Origin: Alphaproteobacteria bacterium
Lineage (GTDB): Bacteria > Pseudomonadota > Alphaproteobacteria > SMXS01
Direction: 5' to 3'
Length of the DNA: 64,000 nucleotides
Assembly (NCBI GenBank): GCA_028284945.1
Contig: JANQQJ010000040.1
Span: forward strand, 1 to 64,000
The notes beneath the pieces are model-generated. The model had not been told where the DNA came from and did no database searches. It saw only the letters and a list, made by a program, of their open reading frames with translations. Within the stretch, counting starts at the first letter, position 1; every line of letters starts with the position of its first letter. Made by a program: the position numbers and the translations under genes. Of the stretch, positions 1 to 64,000 are shown one piece after another.

Positions 1-2559
1 GGGCATCTCGCCCTCACCCGGATCGGCAACAAAATCAACATTGGCGCCAATCACCGTCGCATCGAAGTCGTTATCGATATCGACAAAATCGGGGCCCGCC
101 GCCTGCGTCGAACTGATATTGCCCGTATAGCTCAACGAGCCATCAGCACTGATCGAGCCGCTATTGGCAAAATCACCGTCAAGCGTGTTGACCAGCAACA
201 CACCGGCGACATTGACCGTGACCCCATTGTCGACACTCAGATAGGCCGACGTCTCGCCCGCCGCCGAAAGCGTTTGCGACAGCGTCGCCGCGCCGGTGGC
301 CGTAATCGTTCCCGAGTTTACGAACGCCGTCGACGTCCCGTCTCCGTCGATGCCAAAGGCGGACAGCGTAATGCGAACGTCGTCCACGCCCAGATAACCA
401 TAGAAGTCACTGGCATTAGCCGACGCGTTGATCGTGTTATTCGCCACGGCAGACGCAGACACGGTTCCCGAATTATCGATATCGTAGGTGCCGCCGTTTA
501 TATCGATACCGCGGGCAAAAACCATCTGATCGATGTCGTTGATGTAGACCGACGCGGAGGTTCCAGCGGCAACAAGATCATAGTCATGATTACTGATGGC
601 GTCGGCAGAAATCGTTAGATCAGAGCTGTTGGTCAGCGAACCCGGCACGTCATCGCCTGGCCCGGCGAAGGTGTTGATGTTCACCCCATCAATTCTAATC
701 TCGCCGTCCTCATTCACATCGATTTCAGCAAAAGCGGCCTCGCTGGTAGCGCTGGCTGTGACAGAGCGATCCGCTGTGCCAGTCGCGGCGATCGTTCCAC
801 TGTTGTCAAAGTCGCCACTCAGGGTCCCGATGAAAACACCAGCCCCAGTGGCGATGAACTGGCCACCATTGATATCGACAATCGCATTGCCGGCGTCAGG
901 CCCAGCCGATGCATCAAGCACAGCTGCTACAGAGGCGCCGGCGTTTGCAGTGATGGTACCGGTGTTCAGGAAGCCGGTACTCCTGCGGCTGTAAACCCCC
1001 CATGCACTTCCATAAGCTGAAGCACTGAAGTCCACAGTTGCTTGACCCATGCTCGCCACAGCTTCGGCATCAAACGACTGCATGGAGCTCGCATTTGCTG
1101 AAATCGTACCGGCGTTTTGAACATCGTGTTCGCCGTTGGGGATATAGACCGCCCAGGCGGACCGATAACCCGACGGCTGTGCAACATCGACCCTAGGGCT
1201 ATAGCCCTCTGCCAACAAATTATAATTACCAACAGCTGTTGAATGAGCCTCAATCACACCGGTTTCGGTGTTGATGAAAGACCCACCCAAGATCGAGCCG
1301 TCTTCCTGCGGCACGCCTGCCAAGTTATTTATGGTTACACCATATGACCCGCCATAGGTGCCACTACCATTTGTGCTGCTCACCGACAGATCGACGTTAC
1401 CGCCATCGCTGGACGCGGTCCCATCAAGTTCAAGGGTCGAATTCGTATTGGCAGAAATCGTCCCTGAGTTGACGAAATTACCATCAAGGTCGTTGATATT
1501 GACGGCGGACACATAACCCCAGATGTCCGGGTTCAAATCCACGTCTGCGCCGCCGGCACCGTCAACGTCGGCATCGACATCACCTGAGGCATTTGCTGTG
1601 CCGGTAATCGTGCCGGAATTGGTGAAGCCTGTGGTTGTTCCATCCAGCTCAACCGGGAAGGCCCGCGCGTAATCCCTGGTCAGGTCCACGGAAACAGCCG
1701 CAAGGCCGGTCGTTGCCTCTGCGGCAACATCAACCACGGCATTGACAGTGGCATCAGATGAGATTGTGCCCGAATTGTCGAAGTCGTAGGTGCCACCACG
1801 GATATGCACACCAGTCGCGATAGCATCCATCCGGATATCCGAAAGGTTCACGTCGATATTCGCGCCGTCGGCAACGATTACATGATTGGTACTGGCTGAA
1901 GCGTTCGCTGCAATGGTCAGCGGCGACGTATTGGTAAACGTACCGTCCGTCATGGAGTTTATGTCAACCGCCCGCGCAAATGCATCCAGGTCGTCATTGA
2001 CGGTTGCACCAGCAGTCAGCGGCGACGCTTCGGTGCCACGTACGACATCAAGCGTCAGGCTTGCGTCGGCAGTAATGTCGTTACCATTGTCAAAGTCGCC
2101 TGTCAGACCGCCGTCGATATCGACAGCATAGGCAGACGCATCCAAGTCATGTGTTGGGTTCGAACCAGTCGAGCTGTTGTAGCTGCCCGATCCAGTCGCC
2201 GTAGCGGCAATCGTACCGTTGTTCGTGATGTTGCCTTCAAGACCGCCATTAATCTCCAGCGCTGTTGTCAGGATGTTGAAGTCCGCACTGCCGGCGGTCC
2301 GCATGACGTCGGTGGTGACAATGCCCTCGATCAGGCCATTGTTTGTCAGGTTACCCACATGGTTCTGAACAAACACGCCGTTGGGGCTGATGATCCCGGT
2401 ACCGGCGATCAGCGCGTCTTCGGACAGATTGGTGACATTCGCGGCTGTCTGGGTGCCGGTGATGGTTACCGCGCGAGCCGACGACGCGGCAACGAGACTA
2501 CCACCCATCAGGGCAGCAGCAGACACAGATAGCTTCAAGCGATTGGAAAAACGCGACAA
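1..2559 (-). CDS. Repeat-rich exported surface protein, autotransporter/adhesin-like (3' end outside window)
   Basis: The minus strand reads open for 853 codons from a TTG start to the window edge. A GAGGAG ribosome site lies about 7 nt upstream, and no better ATG precedes the signal peptide. The first ~26 residues are a signal peptide: basic (SRFSNRLK), then hydrophobic, ending near SSARA. The rest is about 15 imperfect repeats of 45-60 residues. Each repeat centres on N-[STAN]-G-[TS]-[IV] followed by small residues (NSGTITATG, NTGTITANAG, NSGTISANT) and carries an Asp/Gly/Val strand such as VDINGG. No cysteine was seen. This composition is typical of extracellular beta-helix passengers of type V autotransporters or large adhesins. 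A C-terminal barrel would lie beyond the left edge and cannot be confirmed. The export and beta-helix reading is secure; the secretion type is inference. Confidence 0.8.
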   Translation of the reverse strand, partial: MSRFSNRLKLSVSAAALMGGSLVAASSARAVTITGTQTAANVTNLSEDALIAGTGIISPNGVFVQNHVGNLTNNGLIEGIVTTDVMRTAGSADFNILTTALEINGGLEGNITNNGTIAATATGSGSYNSSTGSNPTHDLDASAYAVDIDGGLTGDFDNGNDITADASLTLDVVRGTEASPLTAGATVNDDLDAFARAVDINSMTDGTFTNTSPLTIAANASASTNHVIVADGANIDVNLSDIRMDAIATGVHIRGGTYDFDNSGTISSDATVNAVVDVAAEATTGLAAVSVDLTRDYARAFPVELDGTTTGFTNSGTITGTANASGDVDADVDGAGGADVDLNPDIWGYVSAVNINDLDGNFVNSGTISANTNSTLELDGTASSDGGNVDLSVSSTNGSGTYGGSYGVTINNLAGVPQEDGSILGGSFINTETGVIEAHSTAVGNYNLLAEGYSPRVDVAQPSGYRSAWAVYIPNGEHDVQNAGTISANASSMQSFDAEAVASMGQATVDFSASAYGSAWGVYSRRSTGFLNTGTITANAGASVAAVLDASAGPDAGNAIVDINGGQFIATGAGVFIGTLSGDFDNSGTIAATGTADRSVTASATSEAAFAEIDVNEDGEIRIDGVNINTFAGPGDDVPGSLTNSSDLTISADAISNHDYDLVAAGTSASVYINDIDQMVFARGIDINGGTYDIDNSGTVSASAVANNTINASANASDFYGYLGVDDVRITLSAFGIDGDGTSTAFVNSGTITATGAATLSQTLSAAGETSAYLSVDNGVTVNVAGVLLVNTLDGDFANSGSISADGSLSYTGNISSTQAAGPDFVDIDNDFDATVIGANVDFVADPGEGEMP

Positions 2560-2602
2560 GGGTGGCCTCCTCGAAAAAATAGCCCGTTAGTTGAGCGTCG
2601 GA

Positions 2603-2622
2603 AAAAGACGCAAAAGTCTTTT
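2603..2622. other. Short inverted repeat upstream of the repeat-protein gene
   Basis: AAAAGAC and GTCTTTT are separated by 6 nt in the ~200 bp spacer between the TPR-sulfotransferase stop and the start of the repeat protein. The arms lie about 45-65 nt upstream of the TTG start. They could be an operator or a weak hairpin in the 5' leader. There is no further support. Confidence 0.25.
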
Positions 2623-2761
2623 GGTTCGTGTGGCGCAAAATGCCCGGCAGGTTGGACCAAATCAACCCCTGTTTCGCACCTGCGAGCACAAAATATTGTG
2701 GATTCCGCGCAGGTTGTGCATTTTTGCAACAGTGTAAGAAGTGACAGGCTCGGGCAGTCTG

Positions 2762-4897
2762 TCAGATAACCTCATCCAACCCATTAACGAGCGGCTGAAT
2801 GGCTGTTCCATATTTTTTCCAGCGTTCGACGGATCTTGTGTAGATGGGTTCACGGACCTGGGCGACGGAAGCTGTCTTGACCGGGCGCTTGGCGTCATAG
2901 AATTCGAGGCACTGATCCTCCCAGTCGAGGCCGGCGAAGTCGAGCAGAGCGCGCGCCTGGCCGTCCACGTCGGCCACCAGATCTTCATATTGCTGTTCGT
3001 AATAGGCGCCCTTGGGCAGCACCGCCTTCCAATGTGCCATCAGGGCATCGTACTTCTTGTAATAGGCCGCCAGTTCATTGAAGTCGTAGGAGTATGGCAG
3101 GTCCTCGCGGAACAGCTTGGTAAAGCAACTCACGCAATTGTCGATCGGGTTGCGCCGGATATGGATGATCTTCGCATTCGGCATCGCAATGTGGATCAGC
3201 CCGACATAGAAGAAGTTGGTCAGCATCTTGTCGGTAAAGCGCGGCTCACCCCCGGTCCAGTTGGGGATATTGGCCAGATAGCCATCAGCGATCCGGGTCA
3301 TATGGTCATCCGAGAGGAACTGGAACACCTCCGGATAGCGGATCGAATCCGAAAAGTCCTTGCCGATCACATCGGTCATCGCCTGGTTGAAGCTGCGGAT
3401 CTCACCGGCCCCGAACACCTGGCTGTGGGACGAGATAATCTGCTCGGTGAGCGTTGAGCCCGAGCGCGGCATGCCCAGCACGAAGACCGGCGCATCGGTG
3501 GTGTGGCCGCCAACCTCGGCCTTCTTCGCCTCAATCGCTTCCTTGGTGAAGACTTCGGCGATCCGGTCGAACAGGAACAGGCTGGCCTGCGGGTTATAAT
3601 CCAGCTCCGCCCGCTTATATTTGGCGCCCTCAATGAACTCGGCCATCGCCCGTTCGCTCTCGCCCACATCGTCGAACACCTTGCCCAAAGCATAGTGCAC
3701 GCCGATCTTCTCGTGGTCGGTCAGCGTCTTGTTCTGTTCCGCGGCTTGCAGGAAGGCCTGGTAGTGCGGGTCGTCCTTCGTAAACTTCTTGGCATTGGCC
3801 AGGTTGGTGTAGATCCGCAGCGAATCCGGCGCGATCCCGATCGCCCGTTCAAAATAGGCCTTGGCCTCATCCATCTCGCCCAGTTCCATATGCGAGACGC
3901 CGATCTGATTGAGGATGTCGGCTGCGTCATCCTTCTGTTCCAGCGCCTTCTTGAACCAGTCGATCGACTCTTCGGTGTGGCCCATCTCCCGCTTCAGCCG
4001 GCCCATCAGCGCCAGCGACCGGGCGCTTTCCGGGTCCAGGGCCAGCGCCTGCTTCACCGCGGCCTCCGCGCCGGGCAGCTTATGGTCCTCGATCAGCAGA
4101 TTGCCCATCATCAGGAACGGATCGACTTCCTTGGGATACTGGGTTGTCAACCGCGACAGCAGGGTCAGCGCATAGTTGCTGTTGCCCTGCGCATGGGAGG
4201 CTGCTGCGATGCCCGTCAGCGCATCCATATGCTCCGGCCGGATCTCTGTCGCGCGGCGGAACAGAGCCTCGGCTTTTGCGGCCTCCTGCTGCGACAGATA
4301 GGCTTTACCCGCATTGGTCAGCGCCTCGACATAGTTGGGGTTGAGCGCAATCGCCTGTTCGTAATGCTTGGCGCCTTCGGGGAAGTTCTCGCGGATGCGG
4401 AACAGATTGCCCAGATTGTTATGCGCTTCGGCAAAGTCCGGGTTGAGCGACACCGCCTTCTCGTAACTCGCCTGCGCCGCATCATAGTCCTGCTGCTCGA
4501 ACTGCACGATGCCCAGATTGTTATGCGCCTCGGCATAGTTCGGCGCCATCGCAACAGCCTGAGCGCCATGCGCCGACGCCTTATACAGATCACCCCGCTG
4601 GCGGTTCATCTCACACAGATTACTGTGAAATACCGGCAGGTTCGGATTGGCCGCGAGCCCCTGCTCAAGCAGACCGATCGCATCATCGACACGGCCCATC
4701 CCATGCAAAACAAACGCCCGAACAGCCAGGACATCCGGATGACCGGGGAATTTCTCCATAAGCTGTGCTGTCAGATTCTCAGCAGCCGGCACGCGGCCTG
4801 CATTCGCTAACTGGATTGCAAGCGCAGTCGCGTCCTCGCGCTTCATTCGGCGTTGCGCGGTCGGTTGCTCTTGGTCAGCCATCTCGGTCTCTTTCAT
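2762..4897 (-). CDS. TPR-repeat protein with C-terminal sulfotransferase domain
   Basis: This 711-residue protein has two parts. Residues ~45-430 are about ten tetratricopeptide repeats (YAEAHNNLG..., FAEAHNNLG... and similar). Residues ~470-711 form a PAPS-dependent sulfotransferase domain. The 5'-phosphosulfate loop is GMPRSGSTLTEQ (residues 475-486) and the 3'-phosphate motif is RRNPIDNCVSCF (581-592). No signal peptide is seen, so it is probably cytosolic, with the TPRs docking a partner or acceptor. The family transfers sulfate from PAPS to a hydroxyl or amine; the acceptor here is unknown. A second in-frame ATG five codons downstream has an AGAGA-like ribosome site, so the true start may be at 4882. 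It lies upstream of the repeat surface protein and could modify a surface molecule, which is inference from position only. Confidence 0.85.
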   Translation of the reverse strand: MKETEMADQEQPTAQRRMKREDATALAIQLANAGRVPAAENLTAQLMEKFPGHPDVLAVRAFVLHGMGRVDDAIGLLEQGLAANPNLPVFHSNLCEMNRQRGDLYKASAHGAQAVAMAPNYAEAHNNLGIVQFEQQDYDAAQASYEKAVSLNPDFAEAHNNLGNLFRIRENFPEGAKHYEQAIALNPNYVEALTNAGKAYLSQQEAAKAEALFRRATEIRPEHMDALTGIAAASHAQGNSNYALTLLSRLTTQYPKEVDPFLMMGNLLIEDHKLPGAEAAVKQALALDPESARSLALMGRLKREMGHTEESIDWFKKALEQKDDAADILNQIGVSHMELGEMDEAKAYFERAIGIAPDSLRIYTNLANAKKFTKDDPHYQAFLQAAEQNKTLTDHEKIGVHYALGKVFDDVGESERAMAEFIEGAKYKRAELDYNPQASLFLFDRIAEVFTKEAIEAKKAEVGGHTTDAPVFVLGMPRSGSTLTEQIISSHSQVFGAGEIRSFNQAMTDVIGKDFSDSIRYPEVFQFLSDDHMTRIADGYLANIPNWTGGEPRFTDKMLTNFFYVGLIHIAMPNAKIIHIRRNPIDNCVSCFTKLFREDLPYSYDFNELAAYYKKYDALMAHWKAVLPKGAYYEQQYEDLVADVDGQARALLDFAGLDWEDQCLEFYDAKRPVKTASVAQVREPIYTRSVERWKKYGTAIQPLVNGLDEVI

Positions 4898-4965
4898 TTC
4901 GCTGCCAGAGAGTGTTCACGCGGCAGGCTTGGTAGAATTGGGTGTGTCCAGAAATTACTGAAAAA

Positions 4966-5041
4966 TGGCGAGCCCTCGGGGATTCGAACCCCGGACCTAC
5001 TGATTAAAAGTCAGTTGCTCTACCAACTGAGCTAAGGGCTC
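4966..5041 (-). tRNA. tRNA-Lys (anticodon TTT)
   Basis: The minus strand folds as a full cloverleaf. The acceptor GAGCCCT pairs with AGGGCTC. The D arm GCTCAGTTGGTAGAGC is present, the anticodon stem CTGAC/ATCAG encloses TTT, and the T arm contains GGTTCGAAT. The discriminator G and an encoded CCA (4966-4968) follow, then a T-rich stretch that may end transcription. The TTT anticodon reads AAA and AAG lysine codons. Confidence 0.95.
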
Positions 5042-5186
5042 TCACGAAGCGCGCGGACCATAGGCGAGGCGTATGGTTACGGTCAAGCAGCGGAAGCCCC
5101 CAACCGGCAGATTCTGCTGCTATTGTGTTCCCTGTGCCCGGTTCGTATCCTCCACACACTCCGAAAGTGACGGAAATGGCGGGCTG

Positions 5187-5951
5187 ATGATCATATTAGG
5201 GCTGGGCACAGGCCGTAGCGGCACCGCGTCGCTGGCCAAGCTGCTAAACGCTCAGACTGACGCCCTGTGCTTCCATGAGATGAGCCCGAGTGTGGTGCGT
5301 TTCACCGGCACGCCGCGACCGATCCTGAATACGGTGAATGAGTTTCAGGCGATCCTTGATGGCTGTAACCCTTCTGACCTTACCGTCGATTTGTCCCGGC
5401 GGGTCTCTGTCGAGGCCTATAGCACCCTGCGCGGCATGAAACGCGTCAGACTGCTCGGCGACATCGCGTTCTATTACCTGACCTATGTTGAAGCGATTGC
5501 CCATGCCAACCCCAATGTCCGGTTCCTTTGCCTGCGGCGGGACCGTGCTGAGACCGTGGCAAGCTGGATGAAGAAAACTAGTATCGAACGCTGGCGTTCC
5601 AAACGGCTGGCCGACCGCCTTGGCTCTTGGATTACCCGTGAGCCATTCCACGAATCCACCAATCCCTGGATGGAACATGACGGGACCGAGTGGGCCATCG
5701 ATCCTGTCTGGGACAAGTGCTTTCCCAAGTTCCCAGGCCCGACCCGCGAAGAAGCAGCAGGCCAGTACTGGGACTATTACTACGAAGAGGCCGAAAAGCT
5801 CTTGGCGCGGTTTCCCGACCGGTTCCGGGTGATTGAAACGGTCACGCTCAACGATCGTGATACACAAAAGGATATTCTGACCTTTTGTGGAATTGACGAA
5901 GCGGAACAGGTGTTCACCGACGCTCACATACACCAGTCATCGATAGGCTGA
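5187..5951 (+). CDS. Sulfotransferase-family protein
   Basis: This is a 254-residue protein from the ATG that begins MIILGLGTGRSGTASL. The open frame extends 38 codons further upstream, but that part abuts tRNA-Lys and lacks any family resemblance, so the internal start is chosen. GTGRSGTASL (residues 6-15) is the 5'-phosphosulfate-binding loop. The central FLCLRRDRAETVASWMK fits the 3'-phosphate-binding strand and helix. Members use PAPS to sulfate carbohydrates or lipids, or are nucleotide-binding relatives of such enzymes. The stop codon overlaps the next start by one base (TGATG), so the gene is translationally coupled to the ATP-grasp/phosphatase gene. The acceptor is unknown. A surface glycan is suggested by the deacetylase two genes on. 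Confidence 0.75.
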   Translation: MIILGLGTGRSGTASLAKLLNAQTDALCFHEMSPSVVRFTGTPRPILNTVNEFQAILDGCNPSDLTVDLSRRVSVEAYSTLRGMKRVRLLGDIAFYYLTYVEAIAHANPNVRFLCLRRDRAETVASWMKKTSIERWRSKRLADRLGSWITREPFHESTNPWMEHDGTEWAIDPVWDKCFPKFPGPTREEAAGQYWDYYYEEAEKLLARFPDRFRVIETVTLNDRDTQKDILTFCGIDEAEQVFTDAHIHQSSIG

Positions 5952-7674
5952 TGCAACACCCTGACCTGTCGGATCGCCGGGTGCTGGTTATGGGGGATGA
6001 CGTTCGCAGCTTCCTCTCCGTCGTCCGGTCACTGGGCCGCTTGGGCCTCCAGGTTGATGTTGTGGCCGAGGACCAGTCCTCGCCGGCATTAAAGTCCAGA
6101 TATATTGCTAAAGCCCTGAGGCTTCCTCCCTACGCCCTGGGGAGTGAGGCCTGGGCCGAAACGCTGCAATCCCATATGAAAACCGGGAAGTACACGCTGG
6201 TTGTTCCGTGCGACGACCGGACAATCCTGCCCCTTCTGCATCATCGGGAAGAATTTGCACAAACACGCATAGCCCTGCCAAACGACGATGCCTATGACGC
6301 ATTCTACGACAAGCTGGAAACCCGCCATCTGGCGGCAAGCGTAGGGGTACCCACGGCACCAGGACGTGCCCTTACCCCTGGCGACTCCGCCGAAACACTG
6401 GCAGTTGAGTTCGGGTTGCCCTTGGTCATCAAGCCGCGGCGCTCCTACACGGTAGAGACATTGTCCAGCCGGGGCCGGGTCCATATCTGCCAGACCACCT
6501 CTGACATCGACAAAGCCTTGCCGGATGAGAGTATTAGCGGCGAGTTCCTGGTTGAAGGATTTTTTGTGGGTTCCGGCGCCGGTGTGTCTGTACTGGCGCA
6601 TCGTGGCGAAGTTCTGCAAGCGTTTCAGCATGCGCGGCTCCGTGAATCCTCAAGCGGGGGCAGTTCCTACCGGATCAGCCAGGCGTGCAGCCCACGGTTA
6701 CTAGAGGCCGCACAAAAACTGGCGGCAGCAGCGGCATTACATGGCGTCGCGATGGTGGAGTTTCGTCACGACCGCTCGACCGGCGACTTCATCCTAATAG
6801 AGGTCAACGCGCGGTTCTGGGGATCGTTGCCGCTGGCCATCGCGTCCGGGGTCGACTTTCCGGCCCTGCTATACCGCATGCTGGTTGACGACCAGGTGCC
6901 GGAAAAGTCCGATTACCAGATCGGCATGCGCGCCCGCGCGATCAGCGCCGACGTGACAGAGGCTGCAGAGGCATTCTCCCGCAAACGGCGGGAGAGCTTT
7001 GGCGCGGCGCTGCTCTATGTGACCAATGCCGGTCTTGGTTGGCTGCGGCTTCTGAGTGGCCGGGAAGTCCATGACAGTTTTGCCTGGGATGATCCGGCGC
7101 CCTGGTGGGCCGAGGTCGCCACCCTGATAAAACAAGCCGGCTCCAAGCTCTGGCGGAAAACGCCCCTGGCCGACAAATCAGCTCATAGCCATGCCGCTCG
7201 CACGGTTAGGCGGTCAATGCCCAAAACCATTCTTGTGTTATGCCAGGGGAATATCTGCCGCAGCCCCTATGCCGCGAAGCGGCTGGAGCAGGCACTTTAT
7301 CGGCGTGATGTCGCGGTGGTCTCTGCTGGATTGATGGACAGGGTCGACCGTCCCTCTCCCGCCGTTGCGCAGCAGGCTGCAAGCAGCCATGGGATTGACC
7401 TGTCGGATCACAGATCGCGCTATGCTGATGACGGTCTAATTGAAGAAAGCGACCTGGTCGTGCTTTTCGACGCGATCAACGAAGCAGGCCTGAAAGCCAG
7501 AGGCGCCTGGGAGCACGACAAAGCTCTGCGGCTCGGCGCGCTGATCCCCGATGCATCTGATCAAGGTACCATCGAAGACCCGATCAATGGCACGCCAGAA
7601 GACTTTGACGCCTGTTACGACCGGATCGATCAGGCGGTGGAGCATTTCACCGCTCTCATAGAGGACAAGCCACA

Positions 7675-7678
<4 letters not shown>
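5951..7678 (+). CDS. ATP-grasp ligase fused to low-molecular-weight tyrosine phosphatase
   Basis: This is a 575-residue fusion. Residues ~1-330 form an ATP-grasp enzyme: an N-terminal Rossmann-like domain, the ATP-binding lysine in LPLVIKPRR (K161), and the metal-binding end of the fold at IEVNARFWGSLP (E284, N286). After a linker (~380-420), residues 424-575 form a complete low-molecular-weight protein tyrosine phosphatase. Its nucleophile loop is CQGNICRS (C431, R437) and its general-acid loop is IEDPING (D543). ATP-grasp enzymes join a carboxylate to an amine or thiol through an acylphosphate. LMW phosphatases dephosphorylate kinases of exopolysaccharide systems or small phosphoesters. Overlaps of 1 nt upstream and 4 nt downstream place it in the middle of a coupled operon. 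The substrate is unknown; both catalytic centres look intact. Confidence 0.85.
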
Positions 7679-9905
<2,227 letters not shown>

Positions 9906-9940
9906 CTAAGGTGTTTCCTCAAATCAACCGACGGACTCTC

Positions 9941-10879
9941 ATGCGCATTGGATTAGCCCTTCCCCAGCTTGGCGATGACGCCACGCCGGACACCATCGCC
10001 AGCTTCGCCCGCAGTGCCGAAGACCATGGTTTTGACTCTCTATGGGTCCACGAGCGGATGTTCAGCCCCATCCACGAACAGAATTTCGGCGGCGGAGTGC
10101 AGGATCTCTCTCCAATGGAATTGCTGTCCTTTGCAGCCGGTGTCACCTCAAAGATCCGGTTGGGCACCTCTGTCATCACCCTGGCCTATCATCGCCCGAT
10201 CATGCTGGCCAAAGCGTCGGCCACCCTGGATGTGCTGTCCAATGGCCGGCTTGATCTGGGTATTGGGCTGGGCCTCAACAAGGAAGAGCACCGGCAGAAC
10301 GATGTGGACTTCCACAAGCGCGGCAAGCGCAGCGCCGAATTCATCAAGGCGCTGAAGGCCTGCTGGATGCCAGATCCGGTGGAATTCAAAGGCGAGTTTT
10401 TTGATATTCCGCCCGCCAATACCAGCCCCAAACCGGTCCAGCGGGACGCGGACGGCAACCCGGCGATCCCGTTAATCGGAGGGTTCCGTTCCAAGCCAGG
10501 GCAGCGCCGCACGGCAGAACTATGCGATGGCTGGCAGACCGCAGGCAAAGATCTGGAAGAGGCCCTGGCCGACTATGATGAGGCGAACAGAGCCGCTCAG
10601 GAAGAATTCGGCCGACCCAAACTGCCGTTCTATTGGCGGGTATGGGCGATACCACCGTTCTCTGAACGGGAAGCTCCCCAACAGACCGGTGACCGGATCG
10701 TCGCCTATTGGGGCGGGCCGATTGAAGAAATGGCCGAAAAGGTGATCGCTGCGCGCGAAGCAGGCGTTGACCAGCTTATTCTCGACTCAAACCGCTTTCA
10801 GGGTGGCGATGAGGGTGACTGGTGGGACAAACAACCCGAGACCTTCGCGCCGCTTGTAGAGGCGGCTCACGCGTCTTGA
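9941..10879 (+). CDS. LLM-class flavin-dependent oxidoreductase (luciferase-like)
   Basis: This is a 312-residue TIM-barrel protein of the luciferase-like monooxygenase family. The start is the ATG of [11 protein letters not shown]; the frame runs 22 codons further upstream without family resemblance. Family motifs are [32 protein letters not shown] and [16 protein letters not shown] in the first half, and a C-terminal [17 protein letters not shown]. Members use reduced FMN or F420 to oxidise diverse substrates, and the substrate cannot be read from sequence. It is inserted head-on between queA and tgt. Its last 13 nt overlap the 3' end of queA. This suggests a later arrival in a conserved block. 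Confidence 0.85.
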
Positions 10880-11922
10880 GAGAACAGCAAACACGCGTCG
10901 CCATAAGAGTAGAATCGATATCCCTGCTCCACTGCGTGGGCATAAGCCTCATGCATGGCCTCAAGCCCTGAAAACGCGCTGACCAGCATAAACAGCGTGC
11001 TTTTAGGCAGATGAAAGTTGGTCATCAGCACGTCAACGGCCTTGAATCCGTAACCGGGTGTGATGAAAATATCCGTTTCACCAGTAAAGGGGTGAACGAC
11101 TCTATCGTTATCCGCGGCGCTTTCCAATAGGCGCATCGACGTCGTTCCGACGGAAACGATCCGTCCGCCGGCGGCCCGCGCCGCGTTGATCCGGTCCGCC
11201 GTCTCTTGCGAAATTTCACCATATTCGGCGTGCATCTTGTGGTCGGCTATGTTCTCGACCTTCACCGGCAGGAACGTCCCGGCCCCCACATGCAGCGTCA
11301 GCGTGACATGGCCAATGCCTGACTGTTCCAACCGCTCGATCAGCTCCGGGGTGAAGTGCAGCCCGGCGGTCGGCGCAGCGACTGCGCCGTCCTTTTCTGC
11401 ATAAACCGTTTGATAATCTTCCAGATCTTGATCATCGGTCGGGCGCTTGCCAGCAATATAGGGCGGCAGCGGCATTTCTCCTGAAGAAAAAATTGCAATA
11501 TCAAGCTGTTCTGATGCTTTATTAAATTTAAAAGTTATCTCGCCGCCATCACCTTTGGCAGCGACGGTTGCTTGAAGACCATCGGCAAACTCGACCCTGT
11601 CATCCACCCGCAGCCGTTTCCCAGGCTTGGCAAAGGCGAGCCATGTATCGCCGGATTTGCGTAGGTGAAGTGTCGCCTCGATCTGGGCGTCGCCTCGCAC
11701 TCCGTCGCCGGGACGAACACCCCGAAGACGCGCTGGAATGACCTTCGTATTGTTAAAAACCAGCAGATCGCCGGGCCTGAGCCAATCGGACAAATCGCTG
11801 CAAATTGAGTCGGTTAGGCCACTTTCCTGAACCACGAGCAGCCGCGCGGCGTCCCGCGGCTCCGCAGGGCGCAGCGCAATGCGCTCCTCCGGCAGGTCAA
11901 AATCGAAGTCGGCGAGTTTCAT
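10867..11922 (-). CDS. queA: S-adenosylmethionine:tRNA ribosyltransferase-isomerase
   Basis: QueA transfers and isomerises the ribosyl part of SAM onto preQ1-34 in tRNA to give epoxyqueuosine. The protein has 351 residues, within the family range. It starts with [19 protein letters not shown] and carries the family segments [56 protein letters not shown] and [10 protein letters not shown]. It continues the minus-strand run from the cyclophilin genes, separated from them by a palindromic repeat. Together with tgt, and with queC and queE at the right end of the window, it covers much of the queuosine pathway. Confidence 0.97.
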
Positions 11923-11937
11923 CTCGGGGCTCTATTC

Positions 11938-12018
11938 GTCATCGCGAGCGAAGCGACGCGATCCAGACCTCTGGATTGCCGCGCCGGCCTTCGCATTGCT
12001 TGGCCGGCTCGCAATGAC
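11938..12018. repeat. Palindromic intergenic repeat (REP-like)
   Basis: The ends form an imperfect inverted repeat (GTCATCGCGAGCG and GGCTCGCAATGAC) with an inner pair GATCCAG/CTGGAT. A close relative lies at 53228-53312. It occupies nearly all the spacer between queA and the cytosolic cyclophilin gene. Such elements are dispersed intergenic repeats in many proteobacteria and can stabilise or terminate transcripts. Confidence 0.7.
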
Positions 12019-12037
12019 GAAAAGGAAGAGGCAGCGC

Positions 12038-12505
12038 CTACCCGTCAGCAGCCAGGCTGGCCTTAACGATGGCGTCCGGGTCTTGAACAGCGCCATTTGC
12101 AGCGTGATCGCCCTTCTTGATCGCATCGACATGCTCCATGCCGGATACGACCTGGCCCCAGGCGGTGTATTGGCCGTCCAGGTGCCCTGCGCGGTCAAAA
12201 CAGATGAAGAACTGACTGTCCGCGCTATTGGGGTCCTGAGCACGCGCCATGGATACGGTACCGCGCTCATGCGGTGTATCGTTGAACTCCGCCGCCAGTT
12301 TCTGGCCCGACCCGCCGGTGCCCGTGCCATGCGGGCAACCGGTCTGCGCCATAAAGCCGTCAATCACCCGGTGGAATACGAGACCGTCGTAATAGCCGCT
12401 GCTGACCAGCTCCTTGATTCGCGCGACGTGATTGGGCGCCTTGTCGGCCAGCAATTCAATGGTGACGCGCCCGGCGGGCAGGTCGAGATAGAGTTGTTCG
12501 CTCAT
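12038..12505 (-). CDS. ppiB: Cyclophilin-type peptidyl-prolyl cis-trans isomerase, cytosolic
   Basis: This 155-residue cyclophilin lacks a signal peptide. It carries the catalytic region FHRVIDGFMAQTGCP, then GTGTGGSG, FNDTPHERGTVSMARA and NSADSQFFICF, which hold the Arg, Phe, Met and Gln active-site positions of the fold. It catalyses proline isomerisation during folding of cytosolic proteins. The start overlaps the stop of the upstream periplasmic paralogue by 4 nt (ATGA), so the two are translationally coupled. They are clearly related and look like a tandem duplication specialised by compartment. Confidence 0.95.
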   Translation of the reverse strand: MSEQLYLDLPAGRVTIELLADKAPNHVARIKELVSSGYYDGLVFHRVIDGFMAQTGCPHGTGTGGSGQKLAAEFNDTPHERGTVSMARAQDPNSADSQFFICFDRAGHLDGQYTAWGQVVSGMEHVDAIKKGDHAANGAVQDPDAIVKASLAADG

Positions 12506-13122
12506 GGACTAGTCTCCTGATTTTCTGGTTCGTTGAGCATCGCAGCAGGCGGTCCCCCTTCATTTTCTGGTACATCTTCGGCGACGCGCATACGGACAAT
12601 ACGGTCGGGGAATTCAACATATCCATCCAGGTTGGGGTCGCCTTTGGTGATTTGATCAACATAGTCCATGCCCTCAATCACCCGGCCCCAGACCGTGTAA
12701 TTGCGGTCGAGCGACCGATTGGCGTTCAACATGATAAAGAATTGGCTATCAGCGCTGTTTTTGTCGGATCCGCGCGCCATGGACACCGTGCCGCGCAAAT
12801 GCGGCACGCGGCTGAATTCCGCATCAATGTTTTGCCCGGAACCGCCCGTGCCATCACCCAGCGGATCACCGGTTTGCGCCATAAAGCCCTCGATCACCCG
12901 GTGAAACTTCAGCCCGTCATAGAACCCCTGCTTCGTCAATTCGCGGATCCGTGCAACGTGGTTGGGCGCCTTGTTCTCGCGCATCCAGATGTAAACCGGA
13001 CCGCCGCGCAGCTCCATAATCAAGACGTCTTCTGGCTCATAGCGATCCCACTCAATGGCCATCACCGGCGCAGTGATAACGCCTAGCAGCAGGGCTACTG
13101 CAGCAAAAAGAAAGTTTTTCAT
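12502..13122 (-). CDS. Cyclophilin-type peptidyl-prolyl isomerase, exported
   Basis: This is the exported partner of the cytosolic cyclophilin. The ATG of MKNFLFAAVALLLG is preferred over one five codons upstream because it starts a clean signal peptide, with cleavage near VMA-IEW. It is also preceded by GGAAC and begins one base after the coaD stop. The mature part has the active-site run FHRVIEGFMAQTGDP, GTGGSGQNIDAEF, LRGTVSMARG and NSADSQFFIM. A ~45-residue tail beyond the fold is rich in Glu, Pro and Asn. It is expected to isomerise prolines in periplasmic or outer-membrane proteins. Confidence 0.92.
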   Translation of the reverse strand: MKNFLFAAVALLLGVITAPVMAIEWDRYEPEDVLIMELRGGPVYIWMRENKAPNHVARIRELTKQGFYDGLKFHRVIEGFMAQTGDPLGDGTGGSGQNIDAEFSRVPHLRGTVSMARGSDKNSADSQFFIMLNANRSLDRNYTVWGRVIEGMDYVDQITKGDPNLDGYVEFPDRIVRMRVAEDVPENEGGPPAAMLNEPENQETSP

Positions 13123-13123
13123 A

Positions 13124-13624
13124 TCAAAGAGTTCCATTCAGTCGTTCGACTGTTTCTTCAGCGACTTTGGGCGGGACGAAAGGGGCTATGTCACCGCCCA
13201 TCATGGCGATTTCGCGAACCAGTTTCGAAGCGATAAATTGTGTTTCCGCCGACGCGGTCAGGAACACGGTTTCAACATCCGGATTCATCTTCGTGTTCAT
13301 GCCGACCATCTGCACTTCGTATTCAAAGTCCGTGACCCCGCGCAACCCACGAATAACGATTCCTGCACCCAACTGATCCGCGACCTTTACCAACAGACCT
13401 TCAAACGGCACCACGTCAATATCGGAATGGGTTTGGATGTTACCGACCTCGCGCTCGACCATGGCCACCCGCTCCTCCAGCGAAAATGCGGGTTTTTTAC
13501 CGGTGTTCACCCCGACACCGATGACCAGACGGTCAACCAGCTTCGACGACCGCCCGATGATATCGAGATGTCCATTGGTGATGGGGTCGAAGGTCCCCGG
13601 ATACAAGCCCACACGCTGGCTCAT
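13124..13624 (-). CDS. coaD: Phosphopantetheine adenylyltransferase
   Basis: CoaD adenylates 4'-phosphopantetheine to dephospho-CoA, the penultimate step of coenzyme A synthesis. The 166-residue length is typical. The nucleotidyltransferase motif GTFDPITNGHLD (T/HxGH type) lies at residues ~9-20. GLRGVTDFEYEVQMVGMN and ASKLVREIAMMGGD, with the downstream PPKV, are family segments for substrate binding and the hexamer interface. It sits 45 nt downstream of gyrA and is followed by the two cyclophilin genes. Confidence 0.97.
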   Translation of the reverse strand: MSQRVGLYPGTFDPITNGHLDIIGRSSKLVDRLVIGVGVNTGKKPAFSLEERVAMVEREVGNIQTHSDIDVVPFEGLLVKVADQLGAGIVIRGLRGVTDFEYEVQMVGMNTKMNPDVETVFLTASAETQFIASKLVREIAMMGGDIAPFVPPKVAEETVERLNGTL

Positions 13625-13669
13625 GCTGCGATTCTCCCTCGGCCGGCCGGGACCCTGTCCCGAAACTGC

Positions 13670-16396
13670 CTATTCTTCGTCTGAACCGGGTTCGGGGTCG
13701 TCCCCGGCCCCGTCTTCTTCCTGCTCACTCTCGGCCACATGGGCGACAGAAACGACTTTTTCGTCCTCGCTCACCTTGAATAGCGTCACGCCCTGTGATG
13801 CCCGCCCGACAAAGGCGATACCATTCACCGGCATACGGATCAACTGACCGCCATCGCTGGTGATCATGATTTCGTCACTATCTTCAACCGGGAAGCTGGC
13901 CACCACCGGGCCGTTCCGCTCCGACGCGTCAATATTGATGATGCCCTGCCCGCCCCGGCCCGCGCAGCGATATTCATAGCTGCTGGAGCGCTTACCGAAG
14001 CCGTTTTCGGTCACACTCAGGATCAATTGTTGCTCAGCGACCAGTTGATCGTACCGCTCCTGGGGGATGCCTTCGAGCGGCGCGCCCTCTTCGCGGCGCT
14101 GGGCCTTCAGGAAGATATCCCGCTCTTCGACATCGATTTCGCGGTGATGCAGGATCGACATGGAGATCACATGGTCGCCATCCGCCAGTTTCATCCCGCG
14201 AACGCCTTCGGAACTGCGGCTTTTGAACACCCGGACATCTGTCGTCGGGAAGCGGATGCACTTGCCGCCCCGGGCTGCCAGCAGCACGTCGTCCTCCTCC
14301 GTACAGGACAGGACGGAGATCAGCCGGTTGTCCTCATCCAGCTTCATGGCGATCTTGCCATTGGCCATCACGTTCGAGAAGTCGTCCAACGTATTACGCC
14401 GCACGGTGCCTTTCGATGTCGCAAACATGACGTGTAGATCACCCCAGCTGTCTTCGTCCTCCGGCAGCGGCATGATCGTGGCGATGCCCTCGCCATCCTC
14501 GAGCGGCACAAGATTGATCAGCGGGCGCCCGCGGGCCTGGGGTGTGCCGATCGGCAATTTCCAGACCTTGATCTTGAACACACGCCCCTTGGAACTGAAG
14601 ATCAGCAGCGGCGCGTGGGTGTGGGCGACAAACATTTCGCTGACAAAGTCTTCATCGCGGGTCGACATACCGCTGCGGCCCTTGCCGCCCCGCGCCTGGG
14701 CCCGGTACGTATCGAGCGGCACCCGCTTGACGTATCCGCCATGGGTGACGGTTACCACCATGTCTTCCTGGGCGATCAGGTCTTCATCAGCAAAGTCGAA
14801 ATCGGCATCTTCGAACCCGGTCCGGCGCGGCGTCGCGAATTTCTCGCGCATCTCCACCAGCTCATCGCGAAGAATGCCCATCAGACGGCCGTAATTCCGT
14901 AGGATATCCAGATAGTCGACAATCTTTTCCGCCAGCTCGCGCAGCTCATCGCCGATTTCATCGCGGCCCAGCGCGGTCAAGCGGTTCAGGCGCAAGTCGA
15001 GGATCGCGCGGGCCTGCGCTTCCGACAACCTGAACTTACCGTCCACGACCTCATAGCCAGGTTCGTTGATCAGCTCGATCAAGGGTGCGACATCGCCTGC
15101 CGGCCAGGCCCGTTCCATCAATTGCTTGCGGGCCGTTGCCGTATCCGGCGCGGCGCGGATAAGCGCGATCACCTCGTCGATATTGGCGACGGCCACCACC
15201 AGCCCGACCAACGTGTGCGCCCGGTCCCGCGCCTTGCCGAGCAGGAACCGCGTGCGGCGGGTGATGACCTCGGACCGGAAGTCGACGAACGCCGCGATCA
15301 TCTCCTTCAGGTTCATCTGCAACGGCCGGCCACCGTTCAAGGCAAGCGCATTAACGCCGAAGCTGGTCTGCAGAGACGAGAACTTGAATAGCTGGTTCAA
15401 TACGATATCCGGCACTGCATCGCGGCGCAGCTCGATCACGACGCGGACGCCATGCCGGTCGGATTCGTCGCGGATCTCCGAAATGCCCTCGATCCGTTTG
15501 GCGCGGACAAGCTCCGAAATCTTTTCGATCATCGCGCCCTTGTTCACCTGATAGGGAATTTCGGTCGCGACAATGGCGGTCCGGTCCTTGCGGATTTCCT
15601 CAAAATGGGTCCGGCTGCGAATCACCACCGAACCGCGCCCGGTGCGCGCGGCCTGATTGGCGCCTGAACGGCCCAGGATCAATCCACCGGTGGGGAAATC
15701 CGGGCCGGGAACAATCTCGATCAGTTCGTCATCGGTAATGCCGGTATTGTCGATATAGGCGCAGCAGGCGTCGATCACCTCACCCAGATTGTGCGGTGGT
15801 ATATTGGTCGCCATACCGACCGCAATACCGCCGGCGCCGTTGACCAGCAGATTGGGATAGCGGGCCGGCAGCACCTCTGGCTCGCTTTCCGAACCGTCGT
15901 AGTTTTCACGGAATTCGACCGTGTCCTTGTCAATGTCGTCGAGCAGCGCCTCTGCCGATTCTGCCAGGCGCGCTTCGGTGTAGCGCATGGCAGCGGCAGG
16001 GTCGTTGTCCATCGATCCGAAATTGCCCTGACCGTCGATCAGTGGCAGACGCATGGAGAAATCCTGCGCCATACGCACCATGGCGTCATAGACCGCCTGG
16101 TCACCATGCGGGTGATACTTACCGATCACGTCGCCGACGATACGCGCTGACTTACGATAGGACTTGTCGTGGGTATATCCATTCTCATGCATCGAGAACA
16201 GAATCCGCCGGTGTACGGGCTTCAACCCGTCGCGGACATCGGGCAGCGCACGCGACACGATCACGCTCATCGCGTAATCGAGATAAGAGGTGCGCATCTC
16301 CTCTTCGATGGTGATGGAATCGGTCCCGGCGCCGCCTCCACCTTCTGGAGGGGAGCCCTCCGGCGGTTCAGGCGGCAGGTCTGCTTCGTCGTCCAA
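13670..16396 (-). CDS. gyrA: DNA gyrase subunit A
   Basis: GyrA breaks and rejoins DNA in the A2B2 gyrase. The protein has 908 residues. A Pro/Glu/Gly-rich N-terminal extension (~1-26) precedes the family start [20 protein letters not shown]. The catalytic tyrosine is Y139 in [10 protein letters not shown]. The C-terminal pinwheel begins with the GyrA box QARGGKGR, which drives DNA wrapping, and the tail is strongly acidic (about 20 residues rich in Asp and Glu). In the quinolone-resistance region the motif reads [10 protein letters not shown]. Position 100, equivalent to E. coli Ser83, is therefore Gln, while the Asp87 equivalent (D104) is kept. It is first in a run with coaD and the cyclophilins. 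Confidence 0.98.
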
Positions 16397-16465
16397 CGCG
16401 TGCTTCTTTCGGCGGGTCTTCAGCCCGTTGGCAGGGGCTCAAGATATTGTGGTTTGTAGGTGATA

Positions 16466-16494
16466 ACTATACCAGCCGCGTTACGCACACACAA
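16466..16494 (-). promoter_or_regulatory. Candidate sigma-70 promoter of gyrA
   Basis: On the minus strand TTGTGT and TATAGT are separated by exactly 17 bp. The -10 matches consensus at 5 of 6 positions. Transcription would start about 60 nt before the gyrA ATG. A long A/T-only run (around 16516-16540) lies further upstream and could act as an UP-like element. Confidence 0.5.
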
Positions 16495-16563
16495 GCACAG
16501 CGATAACTTATAAACCATTGAAATATATATATTTTATTTGAACGCAAGCAGGCTGCCGCAGCG

Positions 16564-16986
16564 CTACCTTACGACGTACAGAAATAGGGCCAGAATCCCC
16601 AGAATGAGAGACGCCCACCCTAGCGGTTTTAGCCGAGAATCCGGCAGCACAATGACGCTCTTTTCGCGCTCTCCCGACTCTGTCTCGTCGGATGATGGGC
16701 GATCTGACATGACCTGGCGACCAAACAGAAAACCAAGCGCTGCAAGAGTCGCAGATGCCGCAATCAAGGAGAGCGGGAACAACATCCACCAGCCATACGT
16801 GAAGACTAAAAGACCAAGCGCGCCAACGCCGAATATTCCGACCCCAAGGGCCATGATGCCGTGAAGCGGCTGTAATAACCGGTGAACTGTCCGGGCTATG
16901 GGAATTTTACCGACGAGACCGGGCCAAACCACATAGACCCCGACACAAACGGCGATCAGGATGACCAGGGTTTCAATCGGTTCCAT
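16564..16986 (-). CDS. Hypothetical four-helix membrane protein
   Basis: This 140-residue protein has no family I recognise. Hydrophobic segments at residues ~5-25, 43-62, 66-88 and 118-138 indicate four membrane spans. A charged Ser/Glu/Asp-rich loop (~92-112) joins the last two. A GAGGG ribosome site lies about 11 nt before the ATG. It follows the DUF4139 gene on the same strand with a 52 nt gap, so the two may be co-transcribed. Confidence 0.6.
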   Translation of the reverse strand: MEPIETLVILIAVCVGVYVVWPGLVGKIPIARTVHRLLQPLHGIMALGVGIFGVGALGLLVFTYGWWMLFPLSLIAASATLAALGFLFGRQVMSDRPSSDETESGEREKSVIVLPDSRLKPLGWASLILGILALFLYVVR

Positions 16987-17038
16987 GCTGAGTGTTTCGC
17001 CCTCTTGCCTCGAGGGCCAGACCTTCTCCCAGGCGCGG

Positions 17039-18451
17039 CTAACGCGTCAAGACTGTGTAGGTAAAGGTGGTTTCGCCCTCGGCCGGGACCGTGACGTTCC
17101 AGACGGCAGTAAACGCGGCCTCTTTAACGTGCTTGAGGCTCTCTTGCGTGATTGTCCAATCGCCGCGGGGGTTTTCCACGACGCGCACCTGCTGGGCCGC
17201 ATCCTTGGCGTTCTTCACCTTGATTTCCCATGATGTCTGAAAGGAGGTTTCACCCAGCTTGCGATAGTCGGTCTGCTTGCGGTGGACGGTCACATCGAAC
17301 GCCTGTCCCATGGTCAGACGCACATCTTCGTTCTTGGGCGTATGATCCACGCGGTCTTCGCCAATGAACTGGGCAAGGCCACGCGAGTCTTCCTTGTAGA
17401 CCCGGACAATCCCTGCCGGGAGCGGCTTGCCCAGGCCATCACGCTCACGGTTCTCGAACTCGATGAACACTTGGGCGTTCTGCCGTGGCATTTCGCCATA
17501 ACGGCCATACCAGTAATAACCGGCACCCCGGCTCTCCAGCACCTTCTTCACCTTGACGCTAGGGGCCTCGAGGAAGGCAACTTGTTTGGTTTGATTCTCG
17601 GCCAACGTCGTCCTGCGCGGCAAAGTGTAGAGGTGGTATTCGAAGAACGATTCTTCCTGAACGTCCGCCCTGGGACCAGCCGCCATCATCACGGACTCGT
17701 TGCGCATGCGCTTATCGAATGCCGGCTGAACCTGGTTAACGTCGCCCGCCACCAGTTGCAGCTGCGCATTGCGATAGGTCGTGCCGCTGGTATTGGTCAG
17801 GGTGATCCAGCCTGCCAATGACAGCTCGTCCTCAGCGTCATTAAGGTTGGCGACATAGTCCGCTTTCCAGCCCAAGCCGCCGGTCAGATAGTTGAGGACG
17901 ACATCGCCAGACGACGAGGATTGCGCAGCCACATCCATCGACAGTGTCGGACGTGCGCGCAGATTGGGCGGGATCTTATCGAATACCAGGCGCCCCGGAA
18001 TGCCGGCGTTCGTCTGCATCACCTCGATCCGGTCGCCGATCTCGAGCACCACTCCACCATTGGTGCTGAGCACCGTGGCCCGTTCCATGGTTTCCGCGCC
18101 GGTCGCCGGGTTCTGTCGGTAAAGCCTGACCGTTTGGCCCACCGCCTTCTCCAGTAATTTGCCGGGGCTCAGCAGGTCGAAATCAAAGTTTTGTTCGAGC
18201 ACCTCGAAATTTGCGCCGTCGAGCAAGGCCGTCTCTGGCCGGATCTGACCACTGACATCAACAAAGGCGAGTTTGGTGTTACCGGCGCCCACACGCACCG
18301 TTCTGGTATCGCGCACCAGCGCCAGATTGCTGTTGTAGATGGTGACGCCGACCGACTTCTGGTCATTCAGCCCAATCTGCGTTTCTGCAGCCACAGGACC
18401 GGCCAGCAGCGCCAGTGCTGCAGCGGTGATCAACCCTGACTTAAACGACAT
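17039..18451 (-). CDS. DUF4139 domain-containing exported protein
   Basis: This is a 470-residue protein with a clear signal peptide (MSFKSGLITAAALALLAG, cleavage near VAA-ETQ). The mature part matches the DUF4139 family. It has an N-terminal strand-rich domain with SVGVTIYNSNLALVRDTR, a central LSLAGWITLTNTSGTTYRNAQLQLVAGDVN, and a C-terminal beta domain ending in GETTFTYTVLTR. The family is widespread and periplasmic or surface-linked, with no firmly known activity. AAGGAG sits 8 nt before the ATG. A perfect 16 bp palindrome lies directly upstream, suggesting repressor control. Confidence 0.75.
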   Translation of the reverse strand: MSFKSGLITAAALALLAGPVAAETQIGLNDQKSVGVTIYNSNLALVRDTRTVRVGAGNTKLAFVDVSGQIRPETALLDGANFEVLEQNFDFDLLSPGKLLEKAVGQTVRLYRQNPATGAETMERATVLSTNGGVVLEIGDRIEVMQTNAGIPGRLVFDKIPPNLRARPTLSMDVAAQSSSSGDVVLNYLTGGLGWKADYVANLNDAEDELSLAGWITLTNTSGTTYRNAQLQLVAGDVNQVQPAFDKRMRNESVMMAAGPRADVQEESFFEYHLYTLPRRTTLAENQTKQVAFLEAPSVKVKKVLESRGAGYYWYGRYGEMPRQNAQVFIEFENRERDGLGKPLPAGIVRVYKEDSRGLAQFIGEDRVDHTPKNEDVRLTMGQAFDVTVHRKQTDYRKLGETSFQTSWEIKVKNAKDAAQQVRVVENPRGDWTITQESLKHVKEAAFTAVWNVTVPAEGETTFTYTVLTR

Positions 18452-18468
18452 ACCAAATCTCCTTGATC

Positions 18469-18484
18469 CTTACGCATGCGTAAG
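18469..18484. promoter_or_regulatory. Perfect 16 bp palindrome, probable operator
   Basis: CTTACGCATGCGTAAG is a perfect palindrome 17 nt upstream of the DUF4139 start. Its TTACG-N4-CGTAA arrangement resembles binding sites of dimeric repressors such as TetR-type proteins. The cognate regulator is not in this window, so the assignment rests on symmetry and position. Confidence 0.45.
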
Positions 18485-18522
18485 AGATAGGCAGCCCAGC
18501 CTGAACGCCACCTGAAGAGCGT

Positions 18523-18984
18523 TTAGAACGGAATCTCGTCGTCCAGGTCAGAGGCGCCGCCCCCGCCACCCGAAGGCGCACCGCCATAATTATCCTGGCT
18601 GCCGCCACCAAAGCCACCGTCGCCGCTGCTCTGGCGGCTATCCAGCATCTGCAGTTCACCCCGGAAGCGTTGCAGCACAACTTCGGTGGTGTATTTATCC
18701 TGGCCGGACTGGTCCTGCCATTTGCGGGTCTGCAGCTGGCCCTCGATATAAACCTTGGAGCCCTTTTTCAGATATTGCTCGGCAACATTGGCCAGATTCT
18801 CGTTGAAGATCACGACACGGTGCCACTCTGTCCGCTCACGCCGTTCACCGCTGTTGCGGTCCTTCCACGATTCGGATGTCGCGATACTGAGATTCGCAAT
18901 CTTCATGCCGTCGTTGGTGTGGCGGATTTCGGGGTCACGCCCCAGATTACCGACCAAAATGACCTTGTTGACGCTGCCCGCCAT
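18523..18984 (-). CDS. ssb: Single-stranded DNA-binding protein
   Basis: SSB coats single-stranded DNA and recruits replication and repair proteins. The protein has 153 residues. The OB fold (~1-112) begins [19 protein letters not shown] and includes [14 protein letters not shown] and [18 protein letters not shown] flexible Gly/Ser-rich linker (~118-145) is followed by the acidic partner-binding tip DLDDEIPF. It is divergent from uvrA, and the shared 212 bp spacer contains a LexA box, so DNA damage probably induces one or both genes. Confidence 0.97.
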
Positions 18985-19161
18985 TGTCTTTCCTCTCTAA
19001 CTTGATTCCCGGTACCCTAACGAGTGCGGCTTGGCCCGCCAACAGCAATCACCGCTGGTCAGCACAGGCGAATCCGCCTAATGATCGATGCTTGCTTTTG
19101 GCCTTTGCGTGTGACCGAAAACAAGCGGTTGCCTCCGCCTTCGCATTGGGCAACTATACGT

Positions 19162-19176
19162 GAACATAACAAGAAC
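19162..19176. promoter_or_regulatory. LexA (SOS) box of alphaproteobacterial type
   Basis: GAAC-N7-GAAC (GTTC-N7-GTTC on the other strand) is the direct-repeat LexA site described in Alphaproteobacteria. It ends 20 nt before the uvrA start, in the divergent ssb-uvrA spacer. Both repeat units match exactly, and uvrA is a classic SOS target. Confidence 0.8.
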
Positions 19177-19196
19177 ATAAAGCCTTCAGAATCGGT

Positions 19197-22055
19197 ATGA
19201 ATACGACGATCCAAATTCGCGGCGCCCGCGAGCACAATCTGAAAAGCGTGGACATTACGCTGCCGCGTGACGAGCTGATTGTCATCACAGGCCTGTCGGG
19301 GTCGGGCAAGTCATCACTGGCGTTCGATACGATTTATGCCGAGGGCCAACGGCGCTATGTGGAGAGCCTGTCCGCCTATGCACGCCAGTTCCTTGAACTC
19401 ATGCAGAAGCCCGATGTCGATCACATCGAAGGGCTATCACCGGCAATTTCCATCGAACAGAAAACCACCTCGCGCAACCCGCGCTCCACCGTGGGCACGG
19501 TGACCGAGGTTTACGACTATATGCGCCTGCTGTTTGCACGCATCGGTGTTCCCTACTCGCCCGCGACCGGTCTGCCAATTGAAAGCCAGACCGTCAGCCA
19601 GATGGTCGACAAGGTGATGGCGCTGGATGAAGGGACGCGGATCTATTTGATGGCGCCCATCGTACGCGGTCGGAAGGGCGAATACCGGAAGGAATTTGCC
19701 GACCTTCAAAAGCGTGGTTTCCAACGCATCAAGGTCGATGGCGAGATGTATGAGATCGACGACGTCCCGGCGCTGGAGAAAAACATCAAGCATGAGATCG
19801 ATGTCGTCGTCGACCGGCTGGTGGTTCAGGCCGGACTGGAAGGCCGACTGGCGGACAGTTTTGAAACCGCGCTCAACCTCGCCGATGGACTGGCCATCGC
19901 GGAAATGGCCGATGACGAGAATGAGCGGATCATCTTCTCGTCCAAATTCGCCTGTCCCGAATCGGGCTTCACCATCGAAGAAATCGAACCGCGCCTATTT
20001 TCGTTCAACAATCCATTCGGGGCCTGCCCGGTTTGTGATGGGTTGGGGACCAAGCTGACGTTCGATGCGCATCTGGTCGTGCCGGACGATTCGCTGACCA
20101 TCAAGGGCGGCGCGCTGGCGCCCTGGTCGAAATCGTCGACGCCGTCGCCCTATTACGCGCAGACGCTTGAGAGCCTGTCGAAGCATTACAAGTTCCGCAT
20201 GACCGCGCCCTGGAAAGACCTGCCGGAGAAAACCCGGCAGGCGATCCTGTTCGGGTCGGACGGTGAAGAAATTCCCATGGTCTATGACGATGGCAAGCGC
20301 CGTTACGAAACTACCCGCGCGTTCGAAGGCGTTATTCCCAATTTGGAACGCCGTTGGCGCGAGACAGACAGTGCCTGGATCCGCGAAGAACTGGCCCGGT
20401 TCCAGACCGCAACGCCGTGTGAGGCCTGTGACGGATTTCGCCTGAAGCCGGAAGCGATGGCGGTCAAGATCGACGGACTGCATATCGGCCAGGTATCCGA
20501 GATGTCGATCGATGAAGCGCATGAGTGGTTCGGTGCACTGAATGACAAGTTAACCCCCAAGCAGCAGGAAATTGCAGTCCGGGTGCTGCGTGAAATCGTC
20601 GAGCGGCTGGGGTTTCTGAACAATGTCGGGCTGGAATATCTGACGCTATCGCGCCAGTCGGGCACCCTGTCCGGCGGTGAGTCTCAACGGATCCGGCTTG
20701 CATCACAAATTGGGTCAGGCCTGACCGGTGTGCTCTATGTGCTGGACGAGCCATCCATTGGCCTGCATCAGCGCGACAACAACCGGCTTCTCGAGACACT
20801 GGTAAGGCTGCGTGACCTGGGCAACACGGTCATCGTTGTTGAACATGATGAAGATGCAATCCGTACCGCCGATCACGTGGTCGATATGGGCCCCGGCGCC
20901 GGCGAGCATGGCGGTGAAATCGTCGCGCAAGGCAAGCCCGACGATATCATGGCGGCGCCTGCCAGCCTGACCGGGCAGTATTTGGTTGGCATGAAGCAGA
21001 TTGCCGTGCCGGAAAAGCGCCGCCGGATCTTCAAGACCAAGCAACTGGTGCTTAAGGGCGCGCGCGCCAATAACCTGAAAAATGTCGACATGCATCTGCC
21101 GCTGGGCACGTTCACCTGCATCACCGGCGTATCAGGTGGCGGTAAATCAAGCCTGGTGATCGACACCCTGTACAAAGCCCTGGCACGATCGCTTCACCGG
21201 GCCCGCGCCCTGCCCGGCGACCACGACAAGATCCAGGGCGTCGAACAGATTGATAAGATCGTCGATATCGACCAGTCACCGATTGGCCGCACGCCACGAT
21301 CGAACCCGGCGACCTATACGGGCGCGTTTTCGCCGATCCGCGACTGGTTTGCCAACCTGCCGGAATCCGTTGCACGCGGTTACAAGCCCGGCCGGTTCTC
21401 ATTCAACGTTAAAGGCGGGCGCTGTGAAGCATGCCAGGGTGATGGTGTCATCAAGATTGAGATGCACTTCCTGCCGGACGTCTACGTCGAATGCGACGTC
21501 TGCCACGGCAAACGCTACAACCGCGAAACGCTCGAAGTCCGCTACAAGGATAAGAGTATCGCCGATGTGCTCGATATGACGGTCGAAGAGGGTGCGGAGT
21601 TCTTCAAGGCCGTGCCCGCGATCCGCGAGAAGCTGCGCATGCTGGAACGGGTGGGCCTCGGCTACATCCGGGTAGGCCAACAGGCGACCACCCTGTCAGG
21701 CGGCGAGGCGCAACGCGTGAAGCTTGCCAAGGAACTGTCCCGCCGCGCGACCGGCCGAACCCTCTATATTCTTGATGAACCGACCACCGGCCTGCACTTC
21801 GATGATGTACGCAAGCTACTCGACGTGCTGCATGCGCTTGTCGACACGGGCAACACCATTGCGGTGATCGAACACAATCTTGATGTGATCAAGACCGCCG
21901 ACTGGATCATCGATCTGGGCCCGGGCGGTGGCCACAAAGGCGGGCAAATCGTTGTGGAAGGCACGCCAGAAGATGTGGCCGCCTGCGAAGAGAGCTATAC
22001 CGGCCAGTATCTCGCCCGCATGCTGCCTGCGCAGAACCGACGCAAAAGCGCTTAA
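19197..22055 (+). CDS. uvrA: Excinuclease ABC subunit A
   Basis: UvrA is the damage-sensing ATPase of nucleotide excision repair. The protein has 952 residues and two ABC ATPase modules. The first has Walker [10 protein letters not shown] (~31-39), [12 protein letters not shown] and the aspartate of [13 protein letters not shown]. The second has [21 protein letters not shown] and [11 protein letters not shown]. The C-terminal zinc module is complete (CEACQGDG... CDVCHGK). In the first zinc module, CPES replaces the usual CPxC while the second pair CPVC is kept, so that site lacks one cysteine. The stop overlaps the convergent downstream gene by 4 nt. The SOS box lies just upstream. Confidence 0.98.
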
Positions 22056-22879
22056 TCTTCCGGGAACAGCACCAGAGTCCTGATTTCGATGCTTTCGCGG
22101 GGGGCCGCACCCTCCGCCGCGGCCGGGTTCTTAAACGCCGTGTGCGCGGTAAACCGGGCCGTGCCGTCCGTTCTCGAGTCGTAGCACTTAATCAACATGG
22201 CTTCGTCGCGTGCCATCTTGGGCACATACATCCAGCGATGCTTCGGATTGTGCGCGATGTCATAGATTTCGCCGACCCTGTCCTCATAAACCAGGTCTGT
22301 CGCGATCAGGTCGCTTGGCACCATGCTTGTTGCGTCAGCAACGGCCAGTGGCGTCGTCTCAACCGGGCCCGCTATCGACCGCCAGACATTGATAACGGCG
22401 TAGCGGCGGCCCAACCATTTATCGGCATCATCGCCAACCAGGTCACGGACCCGTTGAGGGCCGGATTTTTCGGTGTAGTCATTATGCGCCACTTTGACCG
22501 GCGCACGCGCTGCGTCCGTCTCGGTCCCGTCGCCGTCAACACGGCGTGTGTGATCAAAGACGATAATGTCTTCAGCGCCCGTGAAACGCTGCACCAGCTC
22601 TTTCACTTCCGGGTAATAAACCCGTTCGACCTCTTCATCGTCATAAAAATCCCGAACCGCTGTCGGATGATCGACCAGCGCCAGACCTTCTCGGTCTAAC
22701 GAAAGATCACCAGCAATCGGTCGTATATCGTGAATTCGAACGCTGCACGATTCATACTCCCGCTCGCGCCGCGTCTCGCCCTCACCCATGGGCACGATAT
22801 AGACAGCCGGTTTTTCATCGGTCGGGATCAGGTGGTTGATCCGGGCTTCGACGAACTCAAGACTTTCTAGCTGGCTCAT
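22052..22879 (-). CDS. CmcJ/NvfI-family oxidoreductase-like protein
   Basis: This is a 275-residue protein resembling the CmcJ/NvfI (AsaB-like) family, known mainly from fungal and actinobacterial secondary metabolism. Family segments are VRIHDIRP near residue 48, [26 protein letters not shown] in the centre, [12 protein letters not shown] with the H-x-D pair, [12 protein letters not shown], and the late [16 protein letters not shown] and HTAFKNP. The H-x-D and later His resemble non-haem iron or 2-oxoglutarate enzyme ligands. The reaction is unknown. AAGGAG lies about 8 nt before the ATG. It is a single gene, not in a visible biosynthetic cluster. Confidence 0.7.
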
Positions 22880-22998
22880 GGTTCAAGCTCCTTCGTATGG
22901 GGTATATCGGACTCATTCCCATGTTGGGTGCGCCGCCAGCTTGGGCAACCCGGTGGGAGCCTGCATCCCTGCACGAGACGGGTGCACAGCCGGGTAGA

Positions 22999-23874
22999 CT
23001 AGCCGTCTAGCAATGGCATCCAGTGTGGCGCACCAAAATAGGCGGCAATACCAAGAGCCACCAGAAGGAGGGCACCAACAATCCACCATTTAAACCGGGC
23101 GAAGAACGTCGCCCGGATCGCTTTTTTCAGGTCAGGCTCATAGCGTTTCAGTGCAGCTTCGTAGCTCGGCCGGCGCTTGACCTGTTCAACATAACGGCGC
23201 AGATGAATGCGCCCGCCCTCGGTCCAGAGGTGACCGAGTCCCACGGCCTCCAGCCGAAGCAGGACGGGCGTCCAGGCGGCATCTGCCAGGGTGTACTCCT
23301 CGCCGCTGAGCCAGGTGCGCTTTTCGAGCGCTTCGTTGAGCGTATCGAGCACAGCCATTACCTTTTCGACTGCCGCCGGTACAGCCCCGGCATCCCAAAG
23401 CTCGTTCTCCCAGGCTTTCAGGGACTCGATTTTCTCCGCATAAGCGTCCCTGAGCGATGGGTACTGGAACTTGGCTTTTTCCGCCTTGGCCCGCTTCCAC
23501 GGCACCGTGGACCGCCGCAGCCGAAGCATGAAACTACTGCCGCCACGGCCATAGGTCAGCGTTCGGGTGGGTAGCTTGTCCTGAAGCTGCAGCCAGGCCT
23601 GGGTGAGTGCGGGGTCGCCACGATTGAGGTCGGGCCCCTCAAATTCCCGGTCGATATATTCGAGAATGGACTTTGAGTTGATCACGACCTTGCCGTCATG
23701 CACCAGTGTTGGTACCACCCCTTTGGGGTTCATCTTCATGTAGTCGGGGTGGAAATTGTCCCCTTTCAGGATGTTGATAAAGACGTCCTTCCACTCAACG
23801 CCCTTTTCGGACAGAGCGACTCTGACCTTCTGGGAGCACAGTGATCCTGAGAAATTGTAGAGCTCGACGGGCAT
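22999..23874 (-). CDS. Glutathione S-transferase-like protein with C-terminal membrane anchor
   Basis: This 291-residue protein has a GST layout. The N-terminal thioredoxin-like domain (1-~82) begins ELYNFSGSLCSQKVRVAL and contains KGVVPTLVHDGKVVINSKSILEYID, with the cis-Pro and glutathione-binding Ser. An alpha-helical C-terminal domain follows. The last ~30 residues hold one hydrophobic helix (WWIVGALLLVALGIAAYFG, ~264-282) behind a basic stretch, which is tail-anchored topology. The same arrangement is known in the mitochondrial protein GDAP1; homology to it is inference. The activity could be detoxification or reductase chemistry at the inner membrane. Confidence 0.75.
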   Translation of the reverse strand: MPVELYNFSGSLCSQKVRVALSEKGVEWKDVFINILKGDNFHPDYMKMNPKGVVPTLVHDGKVVINSKSILEYIDREFEGPDLNRGDPALTQAWLQLQDKLPTRTLTYGRGGSSFMLRLRRSTVPWKRAKAEKAKFQYPSLRDAYAEKIESLKAWENELWDAGAVPAAVEKVMAVLDTLNEALEKRTWLSGEEYTLADAAWTPVLLRLEAVGLGHLWTEGGRIHLRRYVEQVKRRPSYEAALKRYEPDLKKAIRATFFARFKWWIVGALLLVALGIAAYFGAPHWMPLLDG

Positions 23875-23967
23875 GACACGATTTATTGCTGTCGCGGACG
23901 GGGATGTTTGCCCGCAGATGGATAATAGACTACATCAGCCGACCATGCGGCAACGAAAGGCAAAAAA

Positions 23968-25320
23968 GTGAATCCGGTCCATGTTATCGGCGGCGGCATG
24001 GCTGGCTGCGAGGCGGCCTGGCAACTGGCGCGGGGTGGCGTGCCGGTCGTGTTACATGAAATGCGCCCTGTGCAGGGTACCGACGCACATGAAACCGATG
24101 GGCTGGCCGAGCTGGTCTGCTCCAATTCGTTTCGCTCGGATAATGCACAAGCTAGTGCGGTCGGCGTGCTGCATGAGGAAATGCGCCGCTGCGGGTCACT
24201 GATCATCGGTCAGGGAGATGCAAACCGTGTCCCCGCCGGCGATGCCCTTGCAGTCGACCGGGTTAACTTCAGCGCAGGGGTCACTGCTGCGCTCGAAACG
24301 GAGCCATTGGTTACCATTGAACGTGGGGTCATCGATGGGCTGCCACCCGCTGAATGGGGCAGCACGATCATCGCCACCGGCCCCCTGACGGCTGCGCCGC
24401 TGGCTGAGGCGATCAGAGCTGAAACCGGTGAAGAGTCACTTGCCTTCTTCGATGCGCTGGCGCCGATCATTTACAAAGACTCGATCGACTTCTCGAAGGT
24501 CTGGATGCAGTCCCGCTATGACAAAGGCGATGGGGCCGACTACATCAATTGCCCGCTGAGCGAAGACCAGTATTTCGCCTTTATCGATGCGCTGATTGCC
24601 GCACCCAAGACCGAATTCAAGGACTGGGAAAAAGACACCCCTTACTTCGACGGCTGCCTGCCCATCGAGGTGATGGCCGAACGTGGACCGCAAACACTGT
24701 CATATGGGCCGATGAAGCCGGTCGGGCTGACCAATCCGCATAGCGATGAAAAACCCTATGCGGTGGTTCAACTGCGCCAGGACAATGCGCTGGGAACGCT
24801 CTACAACATGGTCGGGTTCCAGACCAAGATGATCCATGGCGCGCAGACCGAAGTGTTGCGCACCATACCGGGCCTGGAAAATGCCAGGTTTGCACGGCTG
24901 GGCGGCATCCACCGCAATACTTTCATCAACAGTCCGGTCCTGCTTGACCGGTTGCTGCGCTTGAAATCAAGGCCCGATATCCGATTTGCCGGACAGATCA
25001 CAGGGGTTGAGGGCTATATCGAGAGCGCCGCCATCGGGCTGTTGGCCGGCCGTATGGCGGCAGCTGAAGCGTTGGGAGAAACACCTTCTATTCCGCCGGA
25101 AACGACCGCGCTTGGGGCACTGCTGAACCACATTACCGGCGGCCATGTGACAGGGCGCGATGTGCCCGGCAGCTTTCAGCCAATGAACATAAACTTCGGT
25201 TTATTGCCGCCGCTGGCAGAACGGGTTCGTAAGAAGGAACGCAAAGCCGCCATGGCGGCGCGGGCGTTGGCCGATCTGGATGCATGGCTTTCAGATGAAC
25301 ACCAAGCAGCAGCAGAGTAG
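23968..25320 (+). CDS. trmFO: Methylenetetrahydrofolate-tRNA-(uracil-54-C5)-methyltransferase
   Basis: TrmFO uses methylenetetrahydrofolate and FAD to make ribothymidine-54 in the T loop of tRNAs. The protein has 450 residues and a GTG start ([20 protein letters not shown]), where GGGMAGCEA is the FAD-binding loop. Other family runs are [63 protein letters not shown] and the C-terminal [10 protein letters not shown] and [11 protein letters not shown]. It is a single gene between minus-strand neighbours. Confidence 0.97.
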
Positions 25321-25323
25321 TTT

Positions 25324-26304
25324 CTACAGGTAGACCTCCGTAAACATCCTCAGCGCCCGGCCCTCTTCGACAACCGGCAGAGGGCCCAGCTCTTCGCCAA
25401 GCACATAGTGCCTAAGAGCATAGTCAACATCATTGAAGCCAAGACTTGCCCGGATGGCCGTCGTGCCTGAGAAACGCGCATTGATTTCCAGGCAGATCGG
25501 CACGCCTTCATGGATGCGAAACTGAATGTTGATGCTGCCTCTTGCACCGATACGCGTTGCAATATCACTGGCCGCCTCTACCAGGTCGGGGCGGCGGTCG
25601 ACCTCACAACGGATCGATGTGCCACTCCAAAGCTCGCGGCGCATAACAAACACCCCCAGCGCTTCGCCGGAACGGGAAACAAAGCAATTCGCCGTATACT
25701 CCGAGTCAGCGGTGCCAACCTCCTGCTGAATGACTGTATCCGGCAACTCCATGGCGGCATGAAGCTGGCGTTCAGTCTCAACGCGCATAACGCCGATCGA
25801 CGCGCGGCCTGAGTTGGGCTTGGATATCAGCGGAAACCCGACCTCCCTAAAAAGAGCCATGACAGCCTCTTCATCCTCAGCAGGTGCATGTGGTGGATGA
25901 CCAAACCCCTGCTGACTGAGCCATTCGCAAGCAGCGAGCTTGTCTTCCGCGATCTTGAGCACATGGTCGGGCTGCACCAGAACCTGCGCACCCCCTTCTT
26001 TTGAGATGGTATCCCGAAAATCTGCGATGAAGGGGAAGTCCGCGCCATCGGGCATAACGACATCAATCCGGTTGCTGCGGCAATACTGGCAAATCCAATC
26101 GATATAGCCGGGGTCATCCAGAGCGGGCGAAATCACCCGGTTCTCCACAAGATAAGCCCCGGCAATATCATCGGACGTTGCCGCAACAAACACGTCCAGC
26201 GGTAGGTCGCTAAGGGCCAGTGCTTTAATGACCCCAAGACCCGCGCAGTAAACGGTCGGCCCATCCAGCAACACAAGTACTCTTAGAGGGGACTGCGCCG
26301 TCAC
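25324..26304 (-). CDS. ATP-grasp domain protein (CarB-like)
   Basis: This 326-residue ATP-grasp enzyme has a GTG start that overlaps the stop of the TauE-like gene (GAGTGACG). An N-terminal Rossmann-like part (VLVLLDGPTVYCAGLG) leads to the ATP-binding lysine in FPLISKPNSGRAS (~residue 160), the hinge VIQQEVG, and the metal-binding end VPICLEINARFSGTTAI. This resembles carbamoyl-phosphate synthase-type ATP-grasp proteins that ligate a carboxylate with ATP. The substrate is unknown. It differs from the ATP-grasp part of the 5951-7678 fusion and has no phosphatase domain. Confidence 0.8.
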   Translation of the reverse strand: MTAQSPLRVLVLLDGPTVYCAGLGVIKALALSDLPLDVFVAATSDDIAGAYLVENRVISPALDDPGYIDWICQYCRSNRIDVVMPDGADFPFIADFRDTISKEGGAQVLVQPDHVLKIAEDKLAACEWLSQQGFGHPPHAPAEDEEAVMALFREVGFPLISKPNSGRASIGVMRVETERQLHAAMELPDTVIQQEVGTADSEYTANCFVSRSGEALGVFVMRRELWSGTSIRCEVDRRPDLVEAASDIATRIGARGSINIQFRIHEGVPICLEINARFSGTTAIRASLGFNDVDYALRHYVLGEELGPLPVVEEGRALRMFTEVYL

Positions 26305-27051
26305 TCCAGTACTCCTGCAAAGCGGAACAGCAATAGCGCGCCCGACACCATAATTACGAATCCGGCAAGGTTCCGAAATCGGTCAACCGGCATTTTGCTC
26401 AGGACTTTCTTGCCCATCAGATTTCCGATAAAGGCGCCGACGCCAGCAACAAAGCCAAACAGCAACACGTGCTCGCCAATGCCAGCAACAGAAAGATATC
26501 CGATTATCTTGATGCTCTGTACAACTGCCGCGTCCACCGCCTTGGTGGCGATCAGTCGCTCTTTGACGACGCCATAATTGAGCATTAGCACATTAATGCC
26601 TTGTCCGGCCGCGCCAGCCGTTGCCGAAATGCCCCCAAATAGCGCGCCAGCCAAAAGAAAATGCCAGGGCTTCGCAATGAATTGCCATCGCCTGGACGGA
26701 AAAAAGCGAACGAACACCGCTGCCAAGCAAAAAAAGGCCCAGCGCGACCAGTATCCAGTCCTCGTTCAGGGCAGCAAAGAGCTGAACGCCCAGAACGGTC
26801 CCAGCAATGCTGCCGGGCAACAACATCGCCAGCACACGATAGTCAATGTGGCGCCAGAACAGAAAAATCCGTTGGATACTGACAATCCCGCCCACCACAC
26901 TTGTAATCGGTGCGGCTTCCTTAACCGGCACAAGAAACGAGATCGCCGGCAGGAAAACCAGGGTGCCCCCACCACCGGCGGACGTACTAAAAAAACTGGC
27001 CAACAGACCCAGCAGAAACGCCATTTCTAGAGACAGCAGTTCGGGAAACAC
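26301..27051 (-). pseudogene. TauE/SafE-family permease gene broken by a +1 frameshift
   Basis: Two overlapping minus-strand frames together encode a ~250-residue sulfite-exporter-type membrane protein. The first (27051 to ~26700) gives FLLGLLASFFSTSAGGGGTLVF and further helices. The second continues with FLLAGALFGGISATAGAAG and ends at the stop shared with the ATP-grasp start. The total of 751 nt is 3x250+1, so one extra base lies inside. The best junction is the six-T run (minus strand, 26700-26705). Removing one T there joins GSGVRSLF to PSRRWQF, a sensible family sequence; the seven-T run at 26729-26735 is the alternative. It may be a true lesion, phase variation or a homopolymer error. 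TauE/SafE proteins export small sulfonates or sulfite. Confidence 0.75.
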
Positions 27052-27170
27052 GATGCAAGTACCTTGATCAAACCAAGTCTGGAACAGGCTGATCTTTCGA
27101 CCTTATGTCTTTTCCCGCCTTATGCCAGTGGCTTGTTTCGACATCAGCGGCAGTTGCCCTTTCGGGTCAA

Positions 27171-27620
27171 CTAGAGACTGGCCTTGAGCAATGGAAGCGT
27201 CCGGCCCGGGATTGCATCCGAGGGCTCGTGTCTAAGGTAGCCCGCCCCCATACGCTCATAAAATGGCCGGGCACCGGGATCCGATAGAATCATCATCGAT
27301 TTGGCCCCCGCACTGCGCGCCGTGTCACACGCCCAGTGATAAAGCACGGCACCAATACCCTTGCCCATGGCTGCCGGATCGACAAAAAGCAGGTCAAGTT
27401 CTGCTGCCGGTCCGTCTACATCAATCTGTGCGACTCCAAGAAGCGTGCCTGCATCTTCGGCGACTGCTGCATGACCTGCTTGGACAAGGTCGGGATTAAC
27501 CATCAAGACAGCCCGGCATTGTTTCATGAAGGCGTCGTCATAGCCCCAATAGGCCTTTGACCTGAAACAGAGGGAGGCCAATTCAGCCAATTCCTCGACC
27601 CGTGGCGGCCTAATATGCAC
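27171..27620 (-). CDS. GNAT-family N-acetyltransferase
   Basis: This is a 149-residue acetyltransferase, started at the GTG of VHIRPPRVEELAELASLC. The frame is open 25 codons further, but that part lies wholly inside the upstream gene. The acetyl-CoA site is the run LFVDPAAMGKGIGAVLYHWAC, followed by ILSDPGARPFYERMGA. The substrate, a small molecule or a protein N-terminus, is unknown. It overlaps the end of the NDUFAF6-like gene by 11 nt, so it is probably co-transcribed. Confidence 0.75.
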   Translation of the reverse strand: MHIRPPRVEELAELASLCFRSKAYWGYDDAFMKQCRAVLMVNPDLVQAGHAAVAEDAGTLLGVAQIDVDGPAAELDLLFVDPAAMGKGIGAVLYHWACDTARSAGAKSMMILSDPGARPFYERMGAGYLRHEPSDAIPGRTLPLLKASL

Positions 27621-28458
27621 GGCGTAGTGCTGCCCAATTAAGCCGCAACTGCCGCCCGAACGCGCCGCGCTCATAGACCACGGCATCGGGCACATAGTCC
27701 GCGCGCGCCAAATCCTTTAAATAACCTTCTGTGAGTGGCGCGAGCCGCAAAGCCGCGATCGCTCCTTTGGGAATATCGCGCTTTGCGCACCTCGCCGTCT
27801 TGATTAACGCACATGCGCGGTCACCAACCCGGCGGATAACCCGCCCCAACGCCGCGCTTTGTTCGGCTTCGGGCCGGGACGGGTCCACGAGCCCCTCTTC
27901 GACCATCATCGACCGTGGGACGAAAATCCGGTCCTGCGCAAAATGATGCGGGATCGCCCGCATCAGACCGACCAAGCCCCATGCGGTACCGACCTGACGC
28001 CCGGCCTGCATACCGACATCACCGCCGCCGAGGCAGAGCGCAGCAATGGCCTGAAGCCGGCCGCTGGTGGCCTCTGCATAACGCTCCAGGTCTTCCAGGT
28101 CTTCCGGCTGTTCGTCATAGAGATCAACTTCTCGGGCATTGATCAGTGAGTCGAGCCAACGGCGTTCCACCCCACCCTGATCGCAAAGCTCGGCCAAGGC
28201 CTGCGCGACCGGATGTTCTCGGCACTCACCGTCAAAAATTCCCTCAACGGTCTCGCGCCACCACTCCAGACGGATTTCACCAAGCGCGGGTTCCGACACG
28301 CTTTCGCGGGTCTTGGCGACCTCGATTCCAAAGGCATAAAGCGCCATTAACCCGGCCCGGTCCCGGGCGCGGGCATGTAAAACCGTCAAAAACCGGTCAT
28401 GGTCATCCCGCTTGACCAGATCGGCGCAATATTCGGCGTTTTTTGACGTTTGGCTCAT
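27610..28458 (-). CDS. Squalene/phytoene synthase-family protein, NDUFAF6-like
   Basis: This 282-residue protein has an all-helical prenyl-synthase fold. The start is the ATG of MSQTSKN; a TTG four codons upstream is less likely. Where true phytoene synthases have Asp-rich DxxxD metal motifs, this one reads FGIEVAKTRESVSEPALGEIRLEWW. That matches the group containing the human complex I assembly factor NDUFAF6 rather than carotenoid enzymes. Later runs are ATSGRLQAIAAL, GTAWGLVGLMRAIPHH and GRQLRLNWAALRRAY. It is expected to help respiratory complex I assembly, not to make carotenoids. No carotenoid genes lie nearby. Confidence 0.75.
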   Translation of the reverse strand: MSQTSKNAEYCADLVKRDDHDRFLTVLHARARDRAGLMALYAFGIEVAKTRESVSEPALGEIRLEWWRETVEGIFDGECREHPVAQALAELCDQGGVERRWLDSLINAREVDLYDEQPEDLEDLERYAEATSGRLQAIAALCLGGGDVGMQAGRQVGTAWGLVGLMRAIPHHFAQDRIFVPRSMMVEEGLVDPSRPEAEQSAALGRVIRRVGDRACALIKTARCAKRDIPKGAIAALRLAPLTEGYLKDLARADYVPDAVVYERGAFGRQLRLNWAALRRAY

Positions 28459-28525
28459 TTCACCAACCAACTAGTCGGACAATCCCGAAATGCAAGGCAA
28501 TGCAAGACTCTGTGTCCCCTTCACC

Positions 28526-28574
28526 TTGCTCCCACCAAATGTTGTGGTATCATCCCGCAGCTTCGCCGCGAAGC
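28526..28574 (+). promoter_or_regulatory. Candidate promoter and palindromic operator of the PuuD-like gene
   Basis: TTGCTC and TATCAT (5 of 6 to the -10 consensus) are spaced by 16 bp at 28526-28553. Immediately downstream, GCTTCGC-C-GCGAAGC (28560-28574) is a perfect interrupted palindrome that would overlap the transcription start, as expected for a repressor site. Confidence 0.4.
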
Positions 28575-28612
28575 GTCGAGCGGTCAAATTCGGGCCCGAA
28601 GGGGGAAGACAC

Positions 28613-29215
28613 ATGAAAAGCATCACCGACTCACTCCTAACAACCGTGCTGGTTGGACTGGCACTTACTGTAATCATTCTGGTTCTTTCACCGATGACAG
28701 CAGGCGCTGGGTCGGGTTGGGGCATTCCTGTCGACGAATTCTGGCAATCCCTGTTCCGCTGGGCGCATGTGCTCAGCGGTGTCATGTGGATTGGCATTCT
28801 CTGGTATTTCAATTTCGTTCAGATCGAGGTTATGCCCGGCATTCCTGACGAGATGAAACCGGCCGTTGGTAAACATATCGCGCCTGAAGCCCTGTTTTGG
28901 TTCCGCTGGGGTGCGATGTTCACGGTGATTACGGGCATCGTCCTTGCGATTTTCAATTCCTACCTGATCGACGCGCTGCTGCTGAAACTGCTGGTCGGCT
29001 ATGGCATGTGGTTCGGCCTGATCATGTGGTTCAACGTCTGGTTCATCATCTGGCCGGCACAGAAGGTTGCCCTTGGCATCATCGACGCCCCGGCAGAAGC
29101 GAAGCCCGCTGCTGCTGCAAAAGCCAAGATGTTCTCACGCATCAATACACTGCTATCGATCCCGATGCTTTATGCCATGGTTTCAATGCAGGCAGGCTTC
29201 CGCATCTCGTTCTAG
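28613..29215 (+). CDS. Urate-oxidase N-terminal (PuuD-like) membrane protein
   Basis: This is a 200-residue inner-membrane protein. The ATG of MKSITDSLL follows a GGGGGAAG ribosome site by 6 nt; the open frame extends upstream without support. About five hydrophobic helices are seen. The family signature FRWAHVLSGVMWIGILWYFNFVQ is followed by WFRWGAMFTVITGI and WFGLIMWFNVWFIIWPAQ. PuuD-type urate hydroxylases have this membrane domain plus a C-terminal cytochrome c. Here there is no CxxCH and the protein is shorter, so urate oxidation is doubtful. A clear terminator follows the gene, so it is monocistronic. Confidence 0.75.
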   Translation: MKSITDSLLTTVLVGLALTVIILVLSPMTAGAGSGWGIPVDEFWQSLFRWAHVLSGVMWIGILWYFNFVQIEVMPGIPDEMKPAVGKHIAPEALFWFRWGAMFTVITGIVLAIFNSYLIDALLLKLLVGYGMWFGLIMWFNVWFIIWPAQKVALGIIDAPAEAKPAAAAKAKMFSRINTLLSIPMLYAMVSMQAGFRISF

Positions 29216-29238
29216 GAAAGCGCACATCCGAATGAGTT

Positions 29239-29268
29239 AAGGGCGCCTTTCGGCGCCCTTTTCTTTGG
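29239..29268 (+). terminator. Rho-independent terminator after the PuuD-like gene
   Basis: AAGGGCGCC and GGCGCCCTT form a perfect 9 bp stem with a TTTC loop, followed by a T-rich tail (TTCTTT). It lies about 25 nt beyond the stop codon. Confidence 0.9.
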
Positions 29269-29319
29269 TAGCGGTTTCAACCAAAGGACCGCCGCAAACA
29301 AGGGCAGCCCTCGTGTGCC

Positions 29320-29703
29320 CTACTCATAACTTACCACTTCAAACTCAATGCCATCGTTGTCGAGGAAATAGAAACGGCGTCCCGGTTCATAGTCGGCGTG
29401 ATTGAACGGACTGAAGCCCGCATCCACGACCCTTCGCTCCACGGCATCCAGGTCATCGACCAGCACGCCGATATGATTAAGCCCACCTGAGATGGCGTTG
29501 GGATTTGGCATCTCATCAGGCGATGCCTGCGGCATATAGACCGCCAGGTAATCGTCCTCCGTGCCGACATGAATTGACAGGCCACCATCCTTTGCCGGTC
29601 CACGCCAGCGAATTTTCCAGCCAAACAGGGCGCACAACATGGCCGCTGTTTTCTCCGAATCACTGACAGTGAAATTGACGTGTTCCAATGTTCCGCTTTG
29701 CAT
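29320..29703 (-). CDS. VOC-family (glyoxalase-like) protein
   Basis: This is a 127-residue vicinal-oxygen-chelate protein. Two beta-alpha-beta-beta-beta modules are seen: LEHVNFTVSDSEKTAAMLCALFGW in the first, and GLNHIGVLVDDLDAVERRV, YFLDNDGIEFEVVSYE in the second. H8, H77 and a late Glu are plausible metal ligands. GGAGAG lies 5 nt before the ATG. The gene diverges from soxR, and its promoter is built around a SoxR box with 19 bp spacing, so it is probably a SoxR target induced by redox-active compounds. It could bind or degrade such a compound. The substrate is unknown. Confidence 0.8.
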   Translation of the reverse strand: MQSGTLEHVNFTVSDSEKTAAMLCALFGWKIRWRGPAKDGGLSIHVGTEDDYLAVYMPQASPDEMPNPNAISGGLNHIGVLVDDLDAVERRVVDAGFSPFNHADYEPGRRFYFLDNDGIEFEVVSYE

Positions 29704-29745
29704 GATTTCTCTCCATTACCACGATCTGTTTTGATCGGTATTGAC

Positions 29746-29776
29746 ACGGTAATTTCTAAAGTTAACTTGAGGTCAA
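29746..29776 (-). promoter_or_regulatory. SoxR-type promoter with SoxR box, driving the VOC gene
   Basis: On the minus strand, TTGACC (-35) and TACCGT (-10) are separated by 19 bp, the overlong spacing used by MerR-type activators. The spacer region holds CCTCAAGTTAACTTTAGA (29755-29772), 16 of 18 positions identical to the palindromic SoxR site of the enterobacterial soxS promoter, and it aligns base for base with that promoter. Confidence 0.85.
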
Positions 29777-29810
29777 GATATTTTTTGAGAAAAGTGTGGG
29801 AGCGTTTCTG

Positions 29811-30272
29811 ATGCATGCACAGGACTTGTTGCCGATCGGCGAACTGGCGAGGCGCACCGGCGTCGCAATATCGGCCATCAGGTATTATGAGGATCAGGGA
29901 CTGATCACACCGGACCGGAATTCGGGCGGACATCGGCGATTTCTGCGTTCCGATATCAGGCGCCTTTCCTACATCCTGATCGCCCAGGAATTCGGGTTCA
30001 GCCTGAAGGATATCCGAGCACAATTGGACGGCCTTCCGGAAGGGCGCACGCCCAACAAGAAGGATTGGACGCGGATCAGCGGCGATTTTAGGCAAGAACT
30101 TGACGGCAAAATCGCGCGCCTGGAGCGGCTGCGAACCCTATTGGACGGCTGCATCGGGTGTGGCTGTCTGTCCCTAAAGAACTGCGCCCTTTACAACCCA
30201 GATGACCGGGCCGCGAAGAATGGCGCGGGTCCCCGCTACATCATTGGCGACAAACCAGCAGTCTCAGACTGA
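29811..30272 (+). CDS. soxR: Redox-sensitive transcriptional activator SoxR
   Basis: SoxR is a MerR-family dimer whose [2Fe-2S] cluster senses redox-cycling compounds or nitric oxide. The 153-residue protein starts at the ATG of MHAQDLLPIGELA. The helix-turn-helix is IGELARRTGVAISAIRYYEDQGLI, followed by the wing GGHRRFLRSDIRRL. A dimer helix leads to the cluster-binding CIGCGCLSLKNC, with four cysteines in the exact SoxR pattern. It is divergent from the VOC gene across the SoxR box. Outside enterics, SoxR usually controls a few nearby enzyme or pump genes directly, which fits this layout. Confidence 0.95.
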   Translation: MHAQDLLPIGELARRTGVAISAIRYYEDQGLITPDRNSGGHRRFLRSDIRRLSYILIAQEFGFSLKDIRAQLDGLPEGRTPNKKDWTRISGDFRQELDGKIARLERLRTLLDGCIGCGCLSLKNCALYNPDDRAAKNGAGPRYIIGDKPAVSD

Positions 30273-30297
30273 AGCGCCAGCCCGCCTATATGTGCCT

Positions 30298-30678
30298 TCA
30301 AAGAGGCGGCAGCAGGGCCGCGGCAACAAGCCGCTCATCCATGCGTAGAACGTTGTAGGTCCGGCACGCTGCACCGGTATCCATAAAATCGACCGAGATG
30401 CCAAAGTCACTTTGCAGAGTATTGCGCAATGATGCCGGTATCAGCTGGACCGACGCACCGCATCCGATCAGCAGGATCTCGATGTCTTCAGAGACGGCAG
30501 TGACCGATGCCAGGCTTTCCAGCGTGATCTCAGGCACCGACGTCACGTCCCAGGGGATCGCCCGCTCTGGTAATAGCAGCACAGCGCCCTGATGTCGGCG
30601 GCCGGCGACACGGAAGCCGTCTTTGCCATAGCCTTCAATCAGGCCTGCATCATTAGGTGCTTGCTCTTCCATCTGCAT
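30298..30678 (-). CDS. Mth938-domain (DUF498) protein, NDUFAF3-like
   Basis: This is a 126-residue single-domain protein of the Mth938/DUF498 family. Visible runs are GLIEGYGKDGFRVAGRRHQGAVLLLP, then DIEILLIGCGASVQLIP and the C-terminal VDFMDTGAACRTYNVLRMDERLVAAALLP. The human member NDUFAF3 is a complex I assembly factor. The gene overlaps the 3' end of secF by 26 nt, with two possible ATGs (30678, 30672), so it is translated from the secDF message. This linkage suggests work on membrane-inserted proteins. With the NDUFAF6-like gene 1.8 kb away, both belong to families tied to complex I. Confidence 0.85.
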   Translation of the reverse strand: MQMEEQAPNDAGLIEGYGKDGFRVAGRRHQGAVLLLPERAIPWDVTSVPEITLESLASVTAVSEDIEILLIGCGASVQLIPASLRNTLQSDFGISVDFMDTGAACRTYNVLRMDERLVAAALLPPL

Positions 30679-31756
30679 CGGAACGCGACTTCTCTTCTTC
30701 GGGTACCATGTGATCCCGGTTCAGGTTGAGCAGTAGCAGGAACGGCACCGCCACGAAGATCGATGAGTAGGTGCCAATGAAAACGCCCCAGATCATTGCG
30801 GCGGTGAAGCCGCTGATGACTTCGCCGCCGAACAAGTAGAGCGATCCAAGCGCCAGCAAGGTCGTGACAGATGTCATCACGGTCCGCGCCAGCGTCTCGT
30901 TAATGGATTTGTTGAACAGATCGGGCAGCGGCATCTTTCGATAGCGGCGCAGATTCTCCCTAACCCGGTCATAGACCACGACCGTATCGTTCAGCGAATA
31001 ACCGACAATGGTAAGCAATGCGGCAATGATCGACAGGTTGAATTCAAGTTGGGTGAGCGAGAAGAAGCCAATGGTCAACAGCACGTCATGGACCAGGGCC
31101 ACAACGGCGCCAACGCCGAACTGCCATTCGAACCGGAACCAGATATAGACCAGTACCGCCGCTACAGCCGCCAGCACAGCAATGATCCCGGCCTCGACCA
31201 GTTCGCCGCTGACCTTCGGGCCAACAGTTTCGCTGCGGCGCAGGCTGATTCCGGTCCAGACATCAGAACCGTCAACCCGTCTTACCTCAGTACCAACCAG
31301 TTCGTTCACTTCCTCAGCCGACATCGCTTGCAGGTTTGTGCCGTCGGGAACCTGAAAAGGCGTCCCGAACCGCGCGACCAACGCATCCGTCATCTTTGCC
31401 TGAGCATCGCGTTGTGCCGGGTCGCCGCCAGGCTGGAGCTCCGCGCGAATAAGAACGAATTCACGAAACTGACCTTCGGGAACGACGTAACCAATCGGTG
31501 GTGCGACCTCCTGGACGTTGACGTCTCCTAACCCAAGCCCGTTCATTTCCTCGCGGACGGTGTCGATTTCGACAGGCTGGTCAAGGCCGATCTCGATCAA
31601 GATTCCGCCACGGAAGTCGATGCCGAAGTTCAGTCCCTGCGTCAGGAACAAGCCCATCGACGCGACCAGCAGGACGCCGGAAAACACATAGGCCATGAAC
31701 CGCTTCGAAACGAATTCGATCGCGGTATCGTTGGGGACAAGCTTCAATCTGAACAT
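30653..31756 (-). CDS. secF: Protein translocase subunit SecF
   Basis: SecF pairs with SecD to use the proton gradient to help preproteins leave SecYEG on the periplasmic side. The protein has 367 residues. TM1 (~22-42) leads to GLNFGIDFRGGILIEI, the conserved start of the periplasmic domain, and five further helices follow. The segments YSLNDTVVVYDRVRENLRRY and ETLARTVMTSVTTLLALGSLYLFG are diagnostic. It lies 3 nt after secD. The C-terminal tail is charged and overlaps the Mth938 gene. Confidence 0.97.
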   Translation of the reverse strand: MFRLKLVPNDTAIEFVSKRFMAYVFSGVLLVASMGLFLTQGLNFGIDFRGGILIEIGLDQPVEIDTVREEMNGLGLGDVNVQEVAPPIGYVVPEGQFREFVLIRAELQPGGDPAQRDAQAKMTDALVARFGTPFQVPDGTNLQAMSAEEVNELVGTEVRRVDGSDVWTGISLRRSETVGPKVSGELVEAGIIAVLAAVAAVLVYIWFRFEWQFGVGAVVALVHDVLLTIGFFSLTQLEFNLSIIAALLTIVGYSLNDTVVVYDRVRENLRRYRKMPLPDLFNKSINETLARTVMTSVTTLLALGSLYLFGGEVISGFTAAMIWGVFIGTYSSIFVAVPFLLLLNLNRDHMVPEEEKSRSDADGRAST

Positions 31757-31759
31757 CGG

Positions 31760-33361
31760 CTACACCTCAATCGCCGCGGGGCGTTTGCGCCGAAGCCATA
31801 TGGCGATCAGCATGCGCGTGAGGATCACAGCGGTGAAGACAGAGGTCACAATGCCGACCGAGAGCGTGACCGCAAAGCCACGGATCGGGCCGGTGCCGGC
31901 AAAGAACAGAATGACGGCCGCGATCAACGTGGTGATATTCGCATCGAGAATGGTGCTCATCGCCTTGGAATAGCCGGTCTCGACGGCCGCAACCGGGCCC
32001 TTACCGGATCGAAGCTCTTCACGAATGCGCTCGAAGACCAGCACATTGGCGTCAACCGCCATGCCGATGGTCAATACGATGCCGGCAATACCCGGAAGGG
32101 TCAGCGTGGCCTGAAGGATGGAGAGAATACCGGCAATCAGAATCAGATTGGCCAGAAGCGATACATTGGCCGCCACGCCAAAGCCGCCATAACACAGGAT
32201 CATGAAGCCGATGACCGCGACCAGACCGATGATCGCGGCAATACGGCCCGCTTCAATCGAGTCCGCACCCAGATCGGGCCCCACCGTCCGTTCCTCGATC
32301 ACACCGACCGAGGCTGGCAATGCGCCAGCGCGCAACAAAACCGCCAGTTTGGCCGTCTCCGTCACGGTAAACCCACCGGAAATCTGACCGCTACCGCCCA
32401 ATATCGGTTCGCGGATCACTGGCGCACTGATCACCTTGTCGTCGAGCAGAATCGCAAATGGCTTGTTAACGTTAGCGAGTGTGGCATCGGCGAACGCCTT
32501 GGCCCCGCGTTGGTTGAACGTGAACGAGACGATCGGTTGATTAGTCTGGCCATCAAATCCGGGTTGGGCGTCTTTCAGGTCGGCACCATCGACCATGACG
32601 CGCCGCTGGATTGCATAGGGGATCGGCTCACCACCCTCGAACTCCGGATCCTGATACATGATTTCATAGCCGCTGCGGACCCGGCCGCGGCGCAACTCGG
32701 AAAAACTTGCCGTATCGTCGACCAGATGAAAGCTCAGTTTCGCCTGCTCTTTCAACACGCTGACATCAAAGCCCCCGCCGGGAATCTGGACCAGAATCCG
32801 GTCCTGCCCTTGCCGCTGGATCGAGGGCTCGCGGGTACCGAGTTCATCAACGCGGCGCCGAATGACCTCAAGTGTCTTGCTCATCACCTGGTTACGGCGC
32901 TCGGCAATCGCCTGCTCACTGAACCGCAATTCGATCACCCCGTCCCGCGGTGAGGTCACCTCAACGCTGGCCTGCGGCCCCAGTGGTGTATTGATCATCT
33001 GCGCAAGTTCGTCTTCAAGCGCGTCCTGTGCTACATCCGTATCAGTCGCATTCCTGAGGGTCACAACGACCGCGTCACCAACGACGGCGGCGCGGCCGAA
33101 GGTTTTTGCAACGCGCAGCACAGCGGGCACCTGATCCCGCAAATCTTCAACATCGCGTGCTACGGTTTCCGCCACATCGACTTCGAGCAACAAATGCTGT
33201 CCGCCCTGTAGATCCAGACCCAGATTAATCTGATTCGCCGGCAGCCACTCCGGAAGAGACTCCACCCGCTGCTCGCTGATCACATTGGGAAACGCGAACA
33301 GTACGCCGGTCAAACAGGTCGCGATGACGAGCCAGATTTTCCAGGGCGGGAAGTTCAACAT
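31760..33361 (-). CDS. secD: Protein translocase subunit SecD
   Basis: SecD (533 residues) has one N-terminal helix, a large periplasmic P1 domain and five C-terminal helices. The motif LGLDLQGGQHLLLEVDV follows TM1. FNQRGAKAFADATLANVNKPFAILLDDKVISAPVI belongs to the second periplasmic subdomain. The membrane part has GMAVDANVLVFERIREE, the counterpart of the conserved SecF helix containing the proton-relay aspartate. It sits between yajC and secF on one strand. Confidence 0.97.
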   Translation of the reverse strand: MLNFPPWKIWLVIATCLTGVLFAFPNVISEQRVESLPEWLPANQINLGLDLQGGQHLLLEVDVAETVARDVEDLRDQVPAVLRVAKTFGRAAVVGDAVVVTLRNATDTDVAQDALEDELAQMINTPLGPQASVEVTSPRDGVIELRFSEQAIAERRNQVMSKTLEVIRRRVDELGTREPSIQRQGQDRILVQIPGGGFDVSVLKEQAKLSFHLVDDTASFSELRRGRVRSGYEIMYQDPEFEGGEPIPYAIQRRVMVDGADLKDAQPGFDGQTNQPIVSFTFNQRGAKAFADATLANVNKPFAILLDDKVISAPVIREPILGGSGQISGGFTVTETAKLAVLLRAGALPASVGVIEERTVGPDLGADSIEAGRIAAIIGLVAVIGFMILCYGGFGVAANVSLLANLILIAGILSILQATLTLPGIAGIVLTIGMAVDANVLVFERIREELRSGKGPVAAVETGYSKAMSTILDANITTLIAAVILFFAGTGPIRGFAVTLSVGIVTSVFTAVILTRMLIAIWLRRKRPAAIEV

Positions 33362-33396
33362 GAGCGGGACTGCGCCTTAAGACCGTTATCGCGAGA

Positions 33397-33735
33397 TCAG
33401 TTGTCGTTGCCGGCGGGCTCGACGGGATCATTCTTCGACTTTACGTCGCTTAATGTCTGAGTAATCACCCGCACTCGCACACCATCGGCAATTTCGACCA
33501 TAACCTCTTCACCGCTTTCCACCTTGGAGACCTTGCCGATCAGGCCGCCAGCGGTCACCACCGTATCGCCGCGGCGGACTTTTGACACCATTTCCCGGTG
33601 TTCCTTGGCCCGCTTCTGCTGTGGCCGGATCAACAGGAAATAGAACACGACGAAAATCAGCAGCAGCGGCAGGAACGACATCAGCTCCGATCCACCGCCA
33701 CCGGCGGCCTGCGCATAGGCTGGCGAAATGAACAT
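33397..33735 (-). CDS. yajC: Preprotein translocase accessory subunit YajC
   Basis: This is a 112-residue bitopic membrane protein. A hydrophobic helix at ~20-40 (LMSFLPLLLIFVVFYFLLIRP) is followed by QQKRAKEHREMVSKVRRGDTVVTAGGLIGKV, the standard YajC cytoplasmic domain. YajC binds SecDF in the holo-translocon. It is first in the yajC-secD-secF-Mth938 run, with a ~140 bp divergent spacer to the DUF815 ATPase gene that should hold the promoters. Confidence 0.96.
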   Translation of the reverse strand: MFISPAYAQAAGGGGSELMSFLPLLLIFVVFYFLLIRPQQKRAKEHREMVSKVRRGDTVVTAGGLIGKVSKVESGEEVMVEIADGVRVRVITQTLSDVKSKNDPVEPAGNDN

Positions 33736-33878
33736 TGGCGTCTCCTCAAGTTTGCCGGGACTATAACGGTGGCCCGCCCTTTTGCAACTGATGCCGGGTA
33801 CTGTCGACTTCCAGTTTTTTTGACATCACGCGTCTTGTGTTAGTGTCCCGCGCTTGACCACCGATTTGGGGACGCGCG

Positions 33879-34745
33879 CTGTCTGACACAAGTCAAAATA
33901 CCGAGCTTTTGAAGGTTTTGTCGCGGATTGCCGACGCGCTGGAGCGCGCGGCGCCGGAGCAGGATGTTCCGCTGTATCTGGAAGGCGCAGACGCGTTCAT
34001 GTGGCATACGGACCCGGACAGGCTGGCTCCCGTGCCCAAGGTGAACCGCGTCGGCCTGGATCTGCTACGCGGGATTGACCAGGTTCGCGACATTCTGCTC
34101 GACAATACGCGCCGTTTTGCCGCTGGCCATGCGGCCAACAATGCCCTGCTATGGGGGGCACGCGGTACGGGCAAGAGCTCCTTGGTCAAAGCCGTGCACC
34201 AAGCTGTTGCCCGTGATGTCCCGGGCTTGGCGCTGGTCGAGATCAACCGGGAAGATATTCCTTCCCTGCCCCGTCTGTTACATGGCCTGCGGGACCAGCC
34301 CCGACGCGCCATCCTTTATTGCGACGATCTGTCTTTTGACACGGACGACACCACATACAAGTCCTTGAAAGCCGTGTTGGAAGGCGGGCTCGAGGGCCGG
34401 CCCGACAATGTAATCTTCTACGCAACCTCAAATCGCCGCCACTTGATGCCGCGCGATATGATGGAAAACGAACGATCCACGGCGATAAATCCGTCAGAAG
34501 CCGTTGACGAAAAAGTCTCTCTGTCAGACAGGTTCGGGCTGTGGCTTGGATTCCACAACTGCAGCCAGGATGACTACTTAGCGATGATCGACGGATATTG
34601 CGCGCATTACGAACTTAGCGGGGATCAAGCCGACATCCACGCAGACGCCCTGGAATGGTCGGTAACCCGCGGCGCCCGGTCGGGCCGTGTCGCCTGGCAG
34701 TTCATTCAGGACCTCGCTGGCCGCCAGGGGCGCAGCTTGGTTTAA
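33879..34745 (+). CDS. DUF815-family AAA ATPase
   Basis: This is a ~288-residue P-loop ATPase. Walker A is GARGTGKSSLVKA and Walker B is RAILYCDDLSFD. Sensor-region runs are VIFYATSNRRHLMPR and RFGLWLGFHN. The family is widespread, with no settled function. It is commonly found near export and envelope genes in Alphaproteobacteria, as here between nlpD and yajC. The start is uncertain. A TTG at 33909 has no ribosome site, while a CTG at 33879 gives SDTSQNTELLKV as N-terminus and has GGGGA 6 nt upstream. There is no ATG or GTG in the frame before the upstream stop. The CTG is used here. Confidence 0.85.
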   Translation: MSDTSQNTELLKVLSRIADALERAAPEQDVPLYLEGADAFMWHTDPDRLAPVPKVNRVGLDLLRGIDQVRDILLDNTRRFAAGHAANNALLWGARGTGKSSLVKAVHQAVARDVPGLALVEINREDIPSLPRLLHGLRDQPRRAILYCDDLSFDTDDTTYKSLKAVLEGGLEGRPDNVIFYATSNRRHLMPRDMMENERSTAINPSEAVDEKVSLSDRFGLWLGFHNCSQDDYLAMIDGYCAHYELSGDQADIHADALEWSVTRGARSGRVAWQFIQDLAGRQGRSLV

Positions 34746-34755
34746 GCTGGCTGCC

Positions 34756-35724
34756 TTATGCAGGTGGCAGATATTTCTGCGGATCGACCGCGCGGGTGCC
34801 TTTGCGCAATTCAAAATGCAGTTGCGGCTCGGTGACTGACCCCGATGCGCCGGCTGTTGCGATGATCTGGCCTCGGTTCACTTTTTGCCCGCGGGAAACC
34901 TTGATCGTATCCGCATGACCATAGGCTGAGACCCAGCCATCGGAGTGACGGACGAGAATCAGGTTTCCAAATCCTTTTAGCTCATTCCCGGCATAGACAA
35001 CGGTCCCGGTTTCGGAGGCGCGCACGGCTGTTCCTCTGGGCAACCGGATATTGATCCCGTCATTGTGGCGGCCGCCCTGTTTGGGGCCAAAACGAGAAAT
35101 CACCTTGCCTTTGGCTGGCCAGGTGAAACCGCTGCCCGTTAACGGCGGTGGTGCCGGCAACGGCGCTTTGGGTTTTGACGACCGCGTAACGGGCCGAGCC
35201 TGCCGTACCGGAGCGGAAGCCGATGACGCAACGGCTGCCCGGGTCTGTGGTGGCAGCGTTAGAACTTGGCCGACGCTGATGCTGTAAGGCGGACCAATCT
35301 GGTTGATCCGCGTAAGCTCTGACATATCGACGCCATAGGACCGCGAAATGCCATAGACTGTTTCCCCGCGCTTGACCTTATGCGTGCGCGCCACCGGCAG
35401 GCGCAGCCGCTGCCCCACTTCCAGGTGATGCGGCGGCGGCAATTGATTGACGCGGATAATCTCCTTCGGCGGCAACCCGAACCGCCGGCCGATGGCATAA
35501 ACCGTGTCGCCCTTCTGCACGATATATTGACCCGACTGAGGGGACTTCTGCGCGGTCTGAGGCGCCTGACGGACCGGCTTTGGCTTCGGTTTGGCATAGG
35601 TCTGAGGTGGTGGTTTGGGTGGTGGCGCGGAAGAATACCCGCCACGGTCCGAGCCACTGCTGCAAGCGGCCAATAGCCAACAACTGGCTAGAACAATGGC
35701 TGCCCTTGGAAATATGCCGCGCAT
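34756..35724 (-). CDS. nlpD: NlpD-like lipoprotein: two LysM domains and degenerate M23 peptidase domain
   Basis: This 322-residue protein is probably an activator of peptidoglycan amidases during division. The lipobox LLAAC (C at ~21) follows a signal peptide. A Pro/Lys/Gln-rich linker leads to two LysM domains (YIVQKGDTVYAIGRRF at ~70 and HKVKRGETVYGISRSY at ~114), a second linker, and a C-terminal LytM/M23 fold (~200-322). Metal ligands are altered: the first motif reads RHNDGINI, with Asn where active enzymes have Asp, and the last reads PQLHFEL, with Gln in place of the first His of HxH. As in E. coli NlpD and EnvC it is therefore probably non-catalytic. The order surE-pcm-nlpD supports the name. 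Confidence 0.88.
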   Translation of the reverse strand: MRGIFPRAAIVLASCWLLAACSSGSDRGGYSSAPPPKPPPQTYAKPKPKPVRQAPQTAQKSPQSGQYIVQKGDTVYAIGRRFGLPPKEIIRVNQLPPPHHLEVGQRLRLPVARTHKVKRGETVYGISRSYGVDMSELTRINQIGPPYSISVGQVLTLPPQTRAAVASSASAPVRQARPVTRSSKPKAPLPAPPPLTGSGFTWPAKGKVISRFGPKQGGRHNDGINIRLPRGTAVRASETGTVVYAGNELKGFGNLILVRHSDGWVSAYGHADTIKVSRGQKVNRGQIIATAGASGSVTEPQLHFELRKGTRAVDPQKYLPPA

Positions 35725-35761
35725 GAAAGGAGTTTATGGCCAAGTGGCTGAGGCTTCAATC

Positions 35762-36424
35762 TCAGGACTCAGTTCCCTTCAACATCGGCACGAAACGGAC
35801 GGGCAAAAGAGACTCAGTTTCGACGGCCTCGCCCGTTCTCCTGACCTTCATCACCGTCTGATTGCCCGACGAGCCAACCGGCACAATCAAGATACCGCCC
35901 TCATCAGACAACTGATCGATCAGTATTTGGGGCACTTCAGGGGCAGCGGCTGTTACGATGATTCGGTCGAATGGCGCGGCCTCGGGCCAACCTTTGAACC
36001 CGTCGCCATAACGCGCTGAAATGTTGGTCAGGCGAAGTCTCTCAAATAGAGGTTCTGCTGCAATCAAGAGATCGCGCTGGCGCTCAATGGTAAAGACCCG
36101 GCGCGCGAGATAGGACAGCACGGCCGCCTGATACCCCGACCCTGTGCCGATTTCCAGCACACGCATTCTTGGCCCCAGCTCAAGCGCTGCCGTCATGAAC
36201 GCCACCACATAGGGCTGCGAGATCGTCTGGCCGCTGGCAATTGGCAGGGCCGTGTCTTCATAGGCACGGTCCTGAAAGGCAGTGGGTATGAACGCCTCGC
36301 GCGGTACCCGCTCTATCGCCGAAAGGACGTTCGTATCGGTAATGCCCGCCCGCCGAAGGTCCATCAAGAGACGGATCTTGTTGGCTGGCTCACTCACCTG
36401 AGGCGGGCCCTTCAAGCGATTCAA
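35762..36424 (-). CDS. pcm: Protein-L-isoaspartate O-methyltransferase
   Basis: Pcm methylates isoaspartyl residues in aged proteins using SAM, starting their repair. The protein has 220 residues from the ATG. A GTG nine codons on (36397) overlaps the surE stop more tightly and may be the real start. The substrate loop SGQTISQPYVVAFM and SAM motif I VLEIGTGSGYQAAVLS are intact, followed by YGDGFKGWPEAAPFDRIIVTAAAPEVP. It is translationally coupled to surE. Confidence 0.96.
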   Translation of the reverse strand: MNRLKGPPQVSEPANKIRLLMDLRRAGITDTNVLSAIERVPREAFIPTAFQDRAYEDTALPIASGQTISQPYVVAFMTAALELGPRMRVLEIGTGSGYQAAVLSYLARRVFTIERQRDLLIAAEPLFERLRLTNISARYGDGFKGWPEAAPFDRIIVTAAAPEVPQILIDQLSDEGGILIVPVGSSGNQTVMKVRRTGEAVETESLLPVRFVPMLKGTES

Positions 36425-37220
36425 TCATCGCTTTGCGAGTCTCAGAATGGGTGAGATCCAAGTGCAGGGGTGTGACCGAAATGGTTCGCTCGCGAACTGC
36501 CTTCAGGTCGGTCTTGCTTTTTGGCTCCTCCAACCCCCGGCGGTAGCCGATCCAATAGTAGGGCTGACCGCGCGTATCCATCCGTTCTTCCAGAAGAATA
36601 TCGGACAGGTCGCGCCTGCCCTGAATTGTTACGTCAACGCCCTCGATCGCACCCATGCGGTGATCGGGAAAATTCACATTCATCAGGGCATCGGCATCCC
36701 ACTTGAACGACATTAACCAGCGGACCATCGGCTCGACGGCGGTGCGCGCACTGGTCCAATCGATGATCATCTCGCCGTCCTGCGGTGGCGCAAAGACCTG
36801 CGAAAAGGCAATCGAGGGAATACCGAGCAACGTGCCTTCCATCGCCGCCGCGACGGTCCCGGAATACGTGACATCTTCACCCAGATTTGACCCGCGATTG
36901 ACGCCGGACAGCAGCAATGTCGGCCGGTGATCCGCCAGAACATGCGACATCGCCACGACGACGCAGTCGGTCGGTGTGCCACGCACCGCATAGTGGTTGT
37001 CGCCATATTGCCGGTATCGAAGCGGTTCCGACAGTGTCAGGGAGTGCCCTGCCCCACTCTGCTCGAATTCAGGGGCGACAACCCACACATCGTCGCTGAG
37101 CCGCCGCGCGGCCTCTTCAAGGATGTCGATACCTTCGGAGTGAATTCCATCGTCATTGGTCACCAATATCCGATGATGAGATAGATCGATATCGATGTCG
37201 GGAACCGGAAACATGGCCAT
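36390..37220 (-). CDS. surE: 5'/3'-nucleotidase SurE
   Basis: SurE is a metal-dependent phosphatase of nucleoside monophosphates and short polyphosphates, linked to stationary-phase survival. The protein has 276 residues. The metal site is ILVTNDDGIHSEGI (N, D, D), then APEFEQSGAGHSLT with the catalytic Ser, VRGTPTDCVVV, and LLSGVNRGSNLGEDVTYSGTVAAAMEG. A short extra N-terminus (MAMFPVPDIDIDLSHH) precedes the core. The gene starts 3 nt after serS ends and runs into pcm. Confidence 0.97.
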   Translation of the reverse strand: MAMFPVPDIDIDLSHHRILVTNDDGIHSEGIDILEEAARRLSDDVWVVAPEFEQSGAGHSLTLSEPLRYRQYGDNHYAVRGTPTDCVVVAMSHVLADHRPTLLLSGVNRGSNLGEDVTYSGTVAAAMEGTLLGIPSIAFSQVFAPPQDGEMIIDWTSARTAVEPMVRWLMSFKWDADALMNVNFPDHRMGAIEGVDVTIQGRRDLSDILLEERMDTRGQPYYWIGYRRGLEEPKSKTDLKAVRERTISVTPLHLDLTHSETRKAMIESLEGPASGE

Positions 37221-37222
37221 AA

Positions 37223-38503
37223 TCAGGCGCCTATCGGCTCAATAACGGTCTGCCCACCCATATACGGCTGTAGAACCTCAGGGATCGCAATCGAACCATC
37301 GGCCTGCTGGTAGTTCTCCAGCACCGCGACCAAAGCGCGGCCAACAGCGATACCCGAGCCGTTCAACGTATGGACAAAGCGGGTTCCCTTTTCCCCCTCC
37401 GGCCGGAAACGGGCGTTCATCCGCCGGGCCTGGAACTCCCCGGTATTGGAACAGGATGAGATCTCCCGGTACTGATTCTGGCCCGGCAACCAGACCTCCA
37501 GATCATAGGTCTTGCGCGCCCCGAAACCGGTATCGCCTGATGCGAGCACCATCACGCGATAGGCCAGCCCCAGACGCTTGAGGATTTCTTCTGCACAGCC
37601 GGTCATCCGCTCGTGCTCAGCCTCGGATTCGTCTGGATGCACAATGCTGACCAGCTCGACCTTTGTGAACTGGTGCATGCGGATCATACCGCGCGTGTCT
37701 TTGCCCGCCGCGCCAGCCTCAGACCGGAAACAGGGTGTCAGCGCGGTATAGCGGATGGGCAATACGTCTTCGTCGAGGATTTGTTCGCGCACAAGATTGG
37801 TCAGGCTGACTTCGGCCGTTGGAATAAGCCAATAGTCATTGGTCGTTTTGAACAGGTCCTCGGCAAATTTTGGCAGTTGATTGGTGCCGAAGGCCGCTTC
37901 GTCGCGCACCAGCAGGGGGGGGCTAACTTCTTCGTAGCCGTTCTCGCCGGTCTGGACATCGATCATGAACGCGCCCAGTGCCCGTTCAAGGCGGGACAGC
38001 GCCCCCTTGAGGACAACAAACCGCGAGCCTGACATCCGGGCCGCGGCTTCAAAGTCCATCAATCCTAGGCCCTCACCCAGATCAATGTGGTCCTTGGGCT
38101 CAAAATCGAAGGTGGGCACGTTACCGACCTGCTTGATCTCTACATTGGACTCTTCATCGGCGCCATCCGGCACGTCGGCGTCAAGCAGGTTCGGGATGCC
38201 TCCTAAAATTTCGCCGAGTTCCGCCTGCAGAACGCGTTCTTTTTCCTCACCGTCCTGAATGGCCGTTTTCAAGCGCCCGACATCGTCGATGATCGCCTGA
38301 GCGTCCTCACCCTTGGCTTTTGCTGCACCGATTTCCTTCGAGCGGCTATTACGTTCGGCCTGCATGTTTTGAAGATCGGTCTTGATCGCCCGCAGCGCTT
38401 CGTCGGTCGCCAATAGTTTTTCCGCCATTGGCTGATGATTGCGCCGCGCCAGCGCCTGGTCAAAGGCTTGGGCGTTGTCTCTGATCCATTTGATATCGTG
38501 CAT
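37223..38503 (-). CDS. serS: Seryl-tRNA synthetase
   Basis: SerS charges tRNA-Ser with serine. The protein has 426 residues. An N-terminal coiled-coil arm (~30-105) contacts the tRNA long variable arm. The class II core has motif 2 ([24 protein letters not shown]) and motif 3 ([18 protein letters not shown]). [19 protein letters not shown]-type residues (here [14 protein letters not shown]) form the serine pocket. The start [15 protein letters not shown] is typical. It is followed after 3 nt by surE. Confidence 0.98.
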
Positions 38504-38578
38504 GGGGTGTATTCCGGGGGCGCTCGTTGGGCGCTGTATACGCCCTCCTCCTAAGCACGTCCACCGGCCTATAGTGAC

Positions 38579-39355
38579 TTATGTGGCGGCCCTCTTCCTC
38601 TCCACGATCCGCACCAGATAGATCGAAACCTCATAGAGAATGAGGATCGGCAGGCCCAGGGCGATCTGGGTAAACGGATCAGGCGGCGTCAAAATCGCCG
38701 CTGCCGCAAAGGTCAGTACGATGGCGTATTTGCGTTTGTCACGCAGCCAGTCCGAACTAATCAGCCCGGCACGGCCCGCCAGGGTGAGCGCGACCGGCAC
38801 CAGAAAACTGAACCCGAAAGCAAAGATCAGCTTCATCACGATGGCCAGATACTCGTTGACCTTGCCTTCGAATTCGATGGGCAGCCCGCCGGATTGAGCA
38901 GCAACGGTTTCGAAGCTCAAAAAGAACTGCCAGGCGATCGGGAAAACCACGTAGTAAGCCAGCGCTGCGCCCAGAGTGAACAGAATTGGCGTCGCGACCA
39001 GAAATGGCAGGAAGGCGCGCCGTTCATTCTTGTAGAGCCCCGGCGCAACGAACATCCAGATCTGTACCGCGATCACCGGAAAAGCGATCATCATGGCGGC
39101 AAAAAACGCCAGTTTGAGTTGGGTAAACAGCGCCTCTGGCAGGCTGGTGAAGATCAGCCGGCGCCCCTCCTCCCCCTCGACAAGCTGAGCGAGCGGCCGG
39201 ACCAAAAAACCATAAATGTCTTGCGAGAACGTCAGACAGACCACGAAGACCACAAAGAACGCGGCGACCGAATAAATCAGCCTGCGGCGTAGCTCAATCA
39301 GATGTTCAATCAGCGGCGCGCGGGTCTCTTCAAGATCCTCTTCTTCCCGGCTCAC
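38579..39355 (-). CDS. tatC: Twin-arginine translocase subunit TatC
   Basis: TatC is the signal-peptide receptor of the Tat system for folded proteins. The 258-residue protein has six hydrophobic helices. Family runs are LIEHLIELRRRLI near the N-terminus, FTSLPEALFTQLKLAFFAAMM, APGLYKNERRAFLPF, and RKYAIVLTFAAAAILTPPDPFTQIALGLPILILYE. The start overlaps the tatB stop by 4 nt. The gene order tatA-tatB-tatC is the usual operon. Confidence 0.97.
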   Translation of the reverse strand: MSREEEDLEETRAPLIEHLIELRRRLIYSVAAFFVVFVVCLTFSQDIYGFLVRPLAQLVEGEEGRRLIFTSLPEALFTQLKLAFFAAMMIAFPVIAVQIWMFVAPGLYKNERRAFLPFLVATPILFTLGAALAYYVVFPIAWQFFLSFETVAAQSGGLPIEFEGKVNEYLAIVMKLIFAFGFSFLVPVALTLAGRAGLISSDWLRDKRKYAIVLTFAAAAILTPPDPFTQIALGLPILILYEVSIYLVRIVERKRAAT

Positions 39356-39741
39356 GGCTCAGCCTTTTTGTTCTGATCGGCTTCGTCTTTGGCCGGATCA
39401 TGAATCGTCGGTTCCGGCCCGCCGTCGGACGGCATTGATCCAGACGTTTTTTCGGGCGGGATAATGGGTTTGTCCAGATCACCATGCGGGTCGATCATGT
39501 CTTTCACATGGCTGCGCACATCGACCGACTGCCGGGCCTTGTCGACCGTGTCTTTCAGCTCGGCCAGCTCTGACTCACGGACATACTGGTTCACAGACAC
39601 CATGAACTCGTCGACCATGCGGCGCAGCCGCGCAATGGTGCGGGCAAAACCCCGAATGACCCTGGGCAAATCCTTCGGCCCCACCACAAGAAGTGTGATG
39701 ACGATGACGACCAGCATTTCAGGCAGGCCGATATCAAACAT
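39352..39741 (-). CDS. tatB: Twin-arginine translocase subunit TatB
   Basis: TatB forms the substrate-receiving complex with TatC. The 129-residue protein starts MFDIGLPEMLVVIVITLLVVGPKDLP, the diagnostic membrane helix and hinge. An amphipathic helix follows, then a long acidic and Pro-rich tail (from ~75). The glutamate at position 8 of the helix, typical of TatB, is present. It sits between tatA (32 nt upstream) and the overlapping tatC. Confidence 0.95.
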   Translation of the reverse strand: MFDIGLPEMLVVIVITLLVVGPKDLPRVIRGFARTIARLRRMVDEFMVSVNQYVRESELAELKDTVDKARQSVDVRSHVKDMIDPHGDLDKPIIPPEKTSGSMPSDGGPEPTIHDPAKDEADQNKKAEP

Positions 39742-39773
39742 GGCAAATGTGTCCCGTCAGGCGCTGAACCAGC

Positions 39774-40016
39774 TTAGCTTTTCGCCGCCTCGTCTTTCTT
39801 GGGTGTGACGTCGACCGCATCGCTGTCCCGGCTCAACAGCCCCGCCGTTTCAGAGTCGGTCTCTTCCTTATCGGCCTCATCTTCTGACAGACCTTTTCGG
39901 AAATTGGTAATGCCCTTGGCAACGTCACCCATCAGCTCGGAAATCTTGCCGCGCCCGAAGAGCAGCACGACCAGCACCGCAACGATGAGGATCTGCCACC
40001 AGCCAATATTACCCAT
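39774..40016 (-). CDS. tatA: Twin-arginine translocase subunit TatA
   Basis: TatA oligomerises to form the Tat passage. The 80-residue protein has the single helix [20 protein letters not shown], the [12 protein letters not shown] hinge and amphipathic helix, and an acidic tail. A strong GGAGG ribosome site is seen 8 nt before the ATG. It is first of tatABC, 95 nt downstream of scpB. Confidence 0.96.
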
Positions 40017-40111
40017 TACCGGACCTCCATTATCCTATAGCCGCCAACATATGCCCGTTGGCTGCAAGCCCCAGACATAGGCCTGATTGGCCACCGGCAC
40101 AAGCTCAGGCA

Positions 40112-40744
40112 CTATTCCTCAGGGTCGACCTCGACCGGACCGCCAAAGGGCAGCTCTTCGTCTGCTGGCTCCTCTTCGCCTTCGGTGGCTGCGGCAAGGA
40201 AGGCCGGCGGCACGTCTGAATCCAGCAGGCCTGCGGCCTTCAGCTCCTCCAAACCCGGTAAATCCTTGATGGATTCCAGGCCAAAATCGATCAGGAATTC
40301 GTCTGTTACACCATAGGTTATCGGGCGTCCCGGCGTTTGGCGTCTGCCCCGCGGCCTCGCCCAACCGGCATCCATCAATACGTCAATCGTGCCTTTGCTG
40401 ACTGATACCCCGCGGATTTCCTCAATCTCGGCCCGCGTGACCGGCTGGTGATAGGCGATAATCGCCAGAGTTTCCTGCGCAGCCCTGGACAGGCGGCGCT
40501 CTTCCTGCACTTCCTTCTGCAGCAGAAAAGCAAGATCCGGTGCGGTTTGGAAGGTCCATCGTTCCGCGCGCTTTACCAGATGAACACCGCGCTTTTCATA
40601 GTGCTCTTGAAGCTCCGCGATCAGCGATGGTACGTCGGCTCCATTGGGCAAACGTTCGGCAATGCTGGCCTCATCCAACGGCTCAACAGCCGCGAATAGC
40701 AGTGCCTCCAGCATTCGCACCTGCTCAATGCGTTCGGGGTTCAT
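40112..40744 (-). CDS. scpB: Segregation and condensation protein B
   Basis: ScpB is the winged-helix partner of the kleisin ScpA in the bacterial SMC condensin. The 210-residue protein shows the two winged-helix domains: EQVRMLEALLFAAVEPLDEASIAERLP in the first, and RRLSRAAQETLAIIAYHQPVTRAEIEEIRGVSVSKGTID with the GRPITYGVTDEFLIDFGL wing in the second. The tail is acidic. The start overlaps the scpA stop by 4 nt. Confidence 0.96.
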   Translation of the reverse strand: MNPERIEQVRMLEALLFAAVEPLDEASIAERLPNGADVPSLIAELQEHYEKRGVHLVKRAERWTFQTAPDLAFLLQKEVQEERRLSRAAQETLAIIAYHQPVTRAEIEEIRGVSVSKGTIDVLMDAGWARPRGRRQTPGRPITYGVTDEFLIDFGLESIKDLPGLEELKAAGLLDSDVPPAFLAAATEGEEEPADEELPFGGPVEVDPEE

Positions 40745-41559
40745 GCATTTCCTTCCGTCCCTGAATCCTTGGTGCGCACCATCAGCTTGCCAAAGGTCTG
40801 ACTTTGCTGCAGTTCGATCTTGCCTTGCCGCGCATATTCAAGGCTAGCGGCAAAAGTGCTTGCAACCGCCGAGCGCCAGAGGCCTGTGTCCTTAATCTCT
40901 TCCGGCAGGAACTGCAGCAGGCTTGTCCATTCAGGCACATGGCCCACCAATTGCTCAAGACGGTGCAGCGCATCTTCCATACTGAAGACCTGCGTCCGCA
41001 CCATGCGCAGCTCCGTCACTGATACCCGGGCGTTCTGCGCCGCATAGGCGCGCAGCAATTCATAAAGATCAGCGACGTATTCCGAGTTTCGGGTGACGCG
41101 AATGCCCTCCGGCTGTCCGCGCAGAAAGACATCACGCCCCACCCGATGCCGAGAGAGCAACTCCGCCGCGCGTTGGCGCATGGCTTCCAGCCGCTGCAGG
41201 CGGAACGCCAGCTGGGCCGCCAGTTCATCACCGGTAGGCTCTTCATCCTCATTTTCTTCGGGCAGCAACAGCCGTGACTTCAAGTAGGCAAGCCAAGCCG
41301 CCATCACCAGATAATCCGCGGCAAGCTCCAACCGCACTTTGCGGGCCTCGGCGATAAAAACGAGATATTGCTCGGCCAGTTGCAGGATCGAGATCTCGCT
41401 CAGGTCGACCTTTTGGTTCCGCGCCAGTGCGAGCAGCACGTCCAGCGGCCCCTCAAACCCGTCAATATTGAGGACGAGCCGCTCACCGGTTCCTGCGCCC
41501 GGCGGCTCAAATAGGGTTATGTTGCTGTCCTGGTCGGCCAATGGCACCTCAGCGGCCAA
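40741..41559 (-). CDS. scpA: Segregation and condensation protein A (kleisin)
   Basis: ScpA bridges the two heads of the SMC dimer. The 272-residue protein shows LNIDGFEGPLDVLLALARNQKVDLSEISILQLAEQYL near the N-terminus, the SMC neck-binding helices, and a C-terminal winged helix (FASSLEYARQGKIELQQSQTFG-type, here AASLEYARQGKIEL). The start is a TTG without a clear ribosome site, inside the last codons of a 34-codon ORF. Translation may therefore be coupled to that ORF. Confidence 0.95.
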   Translation of the reverse strand: MAAEVPLADQDSNITLFEPPGAGTGERLVLNIDGFEGPLDVLLALARNQKVDLSEISILQLAEQYLVFIAEARKVRLELAADYLVMAAWLAYLKSRLLLPEENEDEEPTGDELAAQLAFRLQRLEAMRQRAAELLSRHRVGRDVFLRGQPEGIRVTRNSEYVADLYELLRAYAAQNARVSVTELRMVRTQVFSMEDALHRLEQLVGHVPEWTSLLQFLPEEIKDTGLWRSAVASTFAASLEYARQGKIELQQSQTFGKLMVRTKDSGTEGNA

Positions 41560-41653
41560 TGAAGAAGAGGTTCATGAACCCAGTATACAGAAAGTCGACC
41601 AGCGGCAATATCGACGCGGTAATCCGGTCATTTTCAAAGCGGAATTGATCCAT
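41549..41653 (-). CDS. Putative 34-residue small membrane protein between nagZ and scpA
   Basis: The ATG shares its last base (in genome order) with the nagZ stop (TGATG). The stop lies 11 nt inside scpA. The peptide begins MDQFRFENDRITAS and continues with a hydrophobic helix (ILPLVDFLYTGFMNLFFI) closed by GR. The charged start, single helix and Arg end look like a bitopic membrane peptide. The exact overlaps on both sides suggest translation as part of the nagZ-scpA message. No family is recognised. It may instead only serve to couple translation into the TTG start of scpA. Confidence 0.45.
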   Translation of the reverse strand: MDQFRFENDRITASILPLVDFLYTGFMNLFFIGR

Positions 41654-42678
41654 CAGGCAAGGGCGAGCCGTTGATCACGCTCGGCACGCGCTTCTGCCAG
41701 GTCAATCTCCTGCGGTGCTTGTAGACATTCCAACGCCCTTTCAAAACGTTGCAGTGTTTTTTCCGACGGGGGTGCGAGAGCTCCAGCCACTTGCTTCATC
41801 TGCTCGAAATCGCCGTTGCAATGCAGGGCAACGTCGCAACCAGCAGCCTGAGCCCGGGCTGCCCGCTCACCCAGCGTACCCGCAAGCGCTTCCATATTCA
41901 GGTCGTCGGACATCAGCAGGCCATCAAAACCAATCTCACCGCGGATGATGCCGGCAACGATTCGGCGCGACGTGGTGACCGACTCGTGTTCGTCCAACGC
42001 AGTAAACAACATATGCCCGGTCATGCCGAGGGGGATGTCCGCGAGCGCCTTGAACGGTGCGAAATCCGTCTCTCGCAGCTCTTCCAGCGTCGCATCCACC
42101 CGTGGCAGTTCCTTATGAGAATCCGCCATGGCCCGCCCGTGTCCGGGGATGTGCTTAATAACGGGCAGCACGCCACCTTCCAGGAGCCCATCGCACGCGG
42201 CGCGGGCCAGGGCGGTGACTACGTCCGGGTTCGTGCTGTAAGCCCGGTCGCCAATGACATCGTGCCCGCCCTCTACCGGAACATCCAGAACCGGCAAACA
42301 GTCAACGTTGATGCCCAACTCGTTCAAATCCGCAGCAATGAGCCTGGAATTTAGTCTCATCGCTGTAAGGGAGGCTGCAGGATCAGCGTCATAGCGTTCT
42401 CCGAAGCGCACGCCGGCCGGATAATCCGGCCAGTACGGCGGACGCAATCTCGCGACGCGTCCCCCCTCCTGATCAATCAACACCAGGCAGGGATCACCAT
42501 GAAGCGTCGCCTTGAGGTCGGCGACCAGATTTTTGACCTGATCTGGATTATCAATATTTCGTGCAAAGAGTATGAATCCAAAAGGCTTTGTTTCTTCTAA
42601 GAACTTCGCCTCTTTGACACTCAGCGCCTGACCTTCCACGCCGAATATGGCGGGACACCGCATTACGTCACGATCCAT
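41653..42678 (-). CDS. nagZ: Beta-N-acetylhexosaminidase, glycoside hydrolase family 3
   Basis: NagZ removes N-acetylglucosamine from anhydromuropeptides during cell-wall recycling in the cytosol. The 341-residue single-domain length fits NagZ. The signature KHIPGHGRAMADSHKELPRVD holds the catalytic loop His and neighbouring Asp. GFDGLLMSDDLNMEAL contains the nucleophile aspartate. LVLIDQEGGRVARLR and FILFARNIDNPDQ are further family runs. It overlaps the SPOR gene by 11 nt. Confidence 0.96.
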   Translation of the reverse strand: MDRDVMRCPAIFGVEGQALSVKEAKFLEETKPFGFILFARNIDNPDQVKNLVADLKATLHGDPCLVLIDQEGGRVARLRPPYWPDYPAGVRFGERYDADPAASLTAMRLNSRLIAADLNELGINVDCLPVLDVPVEGGHDVIGDRAYSTNPDVVTALARAACDGLLEGGVLPVIKHIPGHGRAMADSHKELPRVDATLEELRETDFAPFKALADIPLGMTGHMLFTALDEHESVTTSRRIVAGIIRGEIGFDGLLMSDDLNMEALAGTLGERAARAQAAGCDVALHCNGDFEQMKQVAGALAPPSEKTLQRFERALECLQAPQEIDLAEARAERDQRLALA

Positions 42679-43441
42679 CGACGAGGCAATCCTGGCCTGC
42701 AGCTTTCAGTTTCCCGCATGCGGAATCAGCCTCTGCCCGCGTGGCATATGGACCGAATTGCAGCCGGTACCAAGTGCCTTTCGCCCCCAGATCGGCCTGC
42801 TTGATGTGTTTTTGCGTACCGGAGATCACCGCCTGATGCTTTGGCGCGATCCGCGCCCACGCGGCATCTGCCGCCGCACGATCCTGGAAGGACCCGATTT
42901 GCACCCTGAAACCGCCAGCCGAAGCGACGGCAACGGGTGCCGGCTCAGCTTTGGGGGCAGCTTTTGGCGTGTCCTCAACAGGCTCGGGTGGTGGTGAGGG
43001 TTCCGCAACCTCTTTAGGTGCCTGAAGTGTTTCCGGCGGTTTTGAGGCCGCAGGCGGCTTGGCGGGCTCGACATCTTCCGCAGGTTTCGGCTCAGGCCGG
43101 GGTGGTAGCTTGCGCTCCATAGGCTCTTCTGGCGGCCGCGCCAGGGTTTCCGGCGTTTCCGACGGACGTCCGACCGCCTCGCCGAAAACCAGTTTATCCT
43201 GGTCCGGGATTTTCTGCCCGCCCGGGTCTTCCGGCCTTACCTTGAAAGGCTGTTCATCGGACGTCACGGTTCGGATCGGCCCGCCATCCGACCCCGTACC
43301 GCTGTTATAAGCGTACCAGAGCACGCCCAAAAACAAGCCAAAGCTAGCCAAGGCGACCAACCATTTCCACCATCCCTGGCGGTCACCGCCGCTATCCGAG
43401 GCGGCCTCGTCTTGAGTCGGAATGGGCCGCTCCAGCGGCAT
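42668..43441 (-). CDS. SPOR-domain membrane protein
   Basis: This is a 257-residue bitopic protein. A cytosolic start (~1-25) is followed by a membrane helix (WLVALASFGLFLGVLWYAY, ~28-46) and a long Pro/Glu/Lys-rich periplasmic linker. A SPOR domain lies at the C-terminus (~182-255; GGFRVQIGSFQDRAAADAAWARI and GTWYRLQFGPYATRAEADSACGKLKA). SPOR domains bind glycan strands stripped of stem peptides at division sites. It sits between argS (1 nt overlap) and nagZ, a common alphaproteobacterial arrangement. Confidence 0.9.
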   Translation of the reverse strand: MPLERPIPTQDEAASDSGGDRQGWWKWLVALASFGLFLGVLWYAYNSGTGSDGGPIRTVTSDEQPFKVRPEDPGGQKIPDQDKLVFGEAVGRPSETPETLARPPEEPMERKLPPRPEPKPAEDVEPAKPPAASKPPETLQAPKEVAEPSPPPEPVEDTPKAAPKAEPAPVAVASAGGFRVQIGSFQDRAAADAAWARIAPKHQAVISGTQKHIKQADLGAKGTWYRLQFGPYATRAEADSACGKLKAAGQDCLVDGS

Positions 43442-45198
43442 CAGCGCATTTCCTCAACCGGTTCAACACCCATAACAGCAAGGCCGGACGCAATTGTCAG
43501 CGCGACCGCGCGGATCAGCGCCAGCCGGGCCCTGGTCAGTGCCAGATCGTCTGTGCGGATAAAGCGCAATGACGGATCCTCTTTGCCTTTGTTCCAGTAA
43601 CTATGAAAGGCTGACGCCAGATCATAAAGATAAAATGCAACACGGTGCGGTTCATGCGCGTCAGCCGCAGCCTCGACCGTCCGGGGCCAATCCGCGATGG
43701 CTTTCATCAAGTCGATCTCTGCGGGGTTATTCAACGCAGAAAATTGTGCGGAATTTAGGGCAGCATCCGACAGATCCTCGCCCGGCAACTCCTCCGCTGC
43801 GTTGCGCATGACCGAACAGACGCGGGCATGGGCGTACTGAACGTAGAACACCGGGTTGTCGCGGGATTGCTCAACCGCCTTGGCAAAATCGAAATCCAGC
43901 GGCGCGTCGTTCTTCCGGGTCAACATGATGAACCGGACAACATCCTTACCGACCTCGTAGACGACTTCGCGCAGGGTAACAAACGTCCCGGCGCGCTTGG
44001 ACATCCTGACCGGCTCGCCATCGCGGAAAAGGCGCACCAGCTGCACCAGTTTCACATCCAATGTCGCCTTCCCGTTGGTAATGGCCTTCACGGCCGCCTT
44101 CATCCGCTTGACGTAGCCGCCATGATCGGCGCCCCAGACATCGATCAGATCATTGAATCCACGGTCAAACTTGTCCCGGTGATAGGCAATGTCACTGGCA
44201 AAATACGTCCAACTGCCGTCCGACTTCTTCAATGGCCGGTCGACATCGTCACCGAATTCCGTTGCCTTAAACAGAGTCTGCGGCCGTGGCTCCCAGTCCT
44301 CCGGCGGCGGCTTGCCCTTGGGTGGTTCGAGAACGCCTGTATAGAGCAGGTCCCGCCCGGCCAGTTGGGCCTCGGCGCCGCCCACCTTGCCGTCATTCAC
44401 GAGCGCGCGTTCAGACGCATATACATGGAATTCTATGCCCAGGGCCTGCAGGTCATCGCGGATCATGTCCATCATTGCGTCAATGGAAGCAGCGCGGATC
44501 TGCGGCAGCCACGTCTCTTCATCGCTATCGAGCCAGATATCACCGTGCTCACTGGCCAGTTTTTCACCAACCGGCACCAGGTAATCTCCGGGATAGAGTC
44601 CTTCTGGGATCTCGCCAATGCTCTCGCCCAGCGCCTCGCGGTAGCGCAGATAGGCCGACCGCGCCAGCACATCAACCTGCGCGCCCGCGTCGTTGATGTA
44701 GTACTCCCGGGTCACGCGAAAGCCCGCCTTATCCAGCAGCGCAGCCAACGCGTCGCCAAACACAGCCCCCCGGCAATGGCCCACATGCATCGGTCCCGTC
44801 GGGTTGGCAGAAACATATTCCACATTCACCGAGCCGTGAGCGCCCATATCGGAATCGCCATAAGCGGTACCGGCACTCAGCGCGTGTGCAACCACCGACC
44901 GGTAGACGTCGGCGTTCACGCGCATATTGATGAACCCTGGCCCGGCGATGTCCGCGCTCTCGATTTCCGGGTCATCCGCCAATCCCGCGACGATCCGACC
45001 GGCCAAGTCACGGGGTTTCATGCTGGCGTTTTTGGCCAGCACCATCGCCGCATTGGTCGCGATATCGCCATGGGAAGGATCGCGCGGCGGTTCGACTGAT
45101 ACGCGCGACAGGTCGAGTCCTTGCGGCAGCACGCCGTCAGCGACCAAAACCTCAAGTTGTTCGACAACTTTTTCTCTAAAGTCTTTGAATATATTCAT
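43441..45198 (-). CDS. argS: Arginyl-tRNA synthetase
   Basis: ArgS charges tRNA-Arg with arginine, and is unusual in needing the tRNA for activation. The 585-residue protein shows the N-terminal Add1 domain, then class I motif [18 protein letters not shown] (HIGH as HVGH), [15 protein letters not shown], and [13 protein letters not shown] (KMSKS equivalent MSKRAG). The DALR anticodon domain closes the protein ([32 protein letters not shown]). It starts 2 nt after dgt and overlaps the SPOR gene by 1 nt. Confidence 0.98.
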
Positions 45199-45200
45199 AT

Positions 45201-46385
45201 TTACCTAGGCTCTGAGAACAACCTGTCATGTTCCTTAAGGGCAAACCGATCGGTCATGCCAGCAATGAAATCCGCGACGATCCGCGACGCATCTTGAGGC
45301 GCTTTGGTAACCGCCGCATCGGCCCAATGGTCGGGCATGGTCGAAGGTTCCGCCATATACCGGCTAAACAGATCGCTCACAACCTGCTTTCCCCGGTCAG
45401 CCGCGGCAACGACATGGTCGTGCCGGTACATGTTGCGCATCAGAAAGGACCGCAGTGACTGTTCCTGGGCCTGCATAGCGTCCGAGAACCCGACCAGGGG
45501 GATGCCAGCGTTCCGCACCTCATCAGCTGATTGCGGTGACGCGGCCTGAATTCTGGCCGTCGACTCTACCACCAGGTCCCTGACCATCCGATCAATGAGG
45601 CGCCGGATCGTCTCGTGCTTCAGCCGTGACCGGCTTAAGTCCCCATATAGGTCGCGTACTTCGGCCAGGACCGGCCCAACAAGCGGTTGATCCATCAGAT
45701 CGTCGACGGTGAACAGCCCCGCCCGCAATCCGTCATCGATATCGTGGTTGTTATAGGCGATATCGTCGGAAATCGCCGCCACCTGCGCCTCTGGGCCTGC
45801 ATAGGTGTGAATCTCCAGGTCATGCAGGGCAAGATAATGCTTCAGAAGAGGATCAAGGCCGTCCTCCTCCCCCTTGGCGCAAAGCGGGCCATTATGCTTG
45901 GCGATGCCTTCCAGCGTTTCCCAGGTGAGGTTCAAGCCATCAAACGCCGCATAGCGTTGTTCCAGCGCCGTGACCAGGCGCAGGGACTGAATGTTGTGGT
46001 TAAACCCGCCATAGGGCGCCATAGCCTCGGCCAAGGCATCCTCGCCCGCATGACCAAAGGGCGGATGGCCAAAATCATGCGCCAATGCCAGCGCCTCGGC
46101 CAAATCTTCATTCAGGCCCAGCTGGCGGCTGATTGAGCGGGCAATCTGCGCCACTTCCAGTGAGTGGGTCAGCCGGGTCCTGTAATGATCACCCTCGTGG
46201 TAAACAAACACCTGCGTTTTATGCTTCAACCGCCGGAACGCGACCGAATGAATGATCCGATCCCGGTCCCGCTGGAATACCGTGCGATAGGCGCTTTCCG
46301 GCTCCTCGTGCAGCCGTCCGCGCGACTCGCCGGGCTTTGAGGCAAAGGGCGCGATATCGCCGAAAGGTTTGGGTTCCCGCTGCAA
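45201..46385 (-). CDS. dgt: Deoxyguanosinetriphosphate triphosphohydrolase-like HD protein
   Basis: This is a 394-residue HD-domain dNTP triphosphohydrolase, which controls deoxynucleotide pools by releasing tripolyphosphate. Motifs are [47 protein letters not shown] with the first His, [16 protein letters not shown] with the HD pair, and [20 protein letters not shown] with the last metal Asp. It is first in the long minus-strand run that continues to nlpD. It is divergent from erpA over 94 bp. Confidence 0.95.
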
Positions 46386-46400
46386 GACGCTCCGCCCGGA

Positions 46401-46430
46401 TTGACAAGATGCTGTGCGGCATTACATAAG
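46401..46430 (+). promoter_or_regulatory. Candidate sigma-70 promoter of erpA
   Basis: TTGACA (perfect -35) is followed after 18 bp by CATAAG (4 of 6 to the -10 consensus). This would give a leader of about 45 nt before the erpA ATG. The GGGGAAAG ribosome site precedes that ATG. Confidence 0.45.
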
Positions 46431-46479
46431 CTGAACAGCAATTTAGACGCGTTACAATCAGCGCGTTCTAGGGGAAAGC

Positions 46480-46818
46480 ATGAGTGACACGCAACTTGTA
46501 TCGGTAAGTGACAGCGCTGCAGCGCGGATCGCCTTTCTGATGGACCAGGAAGGTGACCCGGATGTTGCCCTGCGTGTGGCGGTCAATGGCGGTGGCTGTT
46601 CCGGCTTCCAATATGCGTTCTCATTCGACGATGCCCGCCAGGATGACGACCTGGTGATCGAAAAGGATGGCGCGGTCGTTCTGGTCGATTCGATGTCGCA
46701 GCTCTATCTAGCAGGGGCAGAAATCGATTTCGTCGAGGACGTGATCGGATCGAGCTTCCAGATCAACAATCCGAATGCCACCTCATCCTGCGGCTGCGGC
46801 ACGTCATTTTCGATTTAG
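46480..46818 (+). CDS. erpA: Iron-sulfur cluster insertion protein (A-type carrier)
   Basis: ErpA-type carriers receive [2Fe-2S] or [4Fe-4S] clusters and hand them to apo-enzymes. The 112-residue protein has the A-type pattern: [21 protein letters not shown] with the first ligand Cys, [21 protein letters not shown], and the C-terminal [11 protein letters not shown] with the CGC pair. Possible clients in this window are IlvD, QueE and SoxR. Its stop overlaps the convergent GNAT gene by 4 nt. Confidence 0.95.
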
Positions 46819-47378
46819 GCTGCCAGCCACTCTTCCTTTTTCATACGGTAAAAAACATGCGGCAGGTCGGCGCGGACAAAGTCGCGCTCATAGGTCATGC
46901 CGATACGCCGCATGATGGCCGCTGATGCCCGGTTGGTATCCATGGTGAACGCCGCCACGTCATCCAGTGCCAAATGCTCGAACGCGACGGCCGCACTGGC
47001 GCGGGCAATCTGGGTGCCGAGTCCCCTGCCCCAGAATTTAGGTGTCAATGCGTAGAGGATTTCGACCTCGGACTGGCCTTCGACCCGGACTCGTTGAAGT
47101 CCACCCCGGCCGACAAAACCGCGCCCAGCCTTATCTTCAAACATCCACACGCCGAATCCGTGCTGGCGCCAATGATCGATAAAGCTGACCAGCACACGGC
47201 GGGTAAAGGCTTCGTCCTTCAATCCGCCCAGGGTTGCCATGATATTGGCGTCGCTGTGCATGGCGTGCAGAAGCGCGAAATCGGACTCCACCGGCGGACG
47301 TCCGATCAGGTGCGGCGTTTCAATCCGTTCTAAATTTGTCGCTGAAGCCGCGTCACGGCTTCCCATTGGCCTCGACAT
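46815..47378 (-). CDS. GNAT-family N-acetyltransferase (RimJ/RimL-like)
   Basis: This is a 187-residue acetyltransferase of the Acetyltransf_3 type. Visible runs are [70 protein letters not shown] with the acetyl-CoA loop, and [25 protein letters not shown]. Relatives acetylate ribosomal protein N-termini, amino acids or antibiotics. The target here is unknown. Confidence 0.85.
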
Positions 47379-47421
47379 GGCGGCATATTAAGGGTCAACC
47401 CGCCGAACCGGAAGCCGCCTG

Positions 47422-48189
47422 ATGAAAATAGCCACCTGGAACGTCAATTCGATCAAAGTCCGCCTGCCCCGCGTAACGGACTGGCTCAGCACGTTCCAGC
47501 CGGATGTGGTCGTGCTGCAGGAAATCAAATGCGTCGATGAGAACTTCCCCACCATGGAAATTGAGGATCTGGGCTACAATGTCGCGGTCCACGGCCAGAA
47601 GACCTATAACGGCGTTGCCTTCTTGTCGAAGGCTCCGATTGAAGATGTTACGACCGGCCTGCCCGGCGATGACAGCGACGAACAGGCGCGCTATATCGAG
47701 GCCGTCACCAATGGCGTGCGTATCGGCGGGATCTATCTGCCCAATGGCAACCCGGTGCCGGGCGAAAAATTCGATTACAAGCTGGCCTGGATGGACCGGC
47801 TGATCGCCCATGCCAAGCAGCTCCTGGAATGGGAAGAGCCATTCGTCTTAGGCGGCGACTACAATGTCTGCCCACAGGACGAAGACACGTTCGATCCTGA
47901 AGGCTTTGCCGATGACGCGCTATGTATGCCGGAAAGCCGGAACCGGTACAGGCAACTCCTCAATCTGGGGCTGACCGATGCGATCCGGGCATTCCACAAC
48001 GGCCCCTATTACTCCTACTGGGATTATCAGCGTGGCGCCTGGGAGAAAGACAACGGGATCAGGATCGACCACCTGTTGCTGTCACCACAGGCCGCTGACC
48101 GGCTGGTGGGGTCCGGCATCGACCGGGAGCCCCGCGGTAAGGAGAAGCCGTCCGACCACACACCGGTGTGGTGTGAGTTGAGAGACTAG
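47422..48189 (+). CDS. xth: Exodeoxyribonuclease III / AP endonuclease
   Basis: This is a 255-residue base-excision repair nuclease. The active site is complete: MKIATWNVNSIKVRLPRV (Asn7), VVVLQEIKCVDENFP (Glu34), FVLGGDYNVCPQDEDTFDP (Asp and Asn), YYSYWDYQRGAWEKDNGIRIDHLLLSP (Asp), and the final PSDHTPVWCEL (Asp-His). It cleaves at abasic sites and has 3' phosphatase and exonuclease activity. It ends 4 nt inside the convergent VOC gene. Confidence 0.97.
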   Translation: MKIATWNVNSIKVRLPRVTDWLSTFQPDVVVLQEIKCVDENFPTMEIEDLGYNVAVHGQKTYNGVAFLSKAPIEDVTTGLPGDDSDEQARYIEAVTNGVRIGGIYLPNGNPVPGEKFDYKLAWMDRLIAHAKQLLEWEEPFVLGGDYNVCPQDEDTFDPEGFADDALCMPESRNRYRQLLNLGLTDAIRAFHNGPYYSYWDYQRGAWEKDNGIRIDHLLLSPQAADRLVGSGIDREPRGKEKPSDHTPVWCELRD

Positions 48190-48647
48190 CCCCCGGCCAT
48201 TTCATTGAAGCGTTTGACGACTTCAACATCGTCGACGTCTTCAAACATCGTGCTTAGCATCCAGATATGGCCAAACGGGTCGCGAATTTTACTGGTCCGG
48301 TTGCCGTGGAACTGATCCTCGGGATCGGCCAGCAGGTCCGCGCCTTTCGCGACCGCGTTGGACGTCACCTCATCGACATTGGACAAATAGAGCAGCAGTG
48401 TCACAGGTGAACCGCCGAGTGTTTGCGGCCCCTTGATGTCCATATCCGGCCACTCACCGCCAAGCATGAACCGGGTATCACCGATTTTGATCTCCGCATG
48501 CGCGACACCGCCATCCGGCAGTTTCAGGTTGATACACTCTTCGGCATCAAAAACATCGCAATAGAATGCGATGGCCGCGGTCGGGTCTTCCACCGTCAAA
48601 TAGGGAATGATGGTGTGATAGATGTCAGGCTGTTTACGATCACTCAT
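48186..48647 (-). CDS. VOC-family protein (PhnB/glyoxalase-like)
   Basis: This is a 153-residue vicinal-oxygen-chelate protein of the PhnB-like group. The start is the ATG of MSDRKQPDIYHTIIPYLTV, with GGGAG 8 nt upstream; another ATG five codons earlier lacks this. Runs include AIAFYCDVFDAEE, GGVAHAEIKIGDTRFMLGGE, and the C-terminal DQFHGNRTSKIRDPFGHIWMLST, which has the metal-binding and substrate positions. The substrate is unknown. Confidence 0.85.
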   Translation of the reverse strand: MSDRKQPDIYHTIIPYLTVEDPTAAIAFYCDVFDAEECINLKLPDGGVAHAEIKIGDTRFMLGGEWPDMDIKGPQTLGGSPVTLLLYLSNVDEVTSNAVAKGADLLADPEDQFHGNRTSKIRDPFGHIWMLSTMFEDVDDVEVVKRFNEMAGG

Positions 48648-48662
48648 AGGCTCGACTCCCAA

Positions 48663-48783
48663 GGGTATCTGGTTGATTTAGGATACCACGGAAGTGGCTT
48701 GTAGCTAAACGCGTGAAACCCCTTGCAGGGCAGGGCTCAAGCCGCAATGCTGGCAACCGCAGCCGGTCAAAAGGAGACGGACC
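48663..48783 (+). other. Structured leader of the ABC importer operon (possible cis-regulatory RNA)
   Basis: The spacer upstream of the substrate-binding protein gene can form several hairpins in the plus strand: GGTATC/GATACC around UGAUUUA, CCAC-GGAA-GUGG with a GNRA loop, CCC/GGG around CUUGCA, GGCU/AGCC, and GCUG/CAGC. A last GGUC/GACC pair encloses the AAGGAGA ribosome site and ends at the ATG. This many hairpins before a nutrient importer suggests a riboswitch-like element. No known class matches; see findings. Confidence 0.35.
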
Positions 48784-49782
48784 ATGAACCCCATTCGCAC
48801 ATTGGTCGCGATCAGCTTCGCCCTGGTCATCGCGGCCTGTTCCGAAGATGAGGCCCCTGCACCGACAGCCGATGGCCGAACCACCATCACCTTCGCCACG
48901 GACTGGCGCGCGCAGGCTGAACAGGGCGGTTTTTATCAAGCGCTGGCGACTGGTGAATATGAGAAACGCGGTCTCGACGTCACGATCCTGCAGGGCGGCC
49001 CTTCGGTGAATGTGCCGCAATTGCTGGCCGCCGGGTCGGTCGATCTGGGCATGGGGTCGAACAGCTTCGGCGCGCTCAATCTCGCGGCGCAGAACGTGCC
49101 CGTTAAGGCCGTTGCCGCCTTCATGCAAAAGGACCCACAGGTGTTGATCGCCCATCCCGGTCAGGGGATTGAGAGCATTGCCGATATGGCCGGGCATCCG
49201 ATCCTGCTATCCGATGCGTCGATCACGGAATTCTGGGTCTGGCTGAAGGATGTCTACGGTTTCACCGACGATCAGGTGCGCAAATACACCTTCAACCCGG
49301 CGCCGTTCCTGGCGGATGAGCGTGCGGTCCAGCAGGGCTATCTGACAAGTGAGCCCTATACCATCGAGCAGCAAAGCGGCGTCAAGCCCAAGGTCTTCTT
49401 GCTCGCCAACAGCGGTTACCCCGGCTATGCGGCCATGGTACTGGCCTCCGATGAGATGATCGAAACCAACCCGGACGCGGTCCGCGCCTTTGTCGAAGCC
49501 AGCGCGGCCGGCTGGGAAAGCTATCTTTACGGAGACCCTGCCCCCGGCAACGCGCTGATTATGAAGGACAACCCGGAAATGCCCGCCGACCTGATCGAGC
49601 ATGCCCGCGAAATGATGCGCAAAATGGAAATCGTGAAGTCCGCCGACACACCGATCGGTCACATGACCGACGGACGCTGGGCCGACTTTTTCGCGATTGC
49701 CGCCGGCCGCGGTGTCTACGCGGACGATATCGACTACAAGTCAGCCTACACGTTGGAATTTGTCGGGCGCGCCCAGGACTGA
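48784..49782 (+). CDS. ABC transporter substrate-binding lipoprotein (NitT/TauT/THI5-like)
   Basis: This is a 332-residue periplasmic binding protein. The signal peptide ends in the lipobox VIAACS (C at ~19). The mature part follows the NMT1/THI5-like fold: TFATDWRAQAEQGGFYQAL, EKRGLDVTILQGGPSVNVPQLLAAGSVDLGMGSNSF, and IADMAGHPILLSDASITEFWVWL. This group binds small ligands such as pyrimidine precursors, aromatic acids, sulfonates or nitrate. The ligand is not evident. AAGGAG lies just upstream. Its stop overlaps the ATPase start by 1 nt. Confidence 0.9.
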   Translation: MNPIRTLVAISFALVIAACSEDEAPAPTADGRTTITFATDWRAQAEQGGFYQALATGEYEKRGLDVTILQGGPSVNVPQLLAAGSVDLGMGSNSFGALNLAAQNVPVKAVAAFMQKDPQVLIAHPGQGIESIADMAGHPILLSDASITEFWVWLKDVYGFTDDQVRKYTFNPAPFLADERAVQQGYLTSEPYTIEQQSGVKPKVFLLANSGYPGYAAMVLASDEMIETNPDAVRAFVEASAAGWESYLYGDPAPGNALIMKDNPEMPADLIEHAREMMRKMEIVKSADTPIGHMTDGRWADFFAIAAGRGVYADDIDYKSAYTLEFVGRAQD

Positions 49783-50528
49783 TGGCGACGGCACGACTCA
49801 CCGCCGTTGAGGTCGACTATCCAGGCCGCGGCAGGGCGCTCGGACCATTCGACCTGACCGTCAATCCGGGCGAAATTGTCGCCATCGTCGGGCCCTCCGG
49901 CTGCGGCAAAAGTACGGCGCTGCGCCTTTTGGCCGGCCTTGAAGACCCGACCCGTGGTGCCGTCGAACGGACACCTGGGCGCGGCGAGACTTCTGTCGTC
50001 TTTCAGGCCCCGACGCTGATGCCCTGGGCCAGCGCGCGGACCAATGTCGCCCTGCCTTTCGAATTGGCCGGCACGCCCAAGGGACAGGCCCGCGCGGACG
50101 CCGATGCGGCGCTTGAACGCGTCGGACTGGCAGATGCGGTCGACGCCAAGCCGGCGCAGCTGTCGGGCGGGATGGCAATGCGTGTTTCCATCGCCCGCGC
50201 CCTTGTGACCCAACCTAAACTGCTGTTGATGGATGAACCCTTTGCGGCCCTCGATGAAATCACCCGCCGTGCGCTGGGCGATGACATCCACCGTCTGTGG
50301 GACGACACGAAGCCCGCCATCGTGTTCGTAACCCATAACGTGGAAGAGGCGGTCTATATGGCCCACCGGGTCGTCGCCATGTCTGCCGCACCCGGCCGCG
50401 TCCACATGACGGCCGACGTACCGGGCGAATTGCCGCGTGCCCCCCACTTCAGGACCACGACGGAATTCCGCAATATTGTCGAGACCATTTCAGACGCCAT
50501 GGCCGATACGATGAGCGCGGTGGCATGA
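49782..50528 (+). CDS. ABC transporter ATP-binding protein (NitT/TauT type)
   Basis: This 248-residue ATPase has all core motifs: Walker A GPSGCGKST (~37-45), Q-loop VFQAPTLMPWASARTNV, signature LSGGMAMRVSIARALV, Walker B LLLMDEPFAALDE, and the switch His in FVTHNVEEAVYMAHR. The LMPWASARTNV and EEAVYMA runs are typical of taurine/nitrate importers. Overlaps of 1 nt and 4 nt tie it to the binding protein and permease genes. Confidence 0.95.
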   Translation: MATARLTAVEVDYPGRGRALGPFDLTVNPGEIVAIVGPSGCGKSTALRLLAGLEDPTRGAVERTPGRGETSVVFQAPTLMPWASARTNVALPFELAGTPKGQARADADAALERVGLADAVDAKPAQLSGGMAMRVSIARALVTQPKLLLMDEPFAALDEITRRALGDDIHRLWDDTKPAIVFVTHNVEEAVYMAHRVVAMSAAPGRVHMTADVPGELPRAPHFRTTTEFRNIVETISDAMADTMSAVA

Positions 50529-51292
50529 AACGCCTGATCGACATTCTGGCGCCCTTTGTTCTGCTCGCCGTCCTGCTGGGTATCTGGGAGGCTGCATGCC
50601 GCATACTCGAGCTGCCACCCTATTTCCTGCCCCCACCCAGCCAGGTGGCGGGCGAAATTGTCACTGAAAATGCACTGCTGTTTGCCTCGGCCTGGAATAC
50701 ACTCTTGATGGCGTTGAAGGCACTGGTGGTCGCCAGCCTGTTGGCAACCGGGATCGCCATCAGTGTTGCTATGAACCAGACCATGGAAAAGGCCGTACGG
50801 CCCTTGGCTGTCGCGCTCCAGGTAACACCGGTCGTCGCCATTGCGCCGCAGGTGGTTATCTGGGCAGGCTTGGAGCATCCGGACCGGGCGATCATTGCGC
50901 TGGCCACTATCGTTGCCTTCTTCCCGATTTTTTCCGGGGCGTTGACCGGCCTGAAGGCCTCCGACCGAGACCTGGAACGCCTATTCGACCTTTATGGCGC
51001 GACGAAATGGCAAAGGCTCTGGCGCCTGCGCATCCCTTCGGCGCTGCCCTTCCTGCTGGAAGGGCACAAAGTCGCCGGTGGCTTGGCGTTGATCGGCGCG
51101 GTGGTCGCTGAATTTGTCGCGGGCTCCGGCGGCGCACAGGGCCTGGCTTGGCGTATTCTGGAAGCCAGCAACCGGCTTCAGACGGCCAAGAGCTTTGCGG
51201 CCGTGATCATTCTGGCGATCATGGGCGCGGTGCTCTACGCCGCCCTCTCCTATGGCGAAAAAGCGATCTTGAAACGCCTTCGCGGCAGTTGA
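50525..51292 (+). CDS. ABC transporter permease (NitT/TauT type)
   Basis: This is a 255-residue inner-membrane permease with about six helices. It begins LIDILAPFVLLAVLLGIWEAACR. The ATPase-contact loop is seen in DLERLFDLYGATKWQRLWRLRIPSALPFLLEGHKVAGGLAL, the EAA-type motif. FYLPPPSQV-type residues near the N-terminus (YFLPPPSQVAGEI) are common in this subfamily. It starts 4 nt inside the ATPase gene and completes the three-part importer. Confidence 0.93.
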   Translation: MKRLIDILAPFVLLAVLLGIWEAACRILELPPYFLPPPSQVAGEIVTENALLFASAWNTLLMALKALVVASLLATGIAISVAMNQTMEKAVRPLAVALQVTPVVAIAPQVVIWAGLEHPDRAIIALATIVAFFPIFSGALTGLKASDRDLERLFDLYGATKWQRLWRLRIPSALPFLLEGHKVAGGLALIGAVVAEFVAGSGGAQGLAWRILEASNRLQTAKSFAAVIILAIMGAVLYAALSYGEKAILKRLRGS

Positions 51293-51297
51293 GGCAG

Positions 51298-52224
51298 CTA
51301 GCGCTCTTCGGGCGCTACATAACTCGGAAAACTGACTGAGAACACGTCCCCTTCTTCAAAGTTATCGATACTCAACAATTCTAGCTGGAGGTCGTCCTCT
51401 CGAGATCCCTCGTCTCCACGCTGCAAATTGATAAGGGTTGCAACATCTCCCTGCTTCCAGGCCGTGACCAAAGTGCGCCACAGCGGGTCTTTGAGATCGG
51501 GAAATCCCCCCGCCCATTGCGGATGGGTCCTGAGCCAGTCGAGAAATTCGGTCCCGCCGGGCAGATCGCTGGCAGCGACAAAACATCCTGTACCGATCTT
51601 TCCACCCATCCGCATCAGATCGTGTTCGGCACACGTAAGCGTTTTCCCACCAACGTCGGCCGATGCCGTGTTGCCGTTGCGTCGAGCTTTAACCTCGACC
51701 TTGGGGTCGACACGCGGCTTGGTGAACTGCTGGAACATATTAGCGAGCATCGCCTTTTGGTTTTCATCGGCACCTTCTGGCGCACCAGCGATGACTGAAC
51801 CACCCGGGCTCTGACCGCTGCCAGCCATGGGCTCCCACCTCACCGCCTGGCTCACATGGTCGACGTAGTAAATCCGCTGCAAGTCGTAGCGGTAGATCAC
51901 TTCTTTGAGGTCATTTGCGCTACTCGTCGGCTCGTCCATCACCAAGGTTTCCGGTTCATGGGTCAATGCGCGGCCCTGACTTGGTGCCGCGACTTCCGCC
52001 ATTGTTGATATCGTTGACGTCTTGCCCGCCCCGGACGGACCGATGACCCCATAGGCCGGTGCGCGGATGGCGTTGCTGTCGATAGTGACGTCGATATCCT
52101 GAATGGCCTGGCCGCCATAATCGCTGGCAACCATATTGATCCGGTATGCTGCCTCAGCACTTACGCTGAACGACATCATGGCAACGCCAAGCACCCATAT
52201 AGTTGTCCCGCGTGACTTCCCCAT
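51298..52224 (-). CDS. Exported DUF4412-like protein with an ABC-ATPase-like insert
   Basis: This 308-residue protein has a signal peptide (cleavage near AEA-AYR). Residues 27-56 (YRINMVASDYGGQAIQ...) and 108-308 (VIYRYDLQRIYYVDH, a Cys pair near 198 and 214, LSIDNFEEGDVFSV) resemble DUF4412-type periplasmic proteins of unknown role. Between them, residues ~59-106 read like pieces of an ABC ATPase. GPSGAGKTS (62-70) is a perfect Walker A. After only 24 residues, RALTHEPETLVMDEPTSS follows, matching the Walker B region. Q-loop, signature motif and switch His are absent, so ATPase activity is not expected, least of all in the periplasm. It lies 5 nt from the convergent ABC permease gene, but that operon's ATPase is not an obvious source. 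Confidence 0.7.
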   Translation of the reverse strand: MGKSRGTTIWVLGVAMMSFSVSAEAAYRINMVASDYGGQAIQDIDVTIDSNAIRAPAYGVIGPSGAGKTSTISTMAEVAAPSQGRALTHEPETLVMDEPTSSANDLKEVIYRYDLQRIYYVDHVSQAVRWEPMAGSGQSPGGSVIAGAPEGADENQKAMLANMFQQFTKPRVDPKVEVKARRNGNTASADVGGKTLTCAEHDLMRMGGKIGTGCFVAASDLPGGTEFLDWLRTHPQWAGGFPDLKDPLWRTLVTAWKQGDVATLINLQRGDEGSREDDLQLELLSIDNFEEGDVFSVSFPSYVAPEER

Positions 52225-52325
52225 CTCTACCTCTCCCCTGATGGTTTCGGATGACTAACAATTCTATAGCAAAAAAGACGCCGGCAACTGATTGAGCGCA
52301 ATGGCCGCGAACCACCCGATCCGCG

Positions 52326-53195
52326 TCAGGCCATCTCGTCAATTTTGGCCAGAAAACGCTCCACCGCCTCTATGACCATCGACTCGTCAAAGGTGGGGGT
52401 ATGGCCCCTGTCCGGTACATCGAGGGCGATGAGATCAGGGTTACGCCGCTTCATTTCGGCGACCGTGTCAGGCGTTAGAATGTCAGTCAGTTCGCCCCGC
52501 AGCACCATCATCGGAAACTGGCTGGCCGCGTCATAAAGCGGCCAGAGATCCGGCGGCACAGCCGACCCCTTACGCAAATTGTTTCCAATCCCCGGATCGT
52601 AATCCGGGGTAATTTTGCCATCTTCGCGTTCAGCGTAGTGTCGGCGGGTAAACACCTCCCACTCCTCGTCACTGACATTGGCGTATTGGGTACTATTGAA
52701 GTCCTTGCATTGCTCAATGGCCGCAGCCCAGTCGTCGCAGGGCTCCAACAGGCCGACATAATCCGCGATCCGCGCGACACCCGCCGTGTGCACAACTGGA
52801 CCAATATCGTTCAGGACGATCCCGGCCAGCCGCTCTGGCACCGACTGCGCCATCATCATCGACATGATGCCGCCCATCGACGTGCCAATGCAGATGACTT
52901 TTTCAATCCCGGCTTCATCAAGCAGTTTCAGGGTGTCGCGAACATGGGTGGTGGGATGATAGTTGCCGGGATCAGGGTCATAATCAGATAGTCCACGCCC
53001 TCTGGGGTCAGGGCATAACACCTGCCGGTTATGTGCCAGCCGTGGCGCAATGGCTTCATAATCCCGCGCATTGCGGGTCAAGCCGGTCAAGAAGATGACC
53101 GGCGCTCGATGCGACGCATTTGCGTCATAGTCGCGGTAGTGCAACCGCAACCCATCGTCACTCGTCAGATAGCGTTCCTGAAAACCCTGGCCCAT
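52326..53195 (-). CDS. Alpha/beta hydrolase
   Basis: This is a 289-residue hydrolase. The oxyanion segment is PVIFLTGLTRNARDY. The nucleophile is S106 in CIGTSMGGIMS. The acid Asp is in LRGELTDILTPDT and the base His is in VPDRGHTPTFDE. It lacks a signal peptide. The fold covers esterases, lactonases and C-C hydrolases, and the substrate cannot be told. It is a lone gene; a palindromic repeat separates it from ilvD. Confidence 0.9.
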   Translation of the reverse strand: MGQGFQERYLTSDDGLRLHYRDYDANASHRAPVIFLTGLTRNARDYEAIAPRLAHNRQVLCPDPRGRGLSDYDPDPGNYHPTTHVRDTLKLLDEAGIEKVICIGTSMGGIMSMMMAQSVPERLAGIVLNDIGPVVHTAGVARIADYVGLLEPCDDWAAAIEQCKDFNSTQYANVSDEEWEVFTRRHYAEREDGKITPDYDPGIGNNLRKGSAVPPDLWPLYDAASQFPMMVLRGELTDILTPDTVAEMKRRNPDLIALDVPDRGHTPTFDESMVIEAVERFLAKIDEMA

Positions 53196-53227
53196 GACAA
53201 CCTCCCCAGCATTCCCCTGGCCAGGAT

Positions 53228-53312
53228 GTCATTGCGAGCGCAACGAAGCAATCCAGTCTAATCTTCCGCATCACTATGGATTGCCACGCTCCCTAGGGTC
53301 GCTCGCAATGAC
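53228..53312. repeat. Palindromic intergenic repeat (REP-like)
   Basis: GTCATTGCGAGCG at the left end is the exact reverse complement of CGCTCGCAATGAC at the right end, with an inner pair GCAATCCA/TGGATTGC. It is a relative of the element at 11938-12018 and fills the spacer downstream of ilvD. Confidence 0.8.
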
Positions 53313-53326
53313 GAAGAACCGAAGCG

Positions 53327-55051
53327 CTAGATATCCGCATAAACGTGGGTTTCCTTGGAGGCGCCGGGATGGGTCACCGCACCCTTGTAAGCAGGGCCGA
53401 CCTGCTGAGCGAACTTCCATAGTGCGCCGGACTGGTAGTTGTTTTCGCGCGGTTGCCAGGCCTTGCGCCGCTCCGCCAGCTCTTCATCGGAGAGTTCAAC
53501 CGACAAGGTTCCCGCATCAGCATCGATTACGATGATGTCGCCATCCTTGAGCAGGCCGATGGGGCCCCCGACGGCAGCTTCAGGGCCGATATGGCCCACG
53601 CAGAGCCCGCGCGTGCCGCCGGAGAACCGGCCATCGGTGATCAGCGCGACATGCTCGCTGCGCCCCTGCCCGACCAAAGCGGCCGTCGTCGACAGCATTT
53701 CGCGCATGCCGGGGCCACCCTTGGGCCCCTCATAGCGGATAACGAAGACATCACCGTCTTCATACGCACCCTTCTCAACCGCGGCGAAGCAGTCTTCCTC
53801 GCAGTCGAAACAGCGTGCTGGCCCGCGATGCTTGACGTGCTCCAGGCCGGCAACCTTCACGATGGCCCCTTCCGGCGCCAGATTGCCTTCCAGGCCGACC
53901 ACGCCACCCGTGGGGCGGATCGGGTTCGTATAGGGCCGCATCACATCCTGATCGTCGTTCCAGACAATATCGGCGACGTTTTCAGCCAGGGTCTTGCCGG
54001 TGACGGTGATGCAGTCGCCGTGCATATAGCCGCCATCGAGCAGCGTCTTGATCATCATCTGGATGCCGCCCGCTTCGAACATATCTTTCGCGACATATTG
54101 GCCACCCGGCTTCATGTCGGCCAGATAGGGCGTGCGGCGGAAGATTTCGGCCACGTCCTGCAGTGTAAATTCAATCCCGGCCTCGTGCGCCATGGCCGGC
54201 AAGTGCAGGCCGGCATTGGTCGATCCGCCGGTCGCAGCCACGACGACTGCCGCGTTTTCCAGTGACTCCCGGGTCACGATGTCGCGCGGGCGGATACCGC
54301 GCGCCAGGCAGTCCATCACTGCCGCACCACTTTGATAGGCATAGCCGTCCCGCGATTCATATGGCGCTGGTGCGCCCGCTGAGCCCGGTAGCGCGAGGCC
54401 AATCGCTTCAGAAACACAGGCCATGGTGTTGGCGGTGAATTGGCCGCCACAGGATCCGGCCGATGGACAGGCCACACACTCCAGCTTCAACAAGTCTTCA
54501 ATCGGCATGTTCCCCGCGGAGTTTTGGCCCACCGCCTCGAATACGTCGACGACCGTGACATCCTGGCCTTCGAACTTACCGGGCAGGATCGACCCGCCAT
54601 ACATGAACACCGACGGGACGTTGAGCCGGATCATCGCCATCATCAGCCCCGGCAGCGACTTATCGCAGCCGGCAAAGCCAACAAGCGCGTCATAGCAGTG
54701 GCCACGCACCGAAAGCTCAGTCGAATCGGCAATGGCTTCGCGGCTGGGCAGCGACGAATACATACCCGCATGCCCCATGGCGAGGCCGTCGGTCACTGTG
54801 ATTGTGGTGAATTCCCGCGGCGTACCGGCGTGATCCCAGACACCCTTCTTCGCGGCCTGAGCCTGGCGCATCAGTGCAATGTTACAGGGGGCAGATTCGT
54901 TCCACGTCGTCACCACGCCAACCAACGGCTGGTGGATCTGTTCCTCGGTCAGGCCCATCGCGTGGTAGTAGGACCGATGCGGCGCCTTGGCAGGCCCTTC
55001 GGTCACATGGCGGCTGGGCAAGTTGGCTTTGTCGAAACGATGCGCGTCCAT
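53327..55051 (-). CDS. ilvD: Dihydroxy-acid dehydratase
   Basis: IlvD dehydrates dihydroxy-acids in the shared isoleucine/valine pathway and needs an iron-sulfur cluster. The 574-residue protein has candidate cluster cysteines C56 (ESAPCNIAL), C129 (FAGCDKSLPG) and C201 (SAGSCGGQ). Further family runs are TVTDGLAMGH, MYGGSILPG, GGSTNAGLHLPA, and the C-terminal TDGRFSGGTRGLCVGHI. GGGGAG lies about 7 nt before the ATG. It stands alone between two palindromic repeats. Confidence 0.97.
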   Translation of the reverse strand: MDAHRFDKANLPSRHVTEGPAKAPHRSYYHAMGLTEEQIHQPLVGVVTTWNESAPCNIALMRQAQAAKKGVWDHAGTPREFTTITVTDGLAMGHAGMYSSLPSREAIADSTELSVRGHCYDALVGFAGCDKSLPGLMMAMIRLNVPSVFMYGGSILPGKFEGQDVTVVDVFEAVGQNSAGNMPIEDLLKLECVACPSAGSCGGQFTANTMACVSEAIGLALPGSAGAPAPYESRDGYAYQSGAAVMDCLARGIRPRDIVTRESLENAAVVVAATGGSTNAGLHLPAMAHEAGIEFTLQDVAEIFRRTPYLADMKPGGQYVAKDMFEAGGIQMMIKTLLDGGYMHGDCITVTGKTLAENVADIVWNDDQDVMRPYTNPIRPTGGVVGLEGNLAPEGAIVKVAGLEHVKHRGPARCFDCEEDCFAAVEKGAYEDGDVFVIRYEGPKGGPGMREMLSTTAALVGQGRSEHVALITDGRFSGGTRGLCVGHIGPEAAVGGPIGLLKDGDIIVIDADAGTLSVELSDEELAERRKAWQPRENNYQSGALWKFAQQVGPAYKGAVTHPGASKETHVYADI

Positions 55052-55145
55052 GGCAAATCTCCCCTAAAGCTGAGAGTTTATAACGGGCGCGGCAGGCCCG
55101 GCCAAGCGCATCAGGCGCAGATCAGCTATCCGGCTTTGGCTCAAT

Positions 55146-55268
55146 CGTCATTCCGGACGTTAGCCGAGCCCACTTCAACGAATGGGCGCGAGGCTTGCGA
55201 TTCGGAATCCAGTCAAACGACCGAACCGCATCAACGTTGTCTGGATTCCCGCCTTCGCGGGAATGACG
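55146..55268. repeat. Palindromic intergenic repeat, second family
   Basis: CGTCATTCCGGACG opens the element and GCGGGAATGACG closes it, with GGAATCCAG/CTGGATTCC inside. The right end carries a perfect hairpin TTCCCGC-CTTC-GCGGGAA. It occupies the spacer between valS and ilvD and differs from the repeats at 11938 and 53228. Confidence 0.7.
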
Positions 55269-55282
55269 GATTGAGATGAGAC

Positions 55283-57943
55283 TTAGGAAAGGTCGTCCAA
55301 CCGCTTCAGCGCCTCTTTCAGTTTTTCAATCAACTGAGCGTATTCCTCGCGCCGTTCACGCTGTTCGGCGACAACATGCTCTGGTGCCTTGGCAACGAAA
55401 GACGGATTATTCAAACGCTTGTCGACGTTCTCGACTTCCTTGGTCGCCTTCTCGATCTCTTTGGTTAACCGCGCGCGTTCGGCGTCGACATCCAAAACGT
55501 CGGCGAGCAGAAGGCCGATCGTCGCCTCACCAACCGGGACCTGGACCGTCCCGCGGGGAAAGTCACCGTCCAGCGTCTCGACCGTTTCGACACGGGCCAG
55601 CCGCTTAATCACAGGATTGAGGACTGCCGCGTCATCGACCAGCGCCGGGAATGCGCCCACCTCACCGCTGCGAACCGCGACCAGGATTTTAGCCCCGGCC
55701 GGCACATTCATTTCCGCGCGAACGGTTCTGATTTCAGAGATCAACGCGATTACCGACTCAATCTCAGTGCGCGCCGTTGCATCTGCCAGCCCCAGCTCGG
55801 GTTTTGGCCAATCCTGCAATATCAGCAGATCATCATGTGTCTGCCGCCACAGGTGCTCGGTCATAAAGGGCATGAACGGGTGTAACAGGCGCAAAATCTG
55901 CTCCATCACCCAGGCTGTTGTTTGCCGGGTCTCGGCCTTCACGTCTTCATCATCACCGTTGAGCAATGGTTTGATGAATTCCAGATACCAGTCACAGAAG
56001 TTGTGCCAGATGAACTGGTAGAGACCGCCTGCGGCATCATTGAACCGATAGGCTTCGATACCCTCGGTCACCGCATGCAAGGTGGAGACAGTCTCACCAA
56101 CGATCCAGCGATTGACCGGCTGTGTACAGCCTGAAGGATCAAACCCGCTGGCATCTAGCGCTTCATTCATGTCGCAGAAGCGATAGGCGTTCCAGAGCTT
56201 GGTGCCGAAGTTCCGGTAGCCTTCGACCCGATTGGTCGACAGCTGGATATCGCGCCCCTGCGCTGCCATCGCCGCCAAGGTAAAGCGCAGCGCATCGGCG
56301 CCATACTGGTCCACCAGGTCCAGCGGGTCGACAATATTGCCTTTGGACTTCGACATCTTCTGGCCCTGTTCGTCGCGGACCAGCGCATGGATATAGACCG
56401 TGTGAAACGGCACTTCGCGCTTGAAGTAGATGCCCGCCATGATCATCCGGGCAACCCAGAAGAAAATGATGTCAAAGGCGGTGAACAGCACATCGGTCTG
56501 ATAGTAGCGGTCGACCTCTGGCGTATCTTCCGGCCAGCCAAGGGTCGAGAACGGCCAGAGCTGCGACGAGAACCAGGTATCCAGTACATCCTCGTCCTGG
56601 GTCAGTTCGACGGCCTTGCCGTAATGCTGCGCGGCCTGCTGTTGCGCGTCTTCCTCGCTTTCGGCGACAAAAACCTCGCCATCCGGGCCATACCAGGCCG
56701 GGATCTGATGGCCCCACCAAAGCTGGCGCGAAATGCACCAGGGCTGAATGTTGCGCAGCCACTCGAAATAGGTGTTCTCCCAATGGCGCGGGACAAAGAC
56801 CGTTTCACCGCGCTCCACCGCCTCAATGGCAGGCTTTGCAAGCGTCTCGGCATCGACATACCACTGGTCTGTCAACCAAGGTTCGATAACGACATTGCTG
56901 CGGTCGCCATAGGGCACGGCCAGAACATGGTCCTCGACCTTTTCCAGCAACCCAAGCGCATCCAGGTCTGCAACGACCGCGTCGCGGGCCGCAAACCGGT
57001 CCATGCCCTGATATTTTTCCGGCGCGTTTTCATTGATCGCCGCCTTTGACGTAAAGATGTTGATCATCTCAAGGTCGTTACGGCGGCCAACGTCAAAGTC
57101 ATTGAAGTCATGGGCCGGGGTGATCTTCACCGCGCCCGACCCCTGTTCCGGATCGGCATAGTCATCGGCCACAATCGGAATGTGGCGGCCAACCAGAGGC
57201 AGCTCGACCATCTTGCCGATCACGTCCTTATAACGGTCATCATCCGGATGAACCGCGACACCGGTATCCCCCAGCATCGTTTCCGGGCGGGTGGTGGCCA
57301 CGACGATATAGCGGCCTTCTTCACCGACAATGGGATACCGGAAATGCCACATCGACCCGTTGGTCTCACGCGGATCGACCTCAAGATCGGATATGGCCGA
57401 TTCGAATTCCGGGTCCCAATTGACCAGACGCTTGTCTTTGTAGATCAGGCCGTCGCGATACCACTCCACAAAGACCTTCAGGACAGCGCGGCTGAGCCCT
57501 TCATCCATGGTGAACCGCTCGCGCGACCAGTCGCAACTGGCGCCCAGCCGGCGCAGCTGATTGATGATGGTGCCGCCGGATTCTTCCTTCCAGGACCAGA
57601 CCCGGTCTAGAAATGCCTGACGGCCCATGTCTCGGCGGCCGATGTTCCCCTCTTCGGCCAACTGACGCTCAACAACCATCTGGGTGGCAATACCGGCATG
57701 ATCCATGCCCGGCTGCCACAACACATCCTTGCCGCGCATCCGCTCGAACCGCGCCATAATGTCCTGCAGCGTATTGTTGAGCGCATGGCCCATATGCAGG
57801 CTGCCAGTCACATTGGGTGGCGGAATGACAATCGTATAGGGTTTCGCATCGGGCCGTTTGCCACAGGCAAACGCCTCCGCATCTTCCCAGAGCGCATAGA
57901 TTTCGGATTCAACCGCGTCGGGCTGGAAGGTCTTATCGAGCAT
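55283..57943 (-). CDS. valS: Valyl-tRNA synthetase
   Basis: ValS charges tRNA-Val and edits mischarged threonine. The 886-residue protein has PPNVTGSLHMGHALNNT (HIGH motif as HMGH, 50-53), the editing domain with VATTRPETMLGDTGVAV, WCISRQLWWGHQIPAWY, and KMSKSKGN (529-536). An anticodon-binding helical domain follows, and a C-terminal coiled coil (~820-886) closes it. It lies downstream of popZ on the same strand, a common alphaproteobacterial order. Confidence 0.98.
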   Translation of the reverse strand: MLDKTFQPDAVESEIYALWEDAEAFACGKRPDAKPYTIVIPPPNVTGSLHMGHALNNTLQDIMARFERMRGKDVLWQPGMDHAGIATQMVVERQLAEEGNIGRRDMGRQAFLDRVWSWKEESGGTIINQLRRLGASCDWSRERFTMDEGLSRAVLKVFVEWYRDGLIYKDKRLVNWDPEFESAISDLEVDPRETNGSMWHFRYPIVGEEGRYIVVATTRPETMLGDTGVAVHPDDDRYKDVIGKMVELPLVGRHIPIVADDYADPEQGSGAVKITPAHDFNDFDVGRRNDLEMINIFTSKAAINENAPEKYQGMDRFAARDAVVADLDALGLLEKVEDHVLAVPYGDRSNVVIEPWLTDQWYVDAETLAKPAIEAVERGETVFVPRHWENTYFEWLRNIQPWCISRQLWWGHQIPAWYGPDGEVFVAESEEDAQQQAAQHYGKAVELTQDEDVLDTWFSSQLWPFSTLGWPEDTPEVDRYYQTDVLFTAFDIIFFWVARMIMAGIYFKREVPFHTVYIHALVRDEQGQKMSKSKGNIVDPLDLVDQYGADALRFTLAAMAAQGRDIQLSTNRVEGYRNFGTKLWNAYRFCDMNEALDASGFDPSGCTQPVNRWIVGETVSTLHAVTEGIEAYRFNDAAGGLYQFIWHNFCDWYLEFIKPLLNGDDEDVKAETRQTTAWVMEQILRLLHPFMPFMTEHLWRQTHDDLLILQDWPKPELGLADATARTEIESVIALISEIRTVRAEMNVPAGAKILVAVRSGEVGAFPALVDDAAVLNPVIKRLARVETVETLDGDFPRGTVQVPVGEATIGLLLADVLDVDAERARLTKEIEKATKEVENVDKRLNNPSFVAKAPEHVVAEQRERREEYAQLIEKLKEALKRLDDLS

Positions 57944-58050
57944 AGCTGACGTCGTTCAGGCGCAGTAACAGAGGCGCGGTTTTTAGCCCTAAACCTTCTT
58001 GCGCGCCACCCCGACGTTGGAACCGGTAAGACGCCTGCTGAGAGACGCCT

Positions 58051-58920
58051 TTAGTTCCCTGAAAGACGCTTAATCTCAGCTTCGACCTTCTGCTCGACGA
58101 TACGGGGCAGGTTTTCGTCCAGCCACTCGCGCAGCATGGGCCGTAGCATGGCCGTGACCAACCCCTCCAGCGTGTTGTCTTCACCTTCGTAACCGGCAGT
58201 CAACAAAGACGACAAATTACCGAATGCCGAACTGGCCTTAACTGCCGCATCTGCCGACAGAATCCGATCTTCCCCCGTGCTCATGGGTGCTCCTGCTTCT
58301 TCTGAAATATCGGGAATGGCGGGTGGAGCATTCTGCTCCCTCTCCGCCGGTTCGTGTCGGCCTCGTTCGTCCGGTGCTTCCCGATGCAGTTCCATTTCTG
58401 CACTCAAGGGCAACACTTCCTCATCATCGGTGGCTTCGACCTCCCCCAGGGCCTCCCGCAACTCGGTCAGGAATTTGGGAATATCTTCAATGACGCTATC
58501 TGCGGCCGCGGCTTCAACCGAGGCTGCAAGCTCGTCTTCTTTCTCACCAAGCGATGCCCCCTCATCCAGATCGAGCGGCTCAAGGTCCGCCGCTTCCAGA
58601 TCGAGTGGCTCCAGATCGGTCGCTTCGAGTTCGAGTGGCTCGAGGTCTTCAGCTACCAGGTCCAGAGGTTCCTCTTGCCCCGCCAGGTCCAGTGGCTCTT
58701 CCTCTGCATCAGAGTCATCATCTTGGCCCTGTGCAACGGCGTCCAGTTCCTCGCTCAGCGCTTCAAGCTCGTCAGCCAGATCGCGCTCGTCAGCCGGCTC
58801 TGCCGTCGGGCTATCAGCGGGTTCAGACTTGGGATCATCATCAGCGATGAGTTCGCGTATGGCGGAGAGTGCCTCCTCCATCGTCATGTCATCATCTGGT
58901 TTCTTGTCAGCTACGGTCAT
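58051..58920 (-). CDS. popZ: Polar organizing protein PopZ (DUF2497)
   Basis: PopZ self-assembles into a condensate at cell poles and anchors the ParB-bound origin and cell-cycle kinases. The 289-residue protein shows the conserved N-terminal helix TMEEALSAIRELIADDD and the C-terminal assembly region LEGLVTAMLRPMLREWLDENLPRIVEQKVEAEI. Between them lies a long acidic, disordered linker, longer than in the founding Caulobacter protein (177 residues). It contains five tandem EPLDL-type units (see repeat entry). Confidence 0.93.
   Translation of the reverse strand: MTVADKKPDDDMTMEEALSAIRELIADDDPKSEPADSPTAEPADERDLADELEALSEELDAVAQGQDDDSDAEEEPLDLAGQEEPLDLVAEDLEPLELEATDLEPLDLEAADLEPLDLDEGASLGEKEDELAASVEAAAADSVIEDIPKFLTELREALGEVEATDDEEVLPLSAEMELHREAPDERGRHEPAEREQNAPPAIPDISEEAGAPMSTGEDRILSADAAVKASSAFGNLSSLLTAGYEGEDNTLEGLVTAMLRPMLREWLDENLPRIVEQKVEAEIKRLSGN
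58567..58698 (-). repeat. Tandem ~10-codon repeats in the popZ linker
   Basis: EPLDL or EPLEL occurs at residues 75, 84, 94, 104 and 114, a period of 9-10 residues, with the spacers also alike (EATDL, EAADL). The DNA repeats in step (~30 bp units), so copy number could vary between strains. Confidence 0.85.
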
Positions 58921-59035
58921 GTTCTACCGATCACACCCTACCGGCCCCCATCCCGTGCGCTACACTATACGGGCGCTGAACTCTTTGAAAATGGGAAATA
59001 GTGACAACGGCGCGCTGACGGCGACAAAGAACGGA

Positions 59036-60400
59036 TCAGTCGACCGACCACCCAAACCAGGTGTTGCGGGCCCGATTGTAGTTCTCGTCAGGGTCATATT
59101 CTTCAACCGGCAACCCCAGCGCGCGGGCCGTGGCCCGGCCCATCGACGCCAACAGGGCAAACGACGCGACGTACTGGTCGCGCTGCGCGAGTACCAGATC
59201 GACCTGGCTGTCGAGCAATTCCTGTTCCGCATCGAGCACGTCAAGCGTTGTCCGCGAGCCGACGTCAGCCTCCTGGCGGACGCCCTCCAAGGCAATGCTG
59301 TTGGCTTCGACCTGCGATTCGCTGGCGCCAATCGTCGACGTCGCCGCACGGAAATTCTCCCAGGAATTACGAACCTCCTCGCGGGTTTCGCGGTCGGCCT
59401 GCAGCACTTCGATCCGGCGCTGCGACCGGATGTGCTTGGCCTGGCGGATGCGTGAGCTCACAGCACCTGATTGGTAAAAGGGCACCGAAGCCGACGCCAT
59501 GATCCCTTTGGTATCGCTGGCAAAACCATCAACAAAGGTATCGATGTCCCGGCTATATCGCGCCGAAAGGCTGATTTCCGGGCCGAGTTCAGATTTAGCC
59601 GCTGAAACAGCATGACGGGCAGCTTCCTCGGCGAGCCGGGCAGACTCCAAAAGTGGATTCTCAGCCAAAGCGACCTGCAACGCAGCTTCCTCAGATTCCG
59701 GTAACGCCGGCAATTCCGGTGGCTGCTCCAACGTCCCGGGCGCATTCCCCACAATCCTGACATAGGCGGCCCGGCTGGCGGCCAGGGCGGCTTCGGCAGC
59801 AATCCGGCCCGATACCGCGCCCGCCCGGCGCGCTTCAGATTGCGCGACATCCGTTCGGGTGATTTCACCCACTTCGAACCGGTCTTGGGAGGCCTCTAGC
59901 TGACGGCCCAAAACCTGAACGTTGTTGCGCCGTAAAGTCAGGACCGCCTGATCGCGTACGACATCTACATAGGCGGCGACCGTCGCAACCAGAATATCTT
60001 GTTCAACAGCGGTTAGCTGCGCCCTGTTTGCGAAGACCCTGGTCTTCGCCTCCTTCACAGCGTTCGCTGTTCGAAAACTTCGGAAAAGGGGCTGGTCGAT
60101 GGAGACACCGTAACGTTTGGCGGTCAGCGTATCCGTGCCACCAGAGAAAAAGTTGTCACTCTGGCTGTGATCGATCGACGCCGTACCATTGATACTGGGA
60201 CGGTAGCCGGATAGCGCCTGGGCAACATCTTCGTCAGTGGCCCGTAGTCCAGCGCGCTGGGCCTGCAGAACCGGATTATTCAGATAGGCAGAGACCAGCG
60301 CCTGCTGCAACGTCTCTGCGCGTGCGCTAGTGGAAAAGCCGACAACAACAATTGCGGCGGCGACCCAGCGCAGTCCTAAGCTCAATACGTTTACGTTCAT
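59036..60400 (-). CDS. tolC: TolC-family outer-membrane efflux protein
   Basis: TolC-type trimers form the outer-membrane channel for efflux pumps and type I secretion. The 454-residue protein has a signal peptide (cleavage near ARA-ETL). Two related halves of long coiled helices and beta strands are seen: LQQALVSAYLNNPVLQAQRAGLRATDEDVAQALSGYRPS in the first, and LAENPLLESARLAEEAARHAVSAAKSELGPEISLSARY in the second. DVLDAEQELLDSQVDLVLAQRDQYVASFALL near the end is characteristic. It lies between the Pcm-like gene and popZ on one strand. Confidence 0.94.
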   Translation of the reverse strand: MNVNVLSLGLRWVAAAIVVVGFSTSARAETLQQALVSAYLNNPVLQAQRAGLRATDEDVAQALSGYRPSINGTASIDHSQSDNFFSGGTDTLTAKRYGVSIDQPLFRSFRTANAVKEAKTRVFANRAQLTAVEQDILVATVAAYVDVVRDQAVLTLRRNNVQVLGRQLEASQDRFEVGEITRTDVAQSEARRAGAVSGRIAAEAALAASRAAYVRIVGNAPGTLEQPPELPALPESEEAALQVALAENPLLESARLAEEAARHAVSAAKSELGPEISLSARYSRDIDTFVDGFASDTKGIMASASVPFYQSGAVSSRIRQAKHIRSQRRIEVLQADRETREEVRNSWENFRAATSTIGASESQVEANSIALEGVRQEADVGSRTTLDVLDAEQELLDSQVDLVLAQRDQYVASFALLASMGRATARALGLPVEEYDPDENYNRARNTWFGWSVD

Positions 60401-60442
60401 GCGATCTTTCCCGGCCGCGTTCAGATAACTTCAGTCTGCGGT

Positions 60443-61096
60443 CTAAAATACGAAACCGGGCTGACGTTCAAAACCCGGCAATGAAGGTGTGTTGGCATCA
60501 AACAGTTCCCGTCGCCCAACCGTGCCACCATGCTTTACGAATAAACTCGCTTTGCCGACCCCGTCCTGATTGATCACGGTAGCAAGTCTGCCCCCTTCAC
60601 ACAGCTGATCCAGCAACATATCAGGCACTTCGGCCACCATACCCTCAACCAGGACAACGTCATAGGGCGCTTGTTGCGGGTAGCCGGCTTCCAACGTCCC
60701 GGCAATGACCGCTGCGTTGTTTACCTCTTCTGCGACCAGATTACTGGTTGCCATCTCAACCAGTTCTTCCGTCGCCTCGACGGCAACAACCACGTCAACA
60801 AGTTGACCCAAGACAGCCGCGGCATAACCGGTCGTGCAGCCGACATCGAGAACCTCGTCACTTCCGGTCAGATCCAATTCCTGTAGCAGTCTCGCCAGCA
60901 CCATCGGCTCCAGCATGAAGCGGCCTGGAACGACTTCGATATCCTCGTCCAGATAGGCGACGCTTTGCATTGACTTGGGCACAAAGCGTTCCCGCGCGAT
61001 CGCGCTCATCGCGGCAATCAACCGGGGATCGGTAACACGGTTCGGCAATAACTGTCCGTCCACCATATGCCGGCGCGCGGCGGCAAAATCGGTCAT
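60443..61096 (-). CDS. Pcm-like methyltransferase, divergent paralogue
   Basis: This is a 217-residue member of the protein-L-isoaspartate methyltransferase family. The start is the ATG of MTDFAAARRHMVDGQLLPNRV, with AGGAA 7 nt before. SAM motif I (VLDVGCTTGYAAAVLGQL) is intact. However, where Pcm has the substrate loop QTISQPY, this protein reads VPGRFMLEPM and lacks the Thr/Ser. Repair of isoaspartate is therefore doubtful, and another methyl acceptor or a regulatory role is possible. It is found just upstream of tolC. Confidence 0.8.
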   Translation of the reverse strand: MTDFAAARRHMVDGQLLPNRVTDPRLIAAMSAIARERFVPKSMQSVAYLDEDIEVVPGRFMLEPMVLARLLQELDLTGSDEVLDVGCTTGYAAAVLGQLVDVVVAVEATEELVEMATSNLVAEEVNNAAVIAGTLEAGYPQQAPYDVVLVEGMVAEVPDMLLDQLCEGGRLATVINQDGVGKASLFVKHGGTVGRRELFDANTPSLPGFERQPGFVF

Positions 61097-61228
61097 GCGC
61101 GGTTCCTGTTGTGCGTTATCTCGGGGATCGGTTGCATCTAGGCGCGAGTTATACTGCCGGGTGCGGGGCATGACAATGACACGATTGTAGCGGACGAAAC
61201 CCTCTGCTATATCGGCGGTCCGCTCGGC

Positions 61229-61302
61229 GGCGACGTGGCGGAGTGGTTACGCAGCGGATTGCAAATCCGTGTACGCCGGTTCGATTCCGGCCGTCGCCTC
61301 CA
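61229..61302 (+). tRNA. tRNA-Cys (anticodon GCA)
   Basis: The acceptor GGCGACG pairs with CGTCGCC. The anticodon stem GCGGA/TCCGT holds the GCA anticodon in the loop TTGCAAA. The T arm has GGTTCGATTCC. The discriminator T and an encoded CCA follow. The D arm is short (GGCGGAGTGGTTAC), as usual for bacterial tRNA-Cys. Confidence 0.95.
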
Positions 61303-61375
61303 ACCATTAAGGACGATCAGCGCAAAACGTGCTTGGCAAGCCGGTACACGCTTTGCTAAGAGACGCCTTCTCTGA

Positions 61376-61451
61376 TCCCCGGTAGCTCAGTTGGTAGAGC
61401 AAGCGGCTGTTAACCGCTCGGTCGTTGGTTCGAGTCCGACCCGGGGAGCCA
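61376..61451 (+). tRNA. tRNA-Asn (anticodon GTT)
   Basis: The acceptor TCCCCGG pairs with CCGGGGA. The D arm GCTCAGTTGGTAGAGC is present, the anticodon loop is CTGTTAA with GTT, and the T arm has GGTTCGAGTCC. An encoded CCA follows. GUN-anticodon tRNAs such as this one are substrates of the Tgt and QueA in this window. Confidence 0.95.
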
Positions 61452-61453
61452 AT

Positions 61454-62683
61454 TCAGGTAAGGGCCGGTCCTTGTTGGGGCTGGCCCTTATTTTGTTGCG
61501 GGGCCGACAGGGCCACCCGTACCTGCAAAATCAACAGCGCAAACAAGATCAATGGACCGATCGGCATCCGGGCCATATCCACCAGATTCGCGTTGACCAG
61601 CGGCAATAGAAGAGCTGCCGCCAGTGTCAGTTTTTCCCAAGGTAGGAACGGGAACCTGTCCTGTACGGAGGTTCTCCAGAACACAACGAACGTCAAGATT
61701 GTAAAGTCATAGACGTGAAGGTAGGGCGTCACGAAAAACGATGCGACGACCAGGACCGAGCTTTTCAGTTCGATGGGAATATCCCGGCGCCACACCAGCG
61801 TGACAATCACCACAGACGCCAGCGAAAACGTCCCCTGAACAATGAATGCGGGCGTCGCATCAAGCCCGAACAGGCGGACGGAAATAAAAACGGAGACCAT
61901 ATGCGTCCACGCATACATCTCCTCTGCCAGCATCAGTTCTCCATTGATCCTGGAATGGGCAATGAAGGCCTCCCAGCCGGAGACGCCGAAAACGAGCAAA
62001 CTGGCACCCGTTAGAAAAATGACGGTAGCCGCTGCCCAGATGAAGCTGCGCCACGCCCCGATAGCAATGAATGCAAAAGGCACCAATACGGCAAGCTGAG
62101 GTTTAAAGGCGAGCAGGCCGATAAGCACGCCCGCCAAAGCGGGGCGCCGCTCCAGGATAGATAGCGCACCGCCCATCAGCCCCGCGGTAAATCCGGCGTT
62201 CTGCCCCAGAACAAGATTGAGAAACATTGCCGGTGTCGCCAGCACGGCGAGGATTGATATGCGCCATGACGTCAGCACGGGCCTGAGACCCGCTGCAAAG
62301 GCCGCGATGCTGAGCGCCACCCAGACGAAGAAGCCTGGCACATAGGGCAGCAAGGCGAACGGAATCAGAAACAGCGCGGCGATGGGCGGATAGTCATATT
62401 TAAAGCCAAGATCCTCCCGCCCCAGCAGCTCATCATGGAATTCTTTGAAGACCAGGAAATCATAGGCCTGTTCCAGCTCACGTTTGGCAGCGAAGTGCCC
62501 GCCGCCCCAGAACGAGACGAAATCCGTTCCAAAGACCATGCCCTCGTCGCTGGAGAGCCCCTGCGATGTCCTGCCATAGAGATCGACGGCAAATATCGCC
62601 ATGGCGGCGACAGCCCATATCATTGCATAGCGCTGCAACCGGTCGGGTGTCAGCCAGGCCATATGTTTCAGATCAAGCTTCAT
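61454..62683 (-). CDS. GT87-type (DUF2029) polyprenyl-linked glycosyltransferase, membrane protein
   Basis: This is a 409-residue multispanning protein with about ten hydrophobic helices. The first extracytoplasmic loop has FGTDFVSFWGGG (Asp thought catalytic in GT-C enzymes) and GFKYDYPPIAALFLIPFALLP. NLVLGQNAGFTAGLMGGAL and GLLAFKPQLAVLVP are further family runs. GT87 enzymes move mannose or arabinose from polyprenyl-phosphate donors onto glycans or lipids. The frame is open to 62851, but that would cross the queC start, so the ATG of MKLDLKHMAWL is preferred. An ATG at 62788 that overlaps the queC start codon is the alternative. Confidence 0.75.
   Translation of the reverse strand: MKLDLKHMAWLTPDRLQRYAMIWAVAAMAIFAVDLYGRTSQGLSSDEGMVFGTDFVSFWGGGHFAAKRELEQAYDFLVFKEFHDELLGREDLGFKYDYPPIAALFLIPFALLPYVPGFFVWVALSIAAFAAGLRPVLTSWRISILAVLATPAMFLNLVLGQNAGFTAGLMGGALSILERRPALAGVLIGLLAFKPQLAVLVPFAFIAIGAWRSFIWAAATVIFLTGASLLVFGVSGWEAFIAHSRINGELMLAEEMYAWTHMVSVFISVRLFGLDATPAFIVQGTFSLASVVIVTLVWRRDIPIELKSSVLVVASFFVTPYLHVYDFTILTFVVFWRTSVQDRFPFLPWEKLTLAAALLLPLVNANLVDMARMPIGPLILFALLILQVRVALSAPQQNKGQPQQGPALT
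61460..61494 (+). terminator. Rho-independent terminator of tRNA-Asn
   Basis: AAGGGCCGGTCC and GGGCTGGCCCTT form a 12 bp stem (two G-T wobbles) with a 6 nt loop, followed by ATTTTG. It begins 8 nt after the tRNA and lies inside the last codons of the convergent GT87-type gene. Confidence 0.85.
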
Positions 62684-62786
62684 CGAATCGGTAAGGTCGT
62701 GTTTTTGGAAGTCCGCCCCTCGCCCCTTCCAGTCTTCGTCGTGATCGCGTATCCATCGCACGGGACGAATTGGAGCGCCAGATTTC

Positions 62787-63476
62787 ATGAGTGAAAAACG
62801 GGCAATTGTTCTTTTGAGCGGCGGACTCGACTCAGCCACCGTAATCGCCATGGCGCGGGCGCAAGGCGCGGCCGTGCACGCTCTATCGTTCCGTTACGGC
62901 CAGCGGCACGCAGCCGAGCTGGATGCCGCGAAGGAGATCGCCCGCGCTAATCAGGTCACAGAACACCAGATTGTCGATATCGACCTGCGGCAGTTTGGCG
63001 GCTCCGCGCTGACCGATGATATTGACGTGCCGAAAGGCCGCAGCGCGGCCGAGATGGCCGGCGAAATTCCCATCACCTATGTCCCTGCCCGCAACACGAT
63101 CTTCCTGTCCTATGCGCTGGCCTTGGCGGAAGTTCGGGGCATTCGCGACATTCATATCGGCGTCAACGCGGTGGACTATAGCGGCTATCCGGATTGCCGG
63201 CCTGAATACATCGCTGCATTCGAGAGGATGGCCAATCTGGCCACCAAATCAGGCGTTGAGGGAGACCGCGCCATCCGTATCCACACGCCATTGATTGATC
63301 TCACCAAGGCCGAGATCATTCAACGGGGCACAGACCTGGGCGTGGACTATGGGGCGACTGTCAGCTGTTATGACCCTACACCCAACGGCGCGGCCTGCGG
63401 TGAATGCGATGCCTGCAGGCTCCGCAAAAAAGGCTTCGCCGATGCCGGTCTGCCGGACCCGACACGATACGCCTGA
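62787..63476 (+). CDS. queC: 7-cyano-7-deazaguanine synthase
   Basis: QueC converts 7-carboxy-7-deazaguanine to preQ0 with ATP and ammonia. The 229-residue protein has the PP-loop [15 protein letters not shown] (SGGLDS at ~11-16), [43 protein letters not shown], and the zinc site [24 protein letters not shown] with four cysteines. It is followed by queE after 2 nt, so the two are coupled. The ATG overlaps a minus-strand ATG (CATG). Confidence 0.97.
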
Positions 63477-63478
63477 TT

Positions 63479-64000
63479 ATGAGTTATTCGGTCAAAGAGC
63501 TGTTCTTTACGCTACAGGGCGAAGGCGCCAATACCGGCCGGCCGGCCGTCTTCTGCCGCTTCGCCGGCTGCAATCTATGGTCCGGGCGGGAAGAAGACCG
63601 CGCGGAGGCGGTCTGCACCTTCTGCGACACGGACTTTGTCGGGATTGACGGTCCCGGCGGCGGCAAGTTCGACACAGCTGAAGCGCTGGCAGCTGCTGCC
63701 GCTGAAAAAGCCAGTGATGCCATGACCAGGGGCATGCTTTTGGTCTGCACAGGCGGTGAGCCGCTGCTCCAACTGGATGCGCCGCTGATCGACGCGTTTC
63801 ACGGGGCCGGATTCGAAATCGCGGTGGAAACAAACGGTACCATCGCGGCGCCCGCCGGTATCGACTGGATTTGCGTCAGCCCCAAGGCGACGGCGCCGCT
63901 GGTGCAGACATCGGGAGACGAGCTGAAACTTGTCTATCCGCAGGCCACCGCCATGCCGGACCGGTTCGTGGATCTGGATTTCCAGCACTTTTTCTTGCAG
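63479..64000 (+). CDS. queE: 7-carboxy-7-deazaguanine synthase (3' end outside window)
   Basis: QueE is a radical-SAM enzyme that contracts carboxy-tetrahydropterin to 7-carboxy-7-deazaguanine. 174 codons are visible, from MSYSVKELFFTLQGEGANTGRP to the window edge. The cluster cysteines follow a C-x14-C-x2-C pattern (CNLWSG... VCTFCDTDF), the variant known in QueE of some proteobacteria rather than the common Cx3Cx2C. LLVCTGGEPLLQ and VETNGT are the GGE and substrate motifs. It comes directly after queC. Confidence 0.95.
   Translation, partial: MSYSVKELFFTLQGEGANTGRPAVFCRFAGCNLWSGREEDRAEAVCTFCDTDFVGIDGPGGGKFDTAEALAAAAAEKASDAMTRGMLLVCTGGEPLLQLDAPLIDAFHGAGFEIAVETNGTIAAPAGIDWICVSPKATAPLVQTSGDELKLVYPQATAMPDRFVDLDFQHFFLQ

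Follow-up and report, generated by a model that had tools for sequence, protein, structure and literature searches.

A probable chimera of an internally deleted ABC ATPase remnant and a putatively exported DUF4412-like protein

Introduction

How does a gene that appears to encode an exported protein come to carry both Walker motifs of an ABC ATPase within a few dozen residues? This question is raised by a minus-strand gene in the 64,000-nt stretch of alphaproteobacterial DNA analysed here (henceforth the window; features are listed in Table 1). A preliminary description of the window had located a perfect Walker A, followed by a Walker B together with the run before it, in residues 57-106 of the encoded 308-aa protein (51907-52056, a mapping that is exact), and had suggested either an insertion or recombination of ABC-ATPase pieces into a periplasmic protein or convergent mimicry. 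In the following, we argue that the gene is probably a chimera, i.e., a signal peptide joined to the remnant of an internally deleted ABC NBD and to an exported DUF4412-like body.

Results

Gene and export signal

The gene is 100% identical in the source assembly (G000:C11). Read from the sequence, an SD-like GGGGAGAGG is found at 52230-52238 with the ATG start 5 bases downstream, and the N-terminus of the protein shows a classical signal peptide MGKSRGTTIWVLGVAMMSFSVSAEA, as had been claimed. In an alignment, the homologues L042, L043, L044 and L060 have their signal peptides at the same place. From this N-terminus we infer Sec export of the protein. An internal start at M31, which would imply a cytosolic reading, was rejected: no ribosome site precedes M31, while a good one precedes the start of the signal peptide.

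Table 1. Features of the gene and its product; coordinates refer to the window.
Feature	Residues	Position	Strand	Basis
Whole CDS, 308 aa, putatively exported, probably chimeric protein	1-308	51298..52224	-	ORF, sequence
Signal peptide (predicted)	1-25	52150..52224	-	inferred from sequence: KSR n-region, hydrophobic core, AEA/A
Stretch resembling the ABC N-terminal beta-hairpin (YGGQAIQDIDVTI..), with 4-residue extra (RAPA)	26-56	52057..52149	-	ABC profile, NCBIfam
Walker A strand, P-loop GPSGAGKT and following helix	57-84	51973..52056	-	Pfam, NCBIfam, ABC profile
ABC Walker B strand and preceding run (RALTHEPETLVMDEPTSSA)	85-103	51916..51972	-	NCBIfam, ABC profile, scoring vs ABC domains
DUF4412-like body	107-308	51301..51906	-	BLASTP to L042, family-profile shuffles

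Two ABC-ATPase pieces without the middle

The P-loop (residues 61-68) is indeed a perfect Walker A, and RALTHEPETLVMDEPTSS (residues 85-102) is an ABC-type Walker B in which DEPTSS begins at residue 98; the key residues of both motifs are uneroded. The spacing from GKT to DEPT is 29 residues, such that the 24 residues reported before are an undercount. As the preliminary description had also stated, the middle of an ABC domain is missing, i.e., these 29 residues hold no Q-loop, helical subdomain or LSGGQ signature.

For the whole protein, the Pfam model ABC_tran (PF00005) yields 22.8 bits, which is below its cut-off of 25, while an 84-aa fragment exceeds it (27.2 bits, E=6.9e-6). Within NCBIfam, the whole protein matches dozens of ABC families, with drrA scoring best (6e-7). 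Each piece is also recognised by itself: the 29-aa Walker A piece matches drrA (1.1e-5), and the 25-aa Walker B piece matches 22 families with E-values of 0.0035 to 0.16 each, all of them ABC ATPases aligned at their Walker B. Furthermore, we built an ABC profile from 48 ABC domains, taken from this genome and related ones. It shows two matches in the correct order, namely of residues 26-87 to profile positions 3-61 (36.5 bits) and of residues 84-102 to positions 148-166 (12.8 bits), with a total score of 47 bits, and for neither piece did any of 1000 shuffles reach the real score. The resemblance ends after Walker B, where no D-loop/H-switch was found and 551/1000 shuffles of residues 107-135 fit the ABC profile as well as the real sequence. 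The ABC piece is genuine rather than coincidental.

Compared to an ABC NBD (PF00005; the nearest NCBIfam model is TIGR01188 drrA, whose cut-off is not reached), the protein thus shares the hairpin-like N-terminal stretch, the perfect Walker A and a Walker B with its RAL..PE run, but it is devoid of Q-loop, helical subdomain, LSGGQ signature and H-switch, and its 29 residues between the Walker motifs contrast with about 100 in the NBD. Unlike in an NBD, the tract stands behind a signal peptide, and its bit scores are far below the NCBIfam cut-offs.

A body distantly related to DUF4412-like proteins

The flanks had been described as those of an ordinary DUF4412-type protein, which holds in part: the C-terminal body is distantly DUF4412-like, but the N-terminal flank is probably ABC-like (see below) and Pfam's DUF4412 model (PF14371) finds neither the whole protein (E<=1) nor its C-terminal part or the protein minus the segment (E<=10). 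A search with the DUF4412 family identified L042 (G002) and L043 (G004) in relatives as well as the paralogue L044 on contig C8 of the own genome. L042, which in contrast to the window protein passes the Pfam cut-off for PF14371 (1.4e-6), aligns to residues 118-252 with a BLASTP E-value of 2e-5 from a single pairwise comparison. For a four-member family profile, 0/1000 shuffles match the score of residues 136-230 and 5/1000 that of residues 105-135. The same profile assigns 18.3 bits to the protein without the segment and 14.8 bits with it. In a five-sequence alignment, the segment is mainly gap in the homologues; that is, the proposed comparison with DUF4412 homologues shows those without the segment aligning with a gap at its place. 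A seven-member protein alignment (A3) misplaced signal peptides onto the P-loop and was discarded.

Given these comparisons, the body appears distantly related to exported DUF4412-like proteins. Together with L060 (G253), the three proteins named above form the set of PF14371 relatives, which share with the window protein the signal peptide, an IYR..(V/I)DH strand pair, a similar body length and two cysteines (C198, C214) with G207 between them; they differ in having no ABC tract and show about 20% identity to the window protein. Two further DUF4412-like relatives, L106/L058 (G372) and L107 (G332), contain one in-frame TAG each and are perhaps pseudogenes.

Proteins with DUF4412 are expected to adopt a LolA/ependymin-like beta fold. 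In a low-confidence AlphaFold model (mean pLDDT 46), strands 52-57 and 107-112 are separated by an unstructured stretch of residues 59-105, where the block means are mostly 26-32; a single-sequence model is uninformative (pLDDT 37). When the former was submitted to Foldseek, the best, weak matches were ependymin-related, with LolA and RseB lower (E-values of 0.04-0.85 for a model of this mean pLDDT).

Extent of the ABC tract

The boundaries of 57-106 are probably too narrow. Within the window protein, the match of the ABC profile starts at residue 26, directly behind the signal peptide, and shuffling residues 26-56 alone lowers the ABC score by 7.5 bits on average, with only 2/1000 shuffles being as good. 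The signal of this flank is carried by residues 26-48 (4/1000 shuffles as good). NCBIfam agrees: compared to nine shuffled flanks, the real one scores higher in 9/9 cases for drrA (27.7 vs at most 26.1 bits), PhnC (21.0 vs 17.4), PstB (20.5 vs 14.7) and others, and several of the alignments extend to the N-termini of the profiles. CydD is an exception, since one shuffled flank is slightly above the real one (22.8 vs 22.0). In terms of motifs, IDSNAI(RAPA)YGVIGPSGAGKT corresponds to the usual ABC IEPGEI-YGVIGP.. with four extra residues. On the other hand, DUF4412-family profiles, which are weak, do not profit from residues 26-56, since 660/1000 and 614/1000 shuffles do just as well. Since the flank scores ABC-like and brings no gain for the DUF4412 profiles, a tract of residues ~26-103 seems more likely than one of 57-106, where we consider the ABC resemblance of residues 26-56 to be moderate.

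The foremost alternative is that an already shortened ABC piece, covering residues ~57-106, entered an otherwise intact DUF4412-like protein between its strands 3 and 4, such that residues 26-56 would be the hairpin of that protein itself. By eye, these residues fit the DUF4412-like strand pattern, M31 is common to the homologues, and alignment A4 places the homologue strands (LDADNVRI, VDGKFVR) on IDSNAIRA and D/EMIYR on KEVIYR, so that the gap falls precisely between the two. Provided with this alignment, AlphaFold predicts strands 27-34, 40-48 and 52-57 followed by a disordered loop, but here the model follows the alignment supplied. As the profile statistics of the flank and the reach of the NCBIfam ABC profiles to their N-terminus both oppose it, we regard such a narrow insertion as possible but rather unlikely.

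Junction, donor search and distribution

For the favoured chimera with the wider tract, an old recombination would have placed the ABC remnant directly behind the signal peptide of a DUF4412-like protein. The remnant would consist of the N-terminal hairpin, the strand-loop-helix of Walker A and the strand of Walker B, with roughly 75-90 residues (Q-loop, helical subdomain, signature) lost between the Walker pieces. These would meet at G84-RAL, where 'PSQGRA' fits as the close of the Walker A piece and 'RALTHEPE' as the opening of the Walker B piece. In the junction 'APSQG-RAL-THEPE', a PxxGRA end and an ARALxxxPE start share 'RAL', and we infer from this pattern that the junction could stem from a deletion whose end points lay in two short stretches of similar sequence.

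A comparison of the 150 bp segment with ABC genes of the same genome, as proposed earlier, reveals no donor at the DNA level: in the own genome, the best nucleotide matches span only 15-32 bp (E >= 0.07), and the in-frame DNA identity of 30 own ABC loci to the tract is about 40-60%. The neighbouring ABC ATPase gene (49782-50528) was rejected as donor; its protein score of 132 ties (with L077) for the best of the 30 loci, but the in-frame DNA identity is just 36/81 and 30/63. This neighbourhood (48784-51292, plus strand) is a complete ABC importer cassette of an NMT1/THI5-like substrate-binding lipoprotein, ATPase and permease that is convergent with the chimeric gene. In codon usage, the tract does not stand out from the remainder of the gene, so that a very recent foreign insertion is not indicated. 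Given this codon usage and the missing DNA donor in the genome, the recombination is probably old, or a foreign donor has long since adapted.

So far, the ABC segment is found in one sequence of one genome. Among 385 genomes of the class, the C-terminal 203 aa have no homologue, and the family profile retrieves only distant members, none of them with an ABC tract; nothing further was found in 349 genomes of a phylum-wide draw, which in part overlaps with the former. Searching GTDB-220 contigs twice, once for the protein and once for its neighbour, returned nothing; such scans detect close relatives only. Using the neighbouring alpha/beta hydrolase as synteny anchor in genomes of the family, we found the hydrolase in most of them (40-48% identity) with no adjoining DUF4412-like gene. 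In the window, a dispersed intergenic repeat with inverted ends (gtcattgcgagcgcaacgaagcaatccag...tcgctcgcaatgac) occupies 53228-53314 between this hydrolase and ilvD; the genome contains 15 more matches to it at 73-97% identity, one of which (C26:85418-85503) adjoins a paralogous hydrolase. On plasmids, the annotated matches are only ABC genes, and the one match without annotation lies behind two genes for branched-chain amino acid permeases. Finally, a search of the 385 genomes for a short Walker A-Walker B spacing, which was limited to particular codons, was noisy: among 30 checked loci, only a UrtD case is in frame, such that these loci yielded no second example.

Discussion

Within the chimera, the body would fold on its own, and the remnant would most likely be a flexible loop or take the place of edge strands. 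The periplasm contains little ATP. Since the remnant has no Q-loop, signature or H-switch and would sit where ATP is scarce, it is, judged by its sequence, incapable of working as an ABC motor, and it is probably a tolerated loop or a set of edge strands rather than an ATPase.

A different role would be that of a working minimal P-loop (beta-P-loop-alpha-beta) whose putative periplasmic ligand is phosphate, a nucleotide or nucleic acid. The perfect Walker A, the retained Walker B and their intact key residues speak for such a unit, and designed P-loop polypeptides of 40-60 residues show nucleotide binding and weak phosphoryl transfer (PMC10119929). These prototypes also resemble the remnant in their beta-(P-loop)-alpha unit and short chain; they are, however, designed, have no auxiliary active-site residues and were studied as purified proteins, while the window protein is natural, putatively exported and not predicted to form the P-loop unit. 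Neither AlphaFold model, both of low confidence, shows a folded P-loop unit. In simulations, moreover, isolated Walker A peptides do not differ in behaviour from control peptides (PMC11959459). With the periplasmic scarcity of ATP and the occurrence in just one sequence as further objections, we consider a working P-loop improbable. Slightly less probable still is its more specific form, in which the tract would be a natural miniature P-loop of ~78 residues (hairpin, P-loop, helix, Walker B strand) that arose by internal deletion from an ABC domain and was domesticated, putatively binding phosphate or nucleotides outside the cytoplasm.

The apparent Walker B could also be a misread part of an undeleted N-terminal ABC piece, i.e., of a contiguous UrtD-type tract. 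The UrtD-type ABC ATPase L113 (G283, contig C18, around 15728) has an LDEPT about 28 residues past its Walker A, which mimics a short-spaced Walker B and makes the UrtD LDEPT a trap for motif-based calls. It reads GPNGAGKTTMMDVITGKTRPDSGTAMFEGRHDLTRLDEPT with almost the same spacing as in our protein, and the UrtD profile aligns residues 37-98. Residues 85-108, however, reach a score of only 25 against this stretch of L113, where just MDEPT is matched and 72/1000 shuffles are as good, compared to 49 against the true Walker B of L113 (0/1000 shuffles). Likewise, the mean score over the 48 ABC domains is 44.8 for the Walker B region and 17.1 for the region following Walker A. On these alignment scores, we rejected a contiguous tract without deletion as very unlikely.

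Chance or convergence in an unconstrained loop, or an assembly artefact, is least probable of all: the segment comes from a single genome and no homologue has it, but the shuffle tests of both pieces, the single open frame that runs through three parts, each with matches to other proteins, and the lack of duplicated DNA able to mislead an assembler (best 91% over 23 bp) speak against it, and the presence of two separate long ABC matches in the right order makes convergent mimicry unlikely.

We thus return to the chimera, which would be a clear case in which a fragment of a domain that ranks among the commonest in proteins was fused in frame with an unrelated exported protein, the frame staying open and the Walker residues intact. 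It also serves as a warning, since motif-based annotation would label a periplasmic protein as ABC ATPase. Should the fragment have retained phosphate binding, the designed P-loop prototypes would have an equivalent in nature. Within the reach of a single genome, the locus bears on how new proteins may arise from pieces of existing ones.
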